From assembly GCA_028693445.1 (NCBI GenBank), contig JAQUVI010000004.1, forward strand, positions 1 to 64,000: 64,000 nucleotides of DNA, in the 5' to 3' direction. The notes beneath the pieces were generated by a model. That model was not told the DNA's origin. It saw only the letters and a list, made by a program, of their open reading frames with translations, and made no database searches. This document shows positions 1-64,000 of this stretch, one piece after another. Made by a program: the position numbers and the translations under genes. The first letter of the stretch is position 1; every line of letters begins with the position of its first letter. This DNA comes from Candidatus Absconditabacteria bacterium. Its GTDB lineage: Bacteria > Patescibacteriota > Gracilibacteria > Absconditabacterales > Absconditicoccaceae.

Positions 1-199
1 TAAAAAATTAAGTAAACAATATATGTGTGAGTTTGATGATAGTGGGAATATCTGAAAATGTTATCGTAGACAAGATGAAATTGGTACACCATATTGTATT
101 ACAATAGATCATCAAACTATAGAAGATGGTACAGTAACAATAAGAGACAGAGATACTATGGAACAAAAAAGAATTAAACCTGAGGAAATTACTTTATAG
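1..199 (+). CDS. glyS: Glycyl-tRNA synthetase, C-terminal end (partial)
   Basis: Only the last 65 codons lie in the window; the gene begins upstream and ends at TAG (197-199). The visible tail carries the typical end of the anticodon-binding domain of dimeric glycyl-tRNA synthetases: [12 protein letters not shown], then [15 protein letters not shown]. One in-frame TGA (53-55) sits at a position that is normally glycine. The enzyme attaches glycine to tRNA-Gly in the cytoplasm. In a UGA-glycine organism it must also charge the extra tRNA-Gly with anticodon UCA (known for this clade; that tRNA gene is not in this window). Identity is secure although the catalytic domain is not visible. Confidence 0.9.
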
Positions 200-263
200 A
201 ATTTAGAACTTAGCTCTTAGAACTTAGAATCTCATAAATTTTTAGTTATTAATTAATAAAAGA

Positions 264-1373
264 ATGGATCCTATACAACCAAACCAACCAGAAAAAAAAC
301 AAGTTCCCAATCAAGTGCCAGAAACAAATCAACCAACTCCTCCACCCCAAGATCCAACATCTTTGGAATCATTTATTAGACAATCTTCTGCTGATCAATC
401 AGGAGTGCCTGCACAACCTTTATTTCAAGAGTGAATACAGGCTCAACCACAAGTTATTGAAAAAATTATTTACAAAAAACAAAGAGTTCATGGCTTTTTT
501 AGAACTCTTACTATTTTGGCTTTGGTGGTAATTGGATTTTTGATGCTATTGGAAACATTGAATGTATTTTCTCTAAATATCAATGGTTTTAATCTAAATT
601 TGATATATCCTATTTTTATCTTGTTTAGTTCTGTGGTTATTTGGAGTTATAGAGGTTTGTTTGGGAAAATATTTGGATTACTTTTGTTTTTGGTTGTTGT
701 TGGAGGTTTCTTTACTATTTGAGTATATACTTCACTAAATCCATCTACAGAAACAAAATTCTGATCTTATATTTCTTATCCATTTGACTCAACAGTACAA
801 TATAGTAAATTGTATATTAATACATTGGTAAGTGATTTTACATTTATTGGGAAAAAAACAGATAATTTTATTGAATGAAATTATGGTTCTGATAGAAAAT
901 TATTGGTTTTATCAGGTAATAAAGAAAATTTTCAATATTATTCTATAAAAGAAGAAACAAATCTGAATTTACTTCAAAATTATTATAGTATAATATCATT
1001 GGGAATTAATTCAACGCAACCATTGTATTTGTATGTAAAGAATCTTCTTGCTCTTCAAAAAATAGATCTTACAGATACTTTGGTAAAATCTGCTAAAATC
1101 CATTCTGCTGCAATAATTTCTGATATAGTTGTTTGATCTTTTGTAAATACATTAGATATAGAGTCAGCTTTGGCTGATATTACCATACATTTACCAAAAG
1201 ATGTTTGAGTTAAGTTAACTTATAAACACTTATTATGACAGTTGGAACTTGTTGATTTTGAGCAAAAGGGAAAATGATATTTCGAATCAACAAATATTGC
1301 CTCTGCTCAAAAAGTAGTGAATATTACGATGAGATTTGGTGTTGCTAGAACTAAGATTGTTTGGAGGGAATAA
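264..1373 (+). CDS. Membrane protein with LiaF-like C-terminal domain
   Basis: 369 residues. The N-terminal 70 or so are proline/glutamine-rich and probably disordered. Several hydrophobic helices follow (about residues 75-165), then a soluble part. The last 80 residues (alternating hydrophobic strands, a run LTYKHLLGQLELVDF, and an end close to VNITMRFGVARTKIVW) resemble the C-terminal beta domain of LiaF/YvqF-type envelope-stress proteins; this is a pattern judgement. The start ATG lies 65 bases after glyS. In-frame TGA is used as Gly several times. A membrane-anchored adhesin or envelope sensor are alternatives. Confidence 0.6.
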
Positions 1374-1390
1374 AAGTAATCGTTATTTCG

Positions 1391-1536
1391 CAATAAAAAA
1401 CAAATAAAATTCATCCATCATCAAGGCAGTATTGTTGTTTAGATTTTGGAACGTTAGAACGTTGGAATTTCTGCTTTGGCTACAGATTATGTTGATTTGG
1501 TGATGATTTCCTTCTTTTATTTGTCTTTTTTTATTG
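1391..1536. repeat. Large imperfect palindrome in the intergenic gap before smpB
   Basis: The arms are 1391-1424 and 1497-1536; one is close to the reverse complement of the other (a CAATAAA...CAAATAAAA run mirrored as TTTTATTTG...TTTATTG). About 72 bases lie between them, including a tandem AACGTT. No open frame of interest is present. It may be a terminator-like structure or a relic of a small palindromic element. Confidence 0.55.
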
Positions 1537-1635
1537 TTTAATTTATATGGTTTATTATTTTATTTATTCTTTTTACTGCTCGAATTATAAAGTTTATAAT
1601 AATTTAAAAATTTGTTTTATTTGTTTCTAAAAGTC

Positions 1636-2100
1636 ATGAAAATAATTACGAAGAATAAACAGGCTTTTCATGATTATGCTATAGAAAAACAATATGAAGC
1701 TGGGCTTGTTCTCCAATGATGTGAAGTAAAATCTATCAAAACAAGTCATGTAAATATCAAAGATTCGATTGTTAGATTAGAAAATAAGGAGCTTTGGATC
1801 GTAGGTATGGATGTTTCTTTATATAAAAAAACTTCATATGCTCTTGTCCCTGGTTATCAGCCTAAAGGAAAGAGAAAAATTTTGGTAAACAAAAAAGAAT
1901 TGGCTAAAATATCATCAGCTTTGGATGTTTCTGGGACGATTTTATTGCCTTTGGAATTATTTATTACCAAACATTGAAGAATCAAAATTAAGCTAGGAAT
2001 AGCAAGATTAATGAGAAAAATTGAAAAGAAACAAATTCTCAAAGAAAAAGATGTTAAAAGACAAATGGATAGAGAAATTAAAGGGATGAAAATTTGATAA
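1636..2100 (+). CDS. smpB: SsrA-binding protein SmpB
   Basis: 154 residues, the normal family length. SmpB binds tmRNA and brings it to stalled ribosomes for trans-translation. Visible motifs: N-terminal [20 protein letters not shown], then [22 protein letters not shown], and the basic tail [26 protein letters not shown]. Three of ten glycines are TGA, including the one in QGCE. The last sense codon is TGA, directly followed by TAA. The gene stands alone between a palindromic gap and tRNA-Cys. Confidence 0.95.
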
Positions 2101-2155
2101 AATAGTTTGCAATTCTTATATAAATTGTTATAGTCTTTTTCGCAGTTGCCAATAT

Positions 2156-2232
2156 GGCACCGTGCTAGAGTGGTCCAATAGACGGGTCTGCAAAACCTTG
2201 GTTCATCGGTTCGAATCCGATCGGTGCCTCCA
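2156..2232 (+). tRNA. tRNA-Cys (anticodon GCA)
   Basis: The seven-base acceptor stem GGCACCG pairs perfectly with CGGTGCC; the T arm is ATCGG-TTCGAAT-CCGAT and CCA is encoded. The anticodon loop CTGCAAA gives GCA. The anticodon stem is weak, with a C:T mismatch at the top and a G:T pair. The normal GCA anticodon means UGA is not being read through this tRNA. Confidence 0.92.
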
Positions 2233-2283
2233 CTTCACTCTAGTTTATAAGAATCAAGTGAAAACCCTCAGTTCCGTCACTAC

Positions 2284-2316
2284 AAAACAAATCCTCATAA
2301 GGGATTTTTTTGTTTT
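2284..2316 (+). terminator. Terminator after tRNA-Cys
   Basis: Hairpin AAAACAAATCC / GGATTTTTTTGTTTT with a short loop and a T run, 50 bases after tRNA-Cys. Confidence 0.7.
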
Positions 2317-2389
2317 ATTTAATAATTATAAATTATACAAAAACTTGAAAAAAACTATTATATCTATAAATATGATTTGCAAAAAATAT

Positions 2390-2462
2390 GCTCAGGTAGC
2401 TCAGTCGGTAGAGCGCACCCATGGTAAGGGTGAGGTCGGCGGTTCAATCCCGCTCTTGAGCT
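2390..2462 (+). tRNA. tRNA-Thr (anticodon GGT)
   Basis: Acceptor GCTCAGG pairs with CTTGAGC (one G:T). The D arm is AGCTCAGTCGGTAGAGC; the anticodon stem CACCC / GGGTG closes the loop ATGGTAA, giving GGT (Thr); the T arm is GGCGG-TTCAATC-CCGCT. No CCA is encoded, unlike tRNA-Cys just upstream. Confidence 0.93.
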
Positions 2463-2478
2463 ATTTTTTTTATAATAA

Positions 2479-2505
2479 AAAAGTCTCTAATTTTTAGAGA
2501 CTTTT
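2479..2505. terminator. Bidirectional terminator between tRNA-Thr and serS
   Basis: Symmetric hairpin AAAAGTCTCTAA / TTAGAGACTTTT with A and T flanks, able to end transcription from both sides. Confidence 0.8.
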
Positions 2506-2571
2506 AAATAATATTGTTTTTCAAAGAATTCTTTATATATATTTTTATTTATTTCAAGTAACTTTGAGTTT

Positions 2572-3807
2572 TTATTTGATAATTTCTTTACCCATATATG
2601 GTATCAGTACTTCTGGAACTTTTATAGAACCATCAGCTTGTTGATAGTTTTCTACTACTGCAATCAAAAATCTTGGTGTAGCGATAGCAGTATTATTCAT
2701 TGTATAACAATATTTGATTTTTCCTTCTTTGTCGCGGTAACGAAGATTTAATCTACGTGCTTGGAAGTCCAAAAATGATGTAACAGAATGAGTCTCTCCG
2801 TATGCGTTACGTGATGGCATCCAACATTCCAAATCTTGTGAATTATATTTACCTATTGCCATATCTCCTGTACATAATTGTAATACACGATAAGGAACTT
2901 TGATATCTTCTATTACTTCCATAGAATTTTGGAGAATTTGTCTATGATATTCATCTGACATTGCAATATCTTCTGGTAAAATAACTACTTGTTCTACTTT
3001 CATAAATTGATGAACTCTATATAATCCAGCTGTATCTTTACCATAAGTACCAGCTTCACGACGATAACATGCAGAATATCCACAATATTTTTTTGGTAAT
3101 TCATCTTCAGTTAGAACTTCATCCATATGATAAGCTGTCACAGGTATTTCAGAGGTTCAGATTAATCGTTGATTATCTCTTTCCATCCAATAAGCGTCTT
3201 CCTCTCCTCCAGGAAAATATCCTGTTCACTGAAGAGCTTCTGGATTAACTATATTTGGTACATTCATTGGAATAAATCATTTTGCTACAAGTTTTTTGAG
3301 TGTGTATTGAAGAATTGCTTGTTCGAGAAGCATACCATCTCCTTTGAGAAAATAGCTACGAGCTCAAGCTAATTTTACTCCTCTTTCTACGTCTACCATA
3401 TCAAGTTTCTTCATGAGTTCCATATGATCCTTTGCTTCGAAATCAAATTTTGTTGGCTCTCATACAGTTTTGGTTACTATATTTTCTGAATCATCTTTTC
3501 CAACAGGAGCATCTGGGTGTATAGCTGTGTTTGGCATTTTTAATAATTCATTATTTAGATCTTCAACCAATGTTTTGTATGATTCTTCTTTGGCTTGGAT
3601 TTCTGTTTTGAGAGCTTTTGCTTCGTCATATTTTTTTTCTTCTCCAAATTTCTTTTGTTGAAATTTGAGATCATCAATTTGTTTTTGAAGGTCTTTTCTC
3701 TGGTCATCTTTGATTAAAATAGCATCAACATCGATATTTTTTCATTTATTTTTACAAATTTCTTTGTATCCTTCTATATTTTCACGAACCTTTTTAAGAT
3801 CTATCAT
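2572..3807 (-). CDS. serS: Seryl-tRNA synthetase
   Basis: 411 residues. The N-terminal 100 or so form the tRNA-binding coiled coil (MIDLKKVRENIEGYKEICKN and a long charged helix). The class II core shows the motif 2 region YCGYSACYRREAGTYGKDTAGLYRVHQF (residues split here only in position, about 220-255) and the motif 3 region with TPRFLIAVVENYQ near the C terminus. It charges tRNA-Ser in the cytoplasm. It heads a minus-strand group that also carries hisS. Several glycines are TGA. Confidence 0.95.
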
Positions 3808-3832
3808 TTTTTATAATTAAATAAATAAATAG

Positions 3833-4927
3833 TTATTTGAAAAATATTTTTTTGTAAATCATTTCTAGGCCAAGTTTTATACTATTGGAATTTTTTTGTC
3901 TATGTCACTTTGAAGTACTGTATTGAGTGTAACGAATATGTACTGGTATTTCTTTGTATTTTAATTTATATTTATGAAGTTGTTCATTGAATTCGTTTGC
4001 ATAATGCATTCAATCAGATATGAAATCAAACTTTTGTAGAGCTGACAAACTAATGACTCTATATCAATTATGGGGATCTGAAACTTGTGATCCATAAAAA
4101 ACTTTTGTTACAATTTTTGATATTCGAAGAATAATTTTTCTGGAGGATGTTATATTTTCAGCTTTACCTCATTGGATAAATCTGGAACCGAGATATAAAT
4201 CAAAATTTTCTTGTTTAATAGCTTCTATAAATTTTTTCATATCATTTATATCCATTTGACCATCTGCATCAAATCATACAAATCGTTTGATATTTAATTG
4301 TTCTCCATATTTTTTTATAAAATTGTATCATGTTTGATTTGCAGCTCCTCATCAGCGATTTATAGTGTGGGAGGCAAGGAGGATTAGTTTATCTGGATGT
4401 TTTTTTTGTTGTTGTCTTATTGCCTCCTCACTGTTATCCTGTGAACCGTCGTTTATCAGAAGTATTTTGGAAAAACCAGCATTTATAATTTCATCAATAG
4501 TTGAACCAATTGTGGTTTCTTCATTGTATACTCTGATATTGAAAATAAATTCGTCATTAAAATTCTGATTTTTGTGTTTTGAAATTTCTTCTTTATATGT
4601 ATTTCGACATTCGTTTATCGCTTGTCGCGAGACTAATCTTGTAAGATGATATTTATCTTTTGTATGTTGATTTAATAATTCAAAATAAAAATAAAAAAGA
4701 AGTATTATTGCTATATAAACCAATAAATCAGCTCATCTTGCTATACCAAAAACTTTACCAAAAGCATTTAAAAGATTTTGATTAAAAGCAAAAAGTATAA
4801 CTGCTGCTCCACCTCATATAAAGACTATGAAATGTAATATATTCATCTTTTTGCGTTTATTTAGGTCTATTCCAAAGAGAATAAACACTATTGCAGCTAT
4901 AATGATAATGAATTGTAATAATGACAT
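3833..4927 (-). CDS. DUF2304 membrane domain fused to a family 2 glycosyltransferase
   Basis: 364 residues. Residues 1-90 form three hydrophobic helices with the pattern of DUF2304, a small membrane protein often encoded beside dolichyl-phosphate mannosyltransferase-like enzymes. From about residue 125 a GT2 domain follows: NIRVYNEETTIGSTIDEII, LLINDGSQDNSEE, and the DXD-type metal site FVGFDADGQMD. It probably transfers a sugar from a nucleotide donor to a lipid carrier or to a cell-surface glycan at the inner face of the membrane (family knowledge). Having both parts in one chain is the notable point. It lies between serS and hisS. Confidence 0.82.
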
Positions 4928-4945
4928 ACAATTTAAAATTAAAAA

Positions 4946-6241
4946 TTAAAGATTACTAATCTTTTCTTCTCAAGTTTTCATATTTTTGATTTTATAAATT
5001 CATTCTTTTTTTTCTCATTCACCAAGAATTACTACATAAGGGATACCTTTTTTGTCTGCATAAGTAAATTGTTTCCCGAGTTTATCTGCTGATGGATATA
5101 ATTCACAAAATTCTCATTTATCCAAATATTTATTCATTAGGTTTCCTATTTCATTAGTTGTTTCTTTGAAATTTACAAAAAGATAATTAGTTTTGGTAAG
5201 ATTTTCTGGTTTGTATTTTTCCAATATTAGATAAACTATTCTAGATAATCAAATACTTCATCATACTCAAGAATAATGACTTTTTTTTGGATTAATGTAA
5301 CCTGTAAGATTTTCATATCTTCATCAAGAACTAATACTTCATAACGCCATATCATCATCAAAAAAACTTTCGTATACAGTACCTGTATAATAATCTAATC
5401 ATCTGATAATATAAGGATCAAAAACCAATTTATATTTATTATCAGGATTTAGCGCTTTGATATATCAAAAAACTTCTTGAAGTTCTACAACTCCTCTTTT
5501 GAAATTATCGTTATCTAATCAATAAGATCATAAATCTTCTAATTTACAAACCACAAAATCAAGTAATTTTTTACTATCTTTATCAAGTAATTCTTCGGCT
5601 TCTTTGATAAATTGTTCGTTTGTTATTTTGTAATATTTATCCAAAAGTGAATATACTAAAGGACGTTTTTCTTCTGAAAATTGTTCCACGACTCAAGCAA
5701 GAAGATATCTATTATTGATATGTAGAGTAAACGATTTACCAGAAATAAATTTTTCAATAATTTTGTGTAAAGTTTTTGCTATTACTATCATCATTTCTGC
5801 GTCATAATAGAGATTTTTTCATATTTGGGGTTTTTCTAATTCTTGCCAAATAACATCAACATCTGCTTGCCAAAGTTCTTTAAATCTACCTCTTTGACTT
5901 CTTTCTCATCTTCGTGCTGGTTGTACTTGAAAACGTTTAAAAGGAAAAGTAAGTTGGTTTTCCCAATCAAGAACATATCTTGCAAAAGGAACTGTAAGAT
6001 CAAAATGTAGTGAATAATCTTTGTTATCCTCTGCTCATTGTGCTAATCAATATAATCAGAAAATCTGTTTTCCTGCATCTTCTCAGTTTTTGGAAAGTAA
6101 TACAGAATTTGCTTCTACGGCAGGAGTTTGAATATGTGCATATCCATGTTGTTCGTATATTTGTTCTATAATTGTTTTTACCTGATCAAATACTAATTGT
6201 TCTGCTGGACTGTATTCGGGAAATCCTCCTGGACGCAACAT
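4946..6241 (-). CDS. hisS: Histidyl-tRNA synthetase
   Basis: 431 residues, normal length. Class II motifs: [11 protein letters not shown] (motif 2 side), [18 protein letters not shown] region, the histidine-binding signature [11 protein letters not shown], and SSGGRYENLTG. A C-terminal anticodon-binding domain ([20 protein letters not shown], then YVVILGEGEKKEG) is complete. It charges tRNA-His. It is 19 bases upstream of the DUF2304-GT gene and follows miaB, so these probably share a transcript. Confidence 0.95.
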
Positions 6242-6281
6242 TTGTTATAAGTTTTAAGTGTAAAATATTAATTATAGATTA

Positions 6282-7751
6282 TTAATTCTCGACTATTTCT
6301 CAATACAATTTAAATGGAATTGCTTTGATAATACGTACGTTGACGAAATCTCATACATTAATTTTAAAGTCAGATTTATTTATTATTATTATTTGTTTCA
6401 TGTTGTCAGTATATCAATACATATTGTTTTCATCTTTTTTATCAACGATTATTTTTCTTATTTGACCTATTTCTTTTTGATTATTTTCTTGAGAGGTTTT
6501 TTTGAGAATCTCGTTTAAGTTATCTCGTCTTGCTCGTTTGGTTTTGCGATCAATGTTGTCTGGATGATTTTTGTGAGCATAGGTACCTGGTCTTGGAGAA
6601 TAAATTCCTATATAAATCATATCAAATTTTCCGTATTTTACTAGATCTAGTGTTTCTTGAAAATCTTTTTCTGTTTCATCGGGATATCCCACAATAATAT
6701 CTGTTGTGATACTAATATCTCTTTTGAGATTCCTAATATTATCAATAAATTCTTTTGCTTGCTCTGATGTATATCCACGACGCATCGCTTTGAGAACAGT
6801 ATTTGATCCTGATTGAAAAGGAATATGAATATGAGGACAAAGTTTGCTTTCTGTTTCGTGAAGTTTTAATAATTCAGGTGTATAAAAATTTGGATATGGA
6901 GAAGTGTATCTCAATCGTTCTAATCCTTCAAGTTTTAAAACATCTTTAACAATATCAACAAAATCTGGATGTTTATTTACAATTTGTCACAATAAGACAA
7001 TTTCTTTGCATCATGATACAAGATGACGTTTTGCTTCCTCTATAATTTGTTCTTTTGGATAATGTTTTTCCAATCATCTGGCATAAGGGACAATACAATA
7101 ACTACAAAATTGATTACATCATGAAGATATAGGAATATATGCTGTTTTTTTGTGATTATTCATAGAAGTATTAAATCATTCTGGTATGATTTTGGAATAT
7201 TCATTTGTTACTTCTTGATCGTGTTGAATTTGATATCCTAATTTTTGTAAAATTAGTGGTAAAAATCAAGTATCATCAATTCTTCGAAATAATTCTATAT
7301 TTTCTTGCTTCTTTTTGAGTGTATAAAAGAGTGGATTGAATGCGTGATTTATTCAGATTGTTTCGTGTGTTAACTGGTTTTTGTTTAGAGTATTTATTTC
7401 ATCCGCAGTTATACCAATAATTTCAGGATTTTTTGTTTGTAAATAACCCAAAAAATTACCTCTTTTGAGGTTTTCTGGCAACTCTTTTGATGTAATTTTC
7501 TGATTTCTAAGATTGTGTTGAATCATACATCATGTTATCCAGATTTTTTTGTTTGGATTGATTTCCTTTAATTGTCCAGTTATTTTATCTTCTGATTTTT
7601 GGCGTACTGAACAGGTGTCAAAGATTATAATATCTGATTCTTCAATGTTTTCTGTATACAAAAATCAACAGTTTGTTAAAACTGCTTTTATTCTTGCTGA
7701 ATCAGCATAATTCATCTGACATCCTAAAATAATTATATGGAATTTTATCAT
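6282..7751 (-). CDS. miaB: tRNA-2-methylthio-N6-dimethylallyladenosine synthase MiaB
   Basis: 489 residues. Radical-SAM methylthiotransferase that adds the 2-methylthio group to A37 of tRNAs reading UNN codons. N-terminal UPF0004 domain: ILGCQMNYADSARI, DTCSVRQKSEDK, WITGCMIQHN (three cluster cysteines). Radical SAM core: SSGCNQFCSYCIVPYARG with CxxxCxxC. A C-terminal TRAM domain follows. The stretch between the UPF0004 cysteines and the radical SAM motif is somewhat long. Many glycines are TGA. Confidence 0.95.
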
Positions 7752-7765
7752 TCTTTTGATAACAA

Positions 7766-7791
7766 AAAGCAAAGTTTTGAGGCTTTGCTTT
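7766..7791 (-). terminator. Terminator after the 7855-8268 gene
   Basis: Hairpin AAAGCAAAG / CTTTGCTTT; on the minus strand it is followed by a T-rich run. It separates the orphan gene from miaB. Confidence 0.6.
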
Positions 7792-7854
7792 GATAAGGAT
7801 TTGATATATAGAATCAAGAAAATTACACGAATAAAGATAGAAGTTTATCTAATA

Positions 7855-8268
7855 CTATTTTTTTTCTTTTTTTATTCCTATTTTTTTTTCTTGATTAATT
7901 TTTTTTAATGTACTTAAAACTCTTGGTGTCTGGTTTTCTCTTTTTCGTTCACGAAGAAATTCTTCTATAGCCTCATATATAATATTGATTTTTTCATCAT
8001 TTGTTTTATCCTCAAAAATATGTTTAAATCTATCTTTTAGATATTGACTGACATAATTGAAAATCAAAACCTCAGAATTCCAATCATCATCCAATTTATT
8101 ATGACCAAAAATAGAATTTTCTGACTCTAATATTTCATTTTCCTTCATATTTTTAATTGCTATTTCTATAGAATTAACATAACAATGGTTTGCGATACTT
8201 TCTTTTATCTCTCATGAAAGGTGTTTTTCTCATCAATCAATTGTTTTAATAGAACTAAGATTGTTCAT
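7855..8268 (-). CDS. Unrecognised 137-residue helical protein
   Basis: Begins MNNLSSIKTIDGG; three in-frame TGA codons lie in the first 25 residues and fix the reading. The rest is charged and helical, with a middle segment (SEVLIFNYVSQYLKDRFKH) and a lysine-rich end. No family is recognised. It is 103 bases upstream of miaB with a hairpin between them, so it is probably transcribed separately. Confidence 0.7.
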
Positions 8269-8412
8269 AATAATAAAATCGAAAAAATAAATACTTCTGA
8301 TATATAAATATTTTACACATAATGTCAATCTTTATTTATTTGTATATACTTCTCTTGTTTTATTTGATAAAAATAATAGTATTGTTTCGATATTTATTAT
8401 ATTTTTATTAAT

Positions 8413-9417
8413 ATGTGATTGTTATTGTTTTTTTGATATTTATTTATTGGGTGCTGATTTTTTTCATATATATTTCCTAAATATTATTTTTCTGAGCTTT
8501 TTATGAGCTTTTTACCATATCATACATTGATATTGTTTGTTTGATTAATTTTCTGAATTATTCTTTTGTATTATATTTTAAAAAAAGGATCTTCCCTGTG
8601 GATATCTTTAAAAAAAACTTTTTTAGGCTTGTTTATTATTTTATCTGGAGTCTTATTTATTTTATTTTCAAGAAAATTTAATTATTTTTATAATGTTGAC
8701 GTAAATCAAATTCAAGAAAATATGACATGATGATTGAAAGTTTTGTATGCAAATATTTATAAAAATAATACAAATTATACGTGACTAAAATCTATTATAG
8801 AACAAAATAATCCAGATTTAATAATGTTTGTGGAATTAGCTGATCATCATTATGCAAATTTAAAATCTTTTTTGTCTGATAATTATCCCTATACTAATAG
8901 TACTTATTGGTCAGAAACTTATGTCTGAAACATGGTTTTTAGTAAGAAAAAAATAGAAAATCGAGCTGATGACTTCCCTCAATGAGCATGGAGATATGGA
9001 TATTTTTCTGTAAATCATGAAAATAAACCAATATATTTTTATTTAGTTCATATGAGTTCTCCAATTAGTAAAAAATATTTCGATATGAGGAATAATCAAA
9101 TAGATTATTTTTTCAAAGATTTTTTTATGCATCAAGAGTTTCATAGAATAAAAAATGATAAAGTAGTCGCTTTGGGTGATTTTAACACATCTCCTTGGTC
9201 AATTTTCTATTGGAATTTTGCAAAATGATTTGAATGAGAATATATAAATATTACTAGATTTTTACCAATTGTTTTTACCTGGAAAAGTACGGCTTTACCA
9301 ATTTTGTGGAGTCATATTGATCATGTTTTTGTAAATAAATTTGTAAAAATATCAAACTTTTCGGTCGTTTCTATTTCAGGTTCTGATCACTTTTGATTTT
9401 TATTTAATATCAAATAG
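8413..9417 (+). CDS. Membrane-anchored endonuclease/exonuclease/phosphatase family protein
   Basis: 334 residues from the ATG at 8413; a later ATG at 8503 is possible but loses the first membrane helix. Three hydrophobic segments (about residues 1-95) precede an EEP-fold domain. Visible catalytic motifs: ENMTGGLKVLYANI, NNPDLIMFVELAD (metal-binding Glu), ALGDFNTSPWS (GDFN), SHIDHVFV and the terminal SGSDHFG. Families of this layout are membrane-bound phosphodiesterases or nucleases facing outside; the substrate cannot be told. It is followed by the pilus ATPase gene. Confidence 0.85.
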
Positions 9418-9543
9418 TTTGTATATTTTTTAACATATGTCAATCTATTTCTTTTGATAATTTTGATAACATTTTGAAATAAAACAATTCTGGTTATAAT
9501 AGGATAGTATAGTAATTCAGTTCTTAACGTAACTATATTATCC

Positions 9544-11124
9544 ATGTGAACATTAGAGAAATCAATATTAGAATTACAAGATGTCCAGGCTTTGAGCCCA
9601 GATTTTTTGCAACTTAAAATAATGCCAAAGGCTACTTCTGAAAAAATTCAGGTATTAGTTTTTGCTAAAGAAAAAAATAAACTTAAATTATTAACAACCA
9701 ATAATTTTCCAGAACAACTACAAAAAGTAGTTAAAATGCTTGAAGAAAAGAATTTTTTATCTGAGATATTTTATACATCTGAAGAATGATTTAATTATGC
9801 TCTTGGTTGGTATGATCAAATGAAAGTACAAGAAGATTTGGCTGCTGAAGCAGTTAAAAAACAAAAACAAGCTGAATGAACGTGAGCAATTGCTATGATT
9901 AAAAGTCTTTTTGATAAAAGAGAAACTATGGAACCAGGTGATTTTATCATGGAAATAGTTAGATTATCTTTTCAAACATGAGCTTCAGATCTTCATTTTC
10001 AACCACAAGAATCAGGTGTTGTTATGAGACTTAGAATAGATGGTGTTTTGCAAGAAATTTTAGAGTTTACTCATGATGATTTTTTGAAATATCTTCAAAA
10101 AATGAAATTTATTGCAGGTACAAAAATGAATATTGATTATGTTCCTCAAGATGGAAGATTTAGTTTTCAAGCTGTAAATAGAGACTGAGAAACAAAACAA
10201 GTAGATGTCAGAATAAATTTTATGCCTGGAATTTGATCAGAAAGTACTGTTATTAGATTTTTGGATTCAGGAAAATGATTTACTTCTTTCGAAGATATTG
10301 GTTTTAGAACTAGAACTTATGATATTCTCAAAAAAAATTTAGAAAAAAATGTGGGAATTACTATTATTACAGGTCCTACAGGATCATGAAAGACTACTAC
10401 CCTATACTCCGTTCTTCATACACTTAATGATGGTGAAAAGAAAATTATAACACTTGAAGATCCTGTCGAATATCAACTTGCTGGAATTCAACAATCACAA
10501 ATTAATTATACAAAATGATATGATTTTGAATTATGATTAAAAGCTTGTCTTAGGCATGATCCTGATATTATATTAGTTTGAGAAACAAGAACTTCTGAGA
10601 CAGCAGATGCAAGTATCAATGCAGCTTTGACATGACACTTGGTATTTACTACATTACATACAAATTCTGCAATTGAATCAATAACTAGACTTTTAAATAT
10701 GTGAGTAAAACCGTATATGTTGGCTCCTGCATTAAATCTTATCGTGGCTCAAAGACTTGTAAGAAAGCTTTGCCCTCATTGTGCTACAAAAAGAGATCCT
10801 CAATATTGAGAAAAAGTAGAAGTAGAAGAAACAATTAAAAAAATTAAAGATGCTAATCCAAGTATGAAAATAGAGCGAGATTGAAAAATCCCTCAGTCAG
10901 TAGGATGCGATAAATGTAATTGAAATTGATATGTATGAAGAATCTGACTTATTGAAACATTTGAAATTACTGATGATATAAAAAATATGATAATTGACAA
11001 TGCTTCTACATTGATGATGTATTCTAAAGCAAGAGAAACTTGATATCTTACTATGAAAGAAGACTGAATTTTAAAAATGCTTGATGGTATTACTACGTTG
11101 GAGGAAATTAGAAGGGTTGTTTAG
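9544..11124 (+). CDS. pilB: PilB/GspE-family type IV pilus assembly ATPase
   Basis: 526 residues. Hexameric cytoplasmic ATPase that powers extension of type IV pili or a related secretion filament. The N-terminal 120 residues are divergent. The core has GASDLHFQP, the Walker [16 protein letters not shown] (its last Gly is TGA), EDPVEY, the His box ([13 protein letters not shown]), Walker B-like DPDIILVGETR, and a four-cysteine zinc site LCPHCA ... GCDKCNGNGY. A possible promoter (TTGAAA, TATAAT) lies near 9475-9505. In these episymbionts pili are thought to serve host attachment. Its stop overlaps the convergent gene by four bases. Confidence 0.95.
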
Positions 11125-11664
11125 ATTATTTTTTTAAGAATTTTAATTGCTAAATTTTGATCTAAGAAATATGGCGAAGTAGCGATTGTGACTACCTTCG
11201 CTTTTTTTATTAATTCTTTTGTAATCTGAATTGTCTTATCAAATTGCTCTATACTCATGTCTGGGTGTCGAAAATCAAGATCAATATCTAAAATATAGTT
11301 AGATAGTTCAATACTAGAATAATCGAAATTCAAAAGAGAATATTCGGTATTTATTTGGGTTGATTTCGTGATGAAATGGGTATCTAGGGCATGTCTAAGA
11401 AAATTACCGACATTTACCCCGTCAGATCATACTGGTCTCATATCTGTGTGTTGGTCTATATGGAGAACTGGAAATCCCTTGGGTCGAAATTCTAAGACGC
11501 GATCGTGATTATCTACGATGACGATATTTGGTTCAATTTTCACTATATATTCTAGTCCTGTGCATTGATGAAATTTACTATTTTCGTCAGTTTCTTCAAA
11601 AACTATGTGAGATCAAAGTTTCACATCTGCAAGTGTTCATGATTTGATTGGAGTGAGATATTGT

Positions 11665-11672
<8 letters not shown>
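11121..11672 (-). CDS. UPF0489 family protein (arginase-like fold)
   Basis: 183 residues. Motifs: IVIVDNHDRVLEF, then FPVLHIDQHTDMRP, with the DxH/HxD pattern expected of metal ligands in UPF0489, and LDIDLDFRHPDM. The family is related in fold to arginases and deacetylases; its substrate is unknown. Its start (ATGCATAA) overlaps the stop of the DUF6122 gene by eight bases, so the two are translationally coupled. It ends inside the stop region of pilB. Confidence 0.8.
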
Positions 11673-11988
<316 letters not shown>

Positions 11989-12012
11989 AATGCCAATTTT
12001 TGTTTTAAAATC

Positions 12013-12615
<603 letters not shown>

Positions 12616-12660
12616 TTTTATTTAGTAAAATATAAATATTTTTTTCTAACGCTCCGCTGG

Positions 12661-12782
12661 GGATACTTTTTGGCATCGCCCCGAAAAGTATCCAAAAAGG
12701 TCTAGGCCAAACAAGTCCGCCATGTTTGTTTGGCCATAACTTGCTTAGTCAACGTATTGCTTTCCAGCTATATCAATACGTT
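12661..12782. repeat. Three consecutive strong hairpins between the alpha and beta oxidoreductase genes
   Basis: Hairpin 1: GGATACTTTT (12661) with AAAAGTATCC (12684-12693). Hairpin 2: GGCCAAACAA (12705) with TTGTTTGGCC (12726-12735). Hairpin 3: AACGTATTG (12751) with CAATACGTT (12774-12782). The stretch is clearly richer in G and C than its surroundings and not coding. It may be a palindromic mobile element or an RNA processing or stability structure in the operon. Confidence 0.7.
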
Positions 12783-12815
12783 ATATTTGCTATTTTTTTT
12801 CTTTCAAATTATTTA

Positions 12816-14450
12816 TTATAAATTAATATCTATTTCTTCGCCAAATATTGGATATAATGTGTATTTTCTGTGATTTGTAAGTTTACCTTCTCGCATTGGT
12901 TGATTGAGTACACATTGTTCTGTGACTAAACGTTGAAGTTGTCCTGATGCGTTCATTTCTACAAATATCAAAGATTGAATCTGATTGTTATTTTGTTCCA
13001 AGAATGTTTTGAGCCTCAAATCGAATGGTTGAAATACTTTGATTACTATTAATCATAAATTTTTATCACTATTATTTCTAATATAATCTTCCAATACATA
13101 TCTATTTCGTCAATAAGTAACGAAAAATTTTTCAGCATTTGGATTAATAATTTCATATCCATAAAAATCTTGTGTAAATTCTTGTTGCACGAAGGTTTTT
13201 AATTTTTGGTCTCTTTTATTTTGCATTGCTTTTTTGATTTCTGGATCTTCATTGGTTGCTCCGTATTCGTCATGTTCATATGATGTTGCGATAAATTCTC
13301 AATTTTCTGTACCAGGTGTTGTCCATTGAGAAATTCAATCATTGGTTAATTCATATCTTTTATATCACTCAGATCACTGAACTAATTTTCATCTTTTAAT
13401 TTCTGCAGATTTAAGGTTTTTTGGATCAATAGCGATATATCATTCGGAAAATTGTTTATCAGTGAGTACAATTACTGGATGTTGATATATATCTGACCAG
13501 TTTAATGCAGTTCAAATTAGGTTATATCATTCTTCAAAAGTAGATGGAGCTAGTACTATTGGAAATGTATCTCCAAAGCTTGCATTTAGTGCGTAAGCTA
13601 AATCAGCTTGTCATGTATAAGTAGGAGTCCCTGTAGAAGGACCATCACGTTGAGCTAATACATATACTCATCAAATCTCTGCTTGATTTGAAAAAGAAAT
13701 CGATTCAGTCATTAAAGCGAATCATCCTCCACTTGTTCCACACATAGCTCTTTTACCAGCCATTTTAGCTCCAAGCATTGACATACTTACTGCTATTTCA
13801 TCTTCTCATTGAAAAAATATAGCACGAGAGTCTTCTGTAATCACATCAATTAAAGAGCTTGCTGGTGTCATAGGATATGCAGAATAAAAATTCATACCCG
13901 CTTCCAATGCTCATTTTGCTATACATTCATTTCCAAACATAAGAGTTTTTGATTCTGAAACTGATTTTGAAAAATTTATTATACTACAAGCATCTCAACA
14001 ATTTTCTATAATATGGTTATATCATAATTTTAGATCTTCAATATTTTTTTCTAAAGTTTCTCAAGAAAAAGTTTTTGCAAGAAATTCTTCTCACTCCTCT
14101 ATCGAAATACCAAAAATTTTGAGAGCACCTCAAAAAGCAAAAACATTTTTATATTTAGCGGAAGCTTCTTTTATATTAAAAATATTTTTCATTGAATATA
14201 TTTTTTGATTTTTTGTAACAGCATAATCATCGTATGCAAAAAAATAATCAATATTTTTACTAATGAAATATTCATTTGGTTTATCTGAAATATACAAGAA
14301 AAAATCATTATTATCTCATTTGATAATAGATGCGTACTCTTTATCTGCTAAAATTGTATATCATTTGGATGCCAAAAGATTTCCTAATAATAATCCTGAA
14401 GTATTGACTCATGAACCAGCTGCCCCAGAAAATCAGATTGAAACTCTCAT
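12816..14450 (-). CDS. 2-oxoacid:acceptor oxidoreductase, fused gamma-alpha subunit
   Basis: 544 residues. An N-terminal gamma-type domain (RVSIGFSGAAGSGVNTSG, about 1-180) precedes an alpha pyrimidine-binding domain with ALEAGMNFYSAYPMTPASS, FFQGEDEIAVSMSMLGAKM, GTSGGGFALMTESISFS and RDGPSTGTPTYTGQADL. This order is typical of KorA-type subunits of 2-oxoacid:ferredoxin oxidoreductases. It lies 200 bases upstream of the beta gene, the gap being filled by three hairpins. The substrate (pyruvate, 2-oxoglutarate or other) cannot be told from sequence alone. Confidence 0.9.
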
Positions 14451-14603
14451 ATTTATAAAATATAAAAACTAAAAATATTACTGATGTTTTTTACTTTTTT
14501 TGTTAGAAAATACAAACACAAAAAAAAATCTGATTGGATTTTTCCTTTATTTGATATATAAATCATTATTTTTGTATATTATTTTATTTTGTCTAGCAAT
14601 ATT

Positions 14604-14996
14604 TTATACTATTTTCATGTTTTTGGGGTCAAATTCCAAAAACAAATTAATTATTCTTGTTTTTACGTATTGCTTACATTTCCCAATAGTCTTAAATACT
14701 TCATTAGCTTCTCTATCAAAATACCGGTCTTCTTCAGACATTCGATTGGTTCTTTTTATTTCTCAATCTATTATATAAAATCATGGTAATTTGTTGTGGT
14801 TGGCATCTTCAAGGTTAAATCAGTATGAATTTTTAGGAGCTCTTTTTTTGAGTGATTTTATGGAATTTTGATTTTCTGATAATATTTTTATTATATCTTT
14901 TTTTGTATTTGTTTTGTATACAACAAATTTTGCGTTTTCAGGGAAGGCAAATAGTTGTGAATTTTCCTTAGATTGAATCTTTTTCATTGTTTTCAT
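14604..14996 (-). CDS. Unrecognised 130-residue protein
   Basis: Begins MKTMKKIQSKENSQLF; in-frame TGA occurs as Gly in NSYGFNLED and LPGFYIIDGEIKR. The C-terminal half (EEDRYFDREANEVFKTIGKC) is helical. No signal peptide or membrane helix. It lies 153 bases upstream of the oxidoreductase alpha gene. No family recognised. Confidence 0.65.
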
Positions 14997-15064
14997 GGTT
15001 ATGAATTATAATGATAAAAGACATTATTTTTATAATTATATAATATTCTATTTCAATGTTTAAT

Positions 15065-15100
15065 AAAAAAATCTCTTCATATATTTATAAAGAGATTTTT
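15065..15100 (-). terminator. Terminator after the 51-residue gene
   Basis: Hairpin AAAAAATCTCTT / AAGAGATTTTT with a T run on the minus strand, ten bases beyond the stop at 15111. Confidence 0.7.
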
Positions 15101-15110
15101 AATGATTTTT

Positions 15111-15266
15111 TTAAACAATTGAGTTTTTTTCAGATACTTCTATTACTTCAAAATATTCCTGATCATCAAACATTAGTTGTTGATATTCTTCTTCAGAAAT
15201 AACTTGTCTCTTCTCAAAATATTGATTATCTTTTGAGAAAAAATCTCTTTTACATTTGTAATCCAT
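15111..15266 (-). CDS. Small UGA-free cassette gene (51 residues)
   Basis: Highly charged peptide beginning MDYKCKRDFFSKDNQYFEKR and continuing with EEEYQQLMFDDQEYFEVIEV. It has no glycine, so it cannot itself test the code. It has the full cassette layout: -35 TTGACT, 16 bases, -10 TATAAA (15290-15317), an A/C-rich leader without Shine-Dalgarno, and its own terminator. Function unknown. Confidence 0.6.
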   Translation of the reverse strand: MDYKCKRDFFSKDNQYFEKRQVISEEEYQQLMFDDQEYFEVIEVSEKNSIV

Positions 15267-15289
15267 ATTTAGTTTTTTTAGTTTTTTGT

Positions 15290-15317
15290 TTTATATATAA
15301 TTAATATCAAAAGTCAA
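15290..15317 (-). promoter_or_regulatory. Promoter of the 51-residue gene
   Basis: TTGACT (15312-15317), 16-base spacer, TATAAA (15290-15295), read on the minus strand. Confidence 0.65.
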
Positions 15318-15405
15318 TTAAAATTATTTTATTTTTTGCTTTGAAAATGTTTTTGGAAAACATATACTCCTTACATAATTTTTATTTATTTCTTATTATC
15401 TTCTG

Positions 15406-16638
15406 ATGTATAAGATTTCTTATTCTCCAAATCTCAAAGGTGAAGTACAAATTTCTGGAAGTAAAAATGCTGCGTTACCTATTGTGGCAGCAAATTATAT
15501 TTTAGACAATCAAATTAAACTTATTAATAAACCAAATATTAAGGATGTGGCTGTTATAGAAGAACTGGCTGTTGAAGCTTTATCCAATTCCAAAGATTTT
15601 TTTGATTTAACCTCAGAAAAAGCAACAAAAATTAGATCATCTATTCTTCTTATTCCTTTGGGCCTTATTAAATATGGGAAGGTGAAATTTATAGGAAGTG
15701 GTGGTTGTGCAATTGGGAAAAGACCTCTGGATATGTTTGATGATGCTTTAATCAAAGCTGGTATTACGATAACTAATGATGAATTTAAAACATTTGAGGT
15801 TACAGGAAAACCCAAAAAAAACATTATGCTTCAATGATTTTCTGTAACTGCTGTAGAAGCTTTGATTACTTATTTGGCATTTGCAAACAATTTTGACTAT
15901 GAAATTAATATTTACCAAGTAGCAATAGAACCCCATGTAAGAAATCTGATTGAATTTTTGAATAATGCAGGAGCCAATATTATTTTAAATGTAGATCATA
16001 CTCTAGTTATTAAACCATCAGAAATAAAAATTAAAAATTCTGAATTTGCTATTATTGCTGATTATATAGAAGCTGGGACTTATTTTGCTATTGGTGCTTG
16101 ATCTGAAAATTCTGAAATAACTATTAAATGATGTGATGTTGATGAACTTTCTGCTATTTATAGTGTAGCTGACAGAATTGGTATTAATTTTAAAATACTA
16201 GATAAACAAACAATTTATGTTAATTCATTTAATAAAAAGAATTATCAAGCAGTCAAAATAGAAACTAGAATTTATCCATGATTTCCAACAGATCTTCAAT
16301 CAATTTTTGGAACTTTAGTGACTCAATGTAAAGGGATCTCCAAAATTTTTGAGACTCTTTATGAAGGTAGATTTGCTTACTTAAATGAATTAGAAAATCT
16401 TGGTGCAAAAATAGAAATTCTCAATCCTTATCAAGCTATTGTTATATGACCAACAAATTTAAGATGAAATTATGTTTCTAGTAGAGATCTTAGATGTGGT
16501 GGAGCAATGATGCTTGCTTGAGTTATGGCAAAAGGAACAACATATGTAATGAATGAAGATATTATAGCTAGATGATACGATGACATCGAAAATAAACTCA
16601 AAAATATAGGTGTTAGTGTAGAAAAAATTGAAGGTTAA
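15406..16638 (+). CDS. murA: UDP-N-acetylglucosamine 1-carboxyvinyltransferase MurA
   Basis: 410 residues, close to normal. First committed step of peptidoglycan precursor synthesis: transfers enolpyruvate from PEP to UDP-GlcNAc. Motifs: ISGSKNAALPIVAA near the N terminus, the active-site loop GSGGCAIGKRPLDMFDDAL with the catalytic Cys, FPTDLQSIFGTL, and DLRCGGAMMLAGVMAKG near the end. About ten glycines are TGA. It is transcribed alone and ends at a hairpin shared with the convergent small gene. Confidence 0.95.
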
Positions 16639-16647
16639 TAAATTAAT

Positions 16648-16675
16648 AAAAAAGTAGCCAATATGGCTACTTTTT
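16648..16675. terminator. Bidirectional terminator after murA
   Basis: AAAAAAGTAGCC / GGCTACTTTTT with a five-base loop, between convergent genes. Confidence 0.8.
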
Positions 16676-16689
16676 CGTTTGAAAGAATT

Positions 16690-16857
16690 TTAAAGATTAT
16701 CACCTTTGTCTTTAAAAAATTTTTTAATATCATCATCTTCTTCTTGAATTTCTTCTTTTTGTGGTTCTTTTCTACCACTTTTGTTACTCAATAAATCAAA
16801 TTCTTCTCTAGGTCTTAGAACCATTTGTTCTTGATCATTTTCTTTTTCGTTTTTCAT
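16690..16857 (-). CDS. Small UGA-free cassette gene (55 residues)
   Basis: Very acidic, disordered-looking peptide beginning MKNEKENDQEQMVLRPREEF and ending IKKFFKDKGDNL. An in-frame ATG further upstream (16908) is not the likely start because it falls within the promoter (-35 TTGATT at 16914-16919, 16-base spacer, -10 TATAAG at 16892-16897). The glycines are GGN. No function can be proposed. Confidence 0.55.
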   Translation of the reverse strand: MKNEKENDQEQMVLRPREEFDLLSNKSGRKEPQKEEIQEEDDDIKKFFKDKGDNL

Positions 16858-16891
16858 GATTGTTGGCTTTTTTGTTTTTAAGTTGGTTTTT

Positions 16892-16919
16892 CTTATAAAA
16901 AATAACAAGAAAAAATCAA
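16892..16919 (-). promoter_or_regulatory. Promoter of the 55-residue gene
   Basis: TTGATT, 16 bases, TATAAG on the minus strand, about 35 bases upstream of the chosen ATG. Confidence 0.55.
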
Positions 16920-16925
16920 CACTTT

Positions 16926-18224
16926 TTATAATGATAATATTTTAATTATTTCATTTCATTCATTAATTGATAAGTTTGGAAAAATTCTTTTAATTTCCTT
17001 TGCTCATAAAGATTTAATAATATTGTTTTTTTCGTTTTCAGTATAAGAAGTTTTATTTATTATAGATTGTAAACGTTTTATTGTGGTAATATATTTTTTT
17101 GGTATAAATTTATTTTCACCATTTATTTCCATTATTCATACTCAAAAAAGGTTTAATAAAGGACATCGTAAATGAAGATCGTCGCTATTTTTTAAAAGAG
17201 TAAAAATCGTATTATAAACTTTTTTGGTATCCAAATCTATTACAGATCGATCAGCTTCTCATATTAGTCTATTTGATAATCATTTTGTATAATCTACATT
17301 GAAATATACAGTACCTATAATACTTTGTTCTCTCCGAAGAAGAGTTTGTAATTGTCGTAACCACGTATTTTTTGCTTTATAATTTGTTTTATAGATTTGT
17401 TTGGAAATGTTATAATCAAATTCTTCTTCGTACCAAACAGCTGTTGTAGCCACCTCATCTATCATAATAGGTTTATTGAAAGATTTTATTCTTTGAAGTG
17501 GATTTCGACCTCTTTCGTAAACAATTTGGTTTGGTGTAAGTCGTTTTCTATCTGCAAATCCTTTTCCTCGATTATAAAAACTAAAACCAATTATATCTAC
17601 ATATTCGTCTCAAGGATAATAATCTTCAAATGTATAACATCATACCTTTTCTTTCCAAGATAATTGACAAGCAATAAGTTTCGCTTTTTGATTTGGTATT
17701 TCTTTGGTTGGCATATCTCGGTGATTTACAGAAAAATCAAATAATATATTTTCTGTAGATATGCCAAGTTCTCTTGAGATGTTTCGGACGTGGATTCGTG
17801 CTTTTTTGAAGTTTTCAGGATGCGAAGACCAAGGGTATCGTCCGCCGTTCATTTCGTGCATAGTTCTAAAAACAACTTTGAGGTTATTATCTTTTACTGC
17901 TTGGAAAAATTCTTTATATTGTCTATCAAATTTACCTTCTGCAACTTCTTTTGCAGAAAAATTATTTGGAGAAATGGTTATATGATATATTCTTGTTGTT
18001 CAAAGAGTAGATGATAATTGATTTATAGTATTTATTACAGAATCATCTCGTGGATCAAAAATAAATCCTACCAAAGAAATTCTGATTTTATGTTTTTCTT
18101 CTATTCTCTGAATATTTTCTATTGTATTATCGGCTGATTTAAGTCAGAGAAGATAGGCGTTTGTGGAAGTAATTCCTAAAAATCATAAAATTCCGAAAAA
18201 CAATAATAATTTAGACTTTTTCAT
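16926..18224 (-). CDS. Exported glycoside hydrolase family 26-like protein
   Basis: 432 residues. The N terminus (MKKSKLLLFFGILGFLGITS) is a signal peptide or membrane anchor. The centre has FRTMHEMNGGRYPWSSHPEN (residues around 120-140), the signature of GH26 beta-mannanases in which the Glu is the acid/base. Later motifs DIIGFSFYNRGKG and KPIMIDEVATTAV could supply the nucleophile Glu on a late strand. It would act outside the cell on a mannan-type or other polysaccharide (family inference). It lies just downstream of the HD-domain gene. Confidence 0.8.
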
Positions 18225-18240
18225 AAATATATTTTTATAA

Positions 18241-18819
18241 TTAAACATCTTTCAAATTCTGAAGAGCTTCTTTTAGCCATCGATCACTTGATTTTGTTTG
18301 ACACATTTGGGTTCGTATTTTTTTTGCGCTTTCTGTTCTAAGTGCATTTCATACATTTGTTATCCAATTTTGAGCATCTTCATATCATATTTCTTTATAT
18401 GTTTTGGCTTGAAATGCTTGTTCAAGATAATCAGCATCCTTAGCAACCTTTCATTCAAGTGTTAATCTATCATCCATTTCTTGAAAATAATTTTTAATTT
18501 CTTCTCCAAAATCTAATCAATTAAATTGATCATTCATAACTTGTTTTTCTAATTCTTTTTTGTTGGTAATATATCAAACAGCGACTTTGTGCATATCACC
18601 GATTCTTGTTTCTGCAATATCATGCCAAACCAACATTGTAGCAACTTTATTTGCATCAACTCATTCCATTTTTGCCAAAATATATCCAATTTGAGCCGCA
18701 TTTAGTGAATGTTCAGCAACAGTATCAGGCTGTTTAATATGGAGATATTTAAATCCTATATGATCCAGATTTTTTAGATGCAAAGATTCGAATATTAGAT
18801 TAACAATTTTTTGTATCAT
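18241..18819 (-). CDS. HD-domain phosphohydrolase (YfbR/5'-deoxynucleotidase-like)
   Basis: 192 residues. Metal-dependent HD fold: TVAEHSLNAAQIGYIL (first His), TMLVWHDIAETRIGD (HD pair) and VAKDADYLEQAFQAK (last Asp). Members of this group dephosphorylate nucleoside monophosphates or related compounds. I chose the ATG before IQKIVNLIFESLHL because the upstream in-frame ATG at 18903 would overlap the end of the channel gene. It is 17 bases from the GH26-like gene. Confidence 0.85.
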
Positions 18820-18845
18820 TATATCTGTTTGTAATAAAAGATAAA

Positions 18846-19898
18846 TTATTTTTTCTGATTCTCTATATATATACTTTGTGTAGGATATGCAAATGAAATT
18901 CATTGTTTTTTGAATTTTTTCATTATTTCTAAGCAGATTTTTTGATGAGTATCTCTATATATTTCAAACTCTTTTGTTGTTATAAAATATACAATTTCAA
19001 AATTTAATTCTGATTTTCAAAATTCTATAAAATGAGCTCTACTAAACTCTGTATTTTCTGTTTTTTCTATAATTTCTTTGATTATTGATGGTATTTTTTC
19101 GATAGTAGAAGGATCTGTTTGATATATAACTCCTATATTAAAAGCTATTCTTCTTTTTTTCATCTTTCCATAATTATTTATTCTGATACTGGTTATTTCA
19201 TTATTTGGTATTATTAGTTCTTGTCATTGAAGTGTTTGAATACGGGTTGATTTCATTCCAATATCTTTAACTATTCAACTATCTTCTCATATAATAATAA
19301 AATCACCTATTTCAAAAGGCCTATCTAAGAAAATACTAAATGAGGCAAAAATATCTCATAATATCTTTTGCAATGCAAATGCTACTCATATTCAAACTAC
19401 TCACAAACTTGCAATAAGTGGTGTGATTTCAATTCCAATATTTGAAAGCAATAATAATCATCAAATAACATAAACAATAATCTTTGTTGTAATATGAAAA
19501 AGATTTATTCTTGTAGTATCTTTTTTTCAATTGTGTTTACTAATATTTTTTTCTAATATGTGTTTTATAATTTTGATTAAAAAGCTTGAAAATTCTCGTA
19601 TTACTATTCATAAAAAAATTATCTCTATAAAATAATTTATTTGATTATTTATCTTTATATATTGCAAGGGAATATAAACACAGACAACAATATAGAATAT
19701 TTTTGATATTGATGAAATATTTTTTATTATAATATCATCTCGTTTACTTTCGGTTTTTTCTACTATATTTTTTGCTTTTTTGAGAAAAAATCTTCTAAAA
19801 ATAATTGTTCAGAAAAATATAATAAGAAAAATTATAAGAGCTATTATGTAAGTGTGTATCGAATTCCCCAATATTTCATAATAAACAAATTCTGGCAT
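18846..19898 (-). CDS. mscS: MscS-family mechanosensitive channel
   Basis: 350 residues. Four or five membrane helices (about 15-190) including the Gly/Ala-rich pore helix ASLGVGVAFALQKILGDIF, followed by the beta domain FEIGDFIIIGED and the conserved TRIQTLQGQELIIPN. Many of the pore-helix glycines are TGA. It relieves turgor by opening under membrane tension. It may share a transcript with the downstream HD and GH26-like genes. Confidence 0.93.
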
Positions 19899-19975
19899 AT
19901 TATTTTTTGTAATACATAAAAAATAGCTATCTTCTTCTTATAGATTTCTTTTTGATGTTCAAGCTTTTTGAAAAA

Positions 19976-20476
19976 TTAATTTAAATATGTATTTTCTTTT
20001 AAAAAATTAGTTCAATTTGTGATATTGTTTATAGAATCTGTACAAAAAGATATTATATCATCATATGTGATTTTAATGTTTTTATATTCAGTTATTTTAA
20101 TTAGTATCTTATCAAAAAACAAAATAATATCATTTATTTCTATTTTAAATTTATTTTTTGCATCATTTTCTAATTTTCATAATAAGATCTTTTTATCAGT
20201 TTCAGTAATGTATTTATAATTTTTTATAAGCATATTTTTAATTAAAATCAAAATTTTCTTATGGTTTTCTATATATGTATTTATCTCTAAATTAGGAAAA
20301 TCTTCTTCAATATCTTCTGTATCTATTGTTCTATAAATATTTTCTATACATTTATCAATTATTTCAAAAATTTCTTCAATAACATTATCATTTCTCAAAA
20401 TATTTTTTATCTCTAAATTACTTCTTATGATTTTATTTTTTTCTCCTGATATCCTTGTTTTAATCAAATTAATCAT
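19976..20476 (-). CDS. Unrecognised 166-residue helical protein
   Basis: Begins MINLIKTRISGEKNKIIRSN. Almost entirely alpha-helical, Ile/Lys/Asn-rich, no signal peptide or membrane helix. In-frame TGA (KILLGKLEND, ITNGTNF) extends it well beyond what the standard code shows. It is 78 bases upstream of mscS. No family recognised. Confidence 0.65.
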
Positions 20477-20671
20477 TTATCAATATTAAATTGTAAAAAC
20501 ATTTAATTTTTATGACTATTTTTCAGATAATATCAATAGATTTTTAGATATTATTTTATATTTAATACCAATTTATTATTATTGTTTTATATTGATTTTT
20601 GTTAATTAAACATTAAAAACAATTATCAAATAAAACGGTAAATTAAACTAAACCAAAAACAAAAAAATAAG

Positions 20672-21412
20672 ATGAAAACAAAAATTGTTTTAATTATGTT
20701 TTATTCCATACTTGGAATATGGCAGATTGCTTTTGCGCAAGAACCTGATAGTTTGAATATAGAAACAGAGATATTTTTTATTGATCCTACTTCAAATACT
20801 TCCAATCTTATTGATACTATTTTAATTCAAAAAGAATTAGATTCTTTAAAAATAGTTTATCAGTCATATCAAGAAGTATTGGTGGTAATTGAACAAAAAA
20901 TTGATTCTTTGGAAAATCTTTTAGAAAATCAATTATCTGATAAAGTTATCTTTTATGATTCCACTACTCTTTATCAGAACCCTTTAGATTTTGATGATGA
21001 AGATGATGATTGGAAAGAAATCTTTGGTTTTGTTTTTAAGATAGAAAGTTGTAAACCTTTTAAGGATTCATTATATATAACTGCAAGAATTAAATACTTA
21101 GAAGGGGCTGATATAATTTTTAGAATTTATGTAGAAGCTTTTGAGACTTTTTATCAAAAAGGTATTTTAAAAGAGAAAAAAAGTGGTTCTAAAACAGAGG
21201 TTGTATATTCAAGTGTAGTATCTAATAATGAAATATTTAATTTAAAAACATCTTTAAAAAAAGAAAATTTGGGTAATGATGCTAAATTAATTAGAGTAAA
21301 AATTATTATGAGGGTTGCTAATAGTTCTACAAGTAAATATCAAGAATATATGGAAAAAAACTATGATCCAATTAGAAATAATTGGAAAAGTAAACATTTT
21401 ATAACATTATAG
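20672..21412 (+). CDS. Exported UGA-free orphan protein (246 residues)
   Basis: A classic signal peptide (MKTKIVLIMFYSILG, then AFAQ and likely cleavage before EPDS) precedes a helical region (residues 50-90, with repeated DSL) and a beta-rich half with an acidic DDEDDDW. All glycines are GGN; none is TGA. TTGATT at 20592 starts a weak promoter, the leader is A/C-rich with no Shine-Dalgarno, and a CCGG terminator follows. The signal peptide style is like that of Bacteroidetes secreted proteins. No function recognised; possible transfer from a host or neighbour. Confidence 0.75.
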   Translation: MKTKIVLIMFYSILGIWQIAFAQEPDSLNIETEIFFIDPTSNTSNLIDTILIQKELDSLKIVYQSYQEVLVVIEQKIDSLENLLENQLSDKVIFYDSTTLYQNPLDFDDEDDDWKEIFGFVFKIESCKPFKDSLYITARIKYLEGADIIFRIYVEAFETFYQKGILKEKKSGSKTEVVYSSVVSNNEIFNLKTSLKKENLGNDAKLIRVKIIMRVANSSTSKYQEYMEKNYDPIRNNWKSKHFITL

Positions 21413-21439
21413 TAAATAGTAAATAATAAATAATATATC

Positions 21440-21470
21440 AATCCGGGTTTATTTAACCGGATTTTTTTTA
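21440..21470 (+). terminator. GC-rich terminator after the 246-residue gene
   Basis: ATCCGG / CCGGAT with a nine- to ten-base loop and eight T. It overlaps the 3' end of the convergent sufB gene. Confidence 0.8.
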
Positions 21471-22853
21471 TCATACAGATCATTCCATTTCCATTTCAAT
21501 TAATTTATTTAATTCTCAAGCATATTCTAAAGGGAGTTTTTTAACTACAGATGAAAAGAAACCATTTACTATCATAGCAATAGCTTTTTCTTCATCTATT
21601 CCACGAGATGTGAGATAAAAAATTTCATTATCATCTACTTTGCCTGCACTTGCTTCATGAGCAATAATTGAAGTTTTATTATTACAAACAATATCAGGAA
21701 TTGTTGTAGAAACTGATTGATCATCCAAAAGTAAAGCATCACATTCTGTATGATTTGTAGAATTTTCTGCATTTTTATTTATTTTAACTAATCATCTATA
21801 GGTAGAAATTCAGCCATCCTTTGAGATTGTTTTGGAAATAATAGTTGATGAAGTATTTTTACCTATATGTATTGCTTTTGATCAAGTATCTTGGTTCTGT
21901 CATTTTCCTGCTACAGCGATACCTAGCATATCTGTTTTACTATAATCACCTTTTAAAATACTACATGGATATAACATTGTTGTACACGATCACATATTTC
22001 AATTTACTCGTTCCATATAACCATATTCCTCTACTATTGCTCTTTTAGTATTTAAATTATACGTATTTGTTGATCGATTTTCTACCGAGGAATATTTCAT
22101 CTTAGCGTTTTTTCCAACTATAATTTCTACTAATCATGCGTGTAAAGAATTTTTATCAAATTTTGGAGCTGAACATCATTCAATATATGATCATTTTGCA
22201 TTATCTTCAAGAATTATCAATGTATGTTCAAATTGTCATCATGCATAAGTATTCATACGAAAATATGCTTGTAGTGGCTCAGATAATTCTATTCATTTTG
22301 GGATATAAATAAATGTTCACCCACTCCATACAGCACCGTGTAATGCAGCAAAAATATGATCAGTAGCAGGCACTACACTCATAAAATATTTTTTCGCTAA
22401 TTCTGGGTGACTTCGTAGTGCCTGTGGCATATCTTCAAAAATTACTCCTTTTTTTGCTCGTTGATCTTTGATTTTATGATAAACATTTAAAGAATCGTAT
22501 TGTCATCCTGCTCCAGAAAGATATTTTTGTTCTGCTTCTGGTATTCATAATTTCTGAAATTTTTCTTTTATTTCTAAAGGAACATCTTCTCGATTATTTG
22601 CGTATCATTCATATTCTTTACTTGGTTTTGCATAATAAATTATTTCATCCAAATTTAGCTTTTTTAAACTAGGTCATCGTTTTGGAGGTTGAGATTTTTG
22701 GAAAGTCTCAAAACATTTAAGTCTGTGTTCCAACATCCGTTTTGGTTCATTTTGTTCAGCAGAAATTTGTCTTACTGTTTGTTTAGTAAGTCCTTTTAAA
22801 AGTATTTCGTATTTTATATTATCAGCAGATTCTAGTGTATTTTTGAGTGTCAT
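21468..22853 (-). CDS. sufB: Fe-S cluster assembly protein SufB
   Basis: 461 residues, normal length. Scaffold component of the SUF system, which builds Fe-S clusters with SufC. Motifs: YAGGQFEHTLIILEDNA, YIEGCSAPKFDKNSLHAG, ENRSTNTYNLNTKRAIV, and near the C terminus the conserved SIIAHEASAGKVDDNEIFYL and FFSSVVKKLPLEYA. The last codons are TCT GTA TGA TAA, so the TGA is the final glycine. sufC is 1.6 kb away on the same strand, with three small plus-strand genes between them; no sufD is seen. Confidence 0.95.
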
Positions 22854-22919
22854 ATATTTTCTTTTAAGAAATAGATATTTCTTTTTAGGATTTTCTTATT
22901 CTTTTTCAAATCTAATTCA

Positions 22920-22947
22920 TTGATTTTCTTTTCCTTATATATATAAT
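22920..22947 (+). promoter_or_regulatory. Promoter of the 97-residue gene
   Basis: TTGATT, 16-base spacer, TATAAT; a second TATAAT lies at 22953-22958. Confidence 0.65.
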
Positions 22948-22972
22948 GTGCGTATAATAAAATTTATAAAAG

Positions 22973-23266
22973 ATGTTTGGATTATTTAAAAAGAAAAATG
23001 ATGATATTTACTCTGCTGAACAAGCGGGTAAAATCATAGAAGAAGCTTATAACAAGGCTAAGGCTTCTTTTGAATTTAAGAGTAATTTATTAGTTGCGCA
23101 AAAACAAAATGAATACATAGTTAAAATAAAAATAAAGAATTCATTTGTTTTTGATCCGATACTAGTAGAAAACTATCTTAAAAGTATTCTTTTGCCAAAA
23201 TTTTATGAGATTGAAGTTTCAGTTGATACTGTTACTATAAATCGAAATAAAAAAGAAACTCTATAA
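22973..23266 (+). CDS. UGA-free orphan protein, paralogue 1 (97 residues)
   Basis: Begins MFGLFKKKNDDIYSAEQAGK: a helix, then VKIKIKNSFVFDPILVENYL, and VSVDTVTINRNKKE at the end. The same order (helix, FxPxL element, DTxxIxRxK ending) is found in the next gene at 23391, so the two look like diverged duplicates. Glycines are GGN only. It has its own promoter and terminator. The compact alpha/beta pattern gives no recognised function. Confidence 0.7.
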   Translation: MFGLFKKKNDDIYSAEQAGKIIEEAYNKAKASFEFKSNLLVAQKQNEYIVKIKIKNSFVFDPILVENYLKSILLPKFYEIEVSVDTVTINRNKKETL

Positions 23267-23275
23267 TTATATGGT

Positions 23276-23301
23276 CCTCTGTAAACAACAGAGGGCTTTT
23301 T
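23276..23301 (+). terminator. Terminator after the 97-residue gene
   Basis: CCTCTGT / ACAGAGG hairpin followed by a T run. Confidence 0.8.
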
Positions 23302-23317
23302 AAAAAGACAAAAAACA

Positions 23318-23346
23318 TTGACTTTGTGTATTAAATATATAATATA
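23318..23346 (+). promoter_or_regulatory. Promoter of the 84-residue gene
   Basis: TTGACT (23318-23323); TATAAT follows after 14 bases, or TAATAT after 16. About 45 bases of leader precede the ATG. Confidence 0.6.
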
Positions 23347-23390
23347 CATATCAATATATAGGATATAAATCAAATTTAAAAATAAATATT

Positions 23391-23645
23391 ATGGATAGTT
23401 TTAATGAAGAACAGATATGTTCTATTTTAAAAAATGCTTTTGATATTGCCGACAATGAGGGTAATTTAGAAAATAATTGTATATCGGCAAACAAAGTAGA
23501 AAAGGGAGTTGTAATAATATTTACAAAAAATGGATTTAATCCAAAATTATCTCAAGAATTACTGAATCCAGTGTTTCCTGAGGAAAAGTATGATCTTGAT
23601 CTTTCGGATGATACCATAGTAATAAGAAAAAAATCAATTCTGTAA
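23391..23645 (+). CDS. UGA-free orphan protein, paralogue 2 (84 residues)
   Basis: Begins MDSFNEEQICSILKNAFDIA; then GVVIIFTKNGFNPKLSQELL and the ending LDLSDDTIVIRKKSIL. It matches the 97-residue neighbour in order of elements. All glycines are GGN. It is a complete cassette with promoter, leader and a CCCC/GGGG terminator. Function unknown. Confidence 0.7.
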   Translation: MDSFNEEQICSILKNAFDIADNEGNLENNCISANKVEKGVVIIFTKNGFNPKLSQELLNPVFPEEKYDLDLSDDTIVIRKKSIL

Positions 23646-23652
23646 TTTATGT

Positions 23653-23680
23653 CCCCGCTAATTTAGTGGGGATATTTGTT
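23653..23680 (+). terminator. Terminator after the 84-residue gene
   Basis: CCCCGCT / AGTGGGG hairpin followed by a T-rich stretch. Confidence 0.7.
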
Positions 23681-23754
23681 TTCATTTAATTGACTTTAAA
23701 TTAAAAATAATTATTATTTGTATTGTTTTTGTACTTTAAATTTTGAATTTATTA

Positions 23755-24498
23755 ATGGAAAATTTAACTGATATTTCGGTTCACAAGCAACAAACCTCTC
23801 AAAAAACTATAGATTGATATCAAAATTTACTATCAGACGATCAAATTTATTTTGTTTTAAAACAAACACAAAAATTACATTGATGAGAAAATCCTCAAGA
23901 AGTTTTTTCTGTTTTGTCTGATATTATTTATAATGTTTATTTAAACTTAAAAAAAACTCCTAGTTACAATCCTGATACAATTTGGAATCTATCAACAAGA
24001 AAATTATTAACACAAAAAGAAGTTTTTTTTATGAATACATGTTTGGATTATTCATTACTAACACTTCAATATATGAAAAATATTTGATTTGAGAAAATTA
24101 ATTTTGTAGTAAATGAATTATCTACTCAATATCCATGATTATATAAACTTCACTTTTGAATAGAGTGAATTTATGAAAATAAATCATATTATATAGACCA
24201 TAAAAATAGAAATACTGTGATTATTGGTCAATGAAATTTCGTTAGTGATTACTCTGATATAAACGAACCGGTTGTAAATACTATTACTATACCTTGAAAT
24301 ATGATATCAATAGATGATACATTTCCAGAATTATGTAAAAATTGAATTATTAATTTAAAATATTTTTCACTACAATTATTAGATATTTTCAAAAATAAAT
24401 TTAAAAAAGATAATACACCAGAAGAATGGCATAATTGATTTGTTTCAATGGTAGCACATCCTCAAAAACCAGAAATTGTTATAAAAAATGCATTTTAA
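23755..24498 (+). CDS. Unrecognised 247-residue protein, possibly transglutaminase-like
   Basis: Begins MENLTDISVHKQQTSQKT with about a dozen TGA glycines. The middle shows a Cys (MNTCLDYSLLTLQYM), then LYKLHFGIEGIYE (His) and SYYIDHKN (Asp), spaced like the Cys-His-Asp triad of transglutaminase-like cysteine peptidases. This is a pattern-based suggestion only. No signal peptide. Its TAA overlaps the convergent sufC stop by four bases. Confidence 0.6.
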
Positions 24499-25211
24499 TT
24501 AAAACCTTTTTCTTTTATCTTATTTACTAGTTTTTTATCTCCCTCTTCAATAATTTTTCCATTTTCCAAAACAAAAACTTTATCTACAGGAATATAATCC
24601 AAAATAGTAAATATATGGGTAATAATTATAAATGTATTCCCCTCTTGATTTTCCTCAGTGACTAATTTTGCAACTTTTTTGAATGCATCTACATCTAATC
24701 CACTATCAATTTCATCTAAAATTATATATTTCGGTTGCAATAATTTGATTTGAGCCACTTCTAATTTTCTTCTTTCTCAACCACTAAATCATACATTTAG
24801 ATCTCTTCGTAAAAATTCTCTATCCAAATTAAGCTCTTGAAAAACAGGTTCTATGATTTTTTTGAACTGCAAAAATGAATAATTAGTCTCGTTATGAACA
24901 TTGTAAATAGTTCTAAGAAACTCGAACAATTTAAGTCATGGAATTTCTGGGATATGTTGAAAAGCCAAAAAAATTCATAATTTTGATCTTTCGTTTGGCG
25001 ATAAATTTTTAATTGATTGATTATCTAATAAAATATCACCAGATTTTAAAATATATTTTGAATTACCCATAATTGTCATTGCTAATGAAGATTTTCATGA
25101 TCAATTTTTTCCTAGAATACAGTAATTTTTTCAAAGTTGAAAATCCATAGAAATATTATGCAATAGTGACTTGTCTTGTGTATTTATTGATATATTTTTT
25201 ATTTCTAACAT
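24495..25211 (-). CDS. sufC: Fe-S assembly ATPase SufC
   Basis: 238 residues. ABC-type ATPase of the SUF system, partner of SufB. Walker A GKNGSGKSS (both Gly between Asn and Lys are TGA), signature FSGGERRKLEVAQ, Walker B YIILDEIDSGLD, H-loop IIITHIF. It lacks membrane helices, as expected. sufB lies downstream on the same strand beyond an island of plus-strand genes, so the two are not one transcript. Confidence 0.95.
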
Positions 25212-25311
25212 TTAATTCTGGTTTTAAATAAATATTTAATTGTAGTATTGAAATACTATTTGAAATCAATATTGTTTTTCTATTATTTTTTATATTGTAT
25301 ATTTATTTGTA

Positions 25312-25599
25312 ATGAGAACTTTATTTCTTTGGCTATTTATTTTTATATTTTGATTTGTTGTTTGAGCTGGTGTAGGTTTTAAAGTTTTGGAATGAGTTTC
25401 TAGTGATCTTCTATTGGAAGCATGGGATAACTCTTACCAACAATTTCAACAATCATATCCTGGAAGTACAGCACAAAATCAACTTAATCAAAAAGTTGAA
25501 GAACAAAAATCCATACTTTTGGAAAAATTAAAAACTTGATTTAAAGAACAAATTTTGAGTATGTTTTCTTTTTGAACTAATACAGAACCAACTGAATAA
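25312..25599 (+). CDS. Small single-pass membrane protein (95 residues)
   Basis: An N-terminal membrane helix (LFLWLFIFIFGFVVGAGVGF) is followed by a short charged coiled region (NQLNQKVEEQKSILLEKLKT). Six or seven glycines are TGA. The start ATG is 100 bases upstream of nothing recognisable on the other strand (sufC start). No family recognised. Confidence 0.65.
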
Positions 25600-25650
25600 A
25601 AAAAAATCACAAAAAAATATGTTATAATTTAATAATTTAGATTGATCTTT

Positions 25651-25839
25651 TTAATAAACCTTTTCTTTCATACTAAACATAAACTCGTTTACTTCTTTTG
25701 ATGATCGATCATGTCTTTCATTAATGTCTTTTGCGCGTAAAATAATTTCTTCGATATCCCACTCATTATAACCATTTTCTCTAAGTTCTCGTTCTAATTG
25801 TTTAGTATCAATTAAAGGTTTAATTCTGCTTTTTTTCAT
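25651..25839 (-). CDS. Small UGA-free orphan (62 residues)
   Basis: Charged helical peptide beginning MKKSRIKPLIDTKQLERELR; segment YNEWDIEEIILRAKDINERH. One glycine, coded GGT. A TTGAAA box with TAATAT lies upstream on the minus strand. No function recognised; a regulator or antitoxin-sized protein would fit but nothing shows it. Confidence 0.55.
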   Translation of the reverse strand: MKKSRIKPLIDTKQLERELRENGYNEWDIEEIILRAKDINERHDRSSKEVNEFMFSMKEKVY

Positions 25840-25947
25840 TGCCGTATTGGTTAGAAAATAAAGCTAACTATATTATCATTTTTTTTATTTCTTTTTCAAG
25901 AGGTTTTCTTATTTTTTTATTAAAACAAATAATTATTTAATTACTTA

Positions 25948-25975
25948 TTGACTTTTTGTTTTATATCTGTATTTT
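25948..25975 (+). promoter_or_regulatory. Promoter of purA
   Basis: TTGACT, 16-base spacer, TATTTT, about 90 bases upstream of the purA coding region. Confidence 0.5.
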
Positions 25976-26065
25976 AATTGACGAAGTCGGTTCTTTAATA
26001 TTTTTTATTGCCCGATTTTTTTGAAACAAAAATAATCAAAATACTAACATAAAACATAAAAAACT

Positions 26066-27315
26066 ATGGAAAAAAAGTTGATGTTCTTCTTGGTCTTCAA
26101 TGGGGAGACGAGGGTAAAGGAAAAATTATTGATGTACTCACACCAAATTATAACATTGTAGCTAGATTTCAAGGTGGACCAAATGCTGGTCATACATTGG
26201 AATTCAATGATATTAAGGTTGTTTTGCATCAAGTTCCTTCTGGTATTTTTCATTCAAATATTATCAATATAATTGGTAATGGAGTCGTTTTTGATCCTGT
26301 TAAATTTCGGGATGAAATATCGATGTTGGAAAAATACATTCCAATTAAAGAGCTAAGTGAAAGAATTATTATCTCAAATGAAGCTCATTTAATTTTACCT
26401 AGCCATAGATGGTTAGATCATGTTTATGAAGAAAAAAAAGGTAAGAGTAAAATTGGAAGTACTTTATGTGGAATTGGTTCTTGCTATACCGATAAATCTT
26501 CTAGATCTGGTATAAGAATTGGTGAGATATTCGAACAAGATTTTGAAAAAAAATTTGAAAAACTCTTTTTGGAACACAAAACTATTATTGATGATAGAAA
26601 TATTTTGTTTTTTAAAATCAATCAGACATGGAAAAAAGATATACAAAAATTCCATGAAAGTATCGAATTTCTAAAAAAAATTTCTATTATTGATACTCCC
26701 ACCTTTCTGAATAATGAAAGAAAAAATGGTAAAAAAATTCTTGCCGAAGGGGCACAGGGTACTTCACTTGATATAAACTTTGGTGATTATCCTTTTGTGA
26801 CAAGCTCTACTACAACAAGTGCTGGGGTTTGTTCTGGTCTTGGTATTCCACCTCAAGCAATTGGCGAGGTATTTGGTCTTGTGAAAGCCTATTCTACAAG
26901 AGTTGGCTCAGGACCATTCCCTACAGAGCAAGAAAATGAAATTGGTGAAAAACTTCGCCAAAAAGGTAATGAATATGGGGCAACCACTGGACGTCCTAGA
27001 CGTTGTGGATGGATGGACTTAGTCCAGGTTAAACGCGCTGTTATGCTTAATGGCGTAACTAAACTAATTCTTTCCAAAGCAGATGTTTTGTCTAATTTTG
27101 GGACTATATGTATTTGTATAAAATACGATAATAACGAAAACCCTGTTTATAGAAAATTTTCTAGTTGGGATCTTATTATAGATAATAATACTTTTTCAAA
27201 AAAAATTCTTTATTATATGGATTTTATACAACAAGAAGTAAATGTTCCTATATCATATCTTTCTATTGGTCCAAATCGTATTGATATAATAGATATAGAA
27301 AATTTTAATTTATAA
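26066..27315 (+). CDS. purA: Adenylosuccinate synthetase PurA (UGA-free; start out of frame)
   Basis: About 416 residues. Converts IMP and aspartate to adenylosuccinate using GTP, on the way to AMP. Motifs: LLGLQWGDEGKGK (P-loop), RFQGGPNAGHTLEF, EGAQGTSLDINFGDYPFVTS, TRVGSGPFPTE, TTGRPRRCGW and SIGPNRIDI. The only plausible ATG (26066) is one base out of frame with the rest: the A7 tract after it would need to be A8. About 36 glycines are all GGN and none TGA, in sharp contrast to neighbours, pointing to recent acquisition from a standard-code organism. It is transcribed alone; no purB is in the window. Confidence 0.9.
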
Positions 27316-27320
27316 AATAC

Positions 27321-27358
27321 AAAAAAATCTGTCTGTAATTCTGGCAGATTTTTTTTAT
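27321..27358 (+). terminator. Terminator after purA
   Basis: AATCTG ... CAGATT hairpin with eight T. Confidence 0.8.
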
Positions 27359-27470
27359 TGTTTTCTTTTCTTTTTGTCAAGTATAAGCTAGTATATTATG
27401 CTTGAATTCATATTTATTTTTGTTATACTCCTAGCTGTTGACGTGATTTTTTATTTGTTAAAATTTTTAT

Positions 27471-30065
27471 ATGTCAGAATCGACTCCTCTACTTTGAACT
27501 ATTGTTCAGCACCCTATAGAAACAGAAATTAGTGAATCATATATAAATTATGCGATGTCAGTTATATCATCTCGTGCATTACCAGACACAAGAGACTGAT
27601 TCAAACCAGTACTTAGAAGGATTTTGTACGCGATGTACCAAATGAATAATTTTTATAATCAAAAACATAAAAAATCAGCAAGAATAGTTTGAGAAGTAAT
27701 GTGAAAATATCATCCACATGGAGATAGTAGTATCTATGAAGCAATGGTTCGTATTTCACAATCATGGTCACTTAGATATCCTCTTGTTGATTGACAAGGG
27801 AATTTTTGATCTATTGATTGAGATAGTCCTGCTGCGATGAGATATACAGAAGCAAGACTTACAAAAATTGCTGAAGAAATGCTAGGTGATTTAGAACAAG
27901 ATACTGTAGATCGAAGACCAAATTTCGATTGATCTTTGCAGGAACCAATTATGCTACCTACGAAATTTCCAAATCATCTTTGTAATGGAACTATGGGTAT
28001 TGCGGTTGGTATGGCAACAAATATGGCTCCTCACAATCTAAATGAAGTTTTGGATGCTTGTTTGTTACTTTTGGAAAAAGAAGGTAAAGATACTGAAATA
28101 ACTGATGAAAATTGACAAAAAATAACTTCAAAATATAGCGTTTCTATTGATGATATTATGGAGATTATCAAAGGGCCAGATTTTCCTACATGATGAGTAA
28201 TTTTTGATTCTAATAATATCAAAGAAGTTTACAAAAGAGGTAAATGATGAATTGTTGTAAGAGGGAAAACTCATGTAGAAACTGATAAACATGGTTTTTC
28301 TATACTTGTTATAGATGAGATTCCTTATTTGGTAAATAAATCAACACTTGTAACAAGAATTGCTGAATTAGTAGTTGATAAAAAAATTGATGGAGTAACT
28401 GATATTAGAGATGAATCTAGTAAAAATATAATCAGAATTGCTATTTATTTAAGATCTGGTATAGATCCAGATCAGATTTTGGTGCAATTATTTAAATATA
28501 CAGAGCTACAAAATAATTTTAATGTGAATAATGTTACTTTGGTTGAACAAGCAAAACAGCCAAGACTTTTGAATATAAAAGATTTATTGATGGAATATGT
28601 TGTCTTTAGAAGACAAGTTGTTTATCGTAGATCAATATTTCAATTAAATAAAGCTAAAGATAGACTACATATTTTGGAATGATTACAAAAAGCTATTAAT
28701 ATTATTGACGATGTAATTGATACAATTAAAAAATCACAAACTAAACCTGAAGCAAAAGAAAATTTAATAGAAAAATTCTGATTTTCTGAAATGCAAGCAG
28801 AATATATTTTGATGATGAGATTGCAATCATTGGTTGGTCTTGAAATTCAAAAAATTATTGAAGAAATTGAAGAAAAAAAGAAACTTATTGAATATCTTGA
28901 AGGAATTATTGGTGATCCTATCAAACTTGATGGAGTTGTTAGAGAAGAAATGGAATATATGAAATCAAAATATGGAGATGAAAGAAAAACAAAGCTTTCA
29001 CAAGATCTTAGTGTTTATAATATTGCTTCAAGTCTGAAAGCATTCAAGGATGCAGCTGATAAAATAAAAGAAGATGTAATTGTATGGCTTGGTAATGATT
29101 ATTCACTAAGAGTACTTTATCAATCAAGAATTCAAGTAATACCTGATGAAACGCTTGATTTAATTTACACCCACAACCAAGATAAATTAATTATAATTAC
29201 TGATATTTGAGAATTAGTAGTCCAAAGATTAAAAGAATTTGGAAGTTTTGTAATGAAACAAAATGCCGTTAATCTCAAAGAACATTTTGGTTTGAAATGA
29301 AAAATTGTTTTTGCAAAAACATTGCATTTTGAATTTAATTATCTTGTGTTTTTAACAAACAAAAACAGTATTAAAAAAACCAAAAAAGAACTCGTTCTTT
29401 CATTCAAAAAATTTCCTACAACTATTATGAAACTTGAAGATAAAGAAAAAATACTAAATGTTTCTCCTGTAAATGATTGAGACCACCTTGGTATAATCAC
29501 TAAACAATGACGAGGATTGTTTTTCAAGTCAGATGATATTAGACCTATGGGGAAAACAGCTGGTTGAGTAAAAGCTATAGAACTTCAAGAATGAGATGAG
29601 GTAGCAAATATGTTTATTCACAAAGATGAACCGTTTGTTTTAGTCCATTCTGATAAAAATTGAAAATTACTTAGTCTTGAGGATCTTAAAATACGAAAGA
29701 GAGCAAGAAAGTGACAAGTAATTATGACAGGAAATGAAAAATTGGAAGGTTGAATTAGTATTGTAGAATGAGCTATTAGAATCAGATTTGAAGATTGATC
29801 TTTGATTACATTACATTCAAATAATATTCGTCTTGATGAACCAGAAACACCATTACACAAAATGGTAGATAAACATATTAATATTATTTATAGACCATGG
29901 GAAGAAAACGAAGAAAATCTTAAATATAAAGAAGAAAGAAAAAAAGCAGCTAAAGAGTGAGAAAAATTAGAACAATGATTGTTTGATGACTCTAATAAAG
30001 AAGATGATTCAGATAAAAAAGAATCTACTGAAAATAATATAGATGAAAAAGAAACTACTGAATAA
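27471..30065 (+). CDS. gyrA: DNA gyrase subunit A
   Basis: 864 residues. Breakage-rejoining subunit of the type II topoisomerase that supercoils DNA. N-terminal [37 protein letters not shown] and the catalytic Tyr in [14 protein letters not shown] coiled-coil tower follows (about 430-500), then the C-terminal beta-pinwheel repeats ([14 protein letters not shown]). A canonical GyrA box is not evident and the tail is acidic ([14 protein letters not shown]), so ParC-like activity cannot be excluded. Dozens of TGA glycines. TTGACG lies at 27438. It starts a run of co-directional genes. Confidence 0.93.
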
Positions 30066-30093
30066 TAATTTTAATTTCTCTTTTTGTTAATCT

Positions 30094-31149
30094 ATGCAAA
30101 ACAAAGGATTTTGGTCAATGCTTGGAATAAATATAGTAGTTATTCTTATTTTTTCTTTGTTTATTTTAAAAGATAAATGAGATAATGTATTGTCGGTTCC
30201 AAAAATAATAGATATCCAACAACAACTTATAAATTCAATTGAAAATACTTCAAATATTGTAGTACAAGTTGTAACAGAAGATAGTACTACATATTATCAG
30301 GAAGATTCTTTTGACGAAGATACACTTATTGATAAACAAAGTATACAAAAAAAATGAAATTGAATTATATTGTCAAAAAAATGATATATTTTAACAAATA
30401 GTCATGTTGTCGATAAACCTAATCTAACATATACCGTTATTACATCAGATAATAGAAATTTTATAGTAAAAGACATACGGAAAGATGAATTACTTGATTT
30501 GGCAATTCTTTTTATTGAGCAACAAAATTCATTATCTGAAGCAACTTTTGTTGATATAGATACTTCAATAGATATAGGTACTTTTGTTTTTTCTGTTGGT
30601 AATCCTCTTTCTGAATATCCCAACACTGTTTCTTTTTGAATTATTAGTGGAAAATGAAGAAATTTACTTGAAATACCATCAAATAATGCTTATTACGCTG
30701 GTTTATATCAAACGGATGCGGCTTTAAATCCAGGCAATAGTTGATGACCTTTGATTAATTTATCTGGAGAGATTATTGGTATGATTACAGCTATTTCTCG
30801 TGGAGGTAATAATATTTGATTTGCTTTGCCATTAAATAATAGTTTTATAAAAACAACTATTGATATATTAGATCAAAATAACAATTTAATTAGACCTTAT
30901 TTGGGCATATCTTATACAGACAATTCTACTTGAGCTCTTGTAGATACAGTTTATGTAGATTCTCCTGCACAAAATCTATTATTTGCTGGAGATCTTATTT
31001 TGTCTATAGATAAACGTAATCTTTCACTTTCAAATCCTCTTTTGTACTATTTATATACTTACAAACCCAACGATACTGTTATTCTTAGTATAATGAGAGA
31101 TAATCAAATCATTTCTATACCTATTGTTTTATGACACAAAACATTATAG
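30094..31149 (+). CDS. HtrA/DegP-family serine protease
   Basis: 351 residues. An N-terminal membrane anchor (MLGINIVVILIFSLFIL) is followed by a trypsin-like domain with the triad TNSHVV (His), LLDLAILFIE (Asp) and ALNPGNSGGPLINLSG (Ser), where both Gly after the Ser are TGA. One PDZ-like domain (RPYLGISYTDN ... SIDKRNLSLSN) ends the chain. It should act on the outer face of the membrane in protein quality control. It is 28 bases after gyrA. Confidence 0.93.
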
Positions 31150-31273
31150 TTATATACTCTTTGGTGAAAATGTAAATTTCTTTTCTTTGTATTATTGGCT
31201 GAATATTTGAAAAATATACTTTTTTGGGTAATCTTAAGTAATAGATGTTTTTACTTTATATATATTTTGGTAA

Positions 31274-31903
31274 ATGAATTCATATATCCCAGAACAGTTG
31301 ATTGATGAAATAGAACAACTCAAGGAATTAAATAAATTTGATGAAGCTATGAAAAAAATAAATAGTATTCTTGTGAAAGACCCTAGTAATGAAGATGCTC
31401 TTTTACAAGTCACTGATATTCAATACAGACAGTGAGAAATAGGTAAAGCATCAAAAGCTATAGATTTTCTTAATGCAAGAAAAAATCATGAAGACCCATT
31501 GGGATTATATATCAAATGAGTTCTTGAAATGGAAAAAAATAATTGGATAGATGCAAAAAAATATCTTAGAAAAGCCTTGGAACTAACTAAAGCTGAAAAT
31601 CATGAAATAATTAGATGCTATGGACTTTGTGAATATTGGTACTGAAATAGAGAAAAATGAGTAAATTTGTTGAAAGATTCTTTTTCTATCAACAATAAAG
31701 ATGCTGAAGTTATTTATAATCTTATAGAAATTTATATTCTGGAACAAAAATACAAAAAAGCGAAAAATATGATAACTTATTTTTATAAACATCATAAAAA
31801 CTTACAAACTATTGATAAAGATATAGATTATTATGAAAATAAAATAGCTCTATTTGATAAATTTATTAAAACACAACATATGTTTACTCCTTTACATGCA
31901 TAA
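31274..31903 (+). CDS. TPR-repeat protein
   Basis: 209 residues, all helical. Repeats of about 34 residues are visible: LKELNKFDEAMKKINSILVK, IGKASKAIDFLNARKN, NNWIDAKKYLRKALELT and EQKYKKAKNMITYFY. Such proteins are scaffolds for protein contacts. No signal peptide. It sits directly before ftsX (two bases between stop and ATG), so the two are co-translated; a role in a division or cell-wall complex is only inferred from that. Confidence 0.8.
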
Positions 31904-31905
31904 AT

Positions 31906-32838
31906 ATGAAGATATTAAATTCTATTTTTAAACAAGATATTTATCACGTATTAAAATATCATTGGAAACAATTTTTGGGGATTGGTATTTTAGTCTGATT
32001 TCTTTTGTTTTTGTTAAATATTTTTATATGAGTCTCTAGCTATACAAATACGTTTAGTAATGATTTAAAGGAAAGATTATGAATATATTTTTATATAAAA
32101 GAAACTCCGGAAACACAAGATATTACTTATAAAAAAATTATAGAGCTTCAAAACAATCTTCAAAAGCAATGATTGAAAGTTATGTTTTCATCAAAAGATG
32201 ATGCTATTAAATTTTTGGAAAATAAATTACCAGAAATTAGTCAAAATTTCGAAAAATTTGGTATAGATAATCCTCTTCCAGCTACTTTATATGTAATGTT
32301 TTCTTCTCATAAAGAATATGAGATACTAAAAACTACTGTTTTAAAATATAAAGATATTATTCTAAATATAAAAGATATAACGCAATGAACAACAATACAA
32401 GATCAAGAAAATAGAATTTTAAATATAATTAATATTAGCAACTTTGTTATAACTTTTTCTATAATTATTGTTCTTTTTTTAATCATTGTTATATTTACTT
32501 TTATTGGTTATCAAACTGATTTTGTATTTCAATATCTTAGAAAAAATATTGAGATCAAAAATTTATTGGGTTGATCTTACTTTGATATTTTGAAAGAATT
32601 TATTGTTATAAATCTATCAACATTATTTATTTGATTTGCTTTGTGTTTGTGATTAACCCTTGTTAGTCGATCTATTCTAGGGGTTTCATTATATGAGCTT
32701 TTCAATATTTGATTGGTGGATATATTTGCACAATCTAGTGTATTATATTTACTTTTATGATTCCTATTGGAAATTCTTTTATTTGTTGTATTTACTATAA
32801 TATTTTCTTATTTTATTGTTCATAAATTTAAAAAATAA
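31906..32838 (+). CDS. ftsX: FtsX-family cell division ABC-type permease
   Basis: 310 residues. Topology of FtsX: an N-terminal helix (FLGIGILVGFLLFLLNIFI), an extracellular domain (about 45-185), then three membrane helices. YFYIKETPETQDI and DIKNLLGGSYFDILKEF-like positions fit. FtsX with FtsE controls peptidoglycan hydrolases at the septum. FtsE is not adjacent; the preceding gene codes a TPR protein instead. It ends at a terminator shared with rplA. Confidence 0.85.
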
Positions 32839-32843
32839 TAAAT

Positions 32844-32874
32844 AAAAAAACAGCTTAATAATAGCTGTTTTTTT
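32844..32874. terminator. Bidirectional terminator between ftsX and rplA
   Basis: AAAAAAACAGCT / AGCTGTTTTTTT hairpin between convergent genes. Confidence 0.85.
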
Positions 32875-32885
32875 ATTGTTTTATA

Positions 32886-33566
32886 TTAACATATTATTTG
32901 AATTCCAGGACTCATAGTTGAAGATAAAACTATTTTTCTAATAAGTTTACCTTTTACTCAAGCTGGTTTACTTCCTTCTACTGATTTGATAAATGATTCA
33001 ATATTTTCTTGTAATTTAGTTGAATCAAATGATCCTTTCCCTACAGGAGCATGAATATTTCCTGTTTTATCTAGTTTAAATTCTATTTTACCTTTTTTTA
33101 TTTCTTCGACAGCTTGTTCTATATTTTGTACAACTGTTCATGCTTTTGGAGAAGGCATTAATCATTTTGGTCCAAGTTGTTTAGCTACAACAGCTAAATC
33201 TCTAATATGATCTGGTGTAGTAATTAATATATCAAAATCAAATTTTCCAGCTTTTATATCATTTAATAAATTTTCTGTACCAGCTATATCAGCTCAAGCT
33301 TTTTTAGCATCAGCAGCTTTATCTTCTGAGATAAAAACAGCTATTTTCTTTGTTTTTCCTGTACCATTAGGAAGAATTGTTGTTGATCTAATCATTTGAT
33401 CGTTATATTTTGGATTTGCAAATGTATTGATTGCAATTTCAATAGTTGGATCAAACTTAGTATAAACAGTCTTCTTTAATAATTCTACTGCTTCTGCAAC
33501 AGAATACAATTTAGATGAATCAATTGTTTTTTTTAATTCAACATACTTTTTCCCATGTTTTGCCAT
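32886..33566 (-). CDS. rplA: Ribosomal protein L1 (uL1)
   Basis: 226 residues. Stalk protein of the large subunit at the E site; also a translational repressor of its own operon in many bacteria. N-terminal MAKHGKKYVELKKTIDSSKL, IEIAINTFANPKYNDQMIRS, LGPKGLMPSPKAGTV and INSVEGSKPAGVKGKLI. Several of these glycines (GLMP, AGTV) are TGA. Last gene of the secE-nusG-X-rplK-rplA group. Confidence 0.95.
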
Positions 33567-33589
33567 TTTAATAATAATTAATAATAAAG

Positions 33590-33618
33590 GTGGTCATAAT
33601 GGTTTTAAAACCTGCCAC
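33590..33618 (-). promoter_or_regulatory. Possible L1-binding mRNA element upstream of rplA
   Basis: On the minus strand the transcript can fold GTGG-CAG-GGTTTTAAAACC-ATTATGA-CCAC: two helices with an asymmetric loop of CAG opposite ATGA. This resembles the L1 target found in 23S rRNA and in L11-L1 mRNAs. It lies 24 bases before the rplA ATG. Pattern match only. Confidence 0.4.
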
Positions 33619-33693
33619 TGAAATGTATCTTAATGTTGAATTTTAAACGTTTAGTCTCAAATAAATCTAACATTTAAAATCTAACATTTAAAA

Positions 33694-34149
33694 TTAATTT
33701 TTAATTGCTCATTTTTCTACTTCAACTCACATATTTTTTGCTGTTCAACCAATAATTTTAATCATAGCTTCTATATCTTCTGTATTCATATCTCATCTTT
33801 TGATTTCTGCAATTTCTTCCAAATCTTTTCTTGTAAGTTTACCAATATTTTTTTTATTTGGTTCTCCAGAACCAGTTTTTTGTCCTATTTTCCATAAAAT
33901 AAGATTTGATGTTACTGGTTTTCCTATTTCCAGATTAAATGTTCTGTCAGCAAATATTGTAAGTTTAGCTTTTACTTTTACATCTGCTCAACCAAAAGTT
34001 TTCATCATATCCATAGTTTTATCGTTGAATTCTTTTATGAATTGTCAGATATTTACTCCATTTGCTCAAAGCATAGGTCCAAGAGGAGGAGCTGGTTGTG
34101 CTTTTCCAGCAGGAACTTCTAAATTTAGAATATTCATAATTTTTGCCAT
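33694..34149 (-). CDS. rplK: Ribosomal protein L11 (uL11)
   Basis: 151 residues. Forms the GTPase-associated centre with 23S rRNA. N-terminal KIMNILNLEVPAGKAQPAPP followed by LGPMLGANGVNIGQF (two Gly are TGA); the C-terminal half has RKDLEEIAEIKRGDMNTEDI and MIKIIGGTAKNMGVEVE. It begins 13 bases after the hypothetical gene at 34162, and rplA follows. Confidence 0.95.
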
Positions 34150-34161
34150 TTTTTATAATAG

Positions 34162-34857
34162 TTAGTTTGTAAATAATTGTTTAATATGTGATTTAGAATT
34201 ATGATATATTGGATAATTAACTTGTATCAACCATAATGTTTTATTTATCTCTACCAGCATTATTACTTTGCTTTCTTTATATTCTGGTAGATTGATAAAC
34301 ATAACTTTTTCTCAAAACAACTTATTCTCATATAATTCTTTTTCAGTATTCATTGTGTATGTAGTTCATCATAATGATTTAACTATTTCATCAAACTTAT
34401 ACCTTTGGGGATCCAAGAATACATAATAAATATCCTTTTCGTCCTTCAATGCATATTGATAGCTAATTCATAATTTTTCTACAGATTCTACTCTACCATA
34501 CCACAAACTTGTCCCTGATAATACAATTATTTTTTCGGTAGAATCATTTTGTTCAGATTCTAATGAATCATCAAATAAAGAGTTAGGTTCTTTTGTTATT
34601 TCTTCTTGTTCATCTTCAATATCTTCTAGATATTCACTTTCTTGATCAAACTGACTTAAATTTAATCCAGATTCTTCTTGATATAATTGTTGATCTTCTT
34701 CTTGTGTAAATGAGTTATATTGATTATCACTTATTTCGCCAAGTTGATCTACTATATCATCTCATTTGATCTGATACAGAAGTAGATAAACGATCATTAA
34801 TGCTGAAAACAACACTATCATCGAAAATCTTACCACATGTATTTCTTTTTGATGCAT
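34162..34857 (-). CDS. Membrane-anchored orphan within the nusG-rplK operon (231 residues)
   Basis: One N-terminal membrane helix (VVRFSMIVLFSALMIVYLLL), then an acidic low-complexity linker (residues 50-100), then a globular part (EKIIVLSGTSLWYGRVESVE, YYVFLDPQRYKFDEIVK, VMFINLPEYKESKVIML). The predicted topology puts the C-terminal part outside. No family recognised. Its position between nusG and rplK, where these genes are normally adjacent, is unusual. Confidence 0.7.
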
Positions 34858-34956
34858 TAGTAAGATCAAGATATAAAACAATAGAGAAGCAAAAGATATT
34901 TTTTCTTTTTTTGTGCATCTTTTAGAAAACAATATCTTTATCTATTATGATTTTTC

Positions 34957-35541
34957 TTAACTTATAAGTTCAATTTTATCAACATCGATAACTACTGGAG
35001 TAAGTCTTCATAACATTTCTACATTTACTATAGCAGTTCATTTGTTTTCATCTATATTTTTTACAACTCATTTCATTCATTTAAAATCTCATGTTTTTAA
35101 CATAACAACATCACCAATTTTGTATGGAATTATCAGTTCTGATCTTTCTTGAGATTTTTCTATTTGTTTTATAATATCAAGATATTCTTGTTCTGTTAGT
35201 GGTATTGGACGAGTTTCAGCTCATACAATCAATCTAACTCCAGGAGTATTTCTGATAACATATCGTATTTTATCATTCATTTTTGATTTTATGAATACAT
35301 AACCTGGATATAATTTTTTTGATTTTATAACTTTTTCTCATTTTTTGATAGAATATTCTTGAACTACTGGAGACATAAAATCTACTACATCTTCTTCAAG
35401 TTCTTGTTTTTTAATTCTTTCTCTTAAATTTTCTATAACAAGCTCTTCTTGGCCAGCAATTACACTTAACACATACCATTTGTACGAATTATCTTCTATT
35501 TGTCTTTTGATTTCAACAGTACTTACTTCTGTTTTTTGCAT
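34957..35541 (-). CDS. nusG: Transcription termination/antitermination factor NusG
   Basis: 194 residues. NGN domain: YKWYVLSVIAGQEELVIENL, LYPGYVFIKSKMNDKIRYVI, RNTPGVRLIVG; C-terminal KOW domain: YKIGDVVMLKTGDFKGMKG and AIVNVEMLGRLTPVVID. It binds RNA polymerase and couples transcription with translation. It lies 30 bases after secE. Confidence 0.95.
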
Positions 35542-35571
35542 ATGATAAAATTAAATTATAAATTTTGTTTT

Positions 35572-35754
35572 TTATTGCATTATATTATAGAACCATTTGT
35601 ATAAACCTGTAAAAATTGTATCATAAAACACAAAAAGTAATGCAGCAAAAATTACTGCAACAAATATTGCAATAGTAATGTTTATAAAATCCTTTTTTGT
35701 TGGGTGTTTTAATTTTTTGACAGTTTCCAAACTATCGTAAACAAATTTCATCAT
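35572..35754 (-). CDS. secE: Preprotein translocase subunit SecE
   Basis: 60 residues from ATG ATG at 35754 (MMKFVYDSLETVKKLKHPTK), the usual amphipathic helix (KFxxxxxxxxKKxxxPTKKD) before a single membrane segment (NITIAIFVAVIFAALLFVF). A longer frame from TTG at 35817 exists but would add an atypical extension. SecE stabilises SecY in the translocation channel. It begins the secE-nusG-rplK-rplA cluster, a common bacterial order. Confidence 0.9.
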   Translation of the reverse strand: MMKFVYDSLETVKKLKHPTKKDFINITIAIFVAVIFAALLFVFYDTIFTGLYKWFYNIMQ

Positions 35755-35825
35755 TACAAAAAAAATTATGTATAAAGAAACGCCTGTACTTTTTATTAAT
35801 TTACTTTGGTTTTGCAAGAGAAAAT

Positions 35826-36503
35826 TTGAATTATGCTACTATACAAACATATCAGATTTGAGCTGTTTTTTTTATTCATATATCATATCCGTTAACATAT
35901 ACTAATAATTCTGATTTTCTTTGGTTTTTTGTAACAATATCTTTGTATATATTTCAAATCCATTTATCTTTCTTTTTGTATGTAGTTCATAATAAAATAT
36001 TTTGTATCATAACTTCATCTTCTTTTATCAAATCATCTTTGTTTTTTTCTTGTGATAGATTTCACAAAACAACTATTCAATCCTCTTTTGAAATATCTTT
36101 AATTATTCAATTAATTTTTGTTTTGGTTGCAGATTTTCATATACCTATTATGCTAACTGTTTTTATTTTTGTTAGCAATCTTAGATATAAAAGCTGGTCA
36201 AAAAGCTCATTTGAAATAATAGATGTTTTTTCTATATATTTTGGAATTATACTTTTTATTTTATTTCACCATATCAAAAAATCTGATTTTTTTTGATTTA
36301 TGTATGAAATTATTTCTTTTGGATATTCATCTTGTTCAGTAATAATAGTTATTTTTTTTATATTTTTATCAAAAAACAAATATCAGGCAGATTTTAATGC
36401 TGAAGTATATAATTCTGGTCATTTGGGAATATATAAATATTTATATGGTTTTTCTGGAAGATGGTGCTCTTTTTGCAAAATTTCTCAAGCATGAACTATA
36501 TAA
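35826..36503 (+). CDS. Polytopic membrane protein, unrecognised (start uncertain)
   Basis: About 225 residues with six or so hydrophobic segments, ending in GFSGRWCSFCKISQAGTI, a cytoplasmic or periplasmic tail with CxxC. No in-frame ATG exists near the front; TTG at 35826, seven bases after AAGAG, is the best start, TTG at 35943 the alternative. TGA codons are used as Gly. No family recognised; the CxxC might suggest thiol chemistry but nothing supports it further. Confidence 0.5.
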
Positions 36504-36601
36504 GACATTATTTGATTCCTTTTTTGTTCTGTTATTATCATATTTTTTGGGGTTAGATGGATTAGATTGTTTAGATAGATGAGAGTTGGAGAGATTGGGA
36601 T

Positions 36602-36698
36602 AATTCTCTTTGTCGCTCTGAGGTAAAGCCGAAGAGCATAAGAGAACTTAGAATTATTTTTATTCTCTTCGTTTCACTCAGAGAGACAAAAAACAATT
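36602..36698. repeat. Nested palindromic element
   Basis: The outer arms are 36602-36623 and 36677-36698 (AATTCTCTTTGTCGCTCTGA against CTCAGAGAGACAAA...AATT). The inner pair is CGAAGAG (36630-36636) with CTCTTCG (36665-36671). GC content is above the surroundings and no gene is present. Likely a REP-like or MITE-like relic. Confidence 0.6.
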
Positions 36699-36738
36699 CT
36701 AACTTTTATAAAGCGAAGCGTGTCTATTCTATCTAAAA

Positions 36739-37275
36739 TTAAGTTTTTTGGATACTTCTCATGATTTGAAGAACAAATCTATCAGCTAATCTATAACGTT
36801 TTTCTCGTTCTTCTGAAGACATAAATACTACATATACAATTTCTATAAAATATTGTCTAAATATTGTATTTATTTCGTCTTTTATCTTATCTATTTGAGG
36901 CTTTTCTACGTTTTTATAAATTACGACTAAATCCATATCAAGATCAAGTCAAAATCTTTTTCAAAAATAATATTTTTCTATCATAACATCGTATGTTTTA
37001 AATAATTCTATAAGTTCTTGTTTTAATCCAAAGAAAAAGATATCTCTAATTTTATCAAAAAAATCTGGTTTAAGTGATATAGATCGTCATTGGCCTTCTT
37101 TATTTACATCAATAACACAAGCTTCTTCTAGTGAATCTACTTGTTTTTTTATTGCTGGGAAAGTCCATTCTAATTCACTTTCTAAAGCTCTCATAGAAAT
37201 TCCTTGTCTTCTAAAAAGCAAATATTTTAGAATATCTACTTTTGTTTTACTTCAGAAAAGTTTTTCAAGATTCAT
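36739..37275 (-). CDS. Winged-helix regulator with nucleotidyltransferase-like C terminus
   Basis: 178 residues. Residues 1-70 form a winged helix (LFGSKTKVDILKYLLFRR, MRALESELEGTFPAIKKQVD). The second half has FGKRFGLDLDMDLVVIYKNV, resembling the strand with paired Asp of small nucleotidyltransferase-fold proteins, as in wHTH-NTase regulators. It is probably a DNA-binding regulator of nearby genes; targets are unknown. Confidence 0.65.
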
Positions 37276-37353
37276 GAAAAACGTATAAAAATAAAAAATA
37301 TTGATAGCTAATAGTTATCGATTTATTAGAAAATTACAAGAGAAAAAGATGAC

Positions 37354-37381
37354 TTGACTTTTTGTTTTAAAAATTTATTCT
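37354..37381 (+). promoter_or_regulatory. Promoter of the 125-residue gene
   Basis: TTGACT, 16-base spacer, TATTCT. The TTG of the -35 box also reads as a start of a longer frame, which I reject. Confidence 0.6.
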
Positions 37382-37407
37382 ACAAAAAACTCATTAAATA
37401 CATATTT

Positions 37408-37785
37408 ATGAGAAAAATATATAACAAAAACCAAAAAAAACTACAAAGTCTCTTTGATATTGCAGAGACAGTAGAAGTCATATCAAACATTCAAATGTTT
37501 AAAAATATTCAAACATGTTTGATTGTAGTGTATATTATAAGCCTTGATTTCAGGGTTTTGTCTCTTATGGTGTGTTATTTACTTTTGTTTCATTTTTCTT
37601 CTAAGATATATAGAAAATATATTGAAACAAAAAATAACCTTTTAAATCGTTATTCTGAGTTAAGCTATCTTATATCCCAAGAGTTTCGTGATGGCAGAAA
37701 ACTTACAGAATGGCAAAATGAAAGAGATTTCATAACAGAATTATTGGTACAAAAAAAATTAATGGAAAGAAAATTATCATTTTAA
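37408..37785 (+). CDS. UGA-free membrane protein (125 residues)
   Basis: Begins MRKIYNKNQKKLQSLF; two adjacent hydrophobic stretches (TCLIVVYIISLDF and VLSLMVCYLLLFHF) form a helical hairpin in the membrane, and a charged C-terminal helix follows. Only one Gly, GGC. It has the cassette form with promoter and strong terminator (AAAGGAAAGT / ACTTTCCTTT). Function unknown. Confidence 0.65.
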   Translation: MRKIYNKNQKKLQSLFDIAETVEVISNIQMFKNIQTCLIVVYIISLDFRVLSLMVCYLLLFHFSSKIYRKYIETKNNLLNRYSELSYLISQEFRDGRKLTEWQNERDFITELLVQKKLMERKLSF

Positions 37786-37815
37786 AAAGGAAAGTAAAAA
37801 ACTTTCCTTTTTTTT
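37786..37815 (+). terminator. Terminator after the 125-residue gene
   Basis: AAAGGAAAGT / ACTTTCCTTT with eight T. Confidence 0.85.
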
Positions 37816-37894
37816 ATTGCTTTTTAAGTATAAAACTTTAAGTATGATTTTAAAATATATTGAATTTAAAACTTAAAACTAAAAATTTAAAATT

Positions 37895-40510
37895 ATGACA
37901 ACTTATACTCCTGCGATGCAACAATATATTGATATCAAAAAGCAATGCACTGATTGTATTCTTTTTTTTCGTATGGGGGATTTTTATGAAACGTTTTTTG
38001 AAGATGCAAAAATAACTAGTAAGATTTTGGATCTTGTATTGACAAGTAAAAACAAGAATTCTGAGAATCCTATTCCTATGGCGGGGATTCCATATCATAG
38101 CGTCGATAAATATATTCCAAAATTGATATCACATGGACACAAAGTAGCTATAGCTGAACAGACTACTGATCCAGTTCCTGGCAAGATTGTTGAAAGAAAA
38201 ATCACCCAGATTATTACTCCCTGAACATTTATTCAGGAGACAAAAAAAACATTTACTTATATGCTTGCAGTGGGTTTCGAGCCAGTGAAAAGTGGGTATA
38301 ACTTTCACATTGCGTGGTGAGATTTTGCATTGGGAGAATACTGGACAAAAAGTTTTGCAAGCATCGAAGATATGCAGAAATTTATTTTGATCGTAAATCC
38401 GGTAGAAATTATCGTGGATATTGAATTTCCAGACAAAGATGAACTAACCAAACTACTCAAACAATATCAGAATTATTTAATTTCCATATCAGATGTACCA
38501 CATAGATATGAAGAATATTTATTGGAACAATGTAAAATTCAGACACTTTCTAGTTATGGAAAAGCTGTAGAAGAATGAAGATGACAAGCGTTGGCACTCC
38601 TCTTTTCATATTTACAGACAACTCAACAAACAGCTTTGACCAATATTTCTCGTATATCACTACATAGTACAGAAAAAACAGTTCTATTGGATGAAGTGAC
38701 ATTGAAAAATCTAGAAATTTTTTCATCAAGTTATGAAAGTAGTGAAAAATATAGTCTGATTGGGATTTTGGATACAACTAAAACATCTGGCTGATCAAGA
38801 CTTTTACGTTCTATACTTTCGAATCCGATCAATGATTTTGATCAACTAAATACTCGTTTATGACACATTGAATATTATTTAAATAATGAACACGATACTC
38901 ATCATATTCATAATCAATTAGGAAATGTATCTGATATTCCCAAAATTATGAGTAATTTGTTGTATAGAAAACTACTTGCTTCTTGATTTATTAGATTAAG
39001 AAGTACTCTCAGATTGTTCTTTGAGCAAAATATTATGCTTGATGAATTGATTCGTGTTTGATTATCACAAAATACTAAAAATACTATCGAAAATTTCTAT
39101 CATAACTTACAAAAAACAATTAAAGATGATGAAGATTTTGCTGATGATATCAATTTTATACGTGATGGTGTAGATAAAGAAATTGATAGACTGAGAGATA
39201 TTGCGTTTCATTCTGATAAACTTTTGGTAGATTATCAACAATTTTTGGCTGAAATTACATGAATTTCCAATGTAAAAGTAAAATTTATTCTCAATCAATG
39301 ATATTTTATAGAAATCACAAACAAAGATATTGATCAATTTGAAACCAGACTTTTGGAATATAAAAACAATAATTCTGATGATAAAAAATCAGATTTGGTT
39401 CGTAGAAACACGCTTAAATGAGGTCAGAGATTTACTTCTCCATATCTTGATAACCTACAAGAAGAAATCTTGGAGGCGAAAGCACAGTTAGTTAAACAGG
39501 AATTCAGTCGTCTCGCTCACCTCCAACAAGAAATGGCGATGATCGTAGAACCATTGACTGAATTTGCTTTACAGATTTCTTGGTTGGATCTCTTTACTTC
39601 TCAAGCTTTGCTTGCGAAACAATACAATTATAAAAAACCAAATATAACAGAAAACAATCAGATTGAAATTATTGAATGAAGACATCCAGTTATAGAACAT
39701 TTTCTTCCTCAAGATCAGCAATTTATACCAAATACTTTGAATTTTGGAGATCATGATGATTTTTTGCATGTGATCACAGGGCCAAATATGTGAGGTAAAT
39801 CCACATATCTTCGTCAAAATGCTTTAATTATTTTGATGGCCCACTCGGGACTTTTTGTACCTGCAAAAGAAGCTAAAATTTGACTAATTGATGCTTTGTT
39901 TGCACGCGTGTGAAGTGGTGATGTAATAGCCAAAAATCAATCTACCTTTATGACGGAAATGATAGAAGTTGCCAATATATTAAACAACGCTACATCCAAA
40001 AGTTTTATTATTTTTGATGAACTTGGACGTGGAACTTCCACATACGATGGATTAGCGTTGACAAAAGCTATCTTGGAATATATTGTCCAAGAAATTAAAT
40101 CCAAAACATTGATTGCTACTCATTACCATGAATTGATTCAACTTGAATGAACATTACCATGAGTAAAAAATTATAGTGTGAGTGTTTATGAAACAGATAA
40201 AGAGGTTGTTTTTATGAAAAAGATCGCAGCTGGTGGTGCTTCAAAAAGCTATGGGCTTGATGTTGCTAAATTAGCTGGTATTTCACCAGTTATTGTGGAA
40301 AGAGCCAAGGAGAATTTGAAAGCATTGGAAGATAACAAAACTTTATTGTCTTCTCCACCTAAAGCAGATAATAATCTTTTTGTCCCTACTGTTGCTGCCA
40401 AAGATCCTCATTATGAAAAAATAAAAAGTTTGATAGAAAGTTATGATATAAATAGTATGACACCGTTGCAAGCGTTACAGTTGTTGGCGAAGATTAAGGA
40501 GGAATTATAA
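37895..40510 (+). CDS. mutS: DNA mismatch repair protein MutS
   Basis: 871 residues. N-terminal mismatch-binding domain with [18 protein letters not shown] (the conserved FYE) and [14 protein letters not shown]; clamp and lever domains; C-terminal ABC-type ATPase with ITGPNMGGKSTYLR-type P-loop (its first Gly after Met is TGA), [15 protein letters not shown] and [11 protein letters not shown]. It recognises mispairs and starts repair. It stands as a single gene; mutL is not in the window. Confidence 0.96.
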
Positions 40511-40548
40511 GATTTTTGACTATTATTTCATTTCTGCGTTAAGAATTT

Positions 40549-40617
40549 GGAGCGGGAATCTAAAGCTTTTATCTAAGATTCCGACTCCAGCTCCGCAACA
40601 ATGTCGGAATGACATCT
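40549..40617. repeat. REP-like palindrome after mutS
   Basis: Arms GGAGC and GCTCC enclose GGAATCT (40555) and AGATTCC (40576), with TGTCGGAATGACA following. It is GC-richer than its surroundings and non-coding. Its style (GGAATC/GATTCC and GTCGGAATGAC) resembles widespread bacterial REP elements. Confidence 0.6.
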
Positions 40618-40641
40618 TTTATTATTTTTTATTATTATAAT

Positions 40642-40920
40642 ATGACTCGAATCTACATCTTACTTATCTATTTCTTTCTAATAAACCTCGTAACATTTAT
40701 TGTACGAGGAATTGATAAATGGAAGGCAAAGAATCAGAAATGGAGAATCAGAGAAAAAACACTCCTCTATTTTGTTAGTGCTGGATGATGGCTTGGAGCT
40801 TTGGGAGCAATGGAATTTTTGCGTCATAAAACAGTTAAAGGAAAATTTTTAGTCTGGTTTTGGTTATGGACTGGATTATGGATTGTGGGGATTCTTACTT
40901 TGCTTATTTTGTTTGTTTAA
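40642..40920 (+). CDS. DUF1294 family membrane protein
   Basis: 92 residues with three membrane helices. The motifs GIDKWKAKNQKWRIREKTLL and FLRHKTVKGKFL are the signature of DUF1294. Function unknown. Two Gly are TGA. A shortened copy lies at 41415. Confidence 0.85.
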
Positions 40921-40959
40921 TTTCGATTATTTTTCCAATAATTTGTTTTAAATAATTTC

Positions 40960-40987
40960 TTGATTTTTATTGTTTTTTGTTTACAAT
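40960..40987 (+). promoter_or_regulatory. Promoter of the candidate small RNA
   Basis: TTGATT, 16-base spacer, TACAAT. Confidence 0.6.
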
Positions 40988-40994
40988 TATCATT

Positions 40995-41080
40995 GTTCAC
41001 GATGAGGTGTCCGAATTGAGAGAAATACTCACTTCGTCCCCTCTACGAAAGCCTAGGATTTATTTCCTGGGTTTTCTTTT
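40995..41080 (+). ncRNA. Candidate small structured RNA with promoter and terminator
   Basis: Downstream of a good promoter lies a segment that folds as GAGG ... CGAA ... GAG-AGAAATA-CTC ... TTCG ... CCTC (41001-41043), followed by the terminator AAAGCC-AGG / CCT-GGGTTTT (41047-41080). No open frame exists inside. It does not show the SRP RNA, 6S or known riboswitch cores that I can recall. Total transcript is about 85-90 bases. Confidence 0.5.
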
Positions 41081-41361
41081 TGGAGTTTTTTTTGGAGAGG
41101 AATAATATCTAGTATTTGTTTTTTTGCACTTTTTGTTAGTAATTTTGATGAATTTCTGATACCGGGAAGTATTGCTTTTCAAAAAATTTGTTTCTCTATC
41201 CAAAAATCTATAAGAGAATTATAATCGCCATCTCATGTTACAATATATGCTTTTGAAATAGATTTTTCGTAAACATCTCTTAATCAAATTATTGCAATAT
41301 CAATATCTACATTTCATTTTGTTGTTCAATCAGGAAGAATGAGCGTCTCTTTGATAAACAT
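41053..41361 (-). pseudogene. NYN-domain protein, 5'-truncated remnant
   Basis: 102 codons beginning MFIKETLILPDGTTKGNVDI. The body (KGNVDIDIAI, SKAYIVTGDGDYNSLIDFW) is the second half of an NYN (PIN-like) nuclease, with the conserved GDGDY. The first half, which should hold YIDGxN and the first catalytic Asp, is absent, and a TAA lies in frame shortly upstream. It ends in the stem of the small-RNA terminator. Probably a decaying gene. Confidence 0.6.
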
Positions 41362-41414
41362 TTTTCAAGTTAATTTTTGACAAAATTTTATTGATTAATT
41401 ATTGCTTGGATTAT

Positions 41415-41552
41415 ATGTGTTTTATAAGAATAATTGATAAGTGGAAAGCTAGAAACCAGAAATGGAGAATCAAGGAAAAAACGCTCCTTCGGTTCGTATG
41501 GGCTGGAGTGTGGATTGTGGGGATGGTTGTGTTGGGAGTGATATTTTTATAA
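41415..41552 (+). pseudogene. DUF1294 copy with internal deletion
   Basis: 45 codons. The frame reads IDKWKARNQKWRIKEKTLLRFVWAG and then jumps to VWIVGMVVLGVIFL, closely matching the gene at 40642 but lacking about 30 residues including the RHKT motif. Codons here are GGN/TGG without TGA. It is a degraded duplicate. Confidence 0.65.
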
Positions 41553-41615
41553 ATTATTTTTTATAAGTTCAAGAAAATATCATATAAGAGCAGTTATCTC
41601 TTTGTTTATTTTAAT

Positions 41616-42551
41616 TTATAATTTTTTTTTAATATTATTAATTTCTTTTATATTTCTTATTTTGGATTTATAAAAATCAAAATCAGTTTTATTTTTTTTA
41701 ATAATTTCTATAATAGATTTTATATTATAATATGTCTCTGTTCATAAAATTAATGGTAATATTTCTTTTTCGGTTTTTCCTATATATATTTCAATTTTAT
41801 CTTGTTTAGGCTGTAAAAATAAAGAATAAATATTGTGTAATCTATCAAATCATTTAATTTTAGAAAGAAATAAATCATTATTAATATCTTGATAATATTT
41901 ATCTAAATTTTTTGTGTCATTTCATATTCTTTTAGATAAAGAATTTATCATTAACAATACCTTATTTCCAAATATATTTAATATATCTTTTTGAGTTTGG
42001 TCAAAATCATCTTTTGTGTCTTCTACTACATCATGTAACAAAGCAACTATAATAGAATCCGTATCTAATCAATCTTTCATAGCATATATAGCAACTGACA
42101 TTGGATGTATTATATATGGCGATCATTCATCTCTAACCTGTCAGAGATGTTTTTCCTTAGCGAAATTTAATGCATTTAAAATCCTATTTTTATCTAAATC
42201 TTTTCTTATATCTAAGATCTCCAAAAATCTTTTTTCTGTTCTTTCAAGAGAAATTATATAATCAAGTTCATTTTTGATATTATTAATCATTTTCATATTA
42301 TTTTCTTTATTATTCAACTCTTTCTCAAAAGACTCTTTATTAATGATTTGTCAATCATTTTGAATTTTATTAAATCAAATATAATTAGATATTCGTTGAC
42401 CATTTACAAAAGATAAAGACTCTCATCATCTTTTAGTATATTGTATTTTTGTTAATATCTTTTCGTTTTGTGTATCTACCAAAAAATATTCTTCATTTAC
42501 TATTGTTTTATTATCATTGTTATTTATTTGATTTGTTTCATATTTTTCCAT
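41616..42551 (-). CDS. RelA/SpoT-type HD alarmone hydrolase
   Basis: 311 residues. N-terminal 110 residues are unassigned. Then the HD domain of RelA/SpoT proteins: LNALNFAKEKHLGQVRDEGS, PYIIHPMSVAIYAM (first His), IIVALLHDVVEDT (HD at about 173), IFGNKVLLMINSLSK and the KIKGFDRLHNIYSL motif. All metal ligands are present, so it should hydrolyse (p)ppGpp or related alarmones. There is no synthetase domain in this chain. It lies 26 bases after the synthetase-like gene; a pairing as toxin and antidote is inferred. Confidence 0.85.
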
Positions 42552-42576
42552 TATAGTAATGTTTAAAAAATAAATA

Positions 42577-43371
42577 TTATTTTGATATACTATATGCATA
42601 ATCATATAATAAATTACTGTAGTTAGTTATTTTTTGATTATATGAATATATGGTTTCATAAGTAAATCAATTTAATCGTTCTGGGATTATTTTGTATGGA
42701 TTCTCTTTAACATCCAAGACGTTTTCTAATTCTCTTGTTAATTCATATAATTTATGTCAATTTATATTATTTAATATATCTGGTAAATCAATATATTTGT
42801 GAGATTTTTGATTATCAATTGCTTTCTTTTCTAATCTACTATTAATTATGTTATTTATATTTTTATCAAAATCATTAAATATATTATCATTTCTATTTGT
42901 TTTTTCTATAATATCTCAATAAAAATTATTTTTAGGATTTTGTTTTATATCCTCAGTTTTGTTATTTATATAATCTTTTGGAATAATTAATCAATTTTCT
43001 TTTGATTCAAGTAGGTTTTTGGTATTTATTTGTAATTCAAACACTTTTCAAGTGATAGATGTTACAGAAACATTAATATCTCTATATCAAGTTTTTCTTT
43101 GAAAATTATCTTTTACAAAAACAGATACCACATCTGGATGTTTTAATAATTCATTAAAAGCTTTATATACATCTTCTATATTATTGTATACCAATGTTCA
43201 TCTCGATATATCCAGTAGTTTATTTACATTACCATTATATTCACCGACAATCTTCTCAATAGCTCTGGCTGGATTATCAATTCATTTTAAAGGAGCATTT
43301 TTTATTTCTCATAATACTTCATATATTATATCTTGCATTATTTTTTGTTTGATTATATCTGTTTCTACCAT
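42577..43371 (-). CDS. RelA/SpoT-type synthetase-domain protein
   Basis: 264 residues. Visible: NPARAIEKIVGEYNG, KLLDISRGTLVYNN (the catalytic Asp of DLxGxR), FVKDNFQRKTGYRDINVSV (GYR-LH position, residues 87-103) and KVFELQINTKNLL (the catalytic Glu of EIQIRT at about 112). These are the key marks of the (p)ppGpp synthetase fold. The rest (120-264) is helical and unassigned. Upstream of its ATG the same frame is open back to the TAA of the giant gene, 33 bases before. Product could be ppGpp, ppApp or pyrophosphorylated tRNA; not decidable here. Confidence 0.75.
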
Positions 43372-43404
43372 TCATGGTAAGATTTTTTCTATATAATATT
43401 TTTT

Positions 43405-46400
43405 TTAAATATCAGGATTGTTTTTTAAAAACTCTATAGAATATTGGTTTATATCAAAATTTTGTATTGGTTTATTGTTTTTATTATACAACATATTGTT
43501 TATATTAGAATTTTCATCAATATTTGTTATTTTATAAAAGTGTAGTGGTAAATTTAATTCTGTTTGTCCACAAATCCCATTTTCTAACAATATTCTAATC
43601 TGCTCACTAGTAAATCACACTTTACTCAAAATATCCACTCTAGCTCTAATTTGAGAAAAATTTAGATTATAAATAGTTCCGTCTTGGTTGTGAGCTTCTA
43701 AGATTGCTTGTTCTTGTGCTGGAGTAATATCTCCGATAAGTTCTTTGGCTTTTGCTATTCTCGCTTCAGTAGAAAGAGTTGCGTTGGCTTTGACAATTTT
43801 TGGATCGATAGAAATATTATTTAATCTATACTCCTCTGTCTGAGTCAATAAATAATACTCATTTAGGAGATAAAAATTTTCATCTATAGATAAATCTTGT
43901 TGGAGTAGTTTTTGTTCCAAAGCTATTTTATCTTGTTTTAGTTGCTCTATTGATTCTTGAGATCAATCTGATTTGTATTTTTTTATACGTTCTTTTATAT
44001 TTCTACTTTCTGATATAATTTCGCCTTTTTGTTCTAATGAGCTTTTATTGTATTTTTGTTGGTTTTTTATGTTTTCTATTTTGAAAACTACAACTTTCTG
44101 AAGATGAGTGACTGCATCAACATACTGTTTATGTAATACATGGTTGGGGTTTTTATAGCGGTCTGACTCTTTCAGAGATTCTATCATTCTTTGAGTTTTT
44201 GTTTTTGATATTTGTTTTCAAATTATAAAATTAATTATCTTTTCAAAAACAGTTGTTTTTTTTCAAATATTTTCTTGAGCAGAAAGTGCATCAATATAAT
44301 CATCAATTCTTTTCGCAACTTTGAGTTTTTTTGCGGTTTCTCAAAATTCTTTCTCAAGATCTGTTACTAGTAAATCTTCTGCATAAGGTATATATCCTTC
44401 TGAAGTCAAAAAACGTATTTTTTTACCATCAATATCAACTTCTTCTATATAATCTTCATTTAAATTAATTTCAAATATACCTTTACCATCTTCAATAAAC
44501 ATTTCTCTATTTATAGAAACCTTATTATCTCAAACTGTTGTCAATCAATCATATGTTATTCTAAGCTCTTTTGTGTTTATTTTTTCTTGAATTTCTGATT
44601 CAGATATTATTTCTTCTTGTCTAATTTTGTGAGTAAATTTTAAATTTTTAATTTTTCACTCTGATTCTAGTTGTTTTAGTTTTGTTATCATTTGTTGAAT
44701 TTTCTGCGGATGGTTTTCTATTGCATAATCTATATCTCATGGAACTTTTGTGTCTTGTGAAAATGCATAACCTGTTTTATTTACATGATTTATATTTCAT
44801 AAAATATCCAAATCTTCTACAATAGATTGTTTAAAAGCTTGTATTGTTATCTTTTTTTGTTGTTCTATGGAAAAAGAATCCCGGTTTGTTTCAGCACCAT
44901 TTTTGTCATATAAACCATATTCATGTTTATTATTTATTATAGGAAGTTGAGCTTCCTTTTCGTAAAGTTTTTCATAAATTGATAATCGTTTTATTGGTTG
45001 AGATCATAAATATCACAATGCAAATAAATCTCTCACCTGCTCTGATTTGATACTTCAATTTTCTATAAATGGTTTTAATATTTCCATTTTTTGTCTAATT
45101 TGAGCTTGAGTATAATTATATACACCAGCACTATATTCTGGATTTTTTCAAATTTCTGATTGTCAGATTTTGTGGGCATCCAAAAGAGCATTTAATAATT
45201 GTTCATTTTGTGAGTTTATTTCCAATCATAAATGTTTAGCAATTGCTTCTTTTCTATCTTGCTCTGTCAAAACGCTGTTTTCTATAACTGTTTTTGGATT
45301 ATATTTTAGGTTTTTTCATTCTTTTCGACCATATAAATCATTCATGGTTTCAAATGATAAATGGAAAAGCTTATCAAAAAACGTTATGTTTTTTTGAAGT
45401 TGATCAGCAATCAAATGTCATGACCAGAAAAAAAGGTTTGGATCTATTCAAAGTTTTGATATAGCGGCAACTCAAACAAGTTTTGTAAGATTAATTCCCC
45501 AACTTTTTGCCTTATCTTGAAATAATTTTTGAAATTCTTTATCTCATGGTTTTCATAAATTGTTTTTCATTTGTACATATGATTTATAGAGATCTACTAA
45601 TTGATGACCAAAAATCATTTTACACTCATGTAAAAAATGTTTTATATTATCCACAACATACTTTCAAGCGTCACTTATTATTTCTAATTCTGTTTTACCA
45701 TGAAGACCCAATAATATAGTACCTATTTTCAATTGTACTTTATCAAAAATATTTAAATCTGATTCTGTATTTGTATCTAGATTTTGATCAATATTAGTAT
45801 CATCAAAAATATTTTGATCTTGTTCTATTTGAGTTGATGTGGATTCTATTTCTGGGTTGCTATTTAGATTTTCTTGGGTCGTTTCAGAATTATTATCTAC
45901 AATAAAACTAAATGAATCATTTCATTTTCTAACTTGGATTTCGTTATTTGTGTTCTTTATAATCAAAAATCAATTATGTTTGAGGTATTTCTCAAAACTC
46001 ATTTTCCCGTTTCATGGTTCTGTATTTTTTATTATTGCATGATCTCATTTAAATTCAAATCCGTATAATTGATTCAGAATATCTCAATTATCTTGTGAAA
46101 AGATCCTTATTGATTCTGGTTTTGTAGATGGTGAAAATACCATAACATTTTCTCTTTCAATATTTATTCATTTTTTTGTTGTGTAAGAAACTTTCTTTGA
46201 TACTATTACGACTCATCAATCGATTTTTATATCATATTCTAATTCTGAATATGTTTTTTGTAAAGATTCTAAAACTTGTTTTTGGTCTAGGCTACTATTA
46301 TAATCAAAAGCTGATATTACTTTATTTCAATTAACTAATGTGTTTTGGCTGTTTTGTGTTACTTGTAAGTTTATTCATGTTTTGTTTTTGACTTCATAGT

Positions 46401-48711
46401 TAACCTTTCATCAATCTAAACAATTATATATAGAAGCAGCATATCAAAGAACTGGATGTATTCTTTCCATACTATTTTCCATAGCTTCTTCTATGGATTC
46501 TTCTCATAACTCTTGAAAGTATTTTTTGAGAAATTGATTTATTCATTTTTTTTCTGCAAGATTTATTGTATGTGGGTTCATTTTTGGAAATTTACTTGTA
46601 ATATTTACCACGATTTTTTCTAATTTATTTAAATCTTTTCCTGTTGTTGCTAATTTATTTAAATATCATCAAACAACTTTTCAAGTTCACATAAGAACAA
46701 AAGTTGTAGCTGCTCAAATAGCAAAGTTTTTACCATATTGTTTTAAAACATCTAATCATTCTATTTTTTCATATTTACCAGTTTCTGGGTTAAATATTTC
46801 TTCTGAAGAAAAATATCTTCCAAGCATTGTAGAATTATCAAATTCTTCTCAATAAACTGATTTACCTAGTTGTGTAGAGGCTATGGCTCAAACTTCATTT
46901 CAAATCATTCATCACAAACTACCTGCCATAGCACTTACTCAAAGGGCAACAACTCATGATCACAATCATCATGTTGCTCATATTACAACTATTGCACCTA
47001 CAGCAAAAGCTATAGAACTCATTATCACTAATCAATCTTTTATAAACCATTTTTTGAAACTATCTGGATCAAAATCACCAGATTCTAATCTTTGTTTTAT
47101 TCCATCTACCACTTTGTTAATATTGGCAAATTGAGTAAAAACTGTCCCAATATTATTTATTGTAGATTTCAATCTTTCATCTACTGGTTCAATTCTTTCT
47201 ATAATAGCATTATATTTTACTAATTTTGGAAATATTTGTTCATATTGTTCAATAACTTTATTATGAATAGATAATATATCAGATCTTGATTTATTTATTT
47301 TTATGGCCGCGTTTTTTAGTCTATCAGAAGCTTCTTTTGTGAGATTTCATTCACCGCAAATACTTTGTAGTTCGTTAAATTCTGATAACAAAGGAAACAT
47401 TTCCTTACTGATATCCTCAATAAATTTAATATCTGGATCATTTTTTATTATTTCGGATATCTCTCTATTTGCTTGATTATTATCCTTTAATTTTTCTCAA
47501 TTATAGTTTTTATAATAATTTTCCAAAACAATATTATAATCTTTATTAATTATTTTTTGAAAATTAGTATATTTTTTTTCTGTTTGAGGTTCTTGAAAAT
47601 ATTTATTTATAGCATCTTTTATTTCTTTTGGTAAATTATCTGATCATAAATCATAATATATTTCTATTAAAAAATTTTTAATTTCAGATTTTGTTTTATT
47701 CTGATTTAAATTTATTTTATATAAATCAGTATAATATTTTTGTTTATTGCTTATCAAATCTAACGTATATACTTTTTGGAATTCATTTTGAAGTTGAATT
47801 ATTTCTGATTTCAATAAATCTCTTTTCTCAAATAATTTTCTTATGTTTGTTTCAATTCTTTTTGATTTTTCATCTACTTCTTTGTATCAATAAGTAGATA
47901 TTGTTCATCTTCTCGCAGCACTAGCATCAGCTCATAGTAAAAGTATTTTCTGTCAATAACTTGGATTATCTATCAAAAGTTTATTGATCTCTATATTTAT
48001 TTTATTTAATTCTTCATTCTTGCCTACTATTTCGGTACTAATTTTTTGAGTTTTTTCACTTAATACCTGGCTCTCTTTGGTTATATTTTCATAATATGTT
48101 TTTATATTCCTTTGCCAAATCAAAATATCTAAAGTTTTATTTATTTCTTTAATTTCATCTGCACTTCAATTAATTAATTGTCAAAAAGAATTAACCAATA
48201 AATTATCTTTCTCATTTTCCGTTAATTGGAAGTCTTTACTTTTTTCATTGAAATGACCAAATCTTTGAATTAATCATTTTATATAAGAATTTATTGTATT
48301 TATATTTATTTGTTGTTTACTATTTTTCCATATATTATAATATATTATTTTTGTGTTTTTACTAAAATCTTTTGACACCATATCAAGAATTTTAGAAAAA
48401 TTTTCAGGAATGTCTATAATTTCTTTTATCTTATTTTTCTTATCTAAATCACTTTCTCCTAATAATTTATCCCATAGATCCAATATTTGTATATCACTTT
48501 CTAAAATTTCTGCTTGTGATAAAATTTTATCTATGGCATCATTCAAAGAGTTTTCCAGAGAAGATAACAAATCAGATTTTTCTTGTTGTTGTAATGTTTT
48601 TTTTATTGCTTGTATATTTTCGTCTGTTCGAGAAAAATCTTGGATTTCTTGTAAATCGATCTTATTATTAGAATTATTTTTATCTATTTTTTTTAATATT
48701 TCTTCTGTCAT
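43405..48711 (-). CDS. Giant 1768-residue protein with Gly-rich membrane region and nucleotidyltransferase-like domain
   Basis: I read the frame codon by codon: no TAA or TAG from the ATG at 48711 to the TAA at 43405. Residues 1-535 are long charged helices. Residues about 540-620 are a hydrophobic glycine-rich stretch (MSSIAFAVGAIVVIGATGG and onward), many of its Gly being TGA, with a second hydrophobic segment near 650-675. A D/N/Q-rich linker lies about 935-980. Residues 1295-1475 resemble nucleotidyltransferases of AbiEii type: SQDTKVPGDIDYAIE, then FEINL and a late SEGYIPYAEDLLVTDLEKEF with KVAKRIDDYIDAL. The rest is helical. No signal peptide. It heads the alarmone genes; a polymorphic toxin or surface effector is inferred. 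Confidence 0.8.
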
Positions 48712-48714
48712 CTC

Positions 48715-49014
48715 TTATATATCAGATAAAAGCTGGTCTAATTTCTCCTCAGATATTTGATCATCGGATTCCATATTTTTGATTTGTTGGATTTTTTCTA
48801 GTCATTTTTGGATTTTTTGCTTTTGTTCTTGCTTTTTGATGGATTTTATAGATTTTGAAATTATAGTTAGAACGCCATCTATCGTCTTCTCGTCTACATA
48901 ACTACTTTGTATCAAAGCTAAAATCCCTGGAACCAAATCCCAGTGTGATTCAAGTTTTTTTAGTACTTGAATAAGTAATATTTTTTTATCTATAATTTGT
49001 TTTTTTTGATTCAT
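48715..49014 (-). CDS. 99-residue helical protein preceding the giant gene
   Basis: Begins MNQKKQIIDKKILLIQVLKK; then HWDLVPGILALIQSSYVDEK, TIDGVLTIISKSIKSIKK and an acidic end. Entirely helical, soluble. Its TAA is three bases before the giant gene's ATG and in the same frame, so the two are translationally coupled. It may be an adaptor or chaperone for the giant protein (position only). First gene of the operon. Confidence 0.7.
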
Positions 49015-49150
49015 ATAAATATTTGGAATAATAAAGTTTATAACTCAATTATAACTGATTTTTTTTTAAAAAAAAATCTATCTATATTCTGATAGACTTT
49101 GGTGGTTGACATTTTTATTGTTTTTGATGTAAAAATAAAAATTTGAGTAA

Positions 49151-49180
49151 TAAAAAAAGGAGCTACTATATTTCGCTCCC
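49151..49180 (-). terminator. Terminator after the 95-residue cassette gene
   Basis: GGAGC / GCTCC hairpin followed by seven T on the minus strand. Confidence 0.75.
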
Positions 49181-49201
49181 TGTTGGTTAATGTAATTTAA
49201 A

Positions 49202-49489
49202 CTATGCGGCTATTAAGCCATGGAATTCTGCATAAATAATATTCAGTTTTTCCCATTCTTTGGGCTTTACTCGTCCCTTGAATGAGACTTTTGTGAAAGA
49301 TGAATTTAAACTAACCGCCTTGTTTGCCAAGCCGGTATAAGTAGCAGGATCTTCTTTTTTTAAGTCCTTGAACTTATTTACAACCGACATAACATCGCTT
49401 TTTTCGATGGTTTTTTTATTCATCAATCGATTAAACATAAATTTTAGCTCAGATTCGAGCTGAACTTTACGTGAAGAATAGTTTCCCAT
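49202..49489 (-). CDS. UGA-free orphan protein (95 residues)
   Basis: Begins MGNYSSRKVQLESELKFMFN; helical, with KKTIEKSDVMSVVNKFKDL and the end IIYAEFHGLIAA. Four glycines, all GGN. It has its own promoter (TTGCTA, 16 bases, TATAAA at 49515-49542), an A/C-rich leader and a terminator. Codon use (GCC, GGC) is richer in GC than in neighbours. Function unknown. Confidence 0.7.
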   Translation of the reverse strand: MGNYSSRKVQLESELKFMFNRLMNKKTIEKSDVMSVVNKFKDLKKEDPATYTGLANKAVSLNSSFTKVSFKGRVKPKEWEKLNIIYAEFHGLIAA

Positions 49490-49514
49490 ATTTGTTTTGT
49501 TTTAGATTTATTGT

Positions 49515-49542
49515 TTTATATGTATTTATTACAAAATAGCAA
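49515..49542 (-). promoter_or_regulatory. Promoter of the 95-residue gene
   Basis: TTGCTA, 16-base spacer, TATAAA on the minus strand. Confidence 0.55.
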
Positions 49543-49604
49543 TATATTTTTGATTTTTTGTTTTATTTTATTGGTTGCATTTATTGAGTGAAAGTTTAAT
49601 AATG

Positions 49605-49660
49605 ATTTAGATTGCCACGTCCCCGCCTGGCGGGTCCTCCAGTGACAGATAACTTCGAAA
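49605..49660. repeat. GC-rich palindromic element upstream of rsmI
   Basis: GATTGCCACGTC followed by CCCGCCTGGCGGG and CTCCAGTGACA. It shares TTGCCACGTC with the element at 56284 and is non-coding. Likely a relic of the same repeat family. Confidence 0.55.
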
Positions 49661-49697
49661 TTATAAACTATAAACTTTTAACTATAAATTCATAAAA

Positions 49698-50369
49698 ATG
49701 CTATACTTTATCCCGACACCTATCTGAAATAAGGAAGATATCACTCTCAGAGCTTTGCGTATGCTCAAAGAATTGAAATATTTGCTGTGCGAAGATACGA
49801 GGACAACAATGAAATTGTTGCAGATGTATGAAATAGATTTTTCTGATAAAAAATTATCTTCGCTAACTAGTTTCACCGATCAAGGCAAAATGAATCATTA
49901 TCTAAATATTTTAAAAGAATATGATGTATGAATTGTCTCTGAAGCAGGCACTCCTTGACTATCTGATCCATGAAAGAGCCTTATACAATTATGTAATGAG
50001 CAAAAGCTACCTTATACGATTTTGCCTTGAGCCAATGCATTGGTACCTGCAGTCGTAGGTGCTGGTTTTGATACTTCATCGTTTGTATATATTTGATTTA
50101 TTCCACAAAAAAAAGGAAGACAAACAGCTTTAAAAAACGCTATAAAATCTGAGATACCTGTGTTTTTTTATGAATCTGTGCATAGAGTAGAAAAACTTTT
50201 TCGTGAATTAGAAGAATTATGATTTGATGGAAAAATAAGTATGAGTAGAGAAATTAGCAAAATGTTCGAACAACAAGTGACCTGAACTTTGGAAGAAATA
50301 AACCAAATGATAAAAAACAAACAGATTTCTATTAAATGAGAATTTGTAATTGGATTGTCTTCAGAATAA
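49698..50369 (+). CDS. rsmI: 16S rRNA (cytidine-1402-2'-O)-methyltransferase RsmI
   Basis: 223 residues. Tetrapyrrole-methylase fold. Motifs: LYFIPTPIGNKEDITLRAL, LCEDTRTTMKLL, IVSEAGTPGLSDPG and LPGANALVPAVVGAGF, ending with IKGEFVIGLS. It methylates C1402 of 16S rRNA with S-adenosylmethionine. Gly in TPIGN and TPGLS is TGA. Its stop is directly adjacent to the stop of the convergent lipoprotein gene. Confidence 0.94.
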
Positions 50370-51767
50370 TTACTTTCTTTTCTTATTTTGTTTTATAAAA
50401 ATTTTGGTTCTTTCGTGATTGTATTTTAATTTGTTGTGATAATCATATTTTTTGTAATCTCAGCCATTATATCTTTTTGCAACTTTTTCGTATGTATTGT
50501 AATCTAGTGGAAAATAATCACTTAATTTTTGTCATTTTTCTGCTACTTTTTCAGCTCGAAAAGCTATAAATAATTTGGTTGCATTTTTGGGATGATATGA
50601 TTCTCATTCTGTCATTTTTAAATTAATTCTAGCTTTGAATCATGGATGTCACGGTGTCATAAGGATATGAAAATAAGAAAAAGAAAATGACTGATTTTTG
50701 CCTCATTCTCGACGATGTAATTCAAACTCCCCTATATTATTTTCTCAATATGAAGAAGATTCATTATAAGCAAAAGCCAATAAAGCTTCCAAAAATTCCT
50801 CCCTTGTTGCAGTTCTAAGTAAATCTTTGACTATAGGTCAATAATATGGATGGTTTTCCATTTCTTTAATTGCTTGCTGTGCATAATAAGCAAAGTCTTG
50901 AATTTCCATAATTCTTTCTGACTTTGGCGTTGGAATTGGAATAAAAAACTTTCAATTTTCAATAGCTGATTTTGATATCTTTGCTATGTCTATAGGATTT
51001 ATATTAAATGAGAATAATTTGTTTTTAAATTTTATTTCATTTTTTCAAACTTGTTCTGTACGTTGATAAATAGGATCTGTGAGATAAGAAAATTCATCTA
51101 TTTGAGAAAGTTTTGATATGATTTTATCAAAATCTATACAATGATTGATTTTTATTCAGTCCGAAACTATTGTATTGACAAAAAAATCATCTTTTTGTAC
51201 AACATAAAAAGTCAATCAAGCATCTTGTTTCAACGTTATTTTTTCTTTTTTACCATCTATAATAATCTCTTTTTCTATTGTCACAACTCCTGATCATTTT
51301 TCATTTTTTGATCGATATTTATAGTTATCTGGTTTTGAAAAATTATAATTATAATCTGATTCTTTTTTTTTGTATTTTTGTACTTTTATATACAAAGTCT
51401 CTCATATTTGAAATTTTTGATCTGATTTGATTTCATTTTGATTTTTGTCCAAAATATTTCTACTTCATGTTTCTACAAAAATATCACTATTTTCTTTGTC
51501 TATAATATTAAAATTTCTAGCAACAAGTAAAGGGTATTCTCATTTTTTTATCGTATATTTGTAAATATTCCATGTCTCTCAACCTTTATTTTGTTTATCA
51601 ACCAACTCAAAATCACCCAATTGTTTTGGCGTTTCTTTTTCTTTTTCTCCGCAACTAGAAAAGGTTAACATCAAAGCAAGACTTGTTGCTGTAATTAGAT
51701 GCTTATACCCTTTGGGTATATTTCTTATTTTTTCTAAAATTGAATTATTTATATTTTGTTTGTTCAT
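50370..51767 (-). CDS. Lipoprotein with LysM-like region
   Basis: 465 residues. Signal peptide with lipobox ALMLTFSSC (Cys about residue 39). Residues about 60-130 (WNIYKYTIKKGEYPLLVARN to ETLYIKVQK) have the rhythm of a LysM peptidoglycan-binding domain (tentative). The C-terminal half (SSYGENNIGEFELHRREGG, FSFSYFHILMTPGHPGF) is of unknown type. It should be an anchored envelope protein. Many TGA glycines. Confidence 0.65.
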
Positions 51768-51788
51768 ATGTTTTTAATATTTTAAAAA

Positions 51789-52304
51789 CTAAGCTTCTTC
51801 TAATAATTTTATCAATAGAAGATAAAAAACATAAGTCAATTCAGGGTTCTTATTGTTTTCAAATAAAACTTCTTTTGACTCTTTATTTCATTCTTTTAAT
51901 ATTAAAAACAAAGATCAATTAATCGCTTTACTATGTTTATATAATTTAATTAGAGAACGTTTAATATGATTCTTATTTTTGTAAATAGGAGTCATTTTGT
52001 ATAATCAATAATTGCGTTTTGGAAAATTTTCTTTGAAAGAAGGAAAATATTCGTCTAATATTTTATCTAAATCTTCTTTTTGGTATCAATTATCAAGAGT
52101 ATCTACATATTTATCGAATTCTTTCATAATTTTTGGCAATTCTGGATTTTTTCTAAAATTCAAAAAATATTTATGGTATCATACCATTTCTTCATCAAGC
52201 CGTTTAATATCTGTTTTACTTAATCTATCTTCTTCCCATGATAAACGATTTTTTGTTATTTCTAAATTTTCTTCATCAGTTAGAGGTCTTTTAATTAAAG
52301 TCAT
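51789..52304 (-). CDS. Unrecognised 171-residue protein
   Basis: Begins MTLIKRPLTDEENLEITKNR; helical and charged with many aromatics, ending LLLIKLLEEA. In-frame TGA confirms reading beyond the standard code. A TTGACA box lies upstream (near 52360) opposite the phospholipase gene start, so the two genes are divergent. No family recognised. Confidence 0.65.
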
Positions 52305-52368
52305 TTTAACTTGAAAAAATATAAAACAATTTTTATAATTATAAACAACTTTTAGTTTTTGTCAAATA

Positions 52369-53385
52369 ATGAAAAAACAACAGAAAATTGTTTTGTGATG
52401 GATAGGCGTTATTGTTTTTTTTATAGCTTTGGGGAGTTGATTTGGGGGGATTAGGTTTGAGCAGAAAGCGAAACCGGAAATCTTTTCCCCAAGTGAAAAT
52501 CGCTCTCAAATCCAAAATATTACATGAAAAATATTTGTCTCCCCTACCGATATAGGGTTTATTTTGGATATTTTTGGCAAAGCAAAAACAAATCTTTATC
52601 TACAAACTTATGAATTTACGGAAAAAAGAATTAGAGCTTTGTTTAAACAACTCTTGGAAAATAATGTAAATATTAAGCTTATTATGGAAGACAAAAAATA
52701 CCAACAATTCAAAAATACCTTCAAAGAAATTCAAAGTTTATTTAGTTGATATGATAATTTCCAAATAAAATCAGATAAACAAATGAAAACGACGTATGTT
52801 CATGCCAAATTTGCATTGATAGATAGTGGATTTTTGATTCAAACAGCAAATCTGACGCATTCAACATTTGCAACAAATCGTGAATATTTTTTCTACAGTC
52901 ATCATAGTTGAGTTTTCCAAAGTTTGGCTACTATTTTTGATAAGGATTGGAAAGGTGAGACTATTCGTTATAGCGATATTCATCCAAATCTTTTGGTATG
53001 TCCTGTAAATTGTAGAGCTGTTTTGGAAAATTTGATAGAGTCGGCGAAAAGTTCAATTATCATAGAAAACCAATATATCGAAGATCCTCGCCTCCTTTTA
53101 CTTTTGGGAGATAAGATATCAACTCTTTGAACCTGAAATATCCATATCCAGCTCCCCGACACCGACAAAAACAAACTTCTCCAACAACAATTATGAAAAC
53201 CTATTGTAACATTAATCAAAAAACCTTATATCCATGCAAAAATGATGCTAATAGATAATCATATTCTTTATCTTTGAAGTATAAATTTTTCTACAAATAG
53301 TATGGATAACAATAGAGAAATTTGAATTTTATTGACTGATTCAGAGATTATAAAACAATTTTTAGCATATTTTTATCAAAAATAA
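52369..53385 (+). CDS. Phospholipase D-family protein with two HKD motifs
   Basis: 338 residues. An N-terminal membrane anchor (KIVLGWIGVIVFFIALGSGF) precedes two PLD halves: YVHAKFALIDSGFLIQTANL with STFATNREYFF, and YIHAKMMLIDNHILYLGSIN with SMDNNREIGI. Both show H-x-K and the following Asp. Such proteins act on phospholipids or nucleic acids outside the cytoplasmic face; the true substrate is unknown. Confidence 0.88.
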
Positions 53386-53389
53386 TTGT

Positions 53390-53417
53390 TTGACTTTTTT
53401 CTTTTGTTCTTTATAGT
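53390..53417 (+). promoter_or_regulatory. Promoter of the 128-residue gene
   Basis: TTGACT, 16-base spacer, TATAGT; the leader is A/C-rich. Confidence 0.65.
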
Positions 53418-53457
53418 ATTTTCTGTGAACTAAAAAAAAACTAAAAAACAAAACATT

Positions 53458-53844
53458 ATGAAAAAAACTATCTTTGTTTTTTTGAGTATTATATGCTTTA
53501 CAAAAGCATATGCTCAAAAACAGGATTTACTACAAACTTTAATAACCAATATCCAATCGAAAGACATAGTAGTGGTTGGATGCTTGGTTAATGAGGAGTA
53601 TCCTGAAGAATCAATGCCATTTGTAAAGAAAATGGCTGTAGAAACTAGTAATCTTTTTGCTTTCATTATGTCAGATGCTTATTTAGATGAAAGTAAAATT
53701 ATTTGTAGAGATGTAATTATCTTTGATCGAACGACAAAACAATTCAAAGAATTTGTTTTAAATGGAAATCAAAAAAATCTCGATGAATTATTAAAAAAAC
53801 AACAAAATAAGGAGTTCCAATTTATCTGTGGAATTACTAATTGA
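53458..53844 (+). CDS. Exported orphan protein that appears to end at TGA (128 residues)
   Basis: A signal peptide (KKTIFVFLSIICFTKAYA) is followed by a small domain (DIVVVGCLVNEEYPEES, FAFIMSDAYLDE, IIFDRTTKQFKEFVL). Glycines are GGA only. The frame meets TGA at 53842-53844, six bases before a strong GC-rich terminator stem. Read with code 25 it would continue 20 codons through the terminator hairpin to TAA at 53905. I place the end at the TGA on structural grounds. It looks like a standard-code gene; the fold and function are unrecognised. Confidence 0.65.
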   Translation: MKKTIFVFLSIICFTKAYAQKQDLLQTLITNIQSKDIVVVGCLVNEEYPEESMPFVKKMAVETSNLFAFIMSDAYLDESKIICRDVIIFDRTTKQFKEFVLNGNQKNLDELLKKQQNKEFQFICGITN

Positions 53845-53849
53845 TACCT

Positions 53850-53880
53850 AGCCCTGCCTTTTTTAAAGGCAGGGCTTTCT
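53850..53880 (+). terminator. GC-rich terminator after the 128-residue gene
   Basis: AGCCCTGCCTTT / AAAGGCAGGGCT hairpin with a T-rich tail. It would be translated if TGA at 53842 were read as Gly. Confidence 0.85.
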
Positions 53881-53941
53881 TCTTGCAAAAATTATTGGAA
53901 TTTTTAATGTTATTGGGTTATTTTTAATATTGAAAAATCTT

Positions 53942-54526
53942 ATGGAAAAAATTTTATGAGTAGATCTGGATGAAGTTTTGGCAGAAACTGTAGATGAGGT
54001 ATTGAAACACAATAACTATATGATAAAATGACAAGCAATATACAAAGATGATATATCAGATTATTACTTATCCAATATGTCAAAATATAATTTAGTAAAA
54101 GAAGATGCTGTTGATTTTTTTTGGAGCGCTTTGAAATCTCCGACTAGAGAAAATATTCTTCCTGTAAAATGAGCCAAAGAAAAACTAATAGAACTAAAAG
54201 ATAATTGACGAAAAATAGTTGTAGTAACAGCTAGAAGAGAAGAAATATCAGAATATACAAAAAGTTGGTTAAATCGTTTCTATGATTGACTTATTGATGA
54301 TATTCTTTTTGCAAACCACTTCTCTGAAAATGAAGTACCAAAATCAACTCTATGCAAAAAAAATTGAATTCAAATAATGATAGAAGATAACCTTGATTTT
54401 GCTATGGAATTAGCTAGTTTTTGAGTTAAAGTATACTTAATTGATAAGCCATGGAATCGTCATTATAATTCACTCATTCATTTGTGAGTGCAGAAAGTAA
54501 ATAATTGGTCAGAAATATCTCTTTAG
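53942..54526 (+). CDS. HAD-superfamily 5'-nucleotidase (NT5C-like)
   Basis: 194 residues. HAD motifs: ILGVDLDEVLAETVDEVL (nucleophile Asp), IVVVTARREEISEYT, KSTLCKKNGIQIMIEDNLDF (motif III/IV with Asp pair). The length and layout fit (deoxy)ribonucleotidases of the NT5C/YorS type. It precedes dut by 17 bases, suggesting a shared role in nucleotide handling. Confidence 0.85.
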
Positions 54527-54543
54527 ATTTTTAATATATCACA

Positions 54544-54975
54544 ATGAACCCAATCTCTATTCCTTTTAAAAAACTTTCAGAAAAAGCAAAAATTCCTGCT
54601 CAAGCTACATTTTCTGATGCTGGATATGATTTATTTAGTACAGAGAATCATTTATTACAACCTGGGGAAAGAAAACTTTTTCCTACCAACATTTCTACTG
54701 CTATTCCTCATGGATATTATGGTAGAATTGCTCCTCGTAGCTGACTAGCATATAAACATGGTATAGATGTCTTAGCCGGAGTTATTGATAGTTGATATAG
54801 ATGAGATATTTGAGTAATTATGATAAATTTCGGTAATGAAGCACTACAAATCAACGAATGAGATAAAATTGCTCAATTTATTATAGAAAAATGTCATGAA
54901 ATACAACGAGAAGAAGTAGATGAACTACCAGAAAGTCAAAGAGGTGAATGATGATGGTGATCAACATGAAAATAA
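54544..54975 (+). CDS. dut: dUTP pyrophosphatase
   Basis: 143 residues, normal for the trimeric enzyme. Motifs: SDAGYDLFST (1), RIAPRSGLAYKHGI (2), GVIDSGYRGDIGVIMIN (3), DKIAQFIIEK (4), and the C-terminal RGEGGWGSTGK (5), with Gly encoded as TGA at several of these sites. It hydrolyses dUTP to dUMP, keeping uracil out of DNA. The tail reads TGA AAA TAA. Confidence 0.96.
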
Positions 54976-55005
54976 GAAAAAAACTGTCCTTTATGGGCAG
55001 TTTTA
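54976..55005. terminator. Terminator between dut and the convergent small gene
   Basis: Hairpin AACTG..CC / GG..CAGTTTT with A and T flanks. Confidence 0.7.
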
Positions 55006-55368
55006 TTTGAATCAAAAGAATCTTCTAAATTGTTGTTTATAGCTATATGCTATCTTTGAATTTATCTTCCATAATTCCTTTTTGAGAAAAGAAATCTGAC
55101 TTCTTATTTCTTTTTTATTTTCTCTATCTTTATTGTTTTTGATTTCTTTGTATAAATCAAGAATTCTGGATTTTATAATTTGTTTTTGATTGCATCGAAT
55201 TTCTCTTTGTTCTTGTGTTGGATTGGCTGGAATATCATCGTGTTCCAATTCTATTGTCATTTCTTCTTCATATGTAAGCAAACCTTCATTCTCTATTTCT
55301 TCATTATTTGCCAGTACAAAAGAGAATAATCCTACAATAATCAATATATGAATCAATATCTTTTTCAT
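55003..55368 (-). CDS. UGA-poor exported orphan (118 or 121 residues)
   Basis: A signal peptide (KKILIHILIIVGLFSFVLA) is followed by an acidic segment and a charged helical part. The frame reaches TGA at 55012-55014 (after IQFRRFF-like codons), then TTC AAA TAA (55003). With code 25 it ends FFGFK; with the standard code it would end at FF, so here the two codes nearly agree. Promoter TTGACT, 16 bases, TATATT (55402-55429). Function unknown. Confidence 0.6.
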
Positions 55369-55401
55369 TTTTTTGATAAATACTAAAATTAGCTGTTTGG
55401 A

Positions 55402-55429
55402 AATATAGTGTTTCTGATTTCTAAGTCAA
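55402..55429 (-). promoter_or_regulatory. Promoter of the 55003-55368 gene
   Basis: TTGACT, 16-base spacer, TATATT on the minus strand. Confidence 0.6.
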
Positions 55430-55506
55430 ATCATTTTCGTTTTGCTTTTTTTATTTACTTTCTTATATAAAAGAACGTTAGATTTTAGTTTTTAGAACGT
55501 TAGAGT

Positions 55507-56283
55507 ATGAACATTATCAAAACACAACACCAAATTTCCAATATTAGAGAATCTGGAAAATATCTTACAGAACTTTTATATAAGCTCTATCATGCTACAC
55601 AAGTTGGCAGACCTTTAATAGAACTTGAATTTATAGCAGAAGATTATATCAAAAAAAACAACCTTAAATGAGCTTTCAAAAACTATCATTGATTTCCAAC
55701 AAACCTTTGTCTATCTGTAAATGATTGTGTTGTACATGGTATACCTGATGAATATATTCTAAAAAATTGAGACCTCTTGAAGATTGATTGTGGGATTACG
55801 TACAAAGGATGAATAACCGATTCTGCTATAAGTGTTTTAGTTTGATGAGAATTAGCAAATCCGTTGGGTCATAAATTAGTTGTTTCTACAAAAAAAGCAT
55901 TGGATTGATGACTTGAATTTATATGACCAAGTCAACCTTTAATAAACTATTCTCGCCATATTTATTCTTCTATGAAAAACGATTGATTTTCTGTTTTAGA
56001 AAAACTTACTTGACATTGAGTTGGAAATAAAGTTCATGAAGACCCACATATATATAATGTACCACACCCATCAATGAAAAATACATTTTTAAAAACTTGA
56101 ATGGTTATAGCTTTGGAACCAATTACAGCAATCACATCAAAAGATTTTGATCCAAAGCCATGAAATGATTGGAACCTCTACTGTAAAAATGGTGATCTTG
56201 GTGCTCAATGGGAATATACTGTCCTGGTAACCGAAAACGGTTACGAAATTTTATCTGGAATTACTGAAAATATATGATTTTAA
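55507..56283 (+). CDS. map: Type I methionine aminopeptidase
   Basis: 258 residues. Removes the N-terminal Met from nascent proteins using two metal ions. Motifs: NYHGFPTNLCLSVNDCVVHG (His), DLLKIDCGITYKGGITDSAI (two metal Asp), LTGHGVGNKVHEDPHI (His) and GMVIALEPITAI, QWEYTVLVTENGYEIL (Glu ligands). All ligands are present; about 15 Gly are TGA. Its stop joins the palindromic element at 56284. Confidence 0.95.
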
Positions 56284-56377
56284 GTCATTGCGAATTATAA
56301 TGAAGCAATCTATCAGATTATTAGATGCTTTGGTGACCAATCTGGGTTGCCACGTCGTCAATACTCCTCGCAATGAC
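56284..56377. repeat. GTCATTGCGA palindromic repeat element
   Basis: The left end GTCATTGCGA (56284) and right end CTCGCAATGAC (56367-56377) are inverted; internally GAAGCAATC is mirrored by GGTTGCCACGTCG. This style of element is widespread in bacterial genomes as REP-like or MITE-like repeats. It lies directly between map and ruvC, non-coding. Confidence 0.75.
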
Positions 56378-56431
56378 TTATTGTTATGCTAAAACTCGCA
56401 ATTAATTCAGTTTTATATCAAATATTAATCT

Positions 56432-56902
56432 ATGATTTTAGGAATTGATCCATGAGTAAGAAAACTTGGTTATGCTTTGATACAAACTGATCTCACTATC
56501 GTAGATGCAGGGATTTTGCTACAAGACCAAAAATCCCCCACAAGAGAAGATCAATTTACAAGAATAATTCAGATTTATAATTTCTTTGAAAAAATAATTA
56601 AAAAATATAAAATTCAGGCTATAGCTATGGAACAATTGTTTTTTACAAAATTTAATCAAAATAACGCTGAGTTTGTCTATGGTTTGAGAGGTGCTTTGAT
56701 GATGTTATTTCTAAAAAATAATCTTAAAATTAAGGAAATCACTCCTATTGAAGTCAAAAAATATATTACCTGAACTGGTAAGGCTGATAAACGTTTAGTA
56801 CAGCACATGGTAATGAAAATTTTTGGGTTACAAAAAATGCCAGAATATAATGATGCCGCAGATGCACTTGCTATGGCATATATCGCAAATAAAATCAAAT
56901 AA
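56432..56902 (+). CDS. ruvC: Crossover junction endonuclease RuvC
   Basis: 156 residues. Resolves Holliday junctions with RuvAB. Motifs: ILGIDPGVRKLGYALI (first Asp), AIAMEQLFFTKFNQNNAEFV (Glu), EITPIEVKKYITGTGKADK and YNDAADALAMAYIA (final Asp pair region). Gly in DPGVR and ITGTG is TGA. ruvA lies about 6 kb away on the other strand; ruvB is not in the window. Confidence 0.95.
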
Positions 56903-56904
56903 TA

Positions 56905-56932
56905 TTGATTATCAAAAGGAAATATTTATACT
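56905..56932 (+). promoter_or_regulatory. Promoter of the 51-residue membrane peptide gene
   Basis: TTGATT, 16-base spacer, TATACT, beginning three bases after the ruvC stop. Confidence 0.6.
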
Positions 56933-56965
56933 GGGTTTGTTAAAACAATAATAAAAACAAATATT

Positions 56966-57121
56966 ATGATTATTAAACTCATTGTTATTGTAGCAATAAT
57001 TGCTACAGTTTTTTTTGGCATTGTGCTTTGGATAAACAAAGCAATTAAACCAATTTCATCGATTTCATTTGATTGCACAATGGAAGAAACAACTGATCAG
57101 TTATTTGATCGAAATTGGTAA
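56966..57121 (+). CDS. UGA-free single-pass membrane peptide (51 residues)
   Basis: One hydrophobic helix (MIIKLIVIVAIIATVFFGIV) with a short charged tail (CTMEETTDQLFDRNW). One Gly, GGC. It has its own promoter, an A-rich leader and a CCCGG terminator, so it is a complete cassette. Function unknown. Confidence 0.6.
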   Translation: MIIKLIVIVAIIATVFFGIVLWINKAIKPISSISFDCTMEETTDQLFDRNW

Positions 57122-57127
57122 TTTTAA

Positions 57128-57154
57128 ATCCCGGAAAGTTATTCCGGGATTTTT
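57128..57154 (+). terminator. GC-rich terminator after the 51-residue membrane peptide gene
   Basis: ATCCCGGAA / ATTCCGGGAT with a T run. Confidence 0.85.
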
Positions 57155-57156
57155 GT

Positions 57157-57639
57157 TTATTTTCTAGACCACAATTTCCATCGATGTTTCTTTTTAGTTT
57201 CTTGGAAAATATTTGGTGTCGGTAAATCTGTTTCTTGTGTATTTTCTAGATTCTTTTTTAGGTTTTTCATTACAGCCTCCTCTACTTCTTGTATTTCTGA
57301 TTCAGCTTCTCTAAGTTCTCTGTATACTTTATTTAAATATTGTTTTATTGATTTTCTAAATCTAGTTTCCAAAAACAATCATCAAATAGAAATAAAGAAA
57401 GGAACACCAATAATAGCATAAAACATAACAAATATTTTACCTATATCAGTTTGAGGTGTAAAATCACCAAAACCTATAGTTGTCATAACACTAATAATAA
57501 AATAGAATGCATCCAAAATTTTCCATCATTCTACAAAATGGAAAGTAAACGCTCATATAACGATAATTAGTCATACTAGAAGTATTTCGGTGATAATAAG
57601 ATTTTTAGTAAACAATTTTCCGATATCTTTTAATTTCAT
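57157..57639 (-). CDS. Two-helix potassium channel
   Basis: 160 residues. Two membrane helices flank a pore loop with the selectivity filter TTIGFGDFTP, the mark of K+ channels. The C-terminal 70 residues are cytoplasmic and coiled (YRELREAESEIQEVEEAVMK), without an RCK ligand domain. It lets K+ pass according to voltage or tension. It lies eight bases after arfB on the same strand. Confidence 0.9.
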
Positions 57640-57647
57640 AGTTTTTA

Positions 57648-57968
57648 TTAGTTATATAAAGCTTCTTTTATAAATTTAATAAGATGTTCTTGTGCTAGTT
57701 TTTTATTTTGTTCTTGGTATCTTGTCTCTTGGTTATGCAGAAATAATGTTGTATCATGATGGCAAAGTTCCTTGTGATGAGTATGATGTATCAACCTTTC
57801 TCTTTCTTCGTCATCAAAATATTTAGAATCTGCAATATCTCGGAAGAATTGAACCTTGGTTTCTCTTTTATTTACGTTTTGTCCTCCATGACCTGATGAT
57901 TTTGAAGTCTCATACTTGATTTCATGATGATCTGAAAGTAATTGATGGATACGTTCGTCTAATTGCAT
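57648..57968 (-). CDS. arfB: Peptidyl-tRNA hydrolase ArfB (GGQ domain)
   Basis: 106 residues. Codon-independent release factor homologue (ICT1/YaeJ family). GGQ motif in SSGHGGQNVNKRETKVQFF; the C-terminal helix is charged rather than strongly basic. It rescues ribosomes stalled without a stop codon. Glycines are GGN in this short gene. A pairing with smpB gives the cell two rescue routes. Confidence 0.85.
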   Translation of the reverse strand: MQLDERIHQLLSDHHEIKYETSKSSGHGGQNVNKRETKVQFFRDIADSKYFDDEERERLIHHTHHKELCHHDTTLFLHNQETRYQEQNKKLAQEHLIKFIKEALYN

Positions 57969-58042
57969 AGATTAATCAATTATAAAATAATATAATATAT
58001 TTTAATTATAGAACTTTTTTTGCTTTGTCAAATCTATTGCAT

Positions 58043-58076
58043 TAAAAAAAAGAGTTCATCGTAGAACTCTTTTTTA
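58043..58076 (-). terminator. Terminator after rsuA
   Basis: AAAAAGAGTTC / GAACTCTTTTT hairpin with T run. Confidence 0.8.
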
Positions 58077-58748
58077 TTTCTCCAAATATTTCCACTCTCA
58101 TTTCTCTAGACCTTCCAAGGTCCACTCACCTATTCTGAGTCTTTTGAGATAAATAACTTGATTATCTACTGCTTCCAACATTCTCTTCACCTGATGATAT
58201 TTTCATTCCGTTATGGTGAGGAGGATTTTTTTTGATTCGAGTTTCTGGACTTTGGCGGGGAGGGTGTGGTAGCCGTTATCTAAGATTACGCCCTTCGCTA
58301 GCTCCCCGAGTTCTTTATCTGAAATATTTCTGCCTAGATGAACTTCGTATTCTTTTTCTTTATTTAATTTAGGACTAATCACCTGATGTATGAATTGTCA
58401 ATCACTACTAAGCAAAAGCAATCATTCGGTATCTTGATCAAGTCTCCCCGCAACATGAAGCATCTCTACATATGGACAATCCTGAAGTAAATTTCTATAA
58501 CTTAGGTATCAAGCTTCATCTTCATCAGAAGAGATATATCAAGCTGGTTTATATAAGATAACGTGAACTTTTTCCAATATGTCAATTTCGATACCATCAA
58601 ATGTTATTACATCACCGTACGTAATCTTTGTGTCAGATTTTATTATTTTTTCTCCATTTACCAAAATTTCTGTTGATTTGAAAATTTTATCAGCAGTTCT
58701 TCTACTAATCAATCATAAGTTTGCAAGATATTTATCAAGACGTATCAT
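58074..58748 (-). CDS. RsuA-family rRNA pseudouridine synthase
   Basis: 224 residues. An N-terminal S4-like domain (IRLDKYLANLGLISRRTADK) is followed by the catalytic domain with VAGRLDQDTEGLLLLSSDGQ (catalytic Asp in GRLDQDT) and the GKYHQVKRML region (with EGKYHQVKRMLEAV). It converts uridines of ribosomal RNA to pseudouridine. Whether it is RsuA, RluB, RluE or RluF cannot be fixed. Confidence 0.9.
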
Positions 58749-58773
58749 ATGGTTTTATTGTAAATAAAGTTAA

Positions 58774-58797
58774 AGGGAGCCAAAAATACTGGCTCCC
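58774..58797 (-). terminator. Strong terminator for a small transcript
   Basis: GGGAGCC / GGCTCCC hairpin followed by a T-rich run on the minus strand, with no long gene upstream of it. Confidence 0.75.
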
Positions 58798-58890
58798 CAT
58801 TCCTAATCATTCATACCCGTCAAATCAACAAGAATGTACTCATCTGACGCAACACTATCCAATGTGTCTTTAATTATTGGGTTTCTTTGT
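58798..58890 (-). other. Candidate tiny cassette transcript without ATG
   Basis: Between a promoter (TTGATA, 16 bases, TATATA at 58890-58917) and a terminator (58774-58797) lies a frame open to TAG: it reads IIKDTLDSVASDEYILVDL and ends LTGMND. No ATG is present; TTG (before DSVAS) or ATT would have to start it. Glycine is GGT. It is either a small peptide gene, a decayed one, or a small RNA. Confidence 0.35.
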
Positions 58891-58917
58891 ATATATGTAT
58901 TTGCTTATTACTATCAA
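58890..58917 (-). promoter_or_regulatory. Promoter of the tiny cassette
   Basis: TTGATA, 16-base spacer, TATATA on the minus strand. Confidence 0.5.
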
Positions 58918-58932
58918 TATTTTTTTAAAACA

Positions 58933-58957
58933 AAAAATAAGGGGAAATATCCCCTTA
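58933..58957 (-). terminator. Terminator after the 78-residue gene
   Basis: AAGGGG / CCCCTT hairpin with six T on the minus strand. Confidence 0.85.
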
Positions 58958-58965
58958 CCTTATGT

Positions 58966-59202
58966 TTAATTAAAATCCATATACTCTGAGATCATTGATT
59001 CAGCTTCTGTGAATTCACTTTCAAATTCAGAAATCAATATATTGATTTCTCTTCTAAGTGACTTTGTAATAAGAGATTGCTCATCACAGAAAAAACCTTC
59101 ATCATTTAGTCGATTAATAATTCTCGTTATAATTTCAGAGTTAATGTTTTTTTCAACCATATATCCTTCAATAGATATAGTAGGTAATAGATCCTTTCCC
59201 AT
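58966..59202 (-). CDS. UGA-free orphan (78 residues)
   Basis: Begins MGKDLLPTISIEGYMVEKNI; helical, with NRLNDEGFFCDEQSLITKSL and the acidic end ESMISEYMDFN. Three glycines, all GGN. A complete cassette with promoter (TTGCTA, 16 bases, TATACA at 59239-59266), A-rich leader and terminator. Function unknown. Confidence 0.65.
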   Translation of the reverse strand: MGKDLLPTISIEGYMVEKNINSEIITRIINRLNDEGFFCDEQSLITKSLRREINILISEFESEFTEAESMISEYMDFN

Positions 59203-59238
59203 TTTATTAGATTTTTTTTGTTTATTATAATATTGTTG

Positions 59239-59266
59239 TGTATATAGATTTTCTACTATATAGCAA
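59239..59266 (-). promoter_or_regulatory. Promoter of the 78-residue gene
   Basis: TTGCTA, 16-base spacer, TATACA on the minus strand, just beyond the lepA stop. Confidence 0.6.
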
Positions 59267-59272
59267 TATCTT

Positions 59273-61258
59273 TTATCCTCTCGCTACCATTTTAATAAAA
59301 ACATCACTTGGAACATTTACACTACCTATAGATTTTAATTTTTTCTTTCCTTCTTTTTGTTTCTCGAGAAGTTTTCTTTTTCTAGAGACATCTCCTCCAT
59401 AACATTTTGCTAACACATCTTTTTTCATCGCTGAAATAGTCTCACGAGCGATCATTTTTGTACCAATTCACGCTTGAATAGGAATAGAGAATAAATGTTT
59501 AGGTATTAATGTTTTTAATCTCTCTACTGCATCTCTACCCTTATAATATGCATTATCTTTGTGAACAACCCAACTTAGTGCTTCAACTTTTTCATTATTT
59601 ATAAAAATATCTAATTTTACCAAATCTGCTTCTTGATAATTTTTGAATTCATAATTCATAGTTGCATATCACTTAGTTGCTGATTTTAGTCTATCATAAA
59701 AATCAATAATCATTTCTCACATAGGTAATTGATAATGCCAAACTACTCTAGTTGAATCTATATAATCCATATGTTGTAACTTACCTCTATATTCCTGACA
59801 AAGTTGCATTACATTTCCAGCATATTCTTGTGGCCCTACAATTTCTACGCTAGCAATTGGTTCTAAAATTTCATCAATAAGTCATTGTTCTACCATATCA
59901 GCACCAGATTTTACTACTAATCGAGGTTTAAGTTCTGCTTTTAATTCACTAGGTATTCAATTTATAAATTCATCTTCATTATACTTTTCTTTGTTTGCGA
60001 CAATCTGTTTCCAAAGTCATGTTTTGATCAAATCTTGAACATTATTTCCCAACTTAATAATATCCAAAGCCAAATTTTTTGATTTAACTAAATATACTAC
60101 AGTTGGAATTGTAAAAATCGTATCCATTCAATATTCTCTAATCAATCTTTCCTTTATAATATCCATATGTAACATACCAAGGAAACCACATCTAAACCCA
60201 AATCCCAATGCTTTTGAATCTTCTAATTCATATTCAATTGCACTATCATTTAATGATAATTTTTCAAGCGAATCTTTGAGTTTATCATAGTCTGTAGAAT
60301 CTATAGGATATACTCATGCATACACAAATGGTTTTACTTTTTTAAATCCAGGAATAATACAAGAATTTTTGGTTATTCCTGCTTTCAGGGTTTCTTGTGT
60401 CAAAATTGTATCTCCAATTTGCACTTCTCTTACTGATTTTTCTCAAGTAACAATATATCAAATTTGACCATCTTTGAGTAATTTATCGAATTTATATTCT
60501 GGCGTAAAATATCCAACTTCTGTTGGTGTTATAATATTTTCTGAATGAACCAGATGGAGTGTACTCCCCGCTTTCATTTCTCCATTGATAATTTTTACAT
60601 AGGCAAGAACTCATTTATAAGGATCATAAACCGAATCAAAAATCAATGCTCTTGTAAGATTTGGAGAGCTTTCTTGAATTTCATTTCATACTGTTCGATA
60701 TTTTTTGGGATGTGAAATCTTAAAACTTTGAGGATCTTCGATTCTCTCGATAATTGCATCCAATACTTGATCTACATTTTCTCATGTTTTACCAGATACT
60801 TTAATAATTTCTCATGTATCAATTCAGATTAAATTTTCTAATTCTTTGGCTACTCTTTCTGGATTGGCAGCAGGAAGATCGATTTTATTGAGAACAGGTA
60901 TAATTACTAAATTTTGATCTATAGCTTGATAAAGTACTGATAAGGTTTGAGCTTGGATTCATTGCGAAGCATCTACGAGCAAAATTGCTCCTTCTACCGC
61001 GGCAAGCGAACGAGAAACCTCATATTGAAAATCTACATGTCCTGGAGTATCAATAAGATTAAATTCATATCATTTCCACTGCATTCTCGCAGGAGTAAGT
61101 TTGATAGTTATTCATCTTTCTTGTTCTATATCCATACGATCAAGAACTTGATGATGATTTAATTTTCTAATTGTTCAGGTGATTTCTAGCATTCTATCTG
61201 CTAAAGTAGATTTTCCATGGTCAATATGAGCGATAATACAGAAGTTACGTATATTCAT
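59273..61258 (-). CDS. lepA: Elongation factor 4 (LepA)
   Basis: 661 residues; most LepA are near 600. Ribosome-associated GTPase with GTP-binding motifs [18 protein letters not shown] (P-loop), [20 protein letters not shown]; the LepA-specific C-terminal domain ends [18 protein letters not shown]. The extra length seems to lie in a segment around [20 protein letters not shown]. Gly at HGKS is GGN but many others are TGA. It may back-translocate ribosomes or aid biogenesis. It is transcribed away from the traR-like cassette. Confidence 0.94.
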
Positions 61259-61393
61259 TACAAACAATTTGGCATTAATAATCTAAAATTTATGATTATA
61301 TGATTATGATTTTGCTAAGAAAAAGCAAGATAATAGGAAAATGATCGTATTTTTCGTTTTATAAACATATTTTAAAAGATAACAATATTTTTA

Positions 61394-61421
61394 TTGATTT
61401 TTATTTGTTTTTATATAAAGT
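61394..61421 (+). promoter_or_regulatory. Possible promoter of the DksA-like gene pair
   Basis: TTGATT with TAAAGT after 16 bases, or TATAAA after 14; both are weak. Confidence 0.4.
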
Positions 61422-61462
61422 GATACAGTTAAAATTTGTTGAAACCTAAAAAAAACAAAACT

Positions 61463-61843
61463 ATGAACAAAGCAGTGGGACAAATCGAGTTAGAAAACTT
61501 GGTAGAATTAAATGAAAAAGAAATTGAAAATTTTCGGCTAAGATTTATTAAAATCAAACAACAAGCAGAAAGTGATATTTCTTTCCAACGATCTCGTCTT
61601 CAAAAAGATGAGAGGATGAATGAAGATGAGAGGATTAGCAATGCTTGTCTTGAAGCAGGTATAATTGATGAAATTGATAGATCAATAAAAAATGCTAATA
61701 TTATCATAAGAAATTGTGATAACGCTATATTGAGAATCGAAAACAAAACTTTTGGTATCTGTCATGAAACAGGAAATCCTATTCCCAAAAGCCAATTAGA
61801 CGCTTATCCTTTTCTTACTCGTATTGCAAAACCTCTAAAGTAA
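61463..61843 (+). CDS. UGA-free TraR/DksA-like protein
   Basis: 126 residues. A long helical pair (FRLRFIKIKQQAESDISFQR and NADxxDEID-like region) is followed by FGICHETGNPIPKSQLDAYP, the C-terminal zinc-finger region of the TraR/DksA family, in which only one of the four Cys remains. It is likely to bind RNA polymerase's secondary channel (family inference). Start at 61463 rather than TTG at 61436, since the upstream codons form the A/C-rich leader. All glycines GGN. Confidence 0.75.
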   Translation: MNKAVGQIELENLVELNEKEIENFRLRFIKIKQQAESDISFQRSRLQKDERMNEDERISNACLEAGIIDEIDRSIKNANIIIRNCDNAILRIENKTFGICHETGNPIPKSQLDAYPFLTRIAKPLK

Positions 61844-61849
61844 AAGATT

Positions 61850-62254
61850 ATGAACAAAAAAATTATTGTAACGTTTCCTGTTTGTATCAAAGAATTTTTC
61901 TTTGACAATATGGAAGATCTAAAAAAAATCAAAAAAAAGCAAAGTATTCCTGGATTTGAAATAATCTCTACCAAAAAAAATCAAAACAATTTGGAGATTA
62001 AAGTACCTTGTCATATACAGGGATTAAATGACAAGAAGCAAACATATTTTGTTTTCTTGTTACCCAAACAAATCTTGGGTAAGGGAAAAAATTCTGATCC
62101 AAAAACTTTTTTTGAAAAAGGATTGTGTAGAATTGAAGGAACTTCTAATTTTAATAATTGCACCATCCTAATCTTCAATGGCAATTATGAAATAGAAAAA
62201 ACTTCATTGATTGGAAGAATAGATTATTACCAGCCACCACATTTTGGGTGGTAA
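61850..62254 (+). CDS. UGA-free orphan following the TraR-like gene (134 residues)
   Basis: Begins MNKKIIVTFPVCIKEFFFDN; beta-rich, with FEIISTKKNQNNLEIKVPCH and YFVFLLPKQILGKGKNSDP, ending YYQPPHFGW. Nine glycines, all GGN. It lies seven bases after the previous stop, so the two genes are co-transcribed, and ends at a GC-rich terminator. Function unknown. Confidence 0.7.
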   Translation: MNKKIIVTFPVCIKEFFFDNMEDLKKIKKKQSIPGFEIISTKKNQNNLEIKVPCHIQGLNDKKQTYFVFLLPKQILGKGKNSDPKTFFEKGLCRIEGTSNFNNCTILIFNGNYEIEKTSLIGRIDYYQPPHFGW

Positions 62255-62255
62255 A

Positions 62256-62296
62256 AAAAGACCACGCTAGGTATTTTCCTTGGCGTGGTTTTGTTT
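62256..62296. terminator. GC-rich terminator between the UGA-free pair and ruvA
   Basis: ACCACGC / GCGTGGT hairpin with T run. Confidence 0.8.
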
Positions 62297-62847
62297 TACA
62301 TTTGTCCTATAATCCATTTAATTACTTCTGCCATATTTGTTTTTGTGATTTTTTCCGGATATTTTTGTAAAATTGATTTAATTTTATCACTATCATAACC
62401 AAATCATTTGAGTGATTTTACTATATCTTTGTAAAGTTTTTGATCAATATCCATTTTTTGTACATCATCCAAATCAAAATTTCATTTCATTTCCAATAAT
62501 ATTTTTTTTGCTGATTTTGGACCAATACCTGGTATAGATTGGAAAAATTTAATATCCAATGTTTTAATTGCGTTATTAAGTTGTTCTTTTGGTAATTGAA
62601 CTATTTGAAATGCTGTTTTTGTACCAATTCAATTTATTTTTAGCATATCTTCAAAAACTATTTTCTGTGCAATTTCATCGAAAGCAAAATAAACTATAGT
62701 TTTTTTATTATCATCTAAATGTGGATATATAAAAAATTCTCAATCTGATTTTTTTCATAGATAATTCGCTTCAATTCACAATTGTTGATTTTGAATATAA
62801 ACTTTGTTTCAATAACGATGTATTTTTCCTATAAAATAATGGAACAT
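62296..62847 (-). CDS. ruvA: Holliday junction DNA helicase subunit RuvA
   Basis: 183 residues. OB-fold start MFHYFIGKIHRYGNKVYI, then the two helix-hairpin-helix motifs (NGIGTKTAFQIVQLP and IPGIGPKSAKKILLEM) and a C-terminal helical domain (GFGYDSDKIKSIL). Gly in the first hairpin (NGIG) is TGA. RuvA tetramers hold the junction for RuvB migration. ruvC is at 56432. Confidence 0.93.
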
Positions 62848-63013
62848 ATTTAAATTTTATATTGTAAAATATACTTCTAAGTTCTAAATTCTACCCTCTA
62901 AATTCTAAAATAGAATATCTTTCTCCTCAAAAAAAACAAGTCCTTGGTAATCAATTTTCTCTTGCTATGCTTGGTTAAATTGATATAAACAATTCGCTGT
63001 GTTTTTTTGTATA

Positions 63014-63090
63014 AAAGAAAAAACTGGATCAACCATCCAGATGTGGCCAATAATCCAGTTTTAATATATGGGTTGGTTTCACTACACGAT
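63014..63090 (-). ncRNA. Candidate small RNA (or tiny peptide) with perfect promoter
   Basis: Downstream of a consensus promoter, the minus strand forms AAAACTGGAT ... ATCCAGTTTT with T run, including an inner CCA/TGG structure. A short frame begins at GTG (MKPTHILKLDYWPHLDG) and meets TGA before the terminator. I favour a small RNA of about 75 bases. Confidence 0.45.
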
Positions 63091-63094
63091 ATAT

Positions 63095-63122
63095 ATTATA
63101 ATTATTTTATTGTTTTTGTCAA
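63095..63122 (-). promoter_or_regulatory. Consensus promoter TTGACA - 16 - TATAAT
   Basis: -35 TTGACA at 63117-63122 and -10 TATAAT at 63095-63100 with 16-base spacer on the minus strand, directed away from rpoD. Confidence 0.75.
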
Positions 63123-63187
63123 TTATTTTAAATTTATTTTAAAGATAAGTAAATAACCACTATTTTTTATATCTTTTTGAGTATTGT

Positions 63188-64000
63188 ATGCAAAAAACGA
63201 AAAAACAATTACGAGAAAGTTTCCAAGATGATATTAATGAACTATCTCCAGAATTACAAGCTCTACTTACGAAATGATTTTCTACAGGAATTATAAATGA
63301 GGAAGATATCATCACAGAAATTGATGATATGGATCTTAATATAAAAGTGGTTGAAAAAGTATATGATATTGCAGATAAACTTGATATAAAAATTCTGACT
63401 ATTGAAGAAGTACTAGAAAAAGAAGCTGAATCAATAAAAAAGGAATCTAGACTTGGTAAAATTCAACTTTATGAAGAACATTCTCGTAGTAATGCCGATG
63501 TACAATATCATGATTTTATAAAATTATATTTCAATGATATTTCAAAAATTCCCCTTCTTACTTGAGATCAAGAAAAAGATATTGCAAAAAGAATAAAAAA
63601 AGGTGATGAGGATGCAAAAAGAAAACTTATTGAATCAAACCTCAGACTTGTTATTAGTATTGCAAAAAGATTTTTTGGTTCTAGACTTAGTTTCTCTGAT
63701 CTTATTCAAGAATGAAATATATGACTTATCAAAGCTATAGAAAAATTTGATCCAGATAAAGAATTTAAATTTTCTACTTATGCAACTTGGTGGATTAAAC
63801 AATCTATAACAAAAGCTATTGCTGATATGACCAAACATGTTAGAATACCTGTGCATCTGATTGATGAAATAAATTCTTACAATAAAACATATCAACTCCT
63901 CTTTCAAAAACTATGAAGAGAACCAACATCCAAAGAAATCTGACAAAAGCTTTGATTCCCTATCAAAAAAATTAAAAAATTAGAAGAAGTTATCTTTTGA
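63188..64000 (+). CDS. rpoD: RNA polymerase primary sigma factor RpoD (partial)
   Basis: The first 271 codons; the gene runs beyond the window. N-terminal region 1.1-like ([19 protein letters not shown]), then region 1.2 ([20 protein letters not shown]), region 2 with [36 protein letters not shown] and [19 protein letters not shown], and the start of region 3 ([18 protein letters not shown]). Gly in LIQEGNIGL is TGA twice. It recognises promoters of the kind listed in this window. Confidence 0.96.

Follow-up and report, generated by a model that had tools for sequence, protein, structure and literature searches.

Features of the locus

The window, which is the whole stretch of 64,000 nucleotides that was analysed, contains a gene for a small secreted protein whose frame reaches TGA directly ahead of a strong intrinsic terminator. 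The genome (G000) was compared with two congeners, RAAC1_SR1 (G002) and a second congener (G001). The features at the locus are as follows.

52369-53385, + strand: PLD-like (phospholipase D superfamily) gene directly upstream of the target gene; Pfam PLDc_2, E 3e-32
53390-53417, + strand: promoter-like element TTGACT-16-TATAGT, from a consensus scan; a similar element lies at the same place in both congeners
53458-53841, + strand: target gene for a small secreted protein of 128 aa; signal peptide ..KAYAQ, no known family
53842-53844, + strand: TGA, Gly under code 25, at the ancestral stop position; TAA in both congeners
53842-53907, + strand: predicted read-through extension GYLALPFLKAGLSSCKNYWNF, which closes with TAA at 53905-53907
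53850-53876, + strand: intrinsic terminator hairpin of 12 bp inside the read-through frame, with a T-rich tail at 53877-53884

The ATG at 53458 opens a frame of 128 codons, followed in frame by the TGA. The sequence-only reading had described a gene that meets TGA just before a GC-rich stem; the position and the strong terminator stand, but the gap between TGA and hairpin is five bases (53845-53849) and not six. The hairpin has a folding energy near -21 kcal/mol, with a z of about -4.9 relative to shuffled sequences, carries the T-rich tail TTCTTCTT, and is the strongest terminator within the window. Under code 25 the frame continues past 53841 as TGA plus 20 sense codons, a 21-residue extension, and closes at a TAA beyond the hairpin, which agrees with the earlier prediction that with TGA as Gly the frame would run through the hairpin for 20 more codons. 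The codon-usage score of this tail is -5.3, that is, non-coding.

Each of the eight other terminators in the window that are tied to a gene end lies 3-27 bases past the stop codon of its gene, as expected from the earlier remark that the other genes stop before their hairpins. The whole assembly (1.17 Mb) contains 265 terminator-like sites, and a gene end could be assigned to 115 of them: 103 lie after the stop, 11 overlap it, and one, that of the target, lies wholly before it. The limits used in this count and in that for the window differ slightly, with the same picture from both. Gene calling relied on codon usage in a simple form; because code 25 has only TAA and TAG as stops, the 862 called genes necessarily end in one of these two.

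The target protein had no significant Pfam, NCBIfam or PHROGs family, and a sequence search against solved structures gave nothing significant. A structure model built from the three homologous sequences reached a mean pLDDT of 65 and had no PDB match with E <0.3. Cys42, Cys83 and Cys124 are conserved in the target protein and in both congeneric homologues. The synonymous codon usage of the target is at the 12th percentile, inside the native range. Internal TGA is absent, for which the chance expectation is about 14% with three Gly codons; three of the 21 genes in G000 having three Gly codons contain no TGA, and the absence taken alone is not striking. The PLD-like gene upstream encodes Gly with TGA and is thus a native-style gene. 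The number of promoter-like sites found in the region by the consensus scan is close to chance level.

Homologues in two congeners

Homologues of the target were identified in RAAC1_SR1 and G001, with a protein identity of 30-35% across the three species; this is low, since orthologues shared by this genome and RAAC1_SR1 have a median identity of 81%. The C-terminal ends are ..FICGITN-TGA in the target, ..LACGITD-TAA in RAAC1_SR1 and ..MACLD-TAA in G001. Both homologues thus have a true stop at the homologous point, although the alignment of the last residues rests on CGIT[ND] with one homologue and on less with the other. In both congeners the TAA precedes the homologue's own terminator. A PLD-domain gene precedes the homologue on the same strand in all three species, the promoter-like element and leader are similar at all three loci, and the block is syntenic between this genome and RAAC1_SR1. 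The shared PLD-linked locus and the TAA ends in the congeners indicate that the target is an old resident, whose TGA at 53842 marks the ancestral end of the protein.

Recent transfer, one of the origins proposed by the sequence-only reading, predicts that the gene is absent from the locus in close relatives. This origin is not supported, since the gene is present in both congeners, at the same locus and with the same PLD-type neighbour in three species at 30-35% identity. A TAA at the same site within the clade had been named as evidence against the whole proposal; it was found, and it removes recent transfer but strengthens the lost stop.

Among 353 genomes of the class, homologues were identified in the three congeners and no others; two further weak matches were not homologues on inspection. 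In plasmids, viral contigs and two genome-contig scans RAAC1_SR1 was the sole match, with none outside the genus. Ahead of the stop site the three homologues contain 3, 5 and 6 Gly codons, a small number for any single gene, and none of the 14 is TGA.

In addition, 608 orthologue pairs of this genome and RAAC1_SR1 were compared, and an overhang was recorded where the RAAC1_SR1 partner ends at the last aligned residue. Such overhangs were present in 75 proteins of this genome and began with TGA in three of the 75. Only the target has a TGA-started extension of at least 8 residues. With three in 75, the idea that C-terminal extensions commonly arise by stop loss at TGA is rejected. A second partial candidate, C1:153997-155451, was set aside, as its difference is TAA/CAA and not TGA.

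Decoding and ribosome rescue

TGA accounts for 9,543 of the 19,824 Gly-type codons (48%) in called genes, and at Gly positions aligned with RAAC1_SR1 it is mixed with GGN. A search with PF00472 identified RF1 and a small GGQ protein as the only RF-1-domain proteins; RF2 was not found in this search of the genome. The genome has two features of genetic code 25, namely frequent sense TGA at Gly positions and RF1 present with RF2 absent. A tRNA with anticodon UCA is located at C8:40122-40195; it is predicted to be charged with Gly and to read TGA as Gly in this lineage. No known factor of this cell should terminate at UGA.

A tmRNA is located at C11:423198-423565, and its tag frame, read off the sequence as ANKTLKRAFALVPAYAA, is intact. 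SmpB is the partner of tmRNA, and together they rescue ribosomes on non-stop messages. Its gene is also present, inside the window.

1636-2100, + strand: SmpB, gene call, with a PF01668 match at C7:1645-2082

The small GGQ protein (57648-57968, - strand; RF-1 domain, 106 aa) is of the ArfB type and is without the C-terminal basic tail of its RAAC1_SR1 relative. This tail senses the empty mRNA channel in ArfB-type proteins, so the small GGQ protein may be inactive in rescue.

The best explanation, to which we give a probability of about 0.7, is that the target is a resident secreted-protein gene that has lost its stop through the genetic code, with TGA where its homologues have TAA. Since there is no RF2 and UGA is probably read as Gly by tRNA(UCA), ribosomes should not stop at 53842 and would pass into the terminator region. 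Transcription that ends at the hairpin would place the mRNA end at about 53880-53885, short of the TAA at 53905 by some 20 bases, and would give a non-stop message. Its product would be the 128 aa plus about 13 residues, tagged by tmRNA/SmpB. Where RNA polymerase continues beyond the hairpin, the product would be a protein of 149 aa whose tail derives from the terminator sequence. Ribosomes that enter the hairpin could by themselves make termination less efficient. The earlier suggestion of a mis-terminated gene with a C-terminally extended product is thus the expected outcome, given the homologous TAA in the congeners and the lack of RF2. How TGA 53842 is decoded, how well the terminator works, whether the product is tagged and what this does to its function are all points that we infer. 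The TGA may have arisen directly from TAA in this lineage, or it may be a stop kept from an old standard-code donor.

TGA-free genes in the genus

The second of these histories was considered together with a class of TGA-free genes, defined as genes that have 12 or more Gly codons, none of them TGA. This genome contains 28 such genes against 0.02 expected, and RAAC1_SR1 contains 39 against 0.92 expected. Ten of the 28 sit on contigs C5, C9 and C10, where no called gene having 8 or more Gly codons contains TGA; the three contigs resemble contaminating sequence of a standard-code organism. The remaining TGA-free genes lie on long contigs, and the orthologue, where identified, is mostly TGA-free too. 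In diverged TGA-free orthologue pairs both genomes have GGN at every one of 271 aligned Gly positions, whereas in native pairs RAAC1_SR1 has TGA at 9-32% of the positions with GGN in this genome. Thus, simple drift does not fit.

The families PorP/SprF, SprB/CHU_C and SiaC are typical of Bacteroidota, and type IX secretion is named in Pfam. A cluster of PorP_SprF, SprB/CHU_C and PD40 genes is syntenic between this genome (C11:47665-52359) and RAAC1_SR1 (1155574-1160401) and is TGA-free in both. PorP_SprF was not found in the other 56 of the 58 relatives searched, and SiaC is likewise confined to this genus among these relatives. The natural reading of the TGA-free class is acquisition from standard-code donors in the ancestor of the genus.

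Several genes of the genus, besides the target, reach TGA as an apparent end. In RAAC1_SR1 a terminator scan identified three frames with a TGA inside the terminator stem or immediately ahead of it, and two genes end at a TGA in an ATGA overlap, which is typical of standard-code operons.

RAAC1_SR1 204089-204478: TGA-reaching frame; 6 Gly codons, no internal TGA
RAAC1_SR1 603431-603826: SiaC (PF09345), TGA-reaching frame; 5 Gly codons, no internal TGA
RAAC1_SR1 320114-320869: TGA-reaching frame; 15 Gly codons, no internal TGA
This genome, C11:49002-49910: PorP_SprF, ending at TGA in an ATGA overlap; 34 GGN codons before the TGA
RAAC1_SR1 887131-887991: PP2C gene, ending at TGA in an ATGA overlap

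If TGA were used at the genome average, the chance of finding none in the three RAAC1_SR1 frames and the target together would be about 1e-5, a figure from hand arithmetic made post hoc. The RAAC1_SR1 orthologue of PorP_SprF has TAG four codons earlier than the TGA of C11:49002-49910. SiaC of this genome (C1:103108-103545) has TAA inside the terminator loop, and SiaC of RAAC1_SR1 has its TGA before a similar hairpin, so the 3' end has shifted between the species.

The target resembles this TGA-free, partly Bacteroidota-like class, and an older standard-code origin of the target is plausible but unproven. The donor would probably have been one of the Bacteroidota, with TGA as the stop; two congeners would have switched to TAA and the target would not. 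We regard this history as possible but hold it only tentatively. It differs from the best explanation in history alone, as present-day decoding is identical. Several observations are consistent with it. First, none of the 14 Gly codons of the three homologues is TGA. Secondly, the TGA-free class is rich in Bacteroidota-type families (PorP_SprF, SprB, CHU_C; SiaC), which are confined to this genus among the 58 relatives. Third, further TGA-free genes terminate in TGA, in ATGA overlaps or at terminators, and the TAG gained just upstream in RAAC1_SR1 PorP is as repair would look. However, TAA is the simpler ancestral state, as both other congeners have it, and no homologue outside the genus was found in plasmids, viral contigs, genome-contig scans or the 353 class genomes. 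The native codon usage of the target (12th percentile) and its preceding promoter-like element, of the sigma-70 and not the Bacteroidota type, also argue against a foreign stop.

An unlikely reading of the class is that its genes are "bilingual": selection would exclude TGA-Gly, some would end in TGA, and all could still be read in the standard code. A reason might be that the genes are exchanged with partner bacteria that use the standard code, or function inside them. In that case the target would be one such gene, its TGA a tolerated standard-code stop.

Other explanations and known systems

The true codon at 53842 could also be TAA, with the TGA an error of sequencing or assembly, a strain polymorphism or another minor variant. 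The TGA is one base from TAA and is known from one assembly, for which 6% bin contamination is reported and in which contigs C5, C9 and C10 look foreign. Against this, the frame is open over 128 codons with no other sign of error and the complete RAAC1_SR1 genome has comparable TGA-ended genes, and we give an error little credence. It is similarly improbable that TGA 53842 still functions as a stop, either because tRNA(UCA) decodes it poorly at this site or through a release activity not known at present: the terminator is placed as though TGA ended the gene, a layout common to several TGA-free genes of the genus, but the genome is without RF2 and its called genes read TGA as Gly about 9,500 times.

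The products of arfA of E. coli and brfA of B. subtilis are made from non-stop mRNA. In brfA the terminator lies inside the frame before the stop, and the product was shown to be SsrA-tagged (PMC6881298). The target has the same layout, with its intrinsic terminator in frame before the stop and a non-stop message expected. It differs in that its stop was lost through TGA being a sense codon, that it encodes a secreted protein and not a rescue factor, and that no regulation is indicated. The brfA-like layout would fit a regulated non-stop gene, whose in-frame terminator is selected so that, as with ArfA and BrfA, the product builds up only under an overload of trans-translation, but this is very improbable, as the congeners keep TAA ahead of the terminator, the protein has a signal peptide and is unlike any rescue factor family, and no RF2 is available for recruitment by a cytoplasmic factor of the ArfA/BrfA type.

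Reassignment of UGA has been argued to make foreign genes misread, by read-through, in code-25 cells, as a general speculation on incoming DNA (PMC8080830). The lost stop of the target is similar in that a standard-code stop TGA would be read as Gly, but here the gene is a resident at a conserved locus. Code-11-compatible phages exist for Gracilibacteria and Absconditabacteria (PMC10746230). These share with our genes TGA-free frames, possibly TGA-ended, in hosts with TGA as Gly, whereas the genes described here are chromosomal and conserved between species. Also, the backup stop of the target is 20 codons away, behind the terminator, and that of the phages is in close proximity (PMC10746230). 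No report of chromosomal genes like the target or its TGA-ended relatives was found in the open-licence papers that were searched. The target and the TGA-ended genes of the genus are concrete cases in which a stop has turned into Gly and the ribosome should enter the terminator. They allow tests of the fate of such messages, of stop-codon repair in a recoded genome and of the reason for TGA avoidance. A further point from these genes is that automatic annotation under code 25 can give incorrect C-termini.

Expression level and TGA use

High expression was considered as a cause of the TGA-free genes. Genes of the ribosomal-protein operon in this genome use TGA for 169 of 351 Gly codons (48%), which equals the genome average, and the explanation is rejected for this genome. 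In RAAC1_SR1 the same operon has 82 of 395 (21%), and high expression may contribute there. Use of TGA in the ribosomal operon thus differs strongly between the congeners, 21% against 48%. EF-Tu has TGA at 0 of 37 Gly codons in RAAC1_SR1 (28730-29908) and at 7 of 37 in this genome. PurA (adenylosuccinate synthetase; 26066-27315, + strand) has TGA at 0 of 25 Gly codons in its called part and at 0 of 41 in RAAC1_SR1. A run of seven A separates the apparent ATG at 26066 from its N-terminal part, which lies in a different frame; the frame break is either a sequencing error or a real frameshift.
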